Shown: positions 1-40,569 of the stretch, one piece after another | Numbering within the stretch: the stretch's first letter is position 1 | Layout of the letters: each line of letters begins with the position of its first letter | Assembly (NCBI GenBank): GCA_020438215.1 | Contig: JAGQUX010000023.1 | Location: 1 to 40,569, forward strand | Direction of reading: 5' to 3' | Origin: Armatimonadota bacterium | Lineage (GTDB): Bacteria; Armatimonadota; Fimbriimonadia; Fimbriimonadales; Fimbriimonadaceae | DNA: 40,569 nt | Program-made: the position numbers and the translations under genes | The notes under the pieces: model-generated | Told to the model about the DNA's origin: nothing | Database searches by the model: none | What the model saw: only the letters and a program-made list of their open reading frames with translations

Positions 1-11
1 TGCTTGTCGCC

Positions 12-572
12 ATGCTTGCTACACTTTGCGCAACAGTGGCGATGATGAATGCCCCCGTTCAGTCAAAAAACCCTATGGTCGACTTTGATATCGCCGGAAA
101 AGGCAAGTTCACCATGGAACTCTTGATGGAAGATGCCCCCCGCACCGCCGGGAACATCAAACGCCTCGTAGATATGAAGTTCTACGATGGTGTCATCATC
201 CACCGCTATGTCAAAGGATTCGTCGTCCAAGCCGGCGACCCGCAAAGTAAATCCATGATGCCAAGCGAAGTCATTGCCCGCCCCGGCGAATACGGCGGCA
301 CCGAGGGTCTCGGCGATGATGTCATGGGCCCAGCCATCAAATTCGAACCTAACAAGCTTTCTCACGTCCAAGGAACCGTCGGGATCGCCCTAGAAAGTCC
401 GGCTGACGATAGCGGCGCCAGCCAGTGGTTCATCAACCTCGCTGATAACAAGCGGCTTGATGGAAAATACGTGGTCTTTGCCCGCATCACGAGTGGTATG
501 GATGTAGTCATGACTTTGCGCCGAGGCGATCTCATCAAAAGCGCGAAATCTTACGTCATCGACACGCAATAA
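12..572 (+). CDS. Secreted cyclophilin-type peptidyl-prolyl isomerase, possibly 5'-truncated
   Basis: Cyclophilins catalyse cis-trans isomerisation of prolyl bonds during protein folding. The family shows in IHRYVKGFVVQAGDP, which carries the catalytic Arg after His and the GF..Q.GDP core, and in SGASQWFINL near residue 136. The hydrophobic N-terminus ending around NAPVQS looks like a signal peptide, so the protein is probably periplasmic. The first ATG in the window is at 12, but the frame stays open to the window edge (Leu-Val-Ala precede it) and bases 1-2 are TG. If the missing base is A, an in-frame ATG sits exactly at the edge. The true start may therefore lie upstream. The next gene follows after 32 nt with its own promoter-like box. 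Family call is firm; start and localisation are less sure. Confidence 0.85.
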   Translation: MLATLCATVAMMNAPVQSKNPMVDFDIAGKGKFTMELLMEDAPRTAGNIKRLVDMKFYDGVIIHRYVKGFVVQAGDPQSKSMMPSEVIARPGEYGGTEGLGDDVMGPAIKFEPNKLSHVQGTVGIALESPADDSGASQWFINLADNKRLDGKYVVFARITSGMDVVMTLRRGDLIKSAKSYVIDTQ

Positions 573-589
573 ACACGCGATCTCAGACG

Positions 590-595
590 TATAAT
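590..595 (+). promoter_or_regulatory. Promoter -10 box TATAAT before the aminotransferase
   Basis: A perfect TATAAT ends 9 nt before the ATG at 605. Transcription would begin at or very near the start codon, giving a leaderless or almost leaderless mRNA. No Shine-Dalgarno sequence is present, which fits. I see no convincing -35 box. Confidence 0.5.
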
Positions 596-604
596 CGAAC
601 TACG

Positions 605-1858
605 ATGACGCCGGATCAAATTCACGAAAACGTAGTTCGTCAATATCGCGAGCACATCAATCCTTATTTGGCTAAGCTTATGCACTTTGCAGGTTTTGGT
701 GTTGAAGTCCACGGCGAAGGATGCACGATCCGCGACCACGAAGGCCGCGAGTTCTTAGATTTCCTCGGTGGATATGGCGTTTTCTCTCTCGGGCATCGCC
801 ACCCCGAGATCGTCGCCGCATTGAAAGATCAACTCGATCATCTCCCCCTCAGCGGCAAGACGTTTTTCAGCGGTAAGCAAGCTGCATTAGCAGAAAAGCT
901 GGCACAACTCGCTCCCGATCCGCTGCAATACACTTTCTTCTCAAACTCTGGCGCCGAGGCGGTAGAAGCCGCGCTCAAGTTCGCGAAAGCGACAACCAAA
1001 CGGAGCAAAATCGTCTCCACGATTGGCGGTTACCACGGCAAAACCATCGGCGCACTCTCAACTACCGGTCGAGAGAAATACCGCAAGCCGTTCGAGCCCC
1101 TCATGCCCGGCGTTGAGTTCGTCCCCTATGGCGATCTCGATGCCGCAAAAGCCGTCATCGACAGTCAAGCCGCCGCCGTTATCATCGAAACCGTACAGGG
1201 CGAGGGCGGAATCCACATCCCTCCCGCTGGCTATCTAAAAGGGTTAGAGGAAGCCGCTCATGCTAACGGCGCACTCCTCATCGTTGATGAAGTCCAAACC
1301 GGCGTCGGGCGAACTGGCAAGATGTTCGGCTCAGAGCATGATGACCTCCACCCTGACATCATGACCCTCGCCAAAGCCCTCGGCGGAGGAGCAATGCCGA
1401 TTGGGGCAACGATGTTCAGTCAGCAAATCGCCGATGCCGTCTTCAGCGAGAATCCTCTTGCTCACACCTCCACGTTTGGAGGAAACCCGCTCGCATGCAC
1501 CGCTGGCCTCAAAACGCTAGAGATCATTGAGCGCGATAACCTCGCCCAACGCTCCCACGACCTCGGCGAGCGACTAATGACCAAACTCCGCGAGAACGTC
1601 AAAGACCTTGATCTCGTTGCGGACATTCGTGGTCAGGGCCTCATGATCGGCGTGGAATTCTCAATGGATGAAGTCGGCGAACTGGTCACCGCTCAGGTCG
1701 TCAAGCGAGGTGTTGTTGTTGCTTACACCCTCAACAATCCGCGCGTCATCCGCCTCGAACCACCACTCATCGTCACCGAAGCACAAATCGATCAAGCCGT
1801 CGAAGCCCTCACCGGTGCCATTCTGGAAACTCAGGAGCTTCTCGCGGCATTCGCCTAA
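605..1858 (+). CDS. Class III PLP-dependent aminotransferase, putrescine aminotransferase-like
   Basis: A fold-type I, pyridoxal-phosphate-dependent aminotransferase of 417 aa, the normal size for the acetylornithine/ornithine/putrescine/4-aminobutyrate group. The PLP lysine is K257 in [15 protein letters not shown], and D228 in [16 protein letters not shown] binds the pyridine nitrogen. [18 protein letters not shown] (about 111-128) binds the cofactor phosphate. From memory, [12 protein letters not shown] and the C-terminal [14 protein letters not shown] resemble E. coli putrescine aminotransferase (YgjG) more than ArgD, so polyamine or lysine catabolism is the best guess. No argA-H gene is nearby to support arginine synthesis. 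A VOC gene follows after 12 nt and is probably co-transcribed. Family is certain; substrate is inferred. Confidence 0.85.
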
Positions 1859-1870
1859 AGGAATCACAAA

Positions 1871-2245
1871 ATGGATTTGAAACCAGGAACTTTCGGTTGG
1901 TACGAACACCACTCCGACGACGCCAAAAGCGTCCGCGATTTTTACAGCAAGATCTTCCCTTACAAAATGGAAGCCACCGACATGGAAGACCATGAGGATT
2001 ACACCGCAATGGTCGGTGACCAAGCCATCTTCGGCATGATCCAATCCTATCCGGGGATGGAGGGCTCCTCCGGCTGGATGCCGTACATCGTGGTCGAAAA
2101 TTGCGAGAAATCCATGAACGACGCCATCGAAGCAGGTGCCGATCTCATCGTCCCCCGCGAAGAAGCCGAAGGCTACGGATCATTCTGCGTTGTCCGAGAT
2201 CCCTGGGGAGCCTTACTCGCCATTTTTGAACCTGGCGAGGAGTAA
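1871..2245 (+). CDS. VOC (glyoxalase/bleomycin-resistance fold) family protein
   Basis: A 124-aa single-module vicinal oxygen chelate protein. The N-terminal half contains GTFGWYEHHSDDAKSVRDFY, the usual strand followed by the helix where the partner forms a complex, and the C-terminus ends in VVRDPWGALLAIFEPGEE, the typical DP.G..... closing strand. It resembles the many small VOC proteins annotated only as glyoxalase-like. A metal-binding His/Glu set cannot be assigned with confidence, so no reaction is claimed. AAGGA lies 9 nt before the ATG as a ribosome-binding site. It sits 12 nt behind the aminotransferase and is likely in the same transcript. Confidence 0.75.
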   Translation: MDLKPGTFGWYEHHSDDAKSVRDFYSKIFPYKMEATDMEDHEDYTAMVGDQAIFGMIQSYPGMEGSSGWMPYIVVENCEKSMNDAIEAGADLIVPREEAEGYGSFCVVRDPWGALLAIFEPGEE

Positions 2246-2274
2246 TTTCGACCAAGGACTCAGGTTCAAGCCAA

Positions 2275-2284
2275 GGTAAAATCA
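2275..2284 (+). promoter_or_regulatory. Extended -10 promoter box GGTAAAATCA before grpE
   Basis: The box GGTAAAATCA (hexamer TAAAAT at 2277-2282) ends 11 nt before the grpE ATG. It matches the GGTANNNTCA pattern also found before mqnD, the FAH-family gene and the NIL gene. Predicted transcription starts only a few bases before the ATG. Inferred from pattern and position. Confidence 0.45.
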
Positions 2285-2295
2285 CGTCTGCCGCT

Positions 2296-2859
2296 ATGAA
2301 CGAAAAGCAGGGAAATCATACGCCTGAAGAAGATCAAGTTTCCGCAACCGTCGAGACTGCTGAGCCCACCGATGCGCCAGCCGAAGAAGTGCTCGATCAG
2401 CGCGATCAACTCATCGAAATCCTGACCAACGAGCGCGATGGACTGAAGGATCAGATGATCCGGGCAATGGCGGAAGCGCAAAACATCCAACGCCGGATGC
2501 GCACACAAATCGAGGAAACCCGCAAGTTCGGCCCCGAAGGACTCCTGCGCGAACTCATTCCCGTCCTCGATAACCTTTCCCGCTCATTGGATGCCGCCGA
2601 AAAAGGTGCAAACCTCGATGCCCTCCTAGAAGGTGTTCGTGCGGTGGAAAAGCAGATGCTCAAAGCATTCGAGAACGCTGGAGCCAAACGCATCGAAGCC
2701 GAAGGCCAACCGTTCGACCCTCATCTCCACGAGGCCGTCGTCACTCACCCCACCGATGAAGTGCCGGAGGAAACCGTCCTCAATGAACTGGAAAGCGGCT
2801 TTGTTTTCCATGATCGCGTTCTGCGCCCCGCCAAAGTGCGAGTGAGCCAAAAACCGTGA
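2296..2859 (+). CDS. grpE: GrpE, nucleotide exchange factor for DnaK
   Basis: GrpE releases ADP from the Hsp70 chaperone DnaK in the cytoplasm. The 187-aa protein has the expected layout: an acidic, disordered N-terminus (1-35), a long coiled coil (about 35-95, LDQRDQLIEILTNERDGLKD then AEAQNIQRRMRTQIEET), and a C-terminal beta domain with RIEAEGQPFDPHLHEAV and a closing GFVFHDRVLRPAKVRVS. These are family hallmarks. No dnaK or dnaJ is present here; grpE instead leads an operon with glmM and coaX, and its last bases overlap the glmM start by 4 nt. A GGTAAAATCA box immediately upstream suggests its own promoter and a very short leader. Confidence 0.95.
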   Translation: MNEKQGNHTPEEDQVSATVETAEPTDAPAEEVLDQRDQLIEILTNERDGLKDQMIRAMAEAQNIQRRMRTQIEETRKFGPEGLLRELIPVLDNLSRSLDAAEKGANLDALLEGVRAVEKQMLKAFENAGAKRIEAEGQPFDPHLHEAVVTHPTDEVPEETVLNELESGFVFHDRVLRPAKVRVSQKP

Positions 2860-4235
2860 GTCTCTTCGGAACCGATGGAGTGCGCGGCGTCGCCAACCGC
2901 GATGTCACTGCCGAGCTCGCCTACCAAATTGGTCAAGCCGCTGGTCGCTACTTGCAAAGCAAAAATGACCTCCCGCATCGTGTCGTCATGGGGCGAGACA
3001 CTCGAATTTCCGGAGCAATGCTGGGCGCAGCGGTAGCCGCTGGTCTTTGCAGCGAAGGCATCGAAACCGTCGCTTGCGGTGTCCTCCCCACTGGAGGCAT
3101 CTCCCGCATCGCCAAAACCGGTGATTACGGCCTCGGCGTTGTTATTTCCGCGAGCCACAATCCCGCCGCCGATAACGGCATCAAGCTGATGTCCCACCAA
3201 GGCACCAAACTCCCCGAGGAAGTCGAAGCTACTATCGAATCTCTCATGGGGCCAGCGACAGAAGATCGCCCGCTAGGTGGCGATGTGGGCCGCCTCATCA
3301 CCAGCCGCGATGAAGTCGAAGGCTACATGGATTGGCTCGTCAGCCTCGTCCCAGAACGACTGGAAGGCATGAAAATCGCGATTGATGCCGCTCATGGTGC
3401 CGCCTACGAACTCGGAATCGAAGTCTTCAAACGCCTAGGTGCCGAAGTCATTTCCACCGGCACCGAACCGGATGGCATGAACATCAACGCCGAAGGTGGA
3501 GCCACTAAACCCCAAACGATTCAAGACCTCACCCAGTCCACGAACGCCGATCTTGGCGTCTCCTACGATGGTGATGCGGATCGCGCCGTCTTCTCCGATT
3601 CCCAAGGTCGCCTCATCAATGGCGACCGGACAATGGCGATCTGGTGCGCCCACTGGCAGTCTCAAGGTCAATTCAATCCTGCCGTGGTTGTCGGAACGGT
3701 CATGTCAAATGGCGGCTTCGAAACCTACCTCAAATCGCAAGGAATTCAGCTTGAGCGAGCCAAGGTCGGTGACAAATACGTCGCCGCCAAGATGCGCGAG
3801 CTCAACGGTCTCGTCGGAGGGGAACAGAGTGGTCACCTCATCTTCTCTCAATACGCCCCCACCGGTGATGGACTCCTCACCGCCTTGCAGATGGCCCGCG
3901 TCCTCAAGCGAGAAAACCGCACTGCCGCCGATGCTTTCGGAGACTTTGAAAACTGGCCACAAATGCTGATCAATGTCCAAATTCATCGCCGCGAAGGCTG
4001 GGATGATAATCAGCAGGTTCAAGATGTCCTGAAATGGGCCGAGGAACGTCTTGGTGATCACGGTCGCATCAACGTCCGCCCGAGCGGAACCCAACCGATG
4101 ATCCGCGTCATGGTGGAAGCCGATTCTGGTGACCTCCGCGATGAAGTCGTCAATAAAGTCGCCGACACAATGACCGATGCCCTCGGCGGCTCTATTTACA
4201 GCCGAGTAGACTTGACTCATGCTTTGGGCGATTGA
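2856..4235 (+). CDS. glmM: Phosphoglucosamine mutase
   Basis: GlmM converts glucosamine-6-phosphate to glucosamine-1-phosphate on the route to UDP-GlcNAc, peptidoglycan and LPS. At 459 aa it has normal family length. It opens with SLFGTDGVRGVAN, has the phosphoserine loop VISASHNPAADNG (catalytic S100), the Mg-binding loop DGDADR (238-243) and the C-terminal phosphate-binding RPSGTQPMIRVM. The start is GTG at 2856, inside the grpE stop (GTGA overlap), which implies translational coupling. It ends 17 nt inside coaX. The FGTDGVRG and SASHNP forms favour GlmM over phosphomannomutase. Confidence 0.95.
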   Translation: MSLFGTDGVRGVANRDVTAELAYQIGQAAGRYLQSKNDLPHRVVMGRDTRISGAMLGAAVAAGLCSEGIETVACGVLPTGGISRIAKTGDYGLGVVISASHNPAADNGIKLMSHQGTKLPEEVEATIESLMGPATEDRPLGGDVGRLITSRDEVEGYMDWLVSLVPERLEGMKIAIDAAHGAAYELGIEVFKRLGAEVISTGTEPDGMNINAEGGATKPQTIQDLTQSTNADLGVSYDGDADRAVFSDSQGRLINGDRTMAIWCAHWQSQGQFNPAVVVGTVMSNGGFETYLKSQGIQLERAKVGDKYVAAKMRELNGLVGGEQSGHLIFSQYAPTGDGLLTALQMARVLKRENRTAADAFGDFENWPQMLINVQIHRREGWDDNQQVQDVLKWAEERLGDHGRINVRPSGTQPMIRVMVEADSGDLRDEVVNKVADTMTDALGGSIYSRVDLTHALGD

Positions 4236-4983
4236 CGTCGGGAACACTCAGACCGTTGTTGGTATCCACGACGGTTCCAAATGGCTAGGCGACTGGCGCA
4301 TCCAAACTGACCGCGCCCGCACCGAAGATGAGTGGCGATCGCTCCTCTGGCCTCTCTGCCAGAAGGAAGACATCCCCTGGCGCGCCGATGGATTCATGAT
4401 CTCCAGCGTTGTGCCTCCGGTCGATGAAGTCATCTCCCGCTGGGCTAAACAAGATTTCGATCTCACCGCCCAATTCCTCCGCAACGGTCAACAGGTCGGG
4501 ATGAAAGTGGATTACGATCCGCCCCAAGCAGTCGGTGCCGACCGAATCGCCAATGCCCTCGGTGCTCTTGAGATCGTCAAACCGCCGGTGATCGTTGTTG
4601 ATTTCGGCACCGCCACCACCCTCGATGTTGTCGATAAAAGCGGCACCTACGTCGGCGGCGTCATCCTCCCCGGAGTCATGGTTTCGCTGGAAGGTCTCGT
4701 CGGGAGAACGGCGAAACTCCCTGCTATCCGCCTCGAAGGAACCGAGCGAGCTCTCGGCAAAAACACAATTGAATCACTTCAAAGCGGGGTAGTTCGCGGT
4801 TATTCCGGCGCGATTGACACCCTCGTCCGCCAAGTCTCCGATGAACTCGATGGGGAAGTCAGCGTCCTCTCAACTGGCGGACTCGGGAAGCTCTTCGTGA
4901 ACCACTGCGAAACCATTCAAGAGCACAAAGGGATGCTCACCCTCGATGGCCTCCTGATCGCATTCAGCCGGATCACCAGCTAA
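4219..4983 (+). CDS. coaX: Type III pantothenate kinase
   Basis: CoaX phosphorylates pantothenate, the first step of coenzyme A synthesis, and is insensitive to CoA feedback in characterised members. The 254-aa protein has the ASKHA-fold phosphate loop MLWAIDVGNTQTVVG (D6), the GADRIANALGAL motif, VVDFGTATTLDVV, and a late adenosine-motif-like STGGLGKLF. It starts within the last 17 bases of glmM, so translation is probably coupled. It ends 6 nt from the stop of the converging gene, with no visible terminator hairpin between them. Confidence 0.93.
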   Translation: MLWAIDVGNTQTVVGIHDGSKWLGDWRIQTDRARTEDEWRSLLWPLCQKEDIPWRADGFMISSVVPPVDEVISRWAKQDFDLTAQFLRNGQQVGMKVDYDPPQAVGADRIANALGALEIVKPPVIVVDFGTATTLDVVDKSGTYVGGVILPGVMVSLEGLVGRTAKLPAIRLEGTERALGKNTIESLQSGVVRGYSGAIDTLVRQVSDELDGEVSVLSTGGLGKLFVNHCETIQEHKGMLTLDGLLIAFSRITS

Positions 4984-4989
4984 AAAAGC

Positions 4990-5865
4990 CTACTTCCGAA
5001 AAGCCAGGTTGCGGATCGCCTCTTCGAAGTTGCCCGGCTCCCGCACAACCCGCTGACCAAAATAAACCAGCCCCATATTGAACCGGAGCATACTGACGCG
5101 TGCAATCCGAGCGTATTTACCGATCTTGCCCGCCAGAACCCAGTCCGCCGCCTTCGTGATGTTGTCTTCCGGCACAATGTACGGCGCAATCATCCGCGTC
5201 CATCGATCTACGGGAAGGTAGTAAATCCGATCTGCCGGATGAACATTCCGTTCCAGACCGAACAGATAAACAATATCGCGCAGGAAAGTCGAAGTCGATT
5301 TCGGCCCAATCCCCCGAATATCCACAATCCGCTCAAACTGCGGTTCCAATCGTCCACTTTGAGCGACCCCATTCACAATCCAAGTGGCCAGGGAAGCCGT
5401 CGGGTCAAGATCATAGATCTCTTGGCATAACTCCAGCATCCCTTGAAGAGTCCCGCGATTCTGAACCTCGTTCGATTTCTTCTTTCGCTCCTGAGTCACT
5501 TCCTCAAAAGCTGTCCAGATCGCTTCACCATCTTCCTGCGCCAAAACCGACTCAAACGATCCACCCTGCAGCGACAACTCCAGAGCCTTCTGTGAATCTG
5601 CGGAAAGGTCGTCGCGGTCTTTCCCCCGCCGAGCAAATGCGTAGTGCCCAAAGAACACTCTCAGGGCCAAATAGGGGTCTTCCATCGCCTCACGAACCTC
5701 ATCTTCGTTCGCCTCGCGATTGTCAATGATCTTGCCCAAGCGGGAAACAAGGAATTCATCGACGTAGGAATCAGCGTACTCGCCCGTGATGTGGCGATAA
5801 ACGCGTACTATTTCGGGCGGTAATTCAATCCGTTCCCGTTGCTCATATTCCGGTTGGTTCGGCAT
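4990..5865 (-). CDS. Divergent HhH-GPD DNA glycosylase-like protein
   Basis: A 291-aa protein that I do not recognise as a named family. Its C-terminal half carries a helix-hairpin-helix core, RIVDIRGIGPKSTSTFLRD (179-197), followed 23 residues later by LPVDRW (217-222). In Ogg1/Nth-type glycosylases the Lys of G(I/V)GxK and the Asp of PVD are the catalytic pair, and K189 and D220 fall at the matching places. A repair glycosylase/AP lyase is therefore plausible. No FeS Cys cluster is present. The acidic N-terminal half (1-130) shows nothing recognisable. A TTG at 5880 is possible, but the ATG at 5865 has AGAGA at good spacing, so that start is used. A GC-rich hairpin separates it from the upstream gene. 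Confidence 0.5.
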   Translation of the reverse strand: MPNQPEYEQRERIELPPEIVRVYRHITGEYADSYVDEFLVSRLGKIIDNREANEDEVREAMEDPYLALRVFFGHYAFARRGKDRDDLSADSQKALELSLQGGSFESVLAQEDGEAIWTAFEEVTQERKKKSNEVQNRGTLQGMLELCQEIYDLDPTASLATWIVNGVAQSGRLEPQFERIVDIRGIGPKSTSTFLRDIVYLFGLERNVHPADRIYYLPVDRWTRMIAPYIVPEDNITKAADWVLAGKIGKYARIARVSMLRFNMGLVYFGQRVVREPGNFEEAIRNLAFRK

Positions 5866-5881
5866 TAAATGTTCTCTCAAA

Positions 5882-5900
5882 GCGGGCGATCAGAGCCCGC
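5882..5900 (-). terminator. GC-rich hairpin after the pseudo-caspase gene
   Basis: GCGGGC and GCCCGC form a 6-bp stem with a 7-nt loop, starting 4 nt after the stop codon at 5905. Only TTT follows on the minus strand, so it is a weak terminator or a processing/attenuation hairpin before the glycosylase-like gene. Confidence 0.4.
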
Positions 5901-5904
5901 AGAG

Positions 5905-7257
5905 TTAGAACGGAGCGTTATTGGACATGTTGGTGACAACCGGCAAAGTCGGTGTTTGGATAGAACCGCCTCCACCAGATTGGGTGTCACCGCCTCGACG
6001 AATCGCATTAAAGACCTGCCACGCAAATTCGGTGACCGGGATTTCGTTGAGGTGGAACATTTCCAAAGTTTGTGTCATTGCCGCAACATAAAGACCAACT
6101 TTCTGTCCGTCTCGTGATGTGGTGTAGACATTGGCTCCGGCAATTGTTGCATGCGATTCGGCGACAGAACCCACCACCGAACGCTCACTTCCAAACGCAC
6201 TGCCAGAAACGACTGTGCGGTGCGTTTGATTGAAAACAAACAGCTTCGCGCCCTTATCAACAAACATTTGTTGCAGGTCGCGCTTCTTCAACATCGTCGA
6301 AGTATCTTTCGCGAATTCCGTATTGACGCCGGCATAGAAATCAACACCGTCAACATTGGTCGCCGCCCCTGAGAAGAACACGAACACCGTGCTATCTCCG
6401 CCGACTTTTTCCGCAATGGCTTGCGCCGCTTCCTTCATCTGCGCGGAAGTCGCGTTTTTCAAAACTACGATGTTCCCTTCAGCGTAGCCTGCGTGTTGCA
6501 TCAGAGCCGCTTTCAAAAGATCAACGTCGGTTGCGCTGGTTTCAACCTTCAAATCATCCATCTTGGAATCAGAATTCCCGATGAGAAGGGCGAATTTGGT
6601 GTTCAGCACCGGAACTGGTGTGCTGAGAATCACATCGCGATAAGCTTCTTCGTTGCCCGCCTTCACCTTGATTAAGGAGCCGGCACCGTTCGGCGAACCA
6701 GCAACGGATGCGCCCGTACCTGTATTGCTCTGCTGACCAGGCGCGGTTGCATTGACAACTTCATTGGCTTGGAGGAAGCTGGTATCCACCTTCCAATCCA
6801 TGCCCTTTTCAGGCTCGTAATCTGCCATTCGCGCTTGAGTACCCAACGCAGAATAGATGTTCGTCAAAATCTTGAATGCTTCGGCAGACCGCTGACCTTT
6901 GGTGATCAACGCTTCCAATTCACCTGCAGCTGTCCCGAACAGACGATTCTTCTCGTCCTTATCTTCCATCATTGTGCCGAGGCGGTAAGCAGAGTAGGCG
7001 GCACCGAAATTGGGAGAATAAAGTGCGCCGGCGCGCCATACGCGCGGTTCCGTGATTGGCCCAGGAAGGCGAGTCGATTGGTTGGAATCATCCCCACGAT
7101 CTGCAACCGCTGCAAGGAACGCATCCCGAGCTTCCGCCCAGTTACCTTCACTCGCTGCTTTCAGAGCGCGGTCGTATTCCGTCTGCCAGGCTTGGGCTTG
7201 GCTCATCGCCGCCAAGACCAGCAAACCGCATGCAATCACAACTTTTCCCAATTTCAT
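5905..7257 (-). CDS. Secreted caspase-fold protein lacking the catalytic His and Cys
   Basis: A 450-aa protein. Residues 1-23 form a signal peptide ending AQA, residues 25-150 look helical and TPR-like, and 165-200 is a low-complexity Gly/Ser/Asn linker. From about 221 it follows the peptidase C14 (caspase/metacaspase) pattern: KFALLIGNSD, then ATDVDLLKAAL, a strand-and-helix unit, and VFVFFSGAAT. In active members this last motif reads FFSGHG; here the His position is A298. The next core strand, KLFVFNQTHRT, aligns with the usual VLDACHSG, so the Cys position is T345. Both catalytic residues are therefore absent. It is the third gene of an operon with an Ig-like protein and an outer-membrane barrel. 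The ATG at 7257 is preferred to a GTG at 7272 because it fits the signal peptide. Confidence 0.6.
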   Translation of the reverse strand: MKLGKVVIACGLLVLAAMSQAQAWQTEYDRALKAASEGNWAEARDAFLAAVADRGDDSNQSTRLPGPITEPRVWRAGALYSPNFGAAYSAYRLGTMMEDKDEKNRLFGTAAGELEALITKGQRSAEAFKILTNIYSALGTQARMADYEPEKGMDWKVDTSFLQANEVVNATAPGQQSNTGTGASVAGSPNGAGSLIKVKAGNEEAYRDVILSTPVPVLNTKFALLIGNSDSKMDDLKVETSATDVDLLKAALMQHAGYAEGNIVVLKNATSAQMKEAAQAIAEKVGGDSTVFVFFSGAATNVDGVDFYAGVNTEFAKDTSTMLKKRDLQQMFVDKGAKLFVFNQTHRTVVSGSAFGSERSVVGSVAESHATIAGANVYTTSRDGQKVGLYVAAMTQTLEMFHLNEIPVTEFAWQVFNAIRRGGDTQSGGGGSIQTPTLPVVTNMSNNAPF

Positions 7258-7289
7258 AGTGTGCTTACTCACTCAAATATCAATTCCAA

Positions 7290-8426
7290 TCAGTTTTTGG
7301 GTTTGTATGTCAATCCCAGAGCGACATCAAATGGGCCGCCACCATTCGCCTTTGCAAAGCTCAAATCCACCGTGTAGTCCGCGTTGTTCGGGCGATATCC
7401 CAAACCAAACGTCCAAGAGTTTCGGTCGGAGTATCCATCGCCGCCACCAGGAACAAAAGCGTATCCAAATCGCACCGGATACCGAACGCCATCGCGGAAA
7501 ACGTTGTATTCCAATCCAAAGCTTCCGGCAAGAACATCTTTGCGGCTGATCACTTTATTGCGCTGACCGCCAAAGTAGTAATCGGCTTGAACGCTCCAGA
7601 TCATGTAGTCCTGGTCGCCAAAGTAGCCGTCGCGTCGTGCAGCGACACCAGCAGAAAGCTTCCCAGGAATGCGATCGTAAATCGCCGAAGAAGAACCGTT
7701 CCCACTGATATCAATCGGAGTGCGAACGCTTGCGCCCCAAACCATATCTTGGTTTACGTCTCCCTGAATTCCCGCGACAAGACCAACACCGAGCCCGTTG
7801 CCCGAGTTATCGCTAGAAACCGTACCCACCTGGGTGTTGCCGTTGAACAACTGATAATCTTGTGTGGAACGAACGTATTGGTTGGCAATCACAAGGCCGT
7901 AACCAATGTTCTGGGTGCCTTTGCGCTCGCCGTAAGAAATCGCGAAGTAATCGGTCTGAGCGGTGGTTTCTTCTACCAAGTTGCGCGCGCTCAACCCGCC
8001 GTCGTTCAAGTTATTACCGACTGTCTGATTCTTGATGTACCCGCCCACGGTGTAGCTGACTCCCAGAGTGCCTTTCTTAAACGGCATCGTGTAACCAACG
8101 TGAGTCAAACCATATTTGCCACCGCGATTCGCTGTGACATTGGTGCGGTTATTCAAATCGCCAGATGCAACGGTTCGGCTCTCCGGCATGGTGCGAAGGT
8201 TGACGCCAAGTGACTTATCGCCCACATAAGCAAGGCCAGCAGGGTTATCCAAAGCAGAATTGGTGCTCGCATCAGTGACTCGAGTCGAACCACCAACACC
8301 CATTGCTCGACCGCCACTATCAAAAGCGTTCAAAAGGTCAGCGATCTGCGCATTCGCTACAACCGACATTGCGAGCGCGGATACCGCAACTGCAACTTTC
8401 AGCGTCCCTGCATTTTTTGAATTCAT
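7290..8426 (-). CDS. Outer-membrane beta-barrel protein, PorV/FadL-like
   Basis: A 378-aa exported protein with a signal peptide (residues 1-26, ending VVANAQ). It starts its mature part with LLNAFDSGGRAMGVGGSTRVTD..ALDNPAGLAY, the N-terminal plug pattern of PorV/PorQ and FadL/OmpP1-type barrels. The rest alternates polar and aromatic residues as amphipathic strands (for example LGVSYTVGGYI, FGLGYRPN) and closes with the strand VALGLTYKPKN. It is strong evidence for a diderm envelope. AGGAAA lies about 10 nt before the ATG. It is sandwiched between the Ig-like gene (43 nt) and the pseudo-caspase (32 nt), so the three probably act together at the outer membrane. Cargo or ligand is unknown. Confidence 0.75.
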   Translation of the reverse strand: MNSKNAGTLKVAVAVSALAMSVVANAQIADLLNAFDSGGRAMGVGGSTRVTDASTNSALDNPAGLAYVGDKSLGVNLRTMPESRTVASGDLNNRTNVTANRGGKYGLTHVGYTMPFKKGTLGVSYTVGGYIKNQTVGNNLNDGGLSARNLVEETTAQTDYFAISYGERKGTQNIGYGLVIANQYVRSTQDYQLFNGNTQVGTVSSDNSGNGLGVGLVAGIQGDVNQDMVWGASVRTPIDISGNGSSSAIYDRIPGKLSAGVAARRDGYFGDQDYMIWSVQADYYFGGQRNKVISRKDVLAGSFGLEYNVFRDGVRYPVRFGYAFVPGGGDGYSDRNSWTFGLGYRPNNADYTVDLSFAKANGGGPFDVALGLTYKPKN

Positions 8427-8469
8427 ATCAATATGTTTCCTGGGCGAAATTGAATCCTGTCAGTATTAC

Positions 8470-9585
8470 CTATTTTCCGTTCCTCTGCGCACGACTACGG
8501 GAACTTTGACGACGCTCAGCTTGAGCCTTGATCGCTCGGAAACGTGATCGTTCACCAACTCGCTCTACGGTATCGGAATTCACCGGCTGAGGCGGCTCGA
8601 CCGGAGTCGTGTTCACAGCGCGACCAGATTGAACCGTCACTTCTTGCCGAAGCGCTTGGTTGCCCGCACGATCTCGAACATCCACCACAATCTTGAAAGC
8701 ACTCGGCAAATCAGATGTGTCGCGGATGCGTCCAACCCAATTCAAAGTGTTACCGTTGCTATTTGTACCAATACGAGCAACGCGAGCAAGCAAATTGCCT
8801 TGAAGATCGGTGATTGTCACTTCCACGCCGCGAGGGTCAACCGCATTAGCAAATTGATCTTGCACATCAATAACTACCGGAATCCGTTGTCCAGGTCGAA
8901 GATCCAGGTCACCCGTCGGGGAAAGCACGGTCGAACTCGGCGCTAATCGGTCAATCGTCACGTTGAACGACTTATTAGCCCGGTTTCCCGCTTTATCTTC
9001 AATCGAAATATCGATGTTGCGTTGTCCGTCCGAAGAAATCGCAGAAGTATCCCATTGAACAATTGCGGTAGAGGTATTGCCAGTGTTGTTCGGGATGTCG
9101 TTGCCTGCAACTTTCACACGCCACTCCTCAATGTTATCTTCATCAAAAAGCGCGCTGATCAAAACCATATCGCGGACAAAAACGCCGTTGATCGGGTTGA
9201 AATTGATAAATTCTGGGTTCACAACGTCAACCGTCACATTCAGCGGAGTGGGAACGTTGTAGCTATTGCCTGGTTCAGTTGCCGTAATCGCCAGCGTGTA
9301 TGGGCCGTTCGGTTGAGTGTCAGCAAAGTTCAGGTTCAGCGTTCCGCTTGCTTTACCCGCCGTATCTGGCGTGACATCAATGAAAACCGTCACCGAGATC
9401 GTTGGGTTGGCAACCTGCGTCGCCTTTGCAGTCACCCTGACCTTTTGAACAGCATTGGTGATATTGAACCGAATCTGGTTCGAACGACCAAGGAAATCAC
9501 CATCGGCTGGTTCCGTAATTGTAATCGTCCCTGCAAAAGAAACCGCAGAGAGCAAAAGCCCGGCTAGAAAAGCAAAAGTTCTCAT
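8470..9585 (-). CDS. Secreted Ig-like repeat protein with basic C-terminus
   Basis: A 371-aa exported protein with a signal peptide (about 1-18, MRTFAFLAGLLL..AVSFA). Three bacterial Ig-like beta-sandwich modules can be traced: about 19-120 (starting TITITEPADGDFL), 120-215 (ending NKSFNVTIDRLAP) and 215-320 (ending ALRQEVTVQS). Phrases such as SIEDKAGNRAN and VDVRDRAGNQAL are typical of Ig-like or Big-type domains. The tail (about 335-371) is rich in Arg, Ser and Gln and ends RSRAQRNGK, unlike a sorting signal I know. The ATG at 9585 is preceded by GGGGAGCGG at good spacing, so it is chosen over an upstream GTG. It leads the barrel and pseudo-caspase genes. Confidence 0.65.
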   Translation of the reverse strand: MRTFAFLAGLLLSAVSFAGTITITEPADGDFLGRSNQIRFNITNAVQKVRVTAKATQVANPTISVTVFIDVTPDTAGKASGTLNLNFADTQPNGPYTLAITATEPGNSYNVPTPLNVTVDVVNPEFINFNPINGVFVRDMVLISALFDEDNIEEWRVKVAGNDIPNNTGNTSTAIVQWDTSAISSDGQRNIDISIEDKAGNRANKSFNVTIDRLAPSSTVLSPTGDLDLRPGQRIPVVIDVQDQFANAVDPRGVEVTITDLQGNLLARVARIGTNSNGNTLNWVGRIRDTSDLPSAFKIVVDVRDRAGNQALRQEVTVQSGRAVNTTPVEPPQPVNSDTVERVGERSRFRAIKAQAERRQSSRSRAQRNGK

Positions 9586-9614
9586 AGCAATACCGCTCCC
9601 CACTATACCTTTTC

Positions 9615-10409
9615 TCAGGTTCCTTTGAGTACGAATTCGAGGAAGTTTGCGACACCTCCATTATCATTACTAGGGATGACATGGTCGGCAATCGCTTTCA
9701 CATCCGCATGACCGTTCTCCACCGCCGCCGAGATCCCCGCCCACTCCAGCATCTCCTTATCGTTCAGCCAGTCACCAATCGCGGCAACATCGGCCCGGTC
9801 AATGCCCAAATGCTCCGAGAGTTTCTGCAAACCAGCCCCTTTATTGATCCCAGGCGGAAGAAACTCCAAATACTCCGGCTCCGATACCACCACCGAAATC
9901 CCATAAACCGCCAGCAGTTCTGAAATCTTAGGACGCAACTGAACTAACTGATCAGGCTCCCCAACATACAGGAGCTTGGTTGCCTCCCGCCCCATCATCT
10001 CCCGTGGGTGGCAAATCTGCGCTTCGCATCCCGTCCGGCTCACATACATCTCCGCGAACAATCCGCCACTGGAAAACGCAATCTCACTTTTGAAATAGCC
10101 GTTCAGGTGCAGATCGTGCTCCAAAGCAAACTCAACAATGATCTGCTTCGCCCCCATCGGTAAATGAAAGTGATGCACCTCCTCACCCTGCAACCCCACG
10201 ACGTATCCCCCATTTGAGCTAATAATCGGCCCGGTCAGCCCGATCTCCTTCGCCGTCGGATAAATCGTCTGAATTCCGCGCCCGCTCGCTAAACAAAAGT
10301 GGATACCCGCATCCACCACCTTCTGAATTGCGGGAATGTTCGCAGGATGCGGCACCCTGGAACTTGTCATCAGCGTGCCATCCATGTCGCAGGCAATCAG
10401 GCGAATCAT
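9615..10409 (-). CDS. Cof-type HAD-superfamily phosphatase
   Basis: A 264-aa cytoplasmic HAD hydrolase of the Cof/YidA type with a type IIB cap. Motif I is LIACDMDGTLM with nucleophile D8 and acid D10; motif II is CLASGR; and the C-terminal motif IV is VAAIGDWLNDKEMLEWAG. These enzymes dephosphorylate sugar phosphates or similar metabolites, but the substrate cannot be read from sequence. A longer frame exists upstream, but starting at MIRLIACDMDG matches the family and faces a divergent cheW promoter region. It stops 29 nt before the Ig-like gene, so read-through into that operon is possible. Confidence 0.85.
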   Translation of the reverse strand: MIRLIACDMDGTLMTSSRVPHPANIPAIQKVVDAGIHFCLASGRGIQTIYPTAKEIGLTGPIISSNGGYVVGLQGEEVHHFHLPMGAKQIIVEFALEHDLHLNGYFKSEIAFSSGGLFAEMYVSRTGCEAQICHPREMMGREATKLLYVGEPDQLVQLRPKISELLAVYGISVVVSEPEYLEFLPPGINKGAGLQKLSEHLGIDRADVAAIGDWLNDKEMLEWAGISAAVENGHADVKAIADHVIPSNDNGGVANFLEFVLKGT

Positions 10410-10508
10410 CGCGAACCAATATGTATCAACTTTTGCGGTTCCAATCGCCAAAATGCCCGTGAAGTTACTAGGGTTTTCTTCCGAAACTTCTTTCAGGGGA
10501 ACCTACCC

Positions 10509-10970
10509 ATGAGCGAAGAAATCCTTGAAATTCAGTCTGAAGAAGTACAAGAGGATCGACAAACCGTTGTCTTTCGATTGGCTGATGAATCCTACGGGAT
10601 CGATATCTTTCGGGTGAACGAAATCATCCGACTGCGCGAAATCACTCCCGTACCACGCACCGACCAACACATTCGAGGCTTAGTCAATCTGCGTGGGAAG
10701 ACCATTCCGGTTGTCGATCTCCACGTCCGCTTTGGAAGCATCGAAGCAAGTGAAACCGAAAACAGCCGCATCATCGTTGTTGAAAGCGATAACGGCAACG
10801 TCGGCGTCATTGTCGATGCCGTCACCGAAGTCATGACCCTCCACGGGGATCAAATCGAAGAGACTCCGGCGCTCGCAACCGATGAATCCAATGAGTTTGT
10901 CAAAGGCGTGGCCAAACACGGCGAACAACTCATCACCCTTCTTGACTTAGACAAAGCGCTTGCCGCTTAA
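10509..10970 (+). CDS. cheW: Chemotaxis coupling protein CheW
   Basis: CheW bridges chemoreceptors and the kinase CheA in the membrane-linked signalling array. The 153-aa protein is one CheW domain: VVFRLADESYGIDIFRVNEIIR, then ITPVPRTDQHIRGLVNLRGKTIPVVDL, an NGNVGVIVDAVTEVM strand, and FVKGVAKHGEQLITLLDLDK. The first 18 residues are an acidic lead. GGGGA lies about 9 nt before the ATG. It is followed 43 nt later by cheA. No chemoreceptor, cheB or cheR gene lies in the window. Confidence 0.93.
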   Translation: MSEEILEIQSEEVQEDRQTVVFRLADESYGIDIFRVNEIIRLREITPVPRTDQHIRGLVNLRGKTIPVVDLHVRFGSIEASETENSRIIVVESDNGNVGVIVDAVTEVMTLHGDQIEETPALATDESNEFVKGVAKHGEQLITLLDLDKALAA

Positions 10971-11013
10971 GCACGACCAACCACCAGATTTCTAAAAAGT
11001 AAACGAGTACAAA

Positions 11014-13155
11014 ATGAGTTCAGAACTGGACATGAGTCAATATATCGACCTGTTCCTCCAAGAGGCGGAGGAACAGCTCGAGATTCTGGAAACAGAAACC
11101 CTGGCCCTGGAAAACGATCCCAGCCAGGATCGAATGCAGATCATTTTCCGCGCCGCTCACACTCTCAAAGGGAGTAGTCGCGCCATGGGATTCAGCCGCT
11201 TTGCTGAGCTGACCCACGAAATGGAAAATGTACTCGATCAGCTTCGCAACGATGCCTTAGAAATCTCTACCGAAATCACCGACCGGCTCCTTGCCTGCGT
11301 CGATACCCTCTCCCAAATGGTTGAGCAAATCGGCCAAGGCAACGGCGACAACGTCGAATGCGGAGTCCTCGTCAAGCAACTCCAAGATGTTCTTGCTGGC
11401 GCGGGAATCAAAGTCGAAGCCGAAGTCGGCGCATCTGCTCCGGTTGAAACTGCCTCACCCGAACCACAAGAAGCTCCAAAAGCAGAAGCGAAAACCGAAG
11501 AAGGCTTCCCAAGCAAACTCCCAGAAGAACTCCACGAAGCTCTCACCGCTGCCGCCGAAGAAGGCAACGTCTATCACGCCAAATTCCGCCTTGAAGCGGA
11601 ATGCGTCATGAAGTTCGTTCGAGCATTCATGGCCATCAGCGTCATCCAAGAATCCGGTGAGCTTCTGGCTTGTGTCCCCAGCCAAGAAGAACTGGAAGAA
11701 GAGCAATTCGAAACCGAATTTGAACTCGTTTTCCAATCCGATAACGATTTTGAAGAACTCAAAACCAAGCTGAGTCAAATCAGCGAAGTCGAGAGCGCCT
11801 GGGTAACCCCGTGGGCTACTCCGAGCGGAGAATCTGCCCCAGCAGAAGCCGTTGTCGAAGCACCAGAAGCCGAGGAAGCAAAGCCCGAACCGGTAGCTAA
11901 GGCTGCTCCCGCACCTGCTCCAGCAGCCGCGGCGAATAATGCCAACGCCGCTCGCAAAGCCGATACCGGACAAACCGTCCGCGTCGATGTCGCTCGCCTC
12001 GATAACCTGATGAACCTCGTCGGGGAACTCGTCATTGACCGAACCCGCATCGCGCAAATCGGCAACGAACTCGCTACCAATTTCACCGAATCCAGCGTCG
12101 AAAATCTGACCGAAATCGTCGGTCACATTGCCCGCATCACCAGCGACCTTCAAGATCAAATCATGAAGGCGCGGATGCTGCCTATCGAAACCGTTTTCAA
12201 CCGATTCCCGCGCGTTGTACGAGACCTTGCCAACAAACTCGGCAAGGATGTTAAGCTTGAATTGATTGGCGGTGACACCGAACTCGATCGCTCCGTCATC
12301 GAGGTCATCGGCGACCCGCTTCTCCACATCCTGCGAAACTCCATCGACCACGGCATCGAAATGCCGAACGAACGAACTGCCGCTGGCAAATCCACACAAG
12401 GTCTTGTTCAGGTAGCCGCAAAACACGAAGAAAACCACATCGTCATTGAAATCCGAGACGATGGAAAGGGCATCGACCCAGAGCGAGTCAAGAAAAAGGC
12501 CGTAGAACAAGGTTTGATCTCCGAGGAAGCTGCCGCCAAAGTCTCTGATAAAGAAGCTTTGCAGTTCATCTTCCACTCGGGCCTCAGCACCGCCGCAGAA
12601 GTCAGTGAAGTCTCTGGTCGCGGCGTGGGAATGGACATTGTCCGCTCCAATATCCAACGACTCGGTGGGATCATCGACCTGGAATCCACCGTCGGACAGG
12701 GAAGCCGAACCATCCTTCGACTCCCACTCACTCTGGCAATCATCCGCGGGCTCTTGGTCAATGTAGAGAAGAACGTTTTCGTCCTCCCGCTCGGCAGTGT
12801 TGTTGAAACCCTGCTTGTGCAATCCGAGGACATCCAAACCATCAACCGAAAAGAAGTCGTGGTCATCCGTGGATGCACCACTCCGCTCTTCCGATTAGGG
12901 GAATTGTTTGGACAAGGGATGGAGAATCCCGAACAGCCAGCCGATGAACACTATGTAGTCATCGTGGGATTAGCAGAGCAAAGGCTCGGTTTGATCGTCG
13001 ACCGCCTCATCGGAGAGCAAGAAGTGGTCATCAAATCAATGAGTCGATTCTGCGGTGATGTGCCTGGCATCAGCGGGGCAACGATTCTGGGAGATGGCAA
13101 CGTCGCCCTAATCCTCGACGTCAATGGCGTCATCAAGAGTGAGCGTGCTGCCTAA
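11014..13155 (+). CDS. cheA: Chemotaxis histidine kinase CheA
   Basis: CheA autophosphorylates and passes phosphate to CheY and CheB. In order the 713-aa protein has an HPt domain with phospho-His H49 in RAAHTLKGSSRAMGF; a Glu/Ala-rich linker; a small alpha/beta domain (about 170-265) probably equal to the P2 CheY-docking domain; a second Ala/Pro linker; a dimerisation domain (from VRVDVARLDNLMNLVGELV); an ATPase with N-box HILRNSIDHGIE and G-boxes DDGKGID and GRGVGMDIV; and a C-terminal CheW-like domain. All kinase motifs are intact. No Shine-Dalgarno is obvious. The gene ends 19 nt before an HDOD gene. Confidence 0.95.
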   Translation: MSSELDMSQYIDLFLQEAEEQLEILETETLALENDPSQDRMQIIFRAAHTLKGSSRAMGFSRFAELTHEMENVLDQLRNDALEISTEITDRLLACVDTLSQMVEQIGQGNGDNVECGVLVKQLQDVLAGAGIKVEAEVGASAPVETASPEPQEAPKAEAKTEEGFPSKLPEELHEALTAAAEEGNVYHAKFRLEAECVMKFVRAFMAISVIQESGELLACVPSQEELEEEQFETEFELVFQSDNDFEELKTKLSQISEVESAWVTPWATPSGESAPAEAVVEAPEAEEAKPEPVAKAAPAPAPAAAANNANAARKADTGQTVRVDVARLDNLMNLVGELVIDRTRIAQIGNELATNFTESSVENLTEIVGHIARITSDLQDQIMKARMLPIETVFNRFPRVVRDLANKLGKDVKLELIGGDTELDRSVIEVIGDPLLHILRNSIDHGIEMPNERTAAGKSTQGLVQVAAKHEENHIVIEIRDDGKGIDPERVKKKAVEQGLISEEAAAKVSDKEALQFIFHSGLSTAAEVSEVSGRGVGMDIVRSNIQRLGGIIDLESTVGQGSRTILRLPLTLAIIRGLLVNVEKNVFVLPLGSVVETLLVQSEDIQTINRKEVVVIRGCTTPLFRLGELFGQGMENPEQPADEHYVVIVGLAEQRLGLIVDRLIGEQEVVIKSMSRFCGDVPGISGATILGDGNVALILDVNGVIKSERAA

Positions 13156-13174
13156 GTAGTTTTGGAGTTTGTGA

Positions 13175-14050
13175 ATGAATAACGGATCTGGAAACTTTTT
13201 GCTCCGACGATATGTCGAGAAGGCGATGGTCGATTTGCCCGCCTTGCCGACTGTCGTTATGCAAGTCGTTCAAGCGACGGAAAAACCTACCGTCACCACC
13301 AACGAGATTGAAAACCTTCTTGCTGCTGATGCCGCGATCATCACCAAACTCCTGAAGGTTGTTAACTCCGCGTATTTCGGATTGCCACGCCAGGTTGTCA
13401 ACATCAACCAAGCCATCGCAATCCTCGGGATGCACCAAGTCCGAAACCTCGTCATGTCGATCGGGGTTCTCAATGCCTTGACCAGCACCTCCCCGCGCAT
13501 CCTTGAAATCCAACGCGAATTTTGGCAACAGTCGTTTGCAGCAGGCTCTTGCGCCCAGCAAATCGCTGAAGCCAAAGACATGAAGAAGAAAGACCGAGAA
13601 ATGATCTTCATCGGCGGCCTTCTCCACGATGTCGGACGACTCTTCCTCGTCACGCTTTTCAACTTGCCGTACCAAGAAGTCCTCAAGGAATCCATTGCGA
13701 AAAACGAACCACTCGAAAGTGTGGAAGCCCGAATCCTCGGCACCACTCACTGCGAACTCGGTGGAATCCTTGCTGAAAAATGGAACTTCCCACCGGCTCT
13801 CACCGACATGATCCGCTACCACTATCCGCTCCCGGATGGTCAAGTCACTGATGACGTCATGTGCGCCCATATTGCCGACTGCATCGCCAACAAATTCGCC
13901 GATCCGTCGGTCGTCGGTTTCAGCGGGCCAATGGATGAAAGGGCAAAAGCTTGGATCGGTTTCCGCGATGAACAGTGGAAAGTGCTGGAAGACAACACCG
14001 CCGCCCAAGTTCAACACGCAAAAGAAATGCTCGGCATGCTCGCCGCGTAA
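13175..14050 (+). CDS. HDOD domain signalling protein
   Basis: A 291-aa protein filled by an HDOD domain, a non-catalytic or degenerate relative of HD phosphohydrolases found in signalling. The core begins at LPALPTVVMQVVQ (21-33) and continues through ADAAIITKLLKVVNSAYFGLP and GMHQVRNLVMSIG. An HD pair survives in GGLLHDVGRL (H151, D152), together with an early His in TTHCELGG and the HYPLPD segment, so some metal binding is possible. GGAG lies upstream of the ATG. Placement between cheA and fliD suggests a role in motility or chemotaxis control, as HDOD genes often sit in such clusters. Confidence 0.85.
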   Translation: MNNGSGNFLLRRYVEKAMVDLPALPTVVMQVVQATEKPTVTTNEIENLLAADAAIITKLLKVVNSAYFGLPRQVVNINQAIAILGMHQVRNLVMSIGVLNALTSTSPRILEIQREFWQQSFAAGSCAQQIAEAKDMKKKDREMIFIGGLLHDVGRLFLVTLFNLPYQEVLKESIAKNEPLESVEARILGTTHCELGGILAEKWNFPPALTDMIRYHYPLPDGQVTDDVMCAHIADCIANKFADPSVVGFSGPMDERAKAWIGFRDEQWKVLEDNTAAQVQHAKEMLGMLAA

Positions 14051-14063
14051 TCCAGAAGATTTA

Positions 14064-14090
14064 CGGGGAAGACAAAAACCGTTTTCCCCG
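14064..14090 (+). other. Inverted repeat between the HDOD gene and fliD
   Basis: CGGGGAA (14064-14070) and TTCCCCG (14084-14090) form a 7-bp stem with a 13-nt loop. It is followed by A residues, not T, on the plus strand, so it is not a standard terminator. It ends 23 nt before the fliD ATG and could be a leader hairpin or operator. Confidence 0.35.
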
Positions 14091-14113
14091 AAAAAACAAA
14101 TAGGACAAAGAAT

Positions 14114-16357
14114 ATGAGTGTCAACGGACCACAGTCCGGGATCCGGTTTACCGGTCTCAGCTCAGGGTTAGATATTGAAAACATTATCTCAGCCCTTATT
14201 CGTGCTGAGTCAGTTTCTGTCCAACGTTTGCAGGCGCAACAAGCTCAGCTCTCCGCTCGACAAACCATCTACGATCAGTTTCGCGGCAAGCTCAACGGTT
14301 TGAATGCGGCAACCGCCGCCCTCGGCTTCGCCAACGCGTACACCACCACCAAGGCAACCAACTCTGACACCGCAATCGGCACCGTCAGTACAACGGATGC
14401 AGCCTCGGTTGGTACGTACAACATCACCGTCAACCAGCTGGCCAAGAACCACAAGGTTTCCAGCACCGCACAAACGAACACAACCGATGCTCTCGCTCTC
14501 TCCGGTTCTTTCATCGTCAACGGAAAATCGGTCACCGTAGAAGCCGAAGATACGCTTTCCAACATCGCCTCCAAGATCAACTCGGCGAACGCAGGGGTCA
14601 CCGCCTCCCTCATCGATGGCGGCACCAACCAAGCCTATCTGGTGATGACCGCAAACACCGCCGGTGTCGATGCAAAAATCCAGCTTTCCAACGCATCCGG
14701 AACCGCGCTTTCAAGCCTCGGTTTCCTCAACGGAACCGCCGCCGTCCGCGAAGCACCCGATGCCAACACGGTTCTCTCCACCGCGCAATCCAGCAACACC
14801 GAAACACTCGAAACCTTGCTCGGAATCACCGGTGCAAAATCGTTCGTGATTGATGGCAACGTCATCAACATCGACCCATCCACCGACTCTCTACAAACCA
14901 TCGCCGATCAGATCAATCTGGCGGGTGGTCCCTCCACCGCAACTGTGGAAACAGTGCAAGAAAACGGAACCACCAAGTACCAACTCAAAATCACCGGTGC
15001 GGGAATCCCAGGATCAATCACCGATACGGATGGCCTCCTCGAAGCGGTTGGCGTTTTCCAGCAAGGCTACAATAGCCAGCTCTCCGCCGCGCAAGATGCC
15101 AGCATCACCGTCGATGGAATCACCGTCACCAACAACTCGAATTCCTTCACCACCGTTTTGCCCGGCGTGACATTCAACGCCATCAAAGCAGGCACAACCG
15201 AGATCACCGTCTCCCGCGACAACACGGCAATCAAAGACAAAGTCAAAGGCATGCAAAAAGCCTTCAACGATGTCATCGATTACATCCGCACCAACAGCTC
15301 CTTCGATAGCGAAACCTTCCAAAGCGGTGCCCTCTTCGGAGACCAAGTCGCGAACCAGGTCGAATCCACTCTCAACCAGTTGCTCTTCAGTGATCTGGGA
15401 ACAGGAAGTTTCAAAAACCTCGCCGATCTCGGGTTCACCCTCGATGATCAAGGCCAACTTGAAGTCGACGAATCCAAACTCGATGCCGCCATCGCCAACG
15501 ACCTCACATCGGTCAAGAACCTGTTGATGGCCACCGGGTCAAGCACGAACTCGCAAATCAAGTACGTTTCGAGCTCAAACAAAACACTGGCATCGCTCAG
15601 CGGCGGATACCAAGTCGATATCACGCAGACAGCAACCAAATCCACTGTCAACGGGATCATGGCTCCTGTCCTCCCGATGGTAGGCGGAGAAATCCTCACC
15701 TTTGATGGCGCGCTCTTCGGTGGAACAGCAATTGACCTCAACGTCACCTCGGGCCAAACGCTTTCCCAAGTCGTCGATCAAATCAACAGCGACTCCCGAC
15801 TAAAAGATCTCATCGTCGCCAGCATCGACGGCTCTGGCCAACTCCAATTTGAATCCAAGCGGTACGGAACCAACGGTCGTTTCACCGTTGTCAGTAACCA
15901 AACCGCCAGCATCAACAATACTGGCATCGACACCACCGGCGGAACAACTGTGGACGGCGTAGATGTCGCCGGAACAATCAATGGCGAACCCGCCACCGGG
16001 AACGGGCAATTCTTGCTCGGCGATTCTGGCAACGACACCACCGACGGTCTCCAAATCCAATACACCGGATCGACCACGGGGCTTGTCGGCAATATCGTCT
16101 TCAATCGCGGCGTGGCATCGCTCGTCGGCTACCGACTCGAATCCTTCACCGATACCGTCAACGGTCTCCTCAGCGCAACCAACACATCGCTGAAAGATCA
16201 AATCGACTACCTCGGCACCCGGATCACCGATATCCAAACCAACCTGCAACTCCGCGAGAACACCCTCCGGCTCAAGTTCGCAGCAATGGAAGAAACCATC
16301 GCTCGATTGCAAAGCCAACAAGGGCAGCTCTCGGCGGTCTTCGGTTCTGGTGGCTAA
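14114..16357 (+). CDS. fliD: Flagellar filament capping protein FliD, unusually long
   Basis: FliD forms the cap under which flagellin folds as the filament grows. The N-terminus RFTGLSSGLDIENIISALIR is a clear FliD_N signature, and the C-terminal coiled coil (about 665-745, ending LRLKFAAMEETIARLQSQQG) is FliD_C. At 747 aa it is far longer than enteric FliD (about 470 aa). The extra mass lies in the surface part, where I count three flagellin-hook-IN-like units beginning TLSNIASKINSANAG, SLQTIADQINLAGG and TLSQVVDQINSDSR. AGGA precedes the ATG. It follows cheW-cheA-HDOD on the same strand. Its stop overlaps by 4 nt with the stop of the converging ABC permease gene. Confidence 0.92.
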   Translation: MSVNGPQSGIRFTGLSSGLDIENIISALIRAESVSVQRLQAQQAQLSARQTIYDQFRGKLNGLNAATAALGFANAYTTTKATNSDTAIGTVSTTDAASVGTYNITVNQLAKNHKVSSTAQTNTTDALALSGSFIVNGKSVTVEAEDTLSNIASKINSANAGVTASLIDGGTNQAYLVMTANTAGVDAKIQLSNASGTALSSLGFLNGTAAVREAPDANTVLSTAQSSNTETLETLLGITGAKSFVIDGNVINIDPSTDSLQTIADQINLAGGPSTATVETVQENGTTKYQLKITGAGIPGSITDTDGLLEAVGVFQQGYNSQLSAAQDASITVDGITVTNNSNSFTTVLPGVTFNAIKAGTTEITVSRDNTAIKDKVKGMQKAFNDVIDYIRTNSSFDSETFQSGALFGDQVANQVESTLNQLLFSDLGTGSFKNLADLGFTLDDQGQLEVDESKLDAAIANDLTSVKNLLMATGSSTNSQIKYVSSSNKTLASLSGGYQVDITQTATKSTVNGIMAPVLPMVGGEILTFDGALFGGTAIDLNVTSGQTLSQVVDQINSDSRLKDLIVASIDGSGQLQFESKRYGTNGRFTVVSNQTASINNTGIDTTGGTTVDGVDVAGTINGEPATGNGQFLLGDSGNDTTDGLQIQYTGSTTGLVGNIVFNRGVASLVGYRLESFTDTVNGLLSATNTSLKDQIDYLGTRITDIQTNLQLRENTLRLKFAAMEETIARLQSQQGQLSAVFGSGG

Positions 16358-17556
16358 ACCCGCTGAAGAATATCTTCACGCCGGAATAGCCGAATCGCTA
16401 TCCACAGGCAGATCACCCCGATCACGAGGTTGACGGAAACCGCCCCCACAACATAAGACATCGTGACTTCGCTTTTCAGCGCATTGCGGATCGACATGGC
16501 CGAGTTCAAAATCGGTGTCCACGAAACCCAATTCGCTGTCTCCTTGCCCGTAAATCCAATCAACTGGCTAAACACCGCAGGAAGCAGAACCACAAAGCTC
16601 ATCAAGCTCAAATAAGTCTGCGATTCCCGGATATTCCGCGCATAAGCACTGATCGCCGTCATGCTTGTCGCAAAAACAAAAACCAGCGTCAACAGAGTCG
16701 CCAAGATCGCCAAAACGCCCCCAATCGTGATATGGAACCCACTCGGGAAGAGGTTCTTAGTCATCTCCAGCTTGAGCGAACCCAGCACCGTAATCCCAAC
16801 AAATGTCGTCGATGCGCTCCCCAAGCAGATCAGGCTCAGAGCCATGATCTTCCCAATCGCGATCTCCGCCCTCCGTACCGGGCTGATCAGAAGCGTTTCC
16901 ATCGTCCCGCGCTCCTTCTCCCCAGCAACCAGATCGCTAACAATACTCATCCCGCCAAAGAACGCCCACAAAACAATCAGATAGGGAAGCAGATTGACCA
17001 GCTCCGAGCCAGCCATCCCCTTCTTCTCCGTCCGATCTTCCGCATTCAGCGTAATTGCCGAAGCCAGCCCTTCGTTCATCCCCTGATTCCGCAGAACCGT
17101 CCGGATTGCTTCCTGATTCGCCTGGGAAATCGCTTTATCAAATGCGTTCAATGCCAGAGCCGAAAGCGGGTCATCACGCATGAATCCCGCATGGATTTCC
17201 GCCTTCCCCTGAGCCACCGCTTCGCTCATATTCGTAGGGAAGTCGAGCACCAGCTTCACCCGCTTCTCTTTGAGCATCGCAACCCCACTTTCAAAGTCGT
17301 TGGTAGTGACAATAATCAGCTCGTCAACCGCTTTCAGATTCTCCAAAAACTGCTGATCCGAATCCTTCGTCACCGCAATCTCAAGCACCTGCTTCTTGGT
17401 GACGGTGTTCATCACAAACCCCATAAGAAAAACAAAGAGCGCGATCATAAAGATCGGCATCACAAACGCCCCGATCAGAACCCGTCGATCACGGAGCATC
17501 TCCTTGATCTCTTTCCGAAAAACCTGTCTTGCCCCGGGAATCGTATCGAACTTCAC
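16354..17556 (-). CDS. ABC-2 type exporter permease, NatB-like
   Basis: A 400-aa membrane permease of the ABC-2 family. It has one transmembrane helix near the N-terminus (about 26-50), a large external loop (about 50-205), and five helices from LLPYLIVLWAFFGGM onward. The sequence LVAGEKERGTMETLLISPVRR is the hallmark cytoplasmic segment of NatB/YhaP-type exporters. It overlaps the ATPase gene upstream by 4 nt, so the two make one transporter. B. subtilis NatAB exports sodium, but the wider family exports many substrates, and specificity is not readable here. Confidence 0.85.
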   Translation of the reverse strand: MKFDTIPGARQVFRKEIKEMLRDRRVLIGAFVMPIFMIALFVFLMGFVMNTVTKKQVLEIAVTKDSDQQFLENLKAVDELIIVTTNDFESGVAMLKEKRVKLVLDFPTNMSEAVAQGKAEIHAGFMRDDPLSALALNAFDKAISQANQEAIRTVLRNQGMNEGLASAITLNAEDRTEKKGMAGSELVNLLPYLIVLWAFFGGMSIVSDLVAGEKERGTMETLLISPVRRAEIAIGKIMALSLICLGSASTTFVGITVLGSLKLEMTKNLFPSGFHITIGGVLAILATLLTLVFVFATSMTAISAYARNIRESQTYLSLMSFVVLLPAVFSQLIGFTGKETANWVSWTPILNSAMSIRNALKSEVTMSYVVGAVSVNLVIGVICLWIAIRLFRREDILQRV

Positions 17557-18302
17557 GCCGATGCCTCCTCAACTGGACGCACAAGCGCAAGAAACGCCTG
17601 CTCCAACGTCGTAGAACCTGTCTGAGACTTCAAATCCTCTAATGTCCCCGAGCCACAAACCACCCCGTTATGAATCAGCGTAATCTGGTCGCAAAGCCGC
17701 TCAACTTCCGACATGATATGAGTCGAAAAAACAACCGTCTTTCCTGCATCCCGCGCCGATTCGACAAATCCCAGAATCGACTGAGAAGACAAGATATCGA
17801 GCCCACTCGTTGGCTCATCAAGGAACAAAACTTCTGGCTCGTGGAGAATCGCTCGCGCTATCCCAATCCGCTGCTTTTGCCCGGTACTCATCTTGTCGCA
17901 AAGCTGATCGGCAAAATCCCCGCTTTCGGTGGTCGCAATCGCCTTCTCAATTTGCGTTTTCAGCGATTGCCCCTGATACCCGTACAGCCCGCCAAAGTAT
18001 TCAAGCATTTCCCGCCCTGTCAGGCGACCATACAGTGCCGTCCCCGTTGAGATAAACCCAATCTTCGCCCGAACCTTCGCCGCCTCACTCTTCACGTCGT
18101 GCCCGGCAACTATCGCTGTCCCCTCCGTCGGGCGGATGACAGTAGAGAGCATCCTGAGAATGGTCGTTTTCCCCGCTCCATTAACACCAAGCAAGCCGGT
18201 GATCTGACCCGGCTGAGCACAAAAATCGACCCGATCAACCGCCTGAATCAGGCCCTTCTTCGGGTCGTGAAATTGCTTCGAAATCTTGTCCGTTTGAACC
18301 AT
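17553..18302 (-). CDS. ABC transporter ATP-binding protein, NatA-like
   Basis: A 249-aa ATPase with Walker A GVNGAGKTT (39-47), a Q-loop near FISTGTALYGRLT, signature MSTGQKQR, Walker B VLFLDEPTSGLD and switch His in VFSTHIMSEVERL. It couples to the permease encoded directly downstream with a 4-nt overlap. In the mRNA the start codon ATG at 18302 is preceded by TGGGGAG, but this ribosome-binding sequence lies in the 3' arm of a 10-bp stem that ends at the ATG (18303-18332), so translation may be controlled. A terC gene ends 43 nt upstream on the same strand. Confidence 0.9.
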   Translation of the reverse strand: MVQTDKISKQFHDPKKGLIQAVDRVDFCAQPGQITGLLGVNGAGKTTILRMLSTVIRPTEGTAIVAGHDVKSEAAKVRAKIGFISTGTALYGRLTGREMLEYFGGLYGYQGQSLKTQIEKAIATTESGDFADQLCDKMSTGQKQRIGIARAILHEPEVLFLDEPTSGLDILSSQSILGFVESARDAGKTVVFSTHIMSEVERLCDQITLIHNGVVCGSGTLEDLKSQTGSTTLEQAFLALVRPVEEASA

Positions 18303-18332
18303 GGACTCCCCAAGAGACGGACTGGGGAGCCC
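18303..18332 (-). promoter_or_regulatory. Leader hairpin that hides the natA-like ribosome-binding site
   Basis: On the minus strand GGGCTCCCCA (18332-18323) pairs with TGGGGAGTCC (18312-18303) over 10 bp with one G-T wobble, leaving a 10-nt loop. The last stem base touches the ATG. The Shine-Dalgarno GGGGAG is fully inside the stem. No T-run follows, so it is not a normal terminator for terC. Confidence 0.6.
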
Positions 18333-18345
18333 ACTGGTTGCGCGA

Positions 18346-19104
18346 TCAGTCTTCTGTCACAGACGGCTTCTCGTGAAGCGCGACCGGTTTCTTACCTTTA
18401 CTCGCCCGGATATTCAGCATCTCGACAACAACTGAGAACGCCATTGCAAAGTAGGTGTAGCCCTTGGGAATATGCTGGTGGAAGCCTTCCGCAAGCAGGT
18501 TCACCCCGATCAGAATCAGAAAGGCAAGAGCCAGCATCTTGACGGAAGGATGCTTCTCAACAAAATTGCTGACCGGCGTCGCAAAGATCAGCATCACCAC
18601 CACGGCAATGACGACCGCCGCGATCATCACTCCAATCTGATCAACCATCCCGACAGCGGTAATCACCGAGTCAAGGGAAAAGATAATGTCCAGAATCAGA
18701 ATCTGACCAATGACACTCCCAAATGTCACGCTCTTCAAAGACTTCTGATCATGCTCTTCACCTTCCAGCTTCCCGTGAATCTCCTTCACGGACTTCCAGA
18801 TGAGGAACAGACCCCCACCGATCAGAATCAAATCACGCCCGGTCGGGTGGAAGTCCAGCCCCAGCATATTGATGCCAAAAAGCTCGGTCTCTAGCTTCAT
18901 CACCCAACTAATGGAAAGCAAAAGCAAAATCCGAGTAACCAGCGCGAGCCCCAACCCCATCTGACGAGCTTTAGCCTGCTGCTCCTGCGGCAGCTTGCCG
19001 CTCATGATCGAGATGAAAATGATGTTGTCAATGCCGAGAACAATCTCGAGCACCGTGAGCGTCAAAAGCCCAATCCAAACCTGAGAATCGGTTAACCAAT
19101 CCAT
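18346..19104 (-). CDS. TerC family integral membrane protein
   Basis: A 252-aa polytopic membrane protein with about seven helices. TerC signatures are LEIVLGIDNIIFISIM near the N-terminus and ILDIIFSLDSVITAVGM in the second half; the acidic residues in these repeated helices are thought to handle metal ions. Family members (Alx, YkoY) export manganese or take part in tellurium resistance and loading of secreted metalloenzymes. The upstream gap to the GH13 gene is only 55 nt, too short for the yybP-ykoY manganese riboswitch that often precedes such genes, and none is visible. Function beyond metal-related transport is inference. Confidence 0.88.
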   Translation of the reverse strand: MDWLTDSQVWIGLLTLTVLEIVLGIDNIIFISIMSGKLPQEQQAKARQMGLGLALVTRILLLLSISWVMKLETELFGINMLGLDFHPTGRDLILIGGGLFLIWKSVKEIHGKLEGEEHDQKSLKSVTFGSVIGQILILDIIFSLDSVITAVGMVDQIGVMIAAVVIAVVVMLIFATPVSNFVEKHPSVKMLALAFLILIGVNLLAEGFHQHIPKGYTYFAMAFSVVVEMLNIRASKGKKPVALHEKPSVTED

Positions 19105-19159
19105 TTCTTTGCACTAGATACGAACCACGGTGCAGAAATGGCGTGAAAATAGTCCGTTT

Positions 19160-21412
19160 TCAGTTCTTGATCGGCTTACCCTTCATCGGAGGCCCAATTT
19201 TCGCGGATGAAATCTTTTGCGGAGCCGAACTACTCGGCTGACTCAAAATCACCGTCGTATACGGCCCGATATCAAACCCCGCACTAAAGTTCAGTCCATC
19301 GCGAGGCACGTTCACCGCCGTTGCATTCGCCGTAAACGTATTGCCAAAGTCCGCGCTATATCCATTCCAATCAGAATTGAACAGAACGTTCCACTGACCA
19401 CCTCGCGGCAAACCAATCTGATAGTTCGTCCAGCTCTGATTACTGAAGTTCGCGATGATCACAACATCATCACCCGCTCCCCCCTGATCCCAGCGGTGGA
19501 AAGCAATCACCTTGTCGCTGTTATTCACATGGAACACGTTCACATGAGGTCCAGCAAGTCCAGCCGTGTTTCCACCCAGGTTCCGCCGTAGTCCAATCAA
19601 ATCCTTATACATCTGGCGGATACCAGCATAAGTCGTCGCCTTGCTCCAATCAATTGGATCATCATCGCGGAACCATTCGTCCTCCAGGATTTCCTGCCCC
19701 TGAAAGATCATCGGAATTCCCGGTGCCGTCATCACAATCGCCGCCCCAAGCGTTGAACGTTTTCGCGCCCAATAGCTCCCCGGATTACCCGGATCAATCT
19801 CTTGCGGCACTCTTGAACGCCCGTTTGCCACCTCATCGTGAGATTCGGTATAAATCACTCGCTGAAGCCATTCGCCGTTATAGTTCTGTGTAATCGCGTT
19901 CGCCACATCGAACATATTCCGGTCGTTATCAAATGCGTTCGTCATTACCGGGCGCATCGGATGAACAAAGCTCGGTGTCCACTGGCTATCAAACCCTGCT
20001 CCACCCGCTCCCGTGGTTTTCGTGATCCACTCGTTGTTCTGCAAATCCTCGCCAATATTGATCTTCCACGGTTGCTGAGCATCTATCGAATCGTTGATCC
20101 ACTGCAACAGGCTCCAGCCGTCCGCGTTATCTCCCCAGTTGGTGGTGCGGATGTTCAGCACACTATCCCACCGAAAACCGTCCACCCGGAAATCGTTCGT
20201 CCACATCAGCGTGTTATCGCGGATGTAATCCCGAACGGCATTCCGCCCGAAGTCAGGCCGCGTATTCCCCCAAGGAGTAATCGCTCGATCATCGTTGTAA
20301 AAATAGATACCGCCCCAACCGTTCTGCGACCATCCATCAAACTGCCACAAATCCATATCCGTTGGGCCATAGTGGTTATGAACCACATCCAGTAAAACCG
20401 CAATCCCACGCTGGTGCGCGGCGTTCACAAACGCTTTCAGCCCATCCGGGCCACCGTAAGATGTCTCCACCGCAAAAGGATTGCTCGGGTTATATCCCCA
20501 ACTGTAATCGCCGGGGAACTCAAAAACCGGCATCAACTTGATCGCCGTGACCCCCAGATCCTGCAAGTAGTTCAAGCGATTGATCGCGGTGAAAAACGAA
20601 CCCGGAACTCCACCGGGAGCATCATTAAATGTCCCGATGTGCATCTCATAAATCACCATCTTGTTCCAGTTCGGAGTGCTATATCCCGCATCCGTCCAAT
20701 TGAACGCTGAATGGTTGTAAATTACCGAGTTCCCATTGGAATTCGTCAATCGGAAGCTGTACGGGTCTTGCCGCCAAAGCGTATTCGCCCCGTTCTGGAT
20801 CGCGTATTTGTACTGCTGATTCGCCAGCGCACTCCGCCGGAAAATCGACCAATAGCCGTTACCTTCACTCACCAACGGAGTGTCGTTCTGATTCCATCCG
20901 TTGAAGTCACCAGCAACGCTCACCCCGCTAGCAAACGGCGCAAAAACCCGGAATCCTGTTCCGTTCGCATCCACCAAAGCCCCCATTCCGGGTTTGTGGC
21001 TCGGCACCGATTTACGCTCAATCGCGCCTTCTATCTGGCAACCCGACGTCGAATACATCCCGATGTACCACCGCCCCGAAGTCAAGCGGACAGTAGTTGT
21101 GTTATCAATGCTCAGCTCAGCGGTCGTAAACGCAGAAGGGAAGTTCTCGTAAATATCAAAGTTCTGCAGATCAGGGTTCGCCCCTTTCCGGAAGAAAAGC
21201 GTGATCTTCCCACGTCGCTGCGGGATATTGATCTTCAGCAAACCGTGATGGTCGCTGACATCGACCATGTATCGATCCCACCCACGCGGGCTGATCTTCC
21301 CGGAAATCGTCCAGGGGCCGCTCCCGCTCAGCAATCTCTGACCAAAAGCCAGCGATGGCACCATCGCCAAAACCAGCAAGGAAATCAACAACCCAAATCG
21401 TGCTCGAAACAT
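19160..21412 (-). CDS. Secreted GH13 alpha-glucan enzyme, branching-enzyme type, with CBM48 and an N-terminal beta domain
   Basis: A 750-aa exported glycoside hydrolase family 13 protein. Residues 1-24 are a signal peptide (LLISLLVLAMVPSLAFG). Residues 28-135 form a beta-rich domain like the pre-peptidase C-terminal (PPC) fold, 140-245 are CBM48-like (FRVFAPFASGVSVAGDFNGW), and the TIM barrel starts at VIYEMHIGTF. Catalytic residues are D416 in FRWDS, E455 in NIGEDLQ and D526 in ESHDEV, with DVVHNHYGP as region I. The layout resembles glycogen branching enzyme or isoamylase relatives, but export suggests action on external alpha-glucans. The ATG at 21412 has AGAGGA upstream and is preferred to a TTG at 21439. 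A GAATACGTATTC palindrome lies upstream. Confidence 0.85.
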   Translation of the reverse strand: MFRARFGLLISLLVLAMVPSLAFGQRLLSGSGPWTISGKISPRGWDRYMVDVSDHHGLLKINIPQRRGKITLFFRKGANPDLQNFDIYENFPSAFTTAELSIDNTTTVRLTSGRWYIGMYSTSGCQIEGAIERKSVPSHKPGMGALVDANGTGFRVFAPFASGVSVAGDFNGWNQNDTPLVSEGNGYWSIFRRSALANQQYKYAIQNGANTLWRQDPYSFRLTNSNGNSVIYNHSAFNWTDAGYSTPNWNKMVIYEMHIGTFNDAPGGVPGSFFTAINRLNYLQDLGVTAIKLMPVFEFPGDYSWGYNPSNPFAVETSYGGPDGLKAFVNAAHQRGIAVLLDVVHNHYGPTDMDLWQFDGWSQNGWGGIYFYNDDRAITPWGNTRPDFGRNAVRDYIRDNTLMWTNDFRVDGFRWDSVLNIRTTNWGDNADGWSLLQWINDSIDAQQPWKINIGEDLQNNEWITKTTGAGGAGFDSQWTPSFVHPMRPVMTNAFDNDRNMFDVANAITQNYNGEWLQRVIYTESHDEVANGRSRVPQEIDPGNPGSYWARKRSTLGAAIVMTAPGIPMIFQGQEILEDEWFRDDDPIDWSKATTYAGIRQMYKDLIGLRRNLGGNTAGLAGPHVNVFHVNNSDKVIAFHRWDQGGAGDDVVIIANFSNQSWTNYQIGLPRGGQWNVLFNSDWNGYSADFGNTFTANATAVNVPRDGLNFSAGFDIGPYTTVILSQPSSSAPQKISSAKIGPPMKGKPIKN

Positions 21413-21451
21413 CTGTCCTCTTCGTCGGTGAAACACCAAATTCCAAACTCG

Positions 21452-21463
21452 GAATACGTATTC
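21452..21463. promoter_or_regulatory. Predicted LacI-family operator GAATACGTATTC
   Basis: A perfect 12-bp palindrome with a central CG, 40 bp upstream of the secreted GH13 ATG. The same GAATA-NN-TATTC arrangement occurs at 35042-35053 upstream of the lacI gene. A second inverted repeat TGCGC-N6-GCGCA abuts it at 21464-21479. Operator function is inferred. Confidence 0.45.
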
Positions 21464-21558
21464 TGCGCCGATCAGCGCATACCAAGTTTAGACGAAATAC
21501 GCCGCTAATCTAAGGAGGGAAGCCTGGTACTTTTTCCAGATCAAGGCAAAAATCGCGC

Positions 21559-22110
21559 TTATAAGTTGTCCGGATTGTAGTAATCCACGATCTCTTTGCC
21601 TTTGGCTGCGTCTTTCTCGTGCTGGCGTTTTTCCATCCGCTCCAGCAAGTTTTTGAAGTCCTCACGATCATGAAGAGAATCCAAATCAGCGTCATCCAAA
21701 ATGAACTCTACGTTGCTGTAATCCAACTCAAAAGCTTTTTCTAAGTACTGAACAGCGAGATCCTTTTCACCGCTCAGCGCATAACCGCAAGCAATGTTGT
21801 ACTGACTCAGTGCCGTCTTATATCCGCGCTTGTAGCTTTCTAGGAACATCTCACGCGCTTCATCAAACTTCTCCTGATAGTGAAGGGAAAGCCCCAACAT
21901 AAACGGAGTGGTTTCACAATCGGGCTCGGCCTTCCATATTTCGCGCAGACCTTTCTCCGCGCCAAACCACTCTTCCGCCGCCATGCTATTCTTCACTTCA
22001 ACCTTAACGGTCTCAAGTCGCTCTTCCTTCTGCTTTGTGTATGTCCAAGCGGTCACCCCGAGCGCCATGCTCAGAGTAACAAAGACAAAAAGGTAGTAGT
22101 AGCGGGTCAT
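21559..22110 (-). CDS. Membrane-anchored TPR protein
   Basis: A 183-aa protein with a single N-terminal membrane helix (YYYLFVFVTLSMALGVTAW, about 4-22), a short basic stretch and tetratricopeptide repeats from about 45 to 165. The section with YNIACGYALSGEKDLAVQYL followed by LDDADLDSLHDREDFKNLLE matches the C-terminal TPR variant often seen in bacterial TPR proteins. It is probably anchored in the inner membrane with the repeats outside, serving as a protein-binding scaffold. The partner is unknown. It is the first gene of the minus-strand group and faces pdhA across about 240 bp. Confidence 0.7.
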   Translation of the reverse strand: MTRYYYLFVFVTLSMALGVTAWTYTKQKEERLETVKVEVKNSMAAEEWFGAEKGLREIWKAEPDCETTPFMLGLSLHYQEKFDEAREMFLESYKRGYKTALSQYNIACGYALSGEKDLAVQYLEKAFELDYSNVEFILDDADLDSLHDREDFKNLLERMEKRQHEKDAAKGKEIVDYYNPDNL

Positions 22111-22348
22111 CGGTGTGGCTTTCTAAACAGTCTACGCCAAACACATTCGAACGAGTTCCTTTGTTTCTGACGTCTTCCTGTTTTCGGGCGATATGTCCTG
22201 ATATTTTCATTGGACTTACCGAAATCATTAAGAGAGGGGACTTTTCCGAACCTGTCACAGGCTCACTTGGTACACTCTCGTGCGGTCGTCTCAACGGCGC
22301 GACGGGCCCACACCTATACAGATACAAAATCTGAGGATAAACAGAAAC
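22111..22348. promoter_or_regulatory. Divergent promoter region between the TPR gene and pdhA
   Basis: About 240 bp without a gene. It holds a CCTGT-C-ACAGG palindrome (22251-22261) and a GGTACACTCT box (22269-22278) that resembles the extended -10 pattern used by other genes in this window. This would give pdhA a leader of roughly 65 nt. Nothing else stands out. Confidence 0.35.
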
Positions 22349-23365
22349 GTGGCAAATCAGACTGAAACGATTCAGAAATTGTCACCGGCCCAACTCGAAG
22401 AATTCTATCGCCAGATGGTCTTCATCCGCCGGTTTGAAGAAAAATGTAACGTCGCCTATCGCCTGGGCAAAATTGGTGGCTATATGCACACCTATGTCGG
22501 CATGGAGGCAACAGCCGTTGGATTCCACGCTGCTCTCAAGCAAAACTGGGATTACGTCATCACCGCTTACCGCGACCACGCTCAACCAATGTTGATGGGC
22601 TCCGATCCCGTCGCCGTTATGAGCGAAATCATGGGCCGTAGTGGTGGTCTCAGCCGGGGTAAAGGCGGTTCGATGCACATCTACGACATCGAAAAAGGCT
22701 TCTTCGGTGGCTGGGGCATTGTCGGCGGACACAACCCGCTCGGTGCCGGACTGGCATTTGCCGCCAAATACCGCGGCGAAGATCGCGTTACCCTCTGCTA
22801 TCTGGGTGATGGCGCATCCAACGCCGGCGTGTTCTTCGAAACATTGAACATGGTTGGCCTCTGGGATCTCCCGATCATCTTCCTCATCGAAAACAACGAA
22901 TTTGCAATGGGCACCCGCCTGGAATACCACGCGGCTGACACCGAACTCTACAAGCGTGGTCTCCCATTCGGAATCGAAAGCGAACGTATCGACGGAATGG
23001 ATGTCCTCAGCGTCTACGATGATGCCACCCGCATCATCAACAAAGTTCGCGAGACGAGCAAGCCACACCTCGTCGAAGTCATGAACTACCGATTCCTCGG
23101 TCACGGTGCTGCCGATAATGACCGCGTCCTCTACCGCTCGAAAGAAGAAGAAGACGCCGCCAAACTCCGCGACCCAATCGTCAAGCTTGAGAAAATCCTC
23201 GAAGAGCAAGGCATCATGGATCGCGCCAAGATGGAAGCAATCGACGATGAACTCAGCGAAAAAGTCGACGAAATCTATGAAGCCGCTGACGCCTCTCCAT
23301 TCCCCGATGTGAGCGAAGTCTACGACAACGTTTATTCCGATATCGAACCGGAGAAGGGACACTAA
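22349..23365 (+). CDS. pdhA: Pyruvate dehydrogenase E1 component, alpha subunit
   Basis: The alpha subunit of the thiamine-diphosphate-dependent E1 enzyme decarboxylates a 2-oxo acid, most likely pyruvate. The 338-aa protein has RRFEEKCNVAYRLGKIGGY.H, the GRSGGLSRGKGGSMH segment typical of PdhA, and the thiamine-binding motif GDGASN (153-158) ending at ENNEFAMGT. GTG at 22349 is chosen because GAGGA lies about 10 nt before it; an in-frame ATG at 22280 would add 23 residues with no family similarity. The beta subunit gene follows after one base. Branched-chain oxo-acid substrates cannot be excluded, but the Gly-rich G..GG motif favours pyruvate. Confidence 0.9.
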   Translation: MANQTETIQKLSPAQLEEFYRQMVFIRRFEEKCNVAYRLGKIGGYMHTYVGMEATAVGFHAALKQNWDYVITAYRDHAQPMLMGSDPVAVMSEIMGRSGGLSRGKGGSMHIYDIEKGFFGGWGIVGGHNPLGAGLAFAAKYRGEDRVTLCYLGDGASNAGVFFETLNMVGLWDLPIIFLIENNEFAMGTRLEYHAADTELYKRGLPFGIESERIDGMDVLSVYDDATRIINKVRETSKPHLVEVMNYRFLGHGAADNDRVLYRSKEEEDAAKLRDPIVKLEKILEEQGIMDRAKMEAIDDELSEKVDEIYEAADASPFPDVSEVYDNVYSDIEPEKGH

Positions 23366-23366
23366 G

Positions 23367-24362
23367 ATGGCCGCAACAATTTCAAAAACTGATACGATCA
23401 CTTACCGAGAAGCACTTCACATAGCCCTCACCGAAGAACTCGAGCGCGATCCCGATGTCTTCCTCATGGGTGAAGACATTGGTCGCTACCACGGGACATT
23501 CAAAGTCACTGCTGGTCTCATCGAAAAATTCGGCGAGCGACGTGTGATCGATACCCCGATCGTCGAACCTGGCTTTACCGGAATTGCCATCGGTGCCGCA
23601 ATGGTTGGCCTCCGCCCAATCGTCGAGATGATGACCATGTCATTCTCGATTCTGGCGCTCGACCAAATCATCAACCACGCCGCCAAAATCCACTACATGA
23701 CCGATGGACAAGCCAAAGTTCCGCTGGTTGTTCGTGGCCCCGGTGGTGCAGCAAAGCAGCTTTCTGCTCAGCACACTCACTGTCTGGAGGGGTGGTATGC
23801 CCACTGCCCTGGACTCAAAGTGGTTGCTCCCGCAACCGTTGCGGACGCATACGGAATGCTAAAAACCGCAATCCGCGATGACAACCCGGTTATCTTCACC
23901 GAGAATCCCGGCCTCTACGGAATCAAAGGCGAAATCCCGAACGAAGCTGACTTCACCGTTCCATTCGGCAAAGCTCAAATTCTCAAAGAAGGGAAGGACG
24001 TCTCCCTCGTCGGTTACAGCCGCATGACGCTCGTGAACATGGAAGCAGCAGAAAAGCTCGCTGACATGGGCATCGATGCTGAAGTCGTCGACGTGCGCTC
24101 ACTCGCACCGCTCGATTCCACGACCATCTACAACTCTGTCAAGAAAACCCACCGCGCAGTGGTGGTCTACGAAGACTGGAAGTTCGGTGGATTCGGTGGG
24201 GAACTCGCCGCACGTATCAGCGAAGATTGCTTCGACGATCTCGACGCTCCCGTAACCCGCGTTGGTGGACTCAACGTCCCCACGCCGTACGCACGTGTTC
24301 TGGAACTCGAATGCATCCCCGATGCTGACGCTGTTGTAGAAGCGGTCAAAAAGCTCAACTAG
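23367..24362 (+). CDS. pdhB: Pyruvate dehydrogenase E1 component, beta subunit
   Basis: A 331-aa E1 beta subunit that pairs with PdhA. Recognisable parts are ITYREALHIALTEELERD, VFLMGEDIGRYHGTFKVT, the DTPIVEPGFTGIAIGAAMVG thiamine-domain stretch and the C-terminal transketolase domain ending RVGGLNVPTPYARVLE. The ATG comes one base after the pdhA stop, with GGAGAAGGG upstream. A strong terminator lies 20 nt downstream. The likely E2 partner is encoded at 28292-29614 on the other strand; no E3 is in the window. Confidence 0.92.
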   Translation: MAATISKTDTITYREALHIALTEELERDPDVFLMGEDIGRYHGTFKVTAGLIEKFGERRVIDTPIVEPGFTGIAIGAAMVGLRPIVEMMTMSFSILALDQIINHAAKIHYMTDGQAKVPLVVRGPGGAAKQLSAQHTHCLEGWYAHCPGLKVVAPATVADAYGMLKTAIRDDNPVIFTENPGLYGIKGEIPNEADFTVPFGKAQILKEGKDVSLVGYSRMTLVNMEAAEKLADMGIDAEVVDVRSLAPLDSTTIYNSVKKTHRAVVVYEDWKFGGFGGELAARISEDCFDDLDAPVTRVGGLNVPTPYARVLELECIPDADAVVEAVKKLN

Positions 24363-24382
24363 AACTCGCCAAACTTCTTAAC

Positions 24383-24420
24383 AAAAAACCCGGGAACTCA
24401 TTAAGAGAACCGGGTTTTTT
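24383..24420 (+). terminator. Rho-independent terminator of pdhAB
   Basis: AAAAAACCCGG (24383-24393) and the complementary CCGGGTTTTTT ending at 24420 form a strong stem with a run of T. Confidence 0.85.
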
Positions 24421-24481
24421 CGTAGATCAGGGAAAAATACCAGGGCCCCGCAGATTGAAGTGTGCCAGAATATTCATGTTT

Positions 24482-24537
24482 TTCGCGCTTTGTGCGAAGT
24501 TTTTCTTTAGGAAGGGTGTGCGACTTTTGTGAGCACA
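24482..24537 (+). promoter_or_regulatory. Structured leader before the first PEP-CTERM metalloprotease
   Basis: TTCGCGC-TTT-GTGCGAA (24482-24498) makes a 7-bp stem with a 3-nt loop followed by TTTTTCTTT, which is terminator-like. Then comes AGGAAGGG (24509-24516) and a second inverted repeat TGTGC-N11-GCACA (24517-24537) just before the ATG. The same arrangement precedes the second paralogue. Confidence 0.55.
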
Positions 24538-24540
24538 GTA

Positions 24541-25581
24541 ATGAAAATGAAACTTATCTACTCGCTAGGTGCCGTGCTGGTACTAGGTTCAACCGCCAAT
24601 GCACAGCTGACATTCAATTTCCAAGCCGACGCTGGTCAGTCAATCCCGACAAACGTCGCGCAAGCGTTCCAAGATGCAGGTGACCGATGGTCCGCCATCT
24701 TCAACGACAACGTCACCATCAACATCAACATGGGCTGGACCAACCTTGGTGCAGGCATTCTGGGTGCAGCTGGTAGTTCAGGTGTCGCCGGTTCTTACAG
24801 CACAATTCGCAACTCGATGATCAATGATGTCACCAGCGTTGATGATGCAACAGCAACTGCGAACCTCCCGACCACCAGCCTTTCGTTCTACACAAACCGA
24901 AACGCAAATAACGGGAATTCCGCGACTCCTTATTTGGACAATAACGGTTCCACAAACAACACGACTGCCCGCATGAACCGTGCGGCTGCAAAAGCTCTCG
25001 GTCTAGTTTCCGGGACTTCAACTGTCGTCGATGCCACGATCTACTTCAGCTCTGCCTTCAGCTGGGACTTCGACCCAACCAACGGGATCACCGCTGGTCA
25101 ATTCGACCTCGTTGGTGTAGCCACCCACGAAATCGGTCACGCTCTCGGTTTCACCAGTGGTGTTGATTCACTCGATACCCACTCCAATACGAGCCAAGGC
25201 GAAGATTCTTTCTTGTTGTCCACTCTTGATTTCTTCCGCTTTAGCGACCAAACCGGTTCCGCTGCGCGAGACTTCACCGCGAACAACAACGCGAAGTACT
25301 TCAGCATTGACAACGGTGCAACTGCTGGCCCACTTTTCTCCAATGGTCAAGTTTTCGGCGACGGTCGTCAAGCTTCCCACTGGAAAGATAACCTCGGTAT
25401 CGGCATCATGGATCCAACTGCAGCTCCTGGTGAGCTCGGTGTGATCTCCGGCAACGACATCATGGCTCTCGACGTCATTGGTTGGGATCGCGTGGACGCT
25501 GTTCCGGAACCAACCACAATGGCTATCCTCGGTGCAGGCGCACTGGCTCTGCTCCGCAAGCGACGCAAGAACAACGCGTAA
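24541..25581 (+). CDS. PEP-CTERM zinc metalloprotease, copy 1
   Basis: A 346-aa exported protein. It has a signal peptide (1-22, LIYSLGAVLVLGSTANAQ), a zinc-peptidase motif THEIGHALGFTSGVD (H196, E197, H200) after DLVGVA, and a C-terminal PEP-CTERM sorting signal: VPEPTTMAILGAGA, a short hydrophobic helix and a final RKRRK. This matches a family of PEP-CTERM metalloproteases of unassigned physiological role. The third zinc ligand is not in the usual metzincin HxxGxxH position, so it must come from elsewhere. The protein is probably handled by an exosortase-type system not encoded here. An in-frame GTG at 24529 sits closer to AGGAAGG and is an alternative start. It forms a tandem pair with the next gene. 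Confidence 0.8.
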   Translation: MKMKLIYSLGAVLVLGSTANAQLTFNFQADAGQSIPTNVAQAFQDAGDRWSAIFNDNVTININMGWTNLGAGILGAAGSSGVAGSYSTIRNSMINDVTSVDDATATANLPTTSLSFYTNRNANNGNSATPYLDNNGSTNNTTARMNRAAAKALGLVSGTSTVVDATIYFSSAFSWDFDPTNGITAGQFDLVGVATHEIGHALGFTSGVDSLDTHSNTSQGEDSFLLSTLDFFRFSDQTGSAARDFTANNNAKYFSIDNGATAGPLFSNGQVFGDGRQASHWKDNLGIGIMDPTAAPGELGVISGNDIMALDVIGWDRVDAVPEPTTMAILGAGALALLRKRRKNNA

Positions 25582-25604
25582 GCTCGAAGCCGTACTCTCT
25601 TCTC

Positions 25605-25640
25605 AATCTCCCCAGGCAATTGCCTGGGGAGATTTTCTTT
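25605..25640 (+). terminator. Terminator of metalloprotease copy 1
   Basis: A perfect palindrome with 15-bp arms centred between 25619 and 25620 (arms AATCTCCCCAGGCAA and its complement), followed by TTCTTT. Confidence 0.85.
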
Positions 25641-25730
25641 GCCCAGGCTTAGCATCCAAAGTCAATTCAAGCGAGAACTAGAACTTTTACTGGGGCAGCG
25701 AAAAAATTATTCGGATAGAATAGCTTTCGT

Positions 25731-25794
25731 CTTCGCGCTCTGTGCGAAGCTATTTTTTTGACTTCTTGGAAAGGTGTGCCAATTTTTGAGCACA
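25731..25794 (+). promoter_or_regulatory. Structured leader before the second PEP-CTERM metalloprotease
   Basis: CTTCGCGC-TCT-GTGCGAAG (25731-25749) is an 8-bp stem with a 3-nt loop followed by CTATTTTTTT. GGAAAGG (25768-25774) and the inverted repeat TGTGC-N10-GCACA (25775-25794) follow just before the ATG. The layout matches copy 1. Confidence 0.55.
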
Positions 25795-25797
25795 AAA

Positions 25798-26808
25798 ATG
25801 AAAATGAAATTGATTTATACGCTGGGTGCCTTGCTGGCGCTGGGTTCCACCGCTAACGCACAGTTGACCTTCAACTTTACAGGCTCTGTCCCCACCAACG
25901 TCGCACAAGCATTCCAAGATGCTGGCGATCAATGGTCAGCCATCTTCAACGACAACGTCACCATCAACATTCAGCTCGGCTGGACAAACCTCGGTCCATC
26001 GACCCTGGGTTCTGCCGGTAGTGCCGCGATCACTACAACTTATACCGATACGCGCAACTCGCTCATCGCGGATGCAACAAGCACCGACGACTCTACCGCT
26101 ACCAGCAACCTTTCCACCACCCTTGAATTCTTGAACAACCGCACTTCTGAAAACGGCAACACCGCAACGCCGTATCTGGATAACAACGGCTCGCTCAATA
26201 ACACAAGCATCCGCATGAATCGTGCGGCGGCCAAAGCAATTGGCCTTGTCGCTGCCAATTCCACCACCAGCGATGCGTCAATCACTTTCAACTCGAACTT
26301 TAGTTGGGATTTCGACCCCACCAACGGCATTACTGCTGGTCAATTTGACCTCGTAGGCGTTGCCGCTCACGAAATCGGACACGCGCTTGGTTTCACCAGC
26401 GGCGTAGATCACCACGACATCAATGCGGGTAGCTCGGAAGACTCCTACTGGCTCCACCCCCTCGATTTCTACCGATACAACAACAGCGGTTCCCGAGATT
26501 TCACCGTTGGCAACACCGATAAGTTCTTCAGCATTGATGGAGGCTCCACTATTGGCGCGCAATTCTCAACTGGGCGAGTCAATGGCGACGGTCAACAAGC
26601 CAGCCACTGGAAAGACAACCTGGGCCTCGGCATCATGGATCCCACCGGCGCACCAGGAGAGCTCTTGACAATCTCTGCAAACGACATCCAAGCTCTGGAC
26701 GTCATCGGTTGGGATCGCGTGGACGCTGTTCCAGAACCAACCACAATGGCTTTCCTCGGTGCAGGCGCACTCGCTCTGCTCCGCAAGCGACGCAAAACCA
26801 ACGTGTAA
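25798..26808 (+). CDS. PEP-CTERM zinc metalloprotease, copy 2
   Basis: A 336-aa paralogue of the preceding gene with the same order: signal peptide LIYTLGALLALGSTANAQ, a domain starting NVAQAFQDAGDQWSAIFND, the zinc motif AHEIGHALGFTSGVD, a stretch with GDGQQASHWKDNLGLGIMDP, and the C-terminal VPEPTTMAFLGAGA with RKRRK. The signal peptides, C-termini and zinc regions are nearly identical between copies, while the region between residues 60 and 170 and the insert after the zinc motif differ more. A TTG at 25786 is an alternative start in frame. Both flanks are duplicated too, so the pair arose by tandem duplication or was homogenised. Substrate is unknown. Confidence 0.8.
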   Translation: MKMKLIYTLGALLALGSTANAQLTFNFTGSVPTNVAQAFQDAGDQWSAIFNDNVTINIQLGWTNLGPSTLGSAGSAAITTTYTDTRNSLIADATSTDDSTATSNLSTTLEFLNNRTSENGNTATPYLDNNGSLNNTSIRMNRAAAKAIGLVAANSTTSDASITFNSNFSWDFDPTNGITAGQFDLVGVAAHEIGHALGFTSGVDHHDINAGSSEDSYWLHPLDFYRYNNSGSRDFTVGNTDKFFSIDGGSTIGAQFSTGRVNGDGQQASHWKDNLGLGIMDPTGAPGELLTISANDIQALDVIGWDRVDAVPEPTTMAFLGAGALALLRKRRKTNV

Positions 26809-26835
26809 GCTCGAAGCCGTACTCTCTTCTCAATC

Positions 26836-26873
26836 AACCGCTTTTGGATTCTCTCCAAGGGCGGTTTTTCTTT
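26836..26873 (+). terminator. Terminator of metalloprotease copy 2
   Basis: AACCGC with TTTTGGA pairs with TCCAAGG and GCGGTT across a short loop, followed by TTTTTCTTT. It touches the stop codon of the converging GNAT gene. Confidence 0.75.
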
Positions 26874-27282
26874 ACCGTCCGCTCTGGTTATCGTAGTTAC
26901 GGAGCGACATCGCCGTCTTCGCCGACATCCCCAAGCTCAAATAAAACTCCCGCAAAGCCGGATCGCATGTCAAATCAATCATGTAGTAATCCTTCAGCTT
27001 CATCAACATCAACCGCAAAAGCTCCTTCCCAATCCCTTGCGAGCGATATTCCGGCACAACCTCAATCAGCGGCAAATAAGCGGAAAGCACCCCATCCGTA
27101 TGCGCGGTGATAAAACCAACTACTCGCGAACCCTCTTTCGCCAAAACAATCTCATCCGATTTCTGCAGAAGCTCCAAGTGCTTCTCCGGCGACGGAGGAT
27201 TCGGCCAACCTTCAAAAAAGCCATGCAGATCGTCCGCCGTGACTTCGCCCAACTGATCGGTATAGGTGACCATAGAACCCAT
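26872..27282 (-). CDS. GNAT family N-acetyltransferase
   Basis: A 136-aa GNAT-fold acetyltransferase. The acetyl-CoA loop is EYRSQGIGKELLRLML (about residues 82-97), preceded by the beta4 strand AYLPLIEVVP and followed by a C-terminal REFYLSLGM segment typical of the family. The acceptor substrate is not readable from sequence. AGGGA lies 5 nt before the ATG at 27282, so this start is used rather than the longer frame running to 27372, which would overlap the divergent mqnD promoter. It converges on the metalloprotease terminator. Confidence 0.8.
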   Translation of the reverse strand: MGSMVTYTDQLGEVTADDLHGFFEGWPNPPSPEKHLELLQKSDEIVLAKEGSRVVGFITAHTDGVLSAYLPLIEVVPEYRSQGIGKELLRLMLMKLKDYYMIDLTCDPALREFYLSLGMSAKTAMSLRNYDNQSGR

Positions 27283-27361
27283 TTTCCCTGTTCTGCCATC
27301 CAAATTGCCCGCACATTTCCCGCCTTTTCCATCGCAGGCCCTGGGAACGAAGCAGGGAATT

Positions 27362-27371
27362 GGTAGGCTCA
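27362..27371 (+). promoter_or_regulatory. Extended -10 box GGTAGGCTCA before mqnD
   Basis: GGTAGGCTCA (hexamer TAGGCT, 27364-27369) lies 5 nt from the hexamer end to the ATG, with GCAGGGAA just upstream. The identical 10-mer precedes the FAH-family gene at 36249. A leaderless mRNA is predicted. Confidence 0.5.
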
Positions 27372-27374
27372 AAA

Positions 27375-28223
27375 ATGATGAAGATCAGGCTGGGCCACTC
27401 GCCCGATTCCGACGATGCATTCATGTTTTGGGGGCTGGCTGAAGGCCCGGTGAAATCGGATTACGAATTCGAGCACATCCTCCGCGATATCCAAACCCTC
27501 AACGAATGGGCAAAGGAAGGCAAACTGGAATCCAGCGCGGTCAGCGTCCACGCTTTTGCCTACGTCGCCGATAAATACGCTCTCCTTCGCCACGGAGGCA
27601 GTTTCGGTGAAGGCTATGGCCCGATGATCGTTGCCAAGCGCGATATCCCGCTCGACGAACTCAAAACCCTCAAGATTGCTGTTCCTGGCACCCTCACCTC
27701 CGCGTTCCTCGAGCTCAACCTCTGGTTCGAAGACAAGTACGGCCCGGAAGTCAAGCCGATCTACGATGTTGTCCCATTCGATGAAATCATCCCCGCCATC
27801 CAAGCAGGGAAGTTCGAAGCGGGGCTCATCATCCACGAAGGCCAACTTACCTACGAACGCGAAGGTATGGTCGAAATCGCTAACATGGGCAAATGGTGGC
27901 GTGACAAAACCGGTGGACTCCCGCTCCCTCTCGGTGTGAATGTCGTCCGCAAGGACCTCGGTGAAGACGGCTGCAAAGAAGTCTCCCGATGTATGCGAGA
28001 ATCCATCTCCGCATCCCTCGAAAACCGCGACACTGCCCTCAAATACGCTCTTCGCTTTGCTCGCGGCATGGATACAGAAACCAGTGATGAGTTCGTTGGT
28101 ATGTACGTCAATGAGCGCACCCGCGACATGGGCGACGAAGGCGTCAAAGCCATTAAGCTCCTCCTCAGCGAAGGCGCGCGCATCGGCTTGGTTCCCGCCG
28201 TCGAAGTCGAAGTCATCGACTAA
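27375..28223 (+). CDS. mqnD: 1,4-dihydroxy-6-naphthoate synthase, futalosine pathway
   Basis: MqnD makes 1,4-dihydroxy-6-naphthoate in the futalosine route to menaquinone. The 282-aa protein has a periplasmic-binding-protein fold. The N-terminal LGHSPDSDDAFMFWGL corresponds to the SPCPNDTF motif of MqnD rather than the MqnA form. The catalytic His lies in AGLIIHEGQLTYEREG, followed by WWRDKTGGLPLPLGVNVVRKDLG, which closely resembles what I recall of the Thermus enzyme. The start is ATG at 27375 or the next codon, also ATG; the -10-like box just before suggests leaderless translation. No other mqn gene is in the window. MqnA is the main alternative. Confidence 0.8.
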   Translation: MMKIRLGHSPDSDDAFMFWGLAEGPVKSDYEFEHILRDIQTLNEWAKEGKLESSAVSVHAFAYVADKYALLRHGGSFGEGYGPMIVAKRDIPLDELKTLKIAVPGTLTSAFLELNLWFEDKYGPEVKPIYDVVPFDEIIPAIQAGKFEAGLIIHEGQLTYEREGMVEIANMGKWWRDKTGGLPLPLGVNVVRKDLGEDGCKEVSRCMRESISASLENRDTALKYALRFARGMDTETSDEFVGMYVNERTRDMGDEGVKAIKLLLSEGARIGLVPAVEVEVID

Positions 28224-28236
28224 GCCGAACAGCTAG

Positions 28237-28273
28237 AAAAAATCCCCGGTTCAATCAGAACTAGGGATTTTTT
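28237..28273. terminator. Bidirectional terminator between mqnD and the E2 gene
   Basis: AAAAAATCCC (28237-28246) pairs with GGGATTTTTT ending at 28273. A-rich and T-rich flanks allow it to serve mqnD on plus and the E2 gene on minus. Confidence 0.75.
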
Positions 28274-28291
28274 ATCGCAAAAATAGGTGTC

Positions 28292-29614
28292 TTACTTGAA
28301 GAACTCAAAGTTCTCAAGCTTCGACTTGAAGCGTTGCAAGAACCGACCAGCGGTCAAACCGTCCACCAATCGGTGATCGTATGTCAGCACCACATTCATG
28401 ATGCTCCGCACCGCAATCATCCCATTGATGATAACCGGGGTCTCCTTGATGCCGTAGACGCCGGCAATGCCGCTTTGAGGAGCATTGATCATCGGTGTGC
28501 CGAGAACCGCACCATAGCTACCTGGATTCGTTAGGGTGAACGTACCGCCCTTGACATCTTCCACGCCCAGTGAGTTTCCGCGTGCGGCCTTAGCAATGCC
28601 TTCCAAATCCTTCGCAATATCCACCAGCGACTTGCTTTCGCAGTTGCGAATTACCGGGACAATCAAACCGCCCGAGCCATCTTCGCCGAGGCTCACCGCC
28701 ACGCCCATATGAACGCGATTGTTCTTGATAATCTGATCACCTTCCAATGCCGCATTCAGCATCGGGAATTCCATCAGACATTCCGCCAGGGCCTTGATAA
28801 AGAATGGAGTGTAAGTCAGCTTGACGCCGTTCGTTGCCAAGAAATTGTCTTTGTTGGTGGATCGGAAGTTCACCAGACCCGTGACATCAACATCAATCAA
28901 CGTACTGACAACCGGAACCTGCGAAGATCGAACCATCGCATCCGCGATCATCTTCCGCATTCCAACGAGCTTGGAAACTTCTTGATCTGGCCCAGCCGTT
29001 ACCGGTGCCGCCGGAGCCGCAGGCTTCGCCGCGGGAGCAGGTGTCGGGGTTGCAGCTGGTGCAGAAACGGGAGCCGGTGCCGCTGTTGGTGCCGAACCGG
29101 AAGCCCGATTCGAAAGATAAGTCTCGACGTCGCTCTTGGTGACGCGACCGCCTTGACCAGTACCCGCGATCATGGCAAGCTCGCCATCATTCAAACCGTG
29201 CTCTTTGGCCATTGCGCGGACAAGGGGGGTGTACCAGCGCTTTTCGCCATCTGCAGCAACCGCAGGAGCAGCAGTCTCTTCAACGGGAGTAGCCGCCGCA
29301 GGCGCAGATTCCGCCGCCGGAGCACTCGATGTCGAGGCAGGAACTCCGTTCGCCAACATTTCCTTGGCCTTGGCTTCATCTTCTTCGATGACGCCCATTT
29401 CGGAGAAAACTTCAACTTGATCGCCTTCCGCGATCGTGATTTTGACTAGGATTCCGGTTGCCGGTGCGGGGAGTTCGGTATTGACCTTGTCGGTCATGAT
29501 TTCCACAACGGGTTCGTCTTCCTTGACAAAATCGCCCACATTTTTCAGCCAGCGGCTAACCGTTCCTTCATGAACAGATTCGCCGAGTTCCGGCATGAGG
29601 ATTTCCACAGCCAT
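28292..29614 (-). CDS. Dihydrolipoamide acyltransferase (E2) of a 2-oxoacid dehydrogenase complex
   Basis: A 440-aa E2 core subunit that moves acyl groups from E1 to coenzyme A. Domains in order: one lipoyl domain (1-75) with the lipoylated K43 in EIMTDKVNTELPA; an Ala/Pro-rich linker; an E1/E3-binding domain (about 127-170, WYTPLVRAMAKEHGL..GQGGRVTKSDVETYL); a second Ala/Pro linker; and the catalytic domain with the active-site His in YDHRLVDGLTAGRFL. It probably partners PdhA and PdhB encoded 4 kb away on the other strand. The single lipoyl domain fits acetyl-, branched-chain- or succinyl-transferases, so substrate is inferred from pdhAB. ATG at 29614 is preferred to a TTG at 29623; CATAAT lies just upstream. 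Confidence 0.85.
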   Translation of the reverse strand: MAVEILMPELGESVHEGTVSRWLKNVGDFVKEDEPVVEIMTDKVNTELPAPATGILVKITIAEGDQVEVFSEMGVIEEDEAKAKEMLANGVPASTSSAPAAESAPAAATPVEETAAPAVAADGEKRWYTPLVRAMAKEHGLNDGELAMIAGTGQGGRVTKSDVETYLSNRASGSAPTAAPAPVSAPAATPTPAPAAKPAAPAAPVTAGPDQEVSKLVGMRKMIADAMVRSSQVPVVSTLIDVDVTGLVNFRSTNKDNFLATNGVKLTYTPFFIKALAECLMEFPMLNAALEGDQIIKNNRVHMGVAVSLGEDGSGGLIVPVIRNCESKSLVDIAKDLEGIAKAARGNSLGVEDVKGGTFTLTNPGSYGAVLGTPMINAPQSGIAGVYGIKETPVIINGMIAVRSIMNVVLTYDHRLVDGLTAGRFLQRFKSKLENFEFFK

Positions 29615-29680
29615 GATCTTCAATTATGGCTGAATCTGACACGGGCCTAAGAACCTTTCGCGCAGATTCAGCCTATCGAA

Positions 29681-30616
29681 TCAAACGTTTGCTTCCAAGA
29701 ACGAACGCAAATCTTCTTCGTTGACCAGCGGCTCACCCGGAGCAACATTGTTTAGCTTGCCTTCCAACATCCACTTTTCGAGTTCATCAACCAAGCTAAA
29801 CAGGTGATCAAACGAATCAACAATAAACAGAAGCGGCTGATAATGATCAATCTCAAAATACTGATTGACAACCCATTCCAGTTGGCAGGGGTAGCGTTGA
29901 ACATCCGGAGATTCAATACAATATTCCAGCTCACCGTAGCTAGAAAGCAAGCCAGAGCCATACGCCTTCAGCCCGCCACTCGCACTATCCTTCATCAAGC
30001 CAAATTCAATCGTGAACCAGAAGAACCGCGCCATCGCTTTGATGATGCTATCCACTCGGCGAACCTGCTCATCCTTATCCTTGATCTCCTGACACATCTG
30101 CGCCGCCGTCCGCGCACACTCGCCAAACCGAACCAAGGTATCCGCAAACGCCTTGTCCGTATGCATGGGGACGTGACCAGAAATATCATGAAAAATATCT
30201 GGCTCCGGCAGATAGTCCAGCTTCTCCGCTTTACGAATCGTAATCGTTGTAGGGAAGTCGCGATTCCGCAAGCAATCGAAAAACTGATACGCCGGCACAT
30301 AGCCCGCCACCGCCTTCGCTTTGAACCCGGTCAGTGGATTCAAAAACTTATTGACATCTTCCAGCCTCGGCATCCGCTCCGGATCGAGGCAAAGATTCTC
30401 AATCCCTCGGATAAAGTGCTCGTTTGCATACTTCTCCCAGTGCGGCAACATCCGTGCATAAAGCCGCTTCCATGTGTCGTGATTCTCCTCGGAATACAGG
30501 GAATACGGTTGATCAATAAATACTTCGCCTTGGGTGCGCGCCTTCTCAATGTAAGGTGCCTCGGTGGTGGTCATGCCGATACCCGGCGTAAAGTCAGACT
30601 CCAAGACAGATGCCAT
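29681..30616 (-). CDS. phhA: Phenylalanine-4-hydroxylase
   Basis: A non-haem iron, pterin-dependent monooxygenase that converts phenylalanine to tyrosine in the cytoplasm. The 311-aa protein has the iron ligands H143 and H148 in PDIFHDISGHVPMHTD and E204 in FWFTIEFGL, matching the two-His-one-Glu triad. The N-terminal segment TWKRLYARMLPHW and the GLLSSYGELEYC stretch are also family features. It lacks the regulatory ACT domain of animal enzymes, like other bacterial forms. TAAACT lies 6 nt before the ATG, which suggests a leaderless mRNA. No pterin-recycling gene is adjacent. Confidence 0.93.
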   Translation of the reverse strand: MASVLESDFTPGIGMTTTEAPYIEKARTQGEVFIDQPYSLYSEENHDTWKRLYARMLPHWEKYANEHFIRGIENLCLDPERMPRLEDVNKFLNPLTGFKAKAVAGYVPAYQFFDCLRNRDFPTTITIRKAEKLDYLPEPDIFHDISGHVPMHTDKAFADTLVRFGECARTAAQMCQEIKDKDEQVRRVDSIIKAMARFFWFTIEFGLMKDSASGGLKAYGSGLLSSYGELEYCIESPDVQRYPCQLEWVVNQYFEIDHYQPLLFIVDSFDHLFSLVDELEKWMLEGKLNNVAPGEPLVNEEDLRSFLEANV

Positions 30617-30622
30617 GCTTTT

Positions 30623-30628
30623 AGTTTA
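30623..30628 (-). promoter_or_regulatory. -10-like box TAAACT before phhA
   Basis: TAAACT on the minus strand ends 6 nt before the phhA ATG, and no Shine-Dalgarno is present. It fits the TANNNT pattern of predicted leaderless promoters in this window. Confidence 0.4.
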
Positions 30629-30655
30629 CTGAGAAATCAACCGCACCAAACGGAA

Positions 30656-30683
30656 AAAGCCGGTGCTCGTTGACACCGGCTTT
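30656..30683 (-). terminator. Terminator of the lacI-GH13-pseudopilin operon
   Basis: AAAGCCGGTG and CACCGGCTTT form a 10-bp stem with an 8-nt loop; TTTTT follows on the minus strand. It lies 27 nt after the stop of the small membrane protein gene. Confidence 0.8.
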
Positions 30684-30709
30684 GAGTTTTGTCTTTTGCG
30701 AACGGATTC

Positions 30710-31000
30710 TTACTGTCCAGAATTCTGGCGAGCAGACATTTCGCTTTCGCGACCAGGTGAAAATGAACCTGGACTTGCTCCACCCGGAGCCGTTGTTGGG
30801 GCGGGAGCCTGCGTCTGAGGCTGACCTCCCCCACCCGGACGTCGAGCGCGCTCGACTTCTAATTGCATTTGGGCAACATCAGGGTCTTCTTTGGCGGTGC
30901 CCCCGGCTTTGCTCATGAACGTGAAACCGAGGAAACCGATCACAGCGACTGCCGCCGCGATGATCCCTCCGATTGCGAGTGGGGAAAGTTCTTTCTTCAT
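30710..31000 (-). CDS. Small membrane-anchored Pro/Gly-rich protein
   Basis: A 96-aa protein not recognised as a named family. It has one N-terminal membrane helix (PLAIGGIIAAAVAVIGFLGFTF, about 7-28), then a tail rich in Gly, Pro, Gln, Ala and Thr (GGGGQPQTQAPAPTT) that is probably disordered and outside the membrane. It begins 6 nt after the pseudopilin stop and ends just before a strong terminator, so it is the last gene of a four-gene operon. A link to pilus-like assembly is a guess from position only. Confidence 0.6.
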   Translation of the reverse strand: MKKELSPLAIGGIIAAAVAVIGFLGFTFMSKAGGTAKEDPDVAQMQLEVERARRPGGGGQPQTQAPAPTTAPGGASPGSFSPGRESEMSARQNSGQ

Positions 31001-31006
31001 TTCAGA

Positions 31007-31843
31007 TTATTCGCCCGGGATGGTGCAAACACCGACGTCGCCAGCGTTCCACGGCCAGTCGAGACAGACAATGCCTTGATCCCAGAAAGTATCGTTCACT
31101 GCGCCAAATGCACCCTCTTTGTATCCAGGAAGCAAGTAACCGTGCGGAGTGCCGTCACCAGCCGTTCCATTCACTTTCATGAACTTCGCGTGGGTGTCGG
31201 CGTATGTCCAAATGGTTCCTTCACCGTAGGCGGACATGATCTCGCCGTACGGTGCGCGAGCGTCACTCGCCGGTAGGTTGTTTCGCCGAGTTGTGTACAT
31301 GCCATGACCGTCTTGCCATTCAATCTTGTTAAAGATCGTTGGGTCGGTATAAGCTGGTTGTGGCTTCAAACCAAACATAACCGTCGCCGCTGGATCAGGA
31401 GCGTAGGTGCCGCTAATTGGTGCTTGGAACAGGGTTGTCCCCCAGCCAAATGTCGGGTTGACCGCTACACCACGGAAGTAGTTATGCGCAATCGCAATAC
31501 TTCGTCGGGTTTTGCCATACGGAGTGTCGTACTTCGGTCGGCTATCTTCGCCCGAATTCAACATCGCGTAATTCTTCATGTACGGTTGGATGTTCTTGTC
31601 CCAAGTCTTAGCTGGGTCAGCAGCATCATAACCGATGATCGCCTTCAGCGGCACCATGTCATCGTAGTCAGACATGTAGATCATAACGGCAGTACCGTTT
31701 TGCTTCATGTTCGAAATCATGACGGTCTTCTTTGCCGCCAGCTTCGCCTGAGCAAAGACCGGGAAGAGAATGGCCGCAAGAATTGCGATAATCGCAATCA
31801 CGACCAGCAGTTCGATAAGCGTAAACGCATTTCGTTTTTTCAT
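31007..31843 (-). CDS. Type IV pseudopilin-like protein, H-X9-DG group
   Basis: A 278-aa protein with a class III prepilin signal: KKRNAFTLIELLVVIAIIAI, with cleavage expected before Phe and the Glu-5 equivalent in place. The helix continues AAILFPVFAQAK, typical of Armatimonadota pseudopilins. The C-terminal domain contains GTIWTYADTHAKFMKVNG, the prepilin-associated H-X9-DG-type segment with Thr replacing Gly. Such proteins are abundant in Planctomycetota and Armatimonadota, with roles not well established. The ATG at 31843 directly precedes the signal; longer in-frame starts exist at 31867 and 31888. It lies 41 nt behind a GH13 gene and may be surface-exposed. Confidence 0.85.
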   Translation of the reverse strand: MKKRNAFTLIELLVVIAIIAILAAILFPVFAQAKLAAKKTVMISNMKQNGTAVMIYMSDYDDMVPLKAIIGYDAADPAKTWDKNIQPYMKNYAMLNSGEDSRPKYDTPYGKTRRSIAIAHNYFRGVAVNPTFGWGTTLFQAPISGTYAPDPAATVMFGLKPQPAYTDPTIFNKIEWQDGHGMYTTRRNNLPASDARAPYGEIMSAYGEGTIWTYADTHAKFMKVNGTAGDGTPHGYLLPGYKEGAFGAVNDTFWDQGIVCLDWPWNAGDVGVCTIPGE

Positions 31844-31884
31844 TACAGGTTCACCAGATGAGTTCATTATGAATTCAAAGCCGT

Positions 31885-33942
31885 TCACTTTTTCACCACC
31901 ACGGCGCCAAAGCGAGCCGGAACTTCGAGCTCAATTGTTTGGTTTGGCCCAAGAGCCAAGGTCTTGTCCGAAAGAGCCTCCACGAGTTGCCCCGTCAGCC
32001 CGTCACCCAATCCTTTCGGAACGTTCACTTTCACCGTGCGCGTTACTCCAGATCGGTTGAGAACAATCAACGCAGACTCTCCCTTGGCTCTGCGTCCATA
32101 AACGACAATTCCTTGCTGATCGTCGGTCATCACCACTACGGGATCACCCACCATCAGCGCATCGGAAGCCAACCGAGTTTTGATCAGCTTTCGATAAACT
32201 TCATTAATTCGGAACGGATCACCCTTGCGATCCCATTCCATGCCTCGGCGATTATCAGGGTCAACTCCCCCTTCCATTCCGATTTCGTCGCCGTAATAGA
32301 TACAAGGCGTGCCCACCCAAGTCAGCAGGGCAATCGCTGCCAGCCGCGCCGATTCGCCGCCATGTTTGCCCAGCGATGCAATCCGAGGCGTATCATGGCT
32401 CCCAACCAGGTTCAGCATATTGCGGGCCACTGCTGGAGACGTAGTGCAGTACGCTTCCATGAGTGCAGAGACAAACTCGCTTGGAGTGGATTCTTCCGTT
32501 GCCGCGAATCTCAAAACAGCAGTTCGGAACGGATAGTTCATTGCCGAATCCCACTGGTCACCATTCAACCACGGCGAAGAATCGCCCCAGTTCTCGCCCA
32601 GAATCCAGCGATCTTGGTTCGTTGTCTTCAAATGCCGCCGGAATTTGCGCCAAAACTCCATCGGAATTTCATTGGCAACATCCAGCCGCCACCCATCGAT
32701 CGATGCTTCTTTCTCCCAAAAATCCAGCACACTCAGAACGTAGTCAGTCACTTCTGGATTCATGATGTTCAGCTTTGGCATGCGCTGGAAACCTGCCCAT
32801 CCCTCGTAATCCGGGTTCGGTTTCACTCGAATCGGATACTTGTTGACAAAATACCAATCCTTATAGCGCGAGTTCTCCTGCGCTTCCAACAGATCAACAA
32901 AAGCAGGGAAGTTCACCCCCGTATGATTGAAAACCCCATCCAATACCGTTCGGATTCCGTTCGATTTCAGATTCTTGGTCAGCGAAGCAAAATCCTTGTT
33001 CGTCCCAATCTTTGGGTCAATCTTCTTGTAATCCGTGGTCGAATATCTGTGATTCGACTGACTCTCAAATACGGGATTGAAGTAAATCGCATTGATCCCT
33101 AGATCACGCAGATAGGGAATCTTTGCTTGGATGCCAGCCGCATCGCCACCCATGAAATTTTCATAAGTTGGTTCGCCATCCCAAGGGGTCACATCCGCTG
33201 GATCATTCGATTTATCGCCATTGAAGAAGCGATCTGGGAAAATTTGGTAGAAAACGCTTCGCTCCACCCAGCTCGGAACCTGAAACTGCTTGAGCCTCCC
33301 GAGATCCACCCAGAATTGGTCACTCTTAAATCCCCCTGTACCAAACTGGGGTAGTACTTCGTACTTCAGTGTGCCGTCCCGAATCTCAAAGGAATAGAGT
33401 GTGAGATGTTCAACATCCGGAACTCGCACCTCACGAATCTCGATATGCTCGCCCCGAGTCAGAACATCCATTGGATACTCCCTCTCGTACATCTTCAGGA
33501 CAATCGACTCAGCATCACCCGCCCGCAATTTCAGCCGAAAAACAAGATCCCCATGATCGTAGTAAATGCCTCCATGACTAACAACCGAGAGACTCAGCTT
33601 TCCATCACCCGCAACCGCTGGTGTATCGAAATCGGAGGGAAGAGCATGGAGGACAGAGTTCGTGTGTCCGCCCCCATCCGTGAAAGTGCGCTTGTTGGCT
33701 GGATCAAGAATCCACTCTTCGCCATTCAAAACAAACTTGTACTGATGCTCACCCATCGGCAGAGTAACTTTCCGCCGCCAAGTATTGGAGCCCGCATCCC
33801 GCACCATCGGATCGGCATCCTTGTTCCATCCATTAAATGTCCCCGCCACATTGACGCGCAAGTACTCTTTTTCAGCCGTGAATACGAATTCATGCTGAAT
33901 GAGACTTTGTCCTATGGTCAATGCTAAAGCAGGGGTGATCAT
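31885..33942 (-). CDS. GH13 neopullulanase/cyclomaltodextrinase-like enzyme with N-terminal CBM48-like domain
   Basis: A 685-aa glycoside hydrolase family 13 protein acting on alpha-1,4-glucans such as maltodextrins or cyclodextrins. Residues 17-100 are a glycogen-binding-like module (VNVAGTFNGWNKDADPM, HQYKFVLNGEEWI). Residues 110-215 form a second beta domain like CBM34, and the barrel starts at SVFYQIFPDRFFNGD. Catalytic residues are D421 in GWRLDVANE, E450 in WILGENWGD and D517 in GSHDTPR. IFPDRF and the MGGD loop resemble the GH13_20 subfamily. The N-terminus is weakly hydrophobic and not a clear signal peptide, so the enzyme may be cytoplasmic. It starts 4 nt after the lacI stop, which strongly suggests regulation by that repressor. 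Confidence 0.88.
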   Translation of the reverse strand: MITPALALTIGQSLIQHEFVFTAEKEYLRVNVAGTFNGWNKDADPMVRDAGSNTWRRKVTLPMGEHQYKFVLNGEEWILDPANKRTFTDGGGHTNSVLHALPSDFDTPAVAGDGKLSLSVVSHGGIYYDHGDLVFRLKLRAGDAESIVLKMYEREYPMDVLTRGEHIEIREVRVPDVEHLTLYSFEIRDGTLKYEVLPQFGTGGFKSDQFWVDLGRLKQFQVPSWVERSVFYQIFPDRFFNGDKSNDPADVTPWDGEPTYENFMGGDAAGIQAKIPYLRDLGINAIYFNPVFESQSNHRYSTTDYKKIDPKIGTNKDFASLTKNLKSNGIRTVLDGVFNHTGVNFPAFVDLLEAQENSRYKDWYFVNKYPIRVKPNPDYEGWAGFQRMPKLNIMNPEVTDYVLSVLDFWEKEASIDGWRLDVANEIPMEFWRKFRRHLKTTNQDRWILGENWGDSSPWLNGDQWDSAMNYPFRTAVLRFAATEESTPSEFVSALMEAYCTTSPAVARNMLNLVGSHDTPRIASLGKHGGESARLAAIALLTWVGTPCIYYGDEIGMEGGVDPDNRRGMEWDRKGDPFRINEVYRKLIKTRLASDALMVGDPVVVMTDDQQGIVVYGRRAKGESALIVLNRSGVTRTVKVNVPKGLGDGLTGQLVEALSDKTLALGPNQTIELEVPARFGAVVVKK

Positions 33943-33946
33943 TCAA

Positions 33947-34954
33947 TCAGTTCTTTTGCGAAGAACCGCGAACCTTCAGTTCGCAGGGAACAACGTGCCT
34001 GGTCGAAGACTGTTCTTCCGATCCTTCTATCAATTCTACAAGTTTTTTGACTGCCTGTTGGACGAGAAGTTCAAAATTCATGTTCACTGAGGTAAGCCCT
34101 CCTTCCGGAATCGTTGTCAAGAACGTGTCATTAAAACTCACCATACCAAGATCTCCTGGTACAGACAAGCCAAGCTTATTCGCCGCACGAAGTGCGCCAA
34201 TCGCCAAATAATCATCCATAACCAGCAACGCATCAGGGCGATCTTTTCCAGAAAGAAGCTTCTCTGCCGCTTCGCTCGCCGCTTCAATGCCAAACGCAGT
34301 CCGTTTGATCATCGGGGTCAAGCCGTGCTGCTCCATCGCCATGTTGTATCCCGCAACCCGGTCGTCCGCAACCGCAACTCGTTCCGGACCCGCAAGAAAT
34401 GCGATCTTCTTAAACCCGTTCTCAACCAAATGCATCGCCGCAGTTCGAGCGCAAAGTACGTTGTCGTTATCAACTGAATGCAGGGAAGCACCCTTAGGAT
34501 TCCCAATCACAACAAAAGGAAAACGATCCGCTTGCAATTTGGAAAGCCGGATGTCGTCCATCTGCGGCTCAACCACAATCAAACCATCAACCCGCCGAGT
34601 GCGAAGCAGCTCATCGTAAATCTGACTCTGAGATGAAGATGTATCAGCAATATCCAGGCAGAAGTGAAACTTCGTCTTCGCCAGAGTCCGCGCAATCTCC
34701 GCAACCAAAATCGAAAAGAACGGATCATCCTTCACGGTATTCGCATCACGCTGAATCACAAGTCCAATCAGCTGAGTTTTTCGCCGACGCAACGCTTGCG
34801 CCCGAACATCCGGCTGATAATTAACCTGCGCCATCGCCGATTGGACGCGAGTGCGCTTTGCATCATCGACGCGAACATCCCCGGCTAAAACCCGGGAAAC
34901 GGTGGCTTGGGAAACATTGGCAAGGCGTGCAATATCTTGTTGAGTGACTCTCAT
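33947..34954 (-). CDS. LacI-family transcriptional regulator
   Basis: A 335-aa DNA-binding regulator. The N-terminal helix-turn-helix TQQDIARLANVSQATVSRVL (4-23) and hinge are typical LacI features, and the rest is a periplasmic-binding-like effector domain (QLIGLVIQRDANTVKD, then DDYLAIGALRAANKLGLSVP). The effector is not readable. Because the next gene, 4 nt away, is a GH13 enzyme, maltodextrin or a related alpha-glucan sugar is likely. A GAATAGATATTC palindrome and several ATATTCAC repeats lie upstream, which suggests autoregulation. Confidence 0.92.
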   Translation of the reverse strand: MRVTQQDIARLANVSQATVSRVLAGDVRVDDAKRTRVQSAMAQVNYQPDVRAQALRRRKTQLIGLVIQRDANTVKDDPFFSILVAEIARTLAKTKFHFCLDIADTSSSQSQIYDELLRTRRVDGLIVVEPQMDDIRLSKLQADRFPFVVIGNPKGASLHSVDNDNVLCARTAAMHLVENGFKKIAFLAGPERVAVADDRVAGYNMAMEQHGLTPMIKRTAFGIEAASEAAEKLLSGKDRPDALLVMDDYLAIGALRAANKLGLSVPGDLGMVSFNDTFLTTIPEGGLTSVNMNFELLVQQAVKKLVELIEGSEEQSSTRHVVPCELKVRGSSQKN

Positions 34955-35101
34955 GAGGTGGCTTCGCTAAAAAAACTAGCTTGGGGGTCTCATTGGCTGT
35001 CGCCCTTGCACTATTAAGAATCAATTATTGCATATTCACAGGAATAGATATTCACGGATGGGCCACGAAACTCCCAAAGTTCGCCAAAGCAAAAATGAGA
35101 T

Positions 35102-35140
35102 GAGATCAGCCAACTAGGATTAACCTAGAAAACTGATCTC
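35102..35140. repeat. Nested inverted repeat
   Basis: GAGATCAG (35102-35109) and CTGATCTC (35133-35140) enclose an inner CTAGG/CCTAG pair. On the minus strand ATCTCATTTTTG follows, so it may be a terminator for the small membrane protein gene or a cruciform site. Confidence 0.45.
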
Positions 35141-35172
35141 CTCAACTTGGGTCAAAAGAAGCGAAAACGAGA

Positions 35173-35192
35173 TCACGGCTCAAAAACCGTGA
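35173..35192 (-). terminator. Weak terminator after the small membrane protein gene
   Basis: TCACGG and CCGTGA form a 6-bp stem with an 8-nt loop, 18 nt past the stop at 35211. Only TCTCGTTTTC follows on the minus strand, so efficiency is doubtful. It overlaps one of the GTGAATAT repeats. Confidence 0.35.
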
Positions 35193-35210
35193 ATATGCAC
35201 TGAACCGAAT

Positions 35211-35582
35211 TCAGAGACGCCCTTCGAACTGCTTCTTACCCAGAAATTCAAAAACGAACAGCCCGATCAAGGTCACAATCGGAAAACCGAGCGTCGCGTA
35301 GTGAACCAATTTCTGCTTTGCATAAACGTCGTTATAGGAAACGTAAAGCTGGCTCTGCAAACTCATCACCGCCGAAACCCCAAGAACAATCCCAATCACC
35401 GCAACAAGTATCGCAACCCACTTCATCGGCTGCACTCGCATGAATCGACCTGCAAAGAAGAGCCCTGCCGCAATCAACGAAGGGCCAACCGCCCAAATCA
35501 GCGCGCCATTCCGACCGAACATGTACATAAATCCGGTGTTAGCAAAAAAATCAGTATGGTTCAACAAAAATAGGGTCAGCAT
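35211..35582 (-). CDS. Small polytopic membrane protein
   Basis: A 123-aa protein of unknown function with about three to four membrane segments: ALIWAVGPSLIAAGLFFAG, WVAILVAVIGIVLGVSAVM and FPIVTLIGLFVFEF near the C-terminus. The end is basic (GKKQFEGRL). An ATG at 35648 would add 22 hydrophilic residues, but it lies only a few bases after the T-run of the response-regulator terminator, and GGAG precedes the ATG at 35582, so the shorter form is preferred. No family is recognised and the neighbours give no clue. Confidence 0.55.
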   Translation of the reverse strand: MLTLFLLNHTDFFANTGFMYMFGRNGALIWAVGPSLIAAGLFFAGRFMRVQPMKWVAILVAVIGIVLGVSAVMSLQSQLYVSYNDVYAKQKLVHYATLGFPIVTLIGLFVFEFLGKKQFEGRL

Positions 35583-35650
35583 GGTGTGGGACTGTCTCCA
35601 AATTCCGTTTCGGAAAGTGTATCCGTTTCTCTCCTCGGCAAACTTCATGC

Positions 35651-35697
35651 CATCTCAAAAAGAAAAGACCCCAAAGCTAAAAAAGCCTTGGGGTCTT
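35651..35697 (-). terminator. Terminator of the response regulator gene
   Basis: AAGACCCCA and TGGGGTCTT flank a short AT-rich loop (35665-35697); on the minus strand TTTTCTTTTTG follows. It lies 20 nt after the regulator stop. Confidence 0.85.
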
Positions 35698-35717
35698 ACC
35701 AAAAGTCTAATGAAAAA

Positions 35718-36128
35718 CTACAGATCGTAGCGCTTCGGGCCACCATCGTCGCCGCTGCCACCTTGAACAATGCGCTTGACGAAGGAGATCAGTTCCATCG
35801 GGTTGAACGGCTTGGTGAGATACATATCCGCACCGTAGCTGTACCCTTCAAAAACGTCTTTGTCTTGAGCCTTAGCCGTCAACATAATGACCGGCAGGCC
35901 TTCGGTATCAGGATCGCGGCGCAAAGCCTTCAGAACCTCAAAACCGTCCATGTACGGCATCATAACGTCCAAAACCAGCATGTCTGGCTTTTCCGCTTTG
36001 ACTTTTTCAAGCCCTTCCTTACCGTCATAAGCCGTGACAACGGTGTAGCCCTGGCGTTCCAGGTTGACTTGAATCAGTCGAACAATGTGGCGTTCGTCGT
36101 CGCATACGAGAATCTTCACAGGTGGCAT
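35718..36128 (-). CDS. Single-domain response regulator
   Basis: A 136-aa CheY/Spo0F-like receiver with no output domain. The acidic pocket is CDDE (D10, D11), the phospho-acceptor is D54 in MLVLDVMMPYMDGFEV, the switch Thr is in VIMLTAKAQ, and the conserved Lys is in MYLTKPFNPMEL. The C-terminal tail (GGSGDDGGPKRYDL) is short and polar. It could act in phosphorelay or chemotaxis, but it is 19 kb from cheA, and no kinase gene is adjacent. It is transcribed alone and ends in a strong terminator. Confidence 0.9.
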   Translation of the reverse strand: MPPVKILVCDDERHIVRLIQVNLERQGYTVVTAYDGKEGLEKVKAEKPDMLVLDVMMPYMDGFEVLKALRRDPDTEGLPVIMLTAKAQDKDVFEGYSYGADMYLTKPFNPMELISFVKRIVQGGSGDDGGPKRYDL

Positions 36129-36248
36129 CGAATATCTCTCACTAAAAGGGTTTCGGCTGGTTCAACACCAACCTTCAACCGTGTGGGGCTTATGCTACCC
36201 CAACACAATCCATATTTTTGTCAGTCTCGGGCAGGGAAAGGGACGATG

Positions 36249-36258
36249 GGTAGGCTCA
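36249..36258 (+). promoter_or_regulatory. Extended -10 box GGTAGGCTCA before the FAH-family gene
   Basis: The same 10-mer as before mqnD, with the hexamer TAGGCT ending 7 nt before the ATG at 36264. GCAGGGAA is again just upstream. This position predicts a leaderless mRNA and supports 36264 over the ATG at 36246. Confidence 0.5.
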
Positions 36259-36263
36259 CCGGC

Positions 36264-37034
36264 ATGAAACTTTGTCGATTTGAGCTTAGCGACACTCCCG
36301 GAGAGACGCGAAGTGGCATCTATCACGAGGGCAGATACTACGAAACTGATGGGCAAAATGCAATCGGCGTCCATGAACCAAACGTCGTTCGCCTCCTTTC
36401 CCCAATCGGACAACCGCCTGCTTACCGTGCCTTCGATGCCATCGAAGGTGGCCCAACCGAAGGCACCCTTTTCTATCACTATCTCAATCCCGCCGGACTC
36501 CAAGGCACCGAAACCGAGATCGTTCTCCCTCCCGCAGTCCTCGAAGCCGATTTCGAAGTCCGTATCGGCGCAGTCATCCAAGACAAAGGCTTAGCCCTCG
36601 ATCCCCGCGAAGCAAACGGATTCATCCTCGGCTACCTCATCACTTGCGTCATCACCGATGCCCGCCGCATTGATGAAAGCATCGGCGCGCAACCCCGCGA
36701 TGTCGGGCTCCTCGCTGGTCCATTCCTTGTCACCCCCGATGATCTCGGTGGTCACCTCACCGGAGAAAGCCAGTCCAACTTTGTCTGGCCATATGAAATC
36801 AGCATCAACGGCACTACCATCCAAAAAGCAAGCTACCAAAGCGATTACGAAATGACGAATCTTCTTGTGCAAGCCACCGAAACAAGCTCCATCAACGTCG
36901 GCGAAATCGTCAGCTGGCCCCCACTCCCCAAACCGCGCCTCTCCGAAACAGAAATCGGCCGCGGGATGATGCCCAGTGACAAAGTTTTGATTCGTATCGA
37001 AGGATTGGGAGCACTTACGTTCCGAGTTGCGTAA
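36264..37034 (+). CDS. Fumarylacetoacetate hydrolase-family protein with altered metal site
   Basis: A 256-aa member of the FAH superfamily, which contains metal-dependent hydrolases, decarboxylases and isomerases of oxo-acids. Family features are the MKLCRFEL start, FILGYLITCVI and GPFLVTPDDLGGHLTG. The metal ligands, however, look changed. The usual E-x-E reads E98-V-R100, and the usual N-D before V(T/S)ARD reads C128-V129, so two of three acidic ligands appear missing. The protein may be inactive, use D132 instead, or have another role. The ATG at 36246 has AGGGAAAGG upstream and would add six residues, but 36264 fits the family N-terminus and the -10 box. The M16 gene follows after 14 nt. 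Confidence 0.65.
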   Translation: MKLCRFELSDTPGETRSGIYHEGRYYETDGQNAIGVHEPNVVRLLSPIGQPPAYRAFDAIEGGPTEGTLFYHYLNPAGLQGTETEIVLPPAVLEADFEVRIGAVIQDKGLALDPREANGFILGYLITCVITDARRIDESIGAQPRDVGLLAGPFLVTPDDLGGHLTGESQSNFVWPYEISINGTTIQKASYQSDYEMTNLLVQATETSSINVGEIVSWPPLPKPRLSETEIGRGMMPSDKVLIRIEGLGALTFRVA

Positions 37035-37048
37035 AGTAGGGAAGCAAA

Positions 37049-38278
37049 ATGAGTTTTCAAAAGACAGAACTACCCAACGGCATCCGCATCCTCACCGAAA
37101 GCGTTGATTACGTCGGCTCCGCCAGCATCGGCGTGTGGTGCGAGACCGGTTCCCGCCACGAGCTCCCCAGCGAAGCCGGGATCACCCACTTTATTGAGCA
37201 CATGCTCTTCAAAGGCACTCCCACCCGCACCAGCCACCAGATCGCTGAAGAAATCGAAGGGCGAGGCGGGATGCTCAACGCATTCACTGATAAAGAGCAA
37301 ACCTGCTATTACTGCCGCGTCCTCGCCGAGGATTCCATCCACTCCCTCGACATCCTCTGCGACATGGTTAAGAACTCGCTTCTGGATGCCGAAGAACTTG
37401 AGCGAGAAAAAGGCGTAGTCCTCGAAGAAATCAAGCGCGGGGAAGACGATCCCGGCGATCTCGTCCACGACCTCCACATGCAGGGACTCTGGCCTGACCA
37501 CAACCTCGGACTGAGCGTCATCGGCACCAGTGAATCGGTCAGTTCATTCTCCCGCGATGATCTGGTTAAGTACATGGATCGTCGTTATTCGGGTGCGACC
37601 ATCGTTGTCTCCGCCGCCGGGAACGTCAATCACGAAGAATTCGTTGCCAAAGTCAGTGAACACTTCGCCGATCTCCCCGCTGGTGAAAAGAAAGCAAACG
37701 AAGATCGTCCCCAACCTCAGCCCGGCACAAACCTGATCGGGAAAGAAGTAGAGCAGGTTCATTTCTGCATCGGCGGTGATGGCTCCAGCTACTACGACGA
37801 CTGGCTCTATCCAATGACCGTCCTCGATCAAATCCTCGGCGGAGGAATGAGCAGCCGCCTCTTCCAAGAAGTGCGCGAAAAGCGCGGTTTGGTCTACGCA
37901 GTCGGTAGTTACCATCCCACCTACCGCGAAGGCGGCAGTTTCACCATCTACGGAGGCACCGGAATGCAAACCTGGGAAAAAACCCAAGAAGTCATCTGGG
38001 ATGAACTCAAGAAAATCCGCGAAGATGGCCCCACCGATGACGAAATCACCCGTATCAAACGTCAGTTCGCCGGCAACCTCGTCCTCGGGTTAGAAAGCAT
38101 GTCCAGCCGCATGATGCGCCAGTCTCGCAACGAGATGGTTCACGGTCGGCAAATCTCACCGGAGGAAACTCTCCAAAAGGTCAATGCCGTCACAAAAGAT
38201 CAGATCATGGACTGGTGCCGTACCAATCTCTTGCCAGAGAAAATGCGAACCACCGCCATCGGCCCGTTCAAAAACTGA
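37049..38278 (+). CDS. M16 family zinc peptidase
   Basis: A 409-aa peptidase related to mitochondrial processing peptidase and bacterial PqqL/YmxG-type proteins. The inverted zinc motif HFIEH (H47, E50, H51) lies in GITHFIEHMLFKGT, and the downstream Glu ligand lies in EREKGVVLEEIKRGEDDP. The second half holds an inactive M16-like domain with GGGMSSRLFQEVREKRGLVY, the substrate-binding R-Y type motif. No signal peptide is seen, so it is probably cytoplasmic. AGGGAAG precedes the ATG. Its stop directly abuts the stop of the converging DUF6265 gene. Confidence 0.92.
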   Translation: MSFQKTELPNGIRILTESVDYVGSASIGVWCETGSRHELPSEAGITHFIEHMLFKGTPTRTSHQIAEEIEGRGGMLNAFTDKEQTCYYCRVLAEDSIHSLDILCDMVKNSLLDAEELEREKGVVLEEIKRGEDDPGDLVHDLHMQGLWPDHNLGLSVIGTSESVSSFSRDDLVKYMDRRYSGATIVVSAAGNVNHEEFVAKVSEHFADLPAGEKKANEDRPQPQPGTNLIGKEVEQVHFCIGGDGSSYYDDWLYPMTVLDQILGGGMSSRLFQEVREKRGLVYAVGSYHPTYREGGSFTIYGGTGMQTWEKTQEVIWDELKKIREDGPTDDEITRIKRQFAGNLVLGLESMSSRMMRQSRNEMVHGRQISPEETLQKVNAVTKDQIMDWCRTNLLPEKMRTTAIGPFKN

Positions 38279-38674
38279 TCATTTCTGGAGCGTCCAAGTG
38301 AGCGTAAATTCCGATGGCTTTCCATCGCGCAAACCGCTCACTTGGGCACTCAGAATGTCCCCATCGCGGGTGTACTCCAATCGTTGCGGAAAATCGTGCT
38401 CAGGATTCGTGAACACCGCGCGATTCTCCCCCAGCTCAGCTAAGTCAAACTCCGTTGTCGCCTGACCCTTCGGGCTCGCCACATAGAAAATCTCATCATC
38501 CCGCAATTCAATTCGCAAAAACTCGTAGGTTGCCTCCCCCGACTTCCGCAAACTCCGATTCAGCCCGAGCATGATGCCGGCTTTCGGCTCCATCCAAAGC
38601 TCCTCGTTCTCATCCTCCCGCTCCGAAACCCAGTGCCCAACCAGAAATTCTAAATCATCCAAAGAACAATCCAA
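38279..38674 (-). CDS. DUF6265-like protein
   Basis: A 131-aa protein resembling the DUF6265 family, small calycin-like beta barrels of unknown function. The features are LEFLVGHWVSE near the N-terminus, EELWMEPKAGIMLGLNRSLR (the E.WM.P..G.MLG.SR pattern), a YEFLRIE strand and the NPEHDFPQRLEY motif. No signal peptide is present, unlike many relatives. It is the last gene of a minus-strand run and starts 3 nt after the HEAT gene stop. No reaction is known. Confidence 0.7.
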   Translation of the reverse strand: MDCSLDDLEFLVGHWVSEREDENEELWMEPKAGIMLGLNRSLRKSGEATYEFLRIELRDDEIFYVASPKGQATTEFDLAELGENRAVFTNPEHDFPQRLEYTRDGDILSAQVSGLRDGKPSEFTLTWTLQK

Positions 38675-38677
38675 ATC

Positions 38678-39265
38678 CTAATCCTCCCTCAAACCAAGTG
38701 CCCCAATGGCCCTCGATCTCGTTCGCATATCCTCGCTCTCCGCGAGCATTTCCAACCGCTCTTTCACCGCCTCATCCCCTAACTCCCGCAATGCTCCCCA
38801 AATTCCAAAGAGCGCTTTCTCATTCTTCTCAACAGACTCCCGCGCCCGAAGCCACGCCTCCCGATCGGGATGTCCACAATCCCAAATCGCCGTATACACC
38901 CACCTCCGAACGTGCGGATTCGGGTCATCCGCCATCTTAGTCAGATAGCGAAACGCCCCCGCCCCAGCAACAGAAGCCAGTGTCGAAGCGGCCGGACATC
39001 GCACCACCCACTCGGGGTCGCGGCAAGCCATCTTGATCGCAAAGATGTCATTCCGATTCCCAATTCCACCAAGAAGTTCAACTGCCTCAACACGCTCACA
39101 TGAGTCAGGGTCAGTCAGCAAAATACGGCAAAGCCCCCGAAGCACTTTTCGCTCCTTTTGCGTTAGCGATTCGCGCGCTTCAATGTATTCCTCAATCCGC
39201 CAAGCCTTGCTATATGAGGAACTCGCTGTCAGCACAAACTCAACAAGCTCATCCAGTGAATACAT
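38678..39265 (-). CDS. HEAT-repeat protein
   Basis: A 195-aa all-helical protein with about four HEAT-like repeats between residues 35 and 195. The clearest are RVEAVELLGGIGNRNDIFAI, ASTLASVAGAGAFRYL and the final RSRAIGALGLRED. Such repeats form curved protein-binding scaffolds. No enzymatic motif, signal peptide or membrane helix is visible. It lies 6 nt behind the CE7 esterase gene and 3 nt before the DUF6265 gene, so it is co-transcribed. A role with either neighbour is only suggested by position. Confidence 0.7.
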   Translation of the reverse strand: MYSLDELVEFVLTASSSYSKAWRIEEYIEARESLTQKERKVLRGLCRILLTDPDSCERVEAVELLGGIGNRNDIFAIKMACRDPEWVVRCPAASTLASVAGAGAFRYLTKMADDPNPHVRRWVYTAIWDCGHPDREAWLRARESVEKNEKALFGIWGALRELGDEAVKERLEMLAESEDMRTRSRAIGALGLRED

Positions 39266-39271
39266 AAGTCA

Positions 39272-40183
39272 TCACCGATCCGAGTTGATCAAGTGCTTCC
39301 GGAACCAATCCTGACCACCCTCAATCATCCGCGGATGCCAGTCGTGTCCAAAATCAATCTCCTCAAGCTCCTTCACACCCGGTAAAGCATCGAACACCGC
39401 CCGCGCCTGCTCGGGGCGAACCGCTGGATCACGGAGCCCGAGCGTCACCCGCGTCGGCACCTGGCAAAACGAAGCCTGATTGATCGTATCAAAGTAGCTC
39501 AGCGTCTCGCGGACAGCGGCGTCATTGCCCGCACTCTCTGCCATGAAATCGGTCAGCTCCTTCAACGGATACCGGAAAGCCTTTGCTTGCAAAACCCACG
39601 GCATTCCTCCCAAGAAAGGCATATCGGCAATCACCGCTTTAACTTGCTGAACCCAAGCCCCCATCCATATCCCAATGCCTCCACCTTGGCTCATCCCCGC
39701 ACAAGCCAAGCGATTTTCATCCACCGCCGCCTGATCGGCAAGAATCCGCAGAGCAATCACCGCGTTTTGGAACATCCGCCGGAATATCCACGTTTCGCGG
39801 CTAGAAACCCCATCGGCAAAGTAGCCTCGTGCCGGCGTGTAATCCTCCCGATGAAACGCCGATTCCCCAAAGAAATTGAAGCTGAGTGAGGTGTATCCAC
39901 TCCGAACCCCGTACTCGTTCGGTTGCATAGACCAGCGGCTGTACGGGGCAATCCAAAGGAAGCCCGGATGAATCACATCCGAATAGGGAACCGCAAGCCA
40001 CCCATGCAATCTCTCCCCCGAAATCCCGCGAAAACTCAAAACTCGCAGATCATGACCAGGCGTGCTCGGCTCAGAAACAGACTCGACGGAGTAGTCAAGC
40101 GGCGCATCTTGCGCGATCTGGGTGGTCTCCCGCCAAAACGCCTCAAACCCAGGGGGGACATACGGTTCTAGCCCTTCGGGCAT
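39272..40183 (-). CDS. Acetyl-xylan-esterase-like alpha/beta hydrolase (CE7/AXE1 family)
   Basis: A 303-aa alpha/beta hydrolase of the carbohydrate esterase family 7 type, which removes acetyl groups from sugars or cephalosporins. The N-terminal YVPPGFEAFWRET matches the family opening, the nucleophile is S165 in CAGMSQGGGIG, the acid Asp is likely in TLGLRDPAVRPEQ, and the His is in FGHDWHPRM. The characteristic HGWLAVP and VSSRETWIFRRMFQNAV stretches are present. No signal peptide is seen, so it may act inside the cell on imported oligosaccharides. It starts 4 nt after the NIL gene stop. Confidence 0.85.
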   Translation of the reverse strand: MPEGLEPYVPPGFEAFWRETTQIAQDAPLDYSVESVSEPSTPGHDLRVLSFRGISGERLHGWLAVPYSDVIHPGFLWIAPYSRWSMQPNEYGVRSGYTSLSFNFFGESAFHREDYTPARGYFADGVSSRETWIFRRMFQNAVIALRILADQAAVDENRLACAGMSQGGGIGIWMGAWVQQVKAVIADMPFLGGMPWVLQAKAFRYPLKELTDFMAESAGNDAAVRETLSYFDTINQASFCQVPTRVTLGLRDPAVRPEQARAVFDALPGVKELEEIDFGHDWHPRMIEGGQDWFRKHLINSDR

Positions 40184-40187
40184 CGGA

Positions 40188-40436
40188 TCAGGAAACTCCG
40201 GCGGATCGCTGCAAGGTATCGACGTGCATTCCGGTGGTCATCAACCATGCCGTTGCGCGCTGAATGTCTTCCACCGGGCCTTCCAATCGGATTTGCATGG
40301 TGCCGAAATCGGTATCCACATTCGCCTTGGTGATGGAAACCTTGACATTGAATTCCCGGCAAAGTCGCCAAATCCACGGCTCACTCACTTGCTGATCGCG
40401 AGCGGTCAAGTTGATATCCACGGTGGTCATCGACAT
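40188..40436 (-). CDS. Small NIL-domain protein
   Basis: An 82-aa protein consisting of one NIL domain, a small ferredoxin-like fold known as the C-terminal substrate-sensing part of the methionine transporter ATPase MetN and found next to some ferredoxins. Features are VSEPWIWRLCREFNVKVSI, followed by KANVDTDFGTMQIRLEG and a final helix-strand unit. No Cys-rich iron-sulfur part follows. It begins 12 nt after the stop of a cut-off gene and has a GGTAACATCA box directly upstream. Function is unknown; ligand binding is plausible. Confidence 0.7.
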   Translation of the reverse strand: MSMTTVDINLTARDQQVSEPWIWRLCREFNVKVSITKANVDTDFGTMQIRLEGPVEDIQRATAWLMTTGMHVDTLQRSAGVS

Positions 40437-40443
40437 ACTGCCG

Positions 40444-40453
40444 TGATGTTACC
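40444..40453 (-). promoter_or_regulatory. Extended -10 box GGTAACATCA before the NIL gene
   Basis: On the minus strand GGTAACATCA has its hexamer TAACAT ending 9 nt before the ATG at 40436. It overlaps the stop codon of the upstream gene. Fits the GGTANNNTCA pattern. Confidence 0.4.
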
Positions 40454-40569
40454 GGATGGCTTCTGAAAAGTTGGGGCCGTGGTTCAATTCCGGTGGAGGA
40501 TTGTTGAAGATGATATCTTCTTCCCAGTCTCCGACTCGTGTCAAATCCGCCTCACTCCATTTGCCTATG
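40449..40569 (-). CDS. C-terminal fragment of a gene cut by the window edge
   Basis: An open frame enters from the right edge on the minus strand and ends with TAA at 40449-40451. It encodes about 39 residues, beginning IGKWSEADLTRVGDW and ending GPNFSEAIR. The composition is protein-like, it lies in the same direction as the following genes, and it stops 12 nt before the NIL gene. The family is not recognised from this short tail. Confidence 0.55.
   Translation of the reverse strand, partial: IGKWSEADLTRVGDWEEDIIFNNPPPELNHGPNFSEAIR

Follow-up and report, generated by a model that had tools for sequence, protein, structure and literature searches.

We analyzed a window of 40,569 nucleotides of DNA from an Armatimonadota bacterium (contig JAGQUX010000023.1; all positions are those of the whole window) and followed up one of its genes, a pseudo-caspase gene referred to here as PCASP. 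The reading that we favor, with moderate confidence, is that PCASP is a family-wide exported pseudo-orthocaspase that docks in a complex with an outer-membrane barrel and an Ig-like protein encoded in the same cassette. The gene, identified by its open frame, its PF00656 match and its orthologues, is the last of the cassette and occupies positions 5905–7257 on the minus strand, with the ATG at 7257 and the stop codon at 5907–5905, and it encodes 450 residues. The plus strand of the same interval has no open frame and carries several stops. The coordinates given by an earlier sequence-only reading were thus right, and the strand of the gene is minus.

The protein begins with a putative signal peptide (residues ~1–22, MKLGKVVIACGLLVLAAMSQAQ; positions 7192–7257), recognized by eye and from the cleavage-site pattern of the family. 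Cleavage was read by eye between MKLGKVVIACGLLVLAAMSQAQA and W, and a small-x-small site lies ahead of the invariant W24 in 74 of the 77 PCASP members; both features point to the secretion that the sequence-only reading had proposed. The N-terminal helical domain (residues ~23–165; 6763–7191), delimited by invariant columns, predicted helices and TPR_2 matches, had been described as TPR-like, and this description agrees with the AlphaFold2 model, in which helices 23–36, 40–53, 82–96, 100–119 and 125–138 form TPR-like hairpins. Pfam TPR_2 is matched by 5 of 36 members, and residues W24, Y28, A43, F47, R54, D57, W74, R75, G77, Y88 and D158 are invariant in a 27-member alignment. A linker (residues ~166–216; 6610–6762), recognized from the pLDDT profile as mostly low-confidence and falling below 50 at residues 170–200, leads to the caspase-fold domain (residues 217–450; 5908–6609), which is delimited by pLDDT and the match to MALT1 and extends to the last residue. 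All of these features are encoded on the minus strand.

Caspase fold and active site

Residues 221–399 of PCASP match the Pfam family PF00656 (Peptidase_C14) with 41.1 bits, where the cut-off is 21.4, which places the resemblance to caspases well beyond chance, and 27 of 36 members match the same family at E 0.01. A scan of PCASP with hmmscan up to E 1 listed PF00656 alone, with no match to Peptidase C25. The AlphaFold2 model, built from the 36-member alignment, has a mean pLDDT of 86.7, and most of residues 221–420 exceed 90. In a structural comparison with VIA-align, the closest solved structure was the MALT1 paracaspase (3uo8_C; Z 23.0, 3.1 Å, 210 residues aligned to residues 217–450 of the model), and plant metacaspase 4 scored Z 21.4. 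Since the range aligned to MALT1 ends at the last residue of PCASP, the fold appears to be complete rather than cut. Furthermore, a profile of the 36 PCASP orthologues recovered MALT1 and metacaspases among the PDB sequences at E 2e-5 and weaker; such a profile was required, as a phmmer search of the PDB with the single protein gave no match. The sequence-only reading had proposed a preserved caspase fold on the basis of the motifs KFALLIGNSD, VFVFFSGAAT and KLFVFNQTHRT, with structure prediction as a check. All three motifs are present, and the prediction, together with the Pfam match and the similarity to MALT1, confirms the fold.

The same reading had named Ala298 and Thr345 as the replacements of the catalytic His and Cys, and this numbering is exact. 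The site residues are S296-G297-A298 and F342-N343-Q344-T345, with the codon of A298 at 6364–6366 and that of T345 at 6223–6225 on the minus strand. The profile register, which is independent of the earlier reading, sets the G-H-G of MALT1 opposite "Gag" (A298) and its D-M-C-R opposite "fqvn" (T345), and the orthologue columns agree. Among 76 aligned orthologues from the order, the His column holds V (25), A (21), Q (6), S (5), P (5), T (4) and others and is never H, and the Cys column holds V (38), A (21), T (9), C (4), S (3) and M (1). The four orthologues with a Cys show Y, T, V or Q in the His column, so that the His/Cys pair occurs in none of the 76, and the dyads at the two positions are mostly VV, AV, VA or AA. 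The S1-pocket Asp of the DxC motif is N343 in the PCASP of the window and mostly F or Y across the family, in which an invariant [QE]-x-x-R (Q/E344, R347) stands in place of DxCxx. Around the dead site, G297, D306, Q/E344, R347, F355 and G356 are invariant or nearly so.

Could the missing dyad simply reflect a shifted alignment? The control caspase of the host genome has intact YFSGHG and DACRSG motifs, and a simple text scan of 22 other caspase homologues of the phylum found the GHG motif in 20 and the DxC motif in 20. Because these motifs are kept in other caspases of the phylum, the gap is a trait of the PCASP family and not a fault of the alignment. A shift, which the sequence-only reading had offered as its own possible undoing, is rejected by the profile alignment to MALT1, by the orthologues at positions 298 and 345 and by the active in-genome control. 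The features of an active C14 peptidase, His after SG and Cys in DxC, are both absent from PCASP, and the loss, as judged from the aligned sequences, is not a local lesion but family-wide. The claim that both catalytic residues are replaced, making PCASP a predicted pseudo-protease, thus held up and extends to the whole family.

The cassette and its active counterparts

Three genes on the same strand follow one another in the order Ig-like protein, FadL/PorV-fold outer-membrane barrel and PCASP, a setting that the sequence-only reading had missed, as it had the active version of the cassette elsewhere in the phylum. The first (8470–9603, minus strand) encodes an exported Ig-like protein of 377 aa that matches PF19077 (Big_13) with 39 bits. 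The second (7290–8426, minus strand), directly upstream of PCASP, encodes a 378-aa outer-membrane beta-barrel with an NPAGLA motif that was assigned to the FadL/PorV superfamily with AlphaFold2 and Foldseek. Its model shows the FadL barrel fold with an N-terminal plug and the NPA motif and matches E. coli FadL at a Foldseek E of 7.6e-12 and a TM of 0.63; its matches also include the BAM subunit BamG of Bacteroidota and PorV of the type IX secretion system (T9SS). At the sequence level, 7 of 31 barrel members match PF03349 at E ≤0.1 (best 2.9e-7), and the NCBIfam model PorV_fam (NF033709) gives 23.5 bits at E 3.5e-5, short of its cut-off of 90.

Of 77 loci, 73 have the barrel immediately upstream of PCASP and on its strand. 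Three of the remaining loci (L047, L069 and L085) have no adjacent barrel, and none was found elsewhere in their genomes; the fourth (L092) is at a contig end. The Ig-like gene is upstream of the barrel in most PCASP loci, and the gap between barrel and PCASP is short, with most loci at about −4 to 26 bases and values usually below 30. Within the family, 67 genomes have both PCASP and the barrel, 4 have PCASP only, 1 has the barrel only and 13 have neither (Fisher 4e-11, uncorrected for kinship). Several of the discordant genomes are fragmented assemblies. A mirror-tree analysis gave PCASP a partial r of 0.44 with the barrel and 0.55 with the Ig-like protein, a signal that is unspecific since a neighboring gene gives 0.43. 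The wider synteny around PCASP also includes HAD, PanK and PGM genes. An apparent fusion of barrel and PCASP in one relative (L102:4861-7326, an 822-aa frame) was rejected as an assembly artefact, because the junction falls in a run of N. Downstream of PCASP, on the minus strand at 4990–5880, lies a gene for a 296-aa protein that is a neighbor in many relatives; it matches no Pfam family above the cut-off and no NCBIfam model.

Outside the order of PCASP, relatives of the barrel occur in four genomes. In two members of family f28, G175 and G179, the Ig-like protein, the barrel and a caspase are encoded in this order on one strand (L130:2262-11618 and L133:1741-11437), and the barrel and Ig-like proteins match the profiles of their counterparts in the PCASP family. 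The third protein is very large (1378 or 1520 aa) and exported, and it carries at its C-terminal end a caspase with intact FAGHG and DACR motifs. In G178, one contig terminates with an Ig fragment, the barrel and the first part of the third protein, in this order, and the caspase part is found on a separate contig; G118 has the Ig-like protein and the barrel without a caspase. Furthermore, the genome G087 has a second cassette beside the first (L134:2085-6772), in which the gene after the barrel encodes P0007, a protein with a length of at least 1077 aa; the contig ends before any caspase region. The N-terminal domain of PCASP resembles the N-terminus of P0007 convincingly (E 5.8e-6). In the comparison with the large active caspases, the resemblance is weak for P0008 (0.0045) and absent for P0006.

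The same gene order, with an intact His/Cys caspase, exists in a second armatimonadotal family, and PCASP therefore probably descends from an active protease that was already working in the same cassette. In the tree of caspase domains, 21 of 21 sampled pseudo-caspases fall in one clade (support 100/99), which fits a single loss of the dyad. When the tree is left unrooted, PCASP and the two cassette caspases of G175 and G179 are split from 21 other active caspases by a branch with support 86/89. Descent from a cassette protease fits this tree, in which support is moderate and branches are long, and the direction of change is one that we infer. Common Ig repeats may account for much of the likeness of the Ig-like proteins between the PCASP and f28 lineages.

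Other caspase homologues also occur in these genomes. The host genome has one besides PCASP (L001, G000:C34:24717-25421); it looks exported, has intact dyad motifs and carries a long C-terminal extension. More than 10 genomes of the family have, at like places, paired caspase homologues of ~330 aa and ~1350 aa about 3.7 kb apart (for example, L156 in G006:C1). No relative of the barrel or the Ig-like protein lies beside the pair at L156, and the genome of the window is without such a pair.

Distribution, selection and proposed role

Orthologues of PCASP are present in 81 of 151 relatives. The only order in which the architecture of a TPR-like domain followed by a dead caspase was found is that of the window: 71 of the 85 genomes in the window's family have it, as do three further families, and it was not found in family f2. 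PCASP is full-length in most of the family and has no internal stops. Across the six closest pairs, the whole protein has a dN/dS of 0.024–0.049 and the caspase domain one of 0.008–0.036, which is below the N-terminal part in every pair (Nei–Gojobori method, with synonymous changes of up to 1.3 per site). PCASP is under strong purifying selection.

What might a caspase that has lost its catalytic residues do in this setting? PCASP would pass through Sec to the periplasm or the cell surface, where the caspase fold would keep its shape and, having lost the His, the Cys and the S1-pocket Asp, be unable to cut. Within a complex formed with the barrel, which may be a membrane anchor or a channel, and with the Ig-like protein, which may be an extended surface or periplasmic partner, the caspase fold and the TPR-like domain would probably offer the docking surfaces. 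PCASP itself could then bind a peptide or protein as an adaptor or sensor. The same dead version stands beside the same barrel and Ig-like protein in nearly all relatives, and the fold has therefore probably switched from cutting to holding or sensing something in the cell envelope. The strong purifying selection, the invariant residues of the dead site and the fixed gene partners make a binding role plausible. In summary, PCASP probably binds rather than cuts, most likely as a binding subunit or scaffold of an assembly at the outer membrane, and the barrel and the Ig-like protein are its likeliest partners.

A periplasmic pseudo-protease that stands free, for example, one that senses or scavenges peptides or damaged proteins, could be co-transcribed with the barrel and the Ig-like gene and yet not bind their products. 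PCASP is soluble by sequence and has a TPR-like domain of its own, genomes of genus g31 and the genome G027 retain it without the barrel, and the synteny is wide enough (HAD, PanK, PGM) that the neighborhood by itself is no proof of a complex. However, the barrel keeps its place immediately upstream on the PCASP strand, whereas PGM, PanK and HAD are variable both in presence and in orientation relative to PCASP, and the same gene order is found again in a distant family whose caspase is active. We consider a free-standing PCASP unlikely, though worth keeping in mind.

That the caspase fold has become a new enzyme is a more doubtful proposal still. Such an enzyme would run another reaction through conserved residues such as D306, Q/E344 and R347, which are invariant or nearly so in 76 sequences and lie near the former active site in sequence. 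On the other hand, small hydrophobic residues fill the His and Cys columns, the invariance could be structural, and we know of no reaction that uses this residue set.

It is quite improbable that PCASP regulates an active caspase of the same cell, with the dead copy pairing with a live one, as c-FLIP does for caspase-8. The host genome has one caspase with an active dyad (on C34) and many relatives have at least one, but G017 (assembled as one contig), G009, G021, G046 and G032 have PCASP and no other C14 match at E 0.001. An active caspase is thus not an obligatory partner, which makes an obligate-partner role unlikely.

The lost dyad might also suggest a functionless, decaying gene, an idea that is hardly credible and is rejected by the selection test, as the gene is mostly full-length without internal stops and dN/dS is 0.02–0.05 in the six closest pairs. 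A role in a defense system was likewise set aside, as PADLOC gives a generic caspase match alone (E 2e-5) and the protein is exported.

To our knowledge, most bacterial pseudo-caspases have no known partner, and the envelope biology of this bacterial lineage is almost unstudied. The conserved cassette suggests partners for PCASP, and what appears to be one and the same cassette exists within a single phylum in both an active and an inactive form. Consequently, the role of a caspase fold after cutting becomes testable with a defined protein pair.

Comparison with known systems

Pseudo-orthocaspases are a known bacterial kind: the survey of Klemencic et al. (2019, PMC6426788) counted 858 among 9,994 orthocaspases. 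PCASP, with a bacterial p20-type domain and replaced dyad residues, is a pseudo-orthocaspase by the definition used there. A separate p10 sequence domain would mark a metacaspase instead; at the level of fold, PCASP extends as far as the MALT1 caspase domain does. The surveyed proteins share with PCASP the p20-type caspase fold without the His-Cys dyad, are mainly from Alphaproteobacteria and Cyanobacteria and have mostly YS, YA, FS, QC or HA dyads; some carry TPRs, which in the FS type follow p20 (PMC6426788). PCASP differs in its VV, AV, VA and AA dyads, in a TPR-like domain that precedes the caspase fold, in its predicted export and in its place in an outer-membrane cassette. The term "Armatimonad" is absent from the survey (PMC6426788), and a literature search on Armatimonadota with caspase found no relevant paper. 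The export, architecture, residue pattern and cassette of PCASP were not found described in the literature and are new relative to known pseudo-orthocaspases. MALT1 and the plant metacaspases share the fold but are active cysteine proteases, whereas PCASP has other residues in place of the His, Cys and S1 Asp. The f28 cassette (G175, G179) has the same order and strand as the PCASP cassette but a large third protein with an intact HG/DAC caspase.

In the attachment complex of type IX secretion, the caspase-like C25 protein PorU, a sortase, works with the FadL-family barrel PorV on the outer membrane. The cassette barrel is likewise FadL-fold and weakly PorV-like, but PCASP matches C14 and not C25, and the barrel stays far below the PorV_fam cut-off. 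Searches of the genome for SprA (PF14349) and C25, run without a positive control, gave no match, and for SprA no control genome matched either. In the BAM complex of Bacteroidota, the FadL-family barrel BamG is not a transporter and docks a secreted partner, the surface lipoprotein BamH (PMC12611786), in a report from which the word "caspase" is absent. Both this system and the PCASP cassette have a FadL-family barrel, and they differ in phylum and gene order. More speculatively, and only as a tentative proposal, the cassette may be an outer-membrane machine of the Armatimonadota that arose independently and resembles PorU–PorV or BamG–BamH, in which a caspase has turned into a structural or ligand-reading subunit on a FadL-type barrel, with its live and dead states both present in the phylum.
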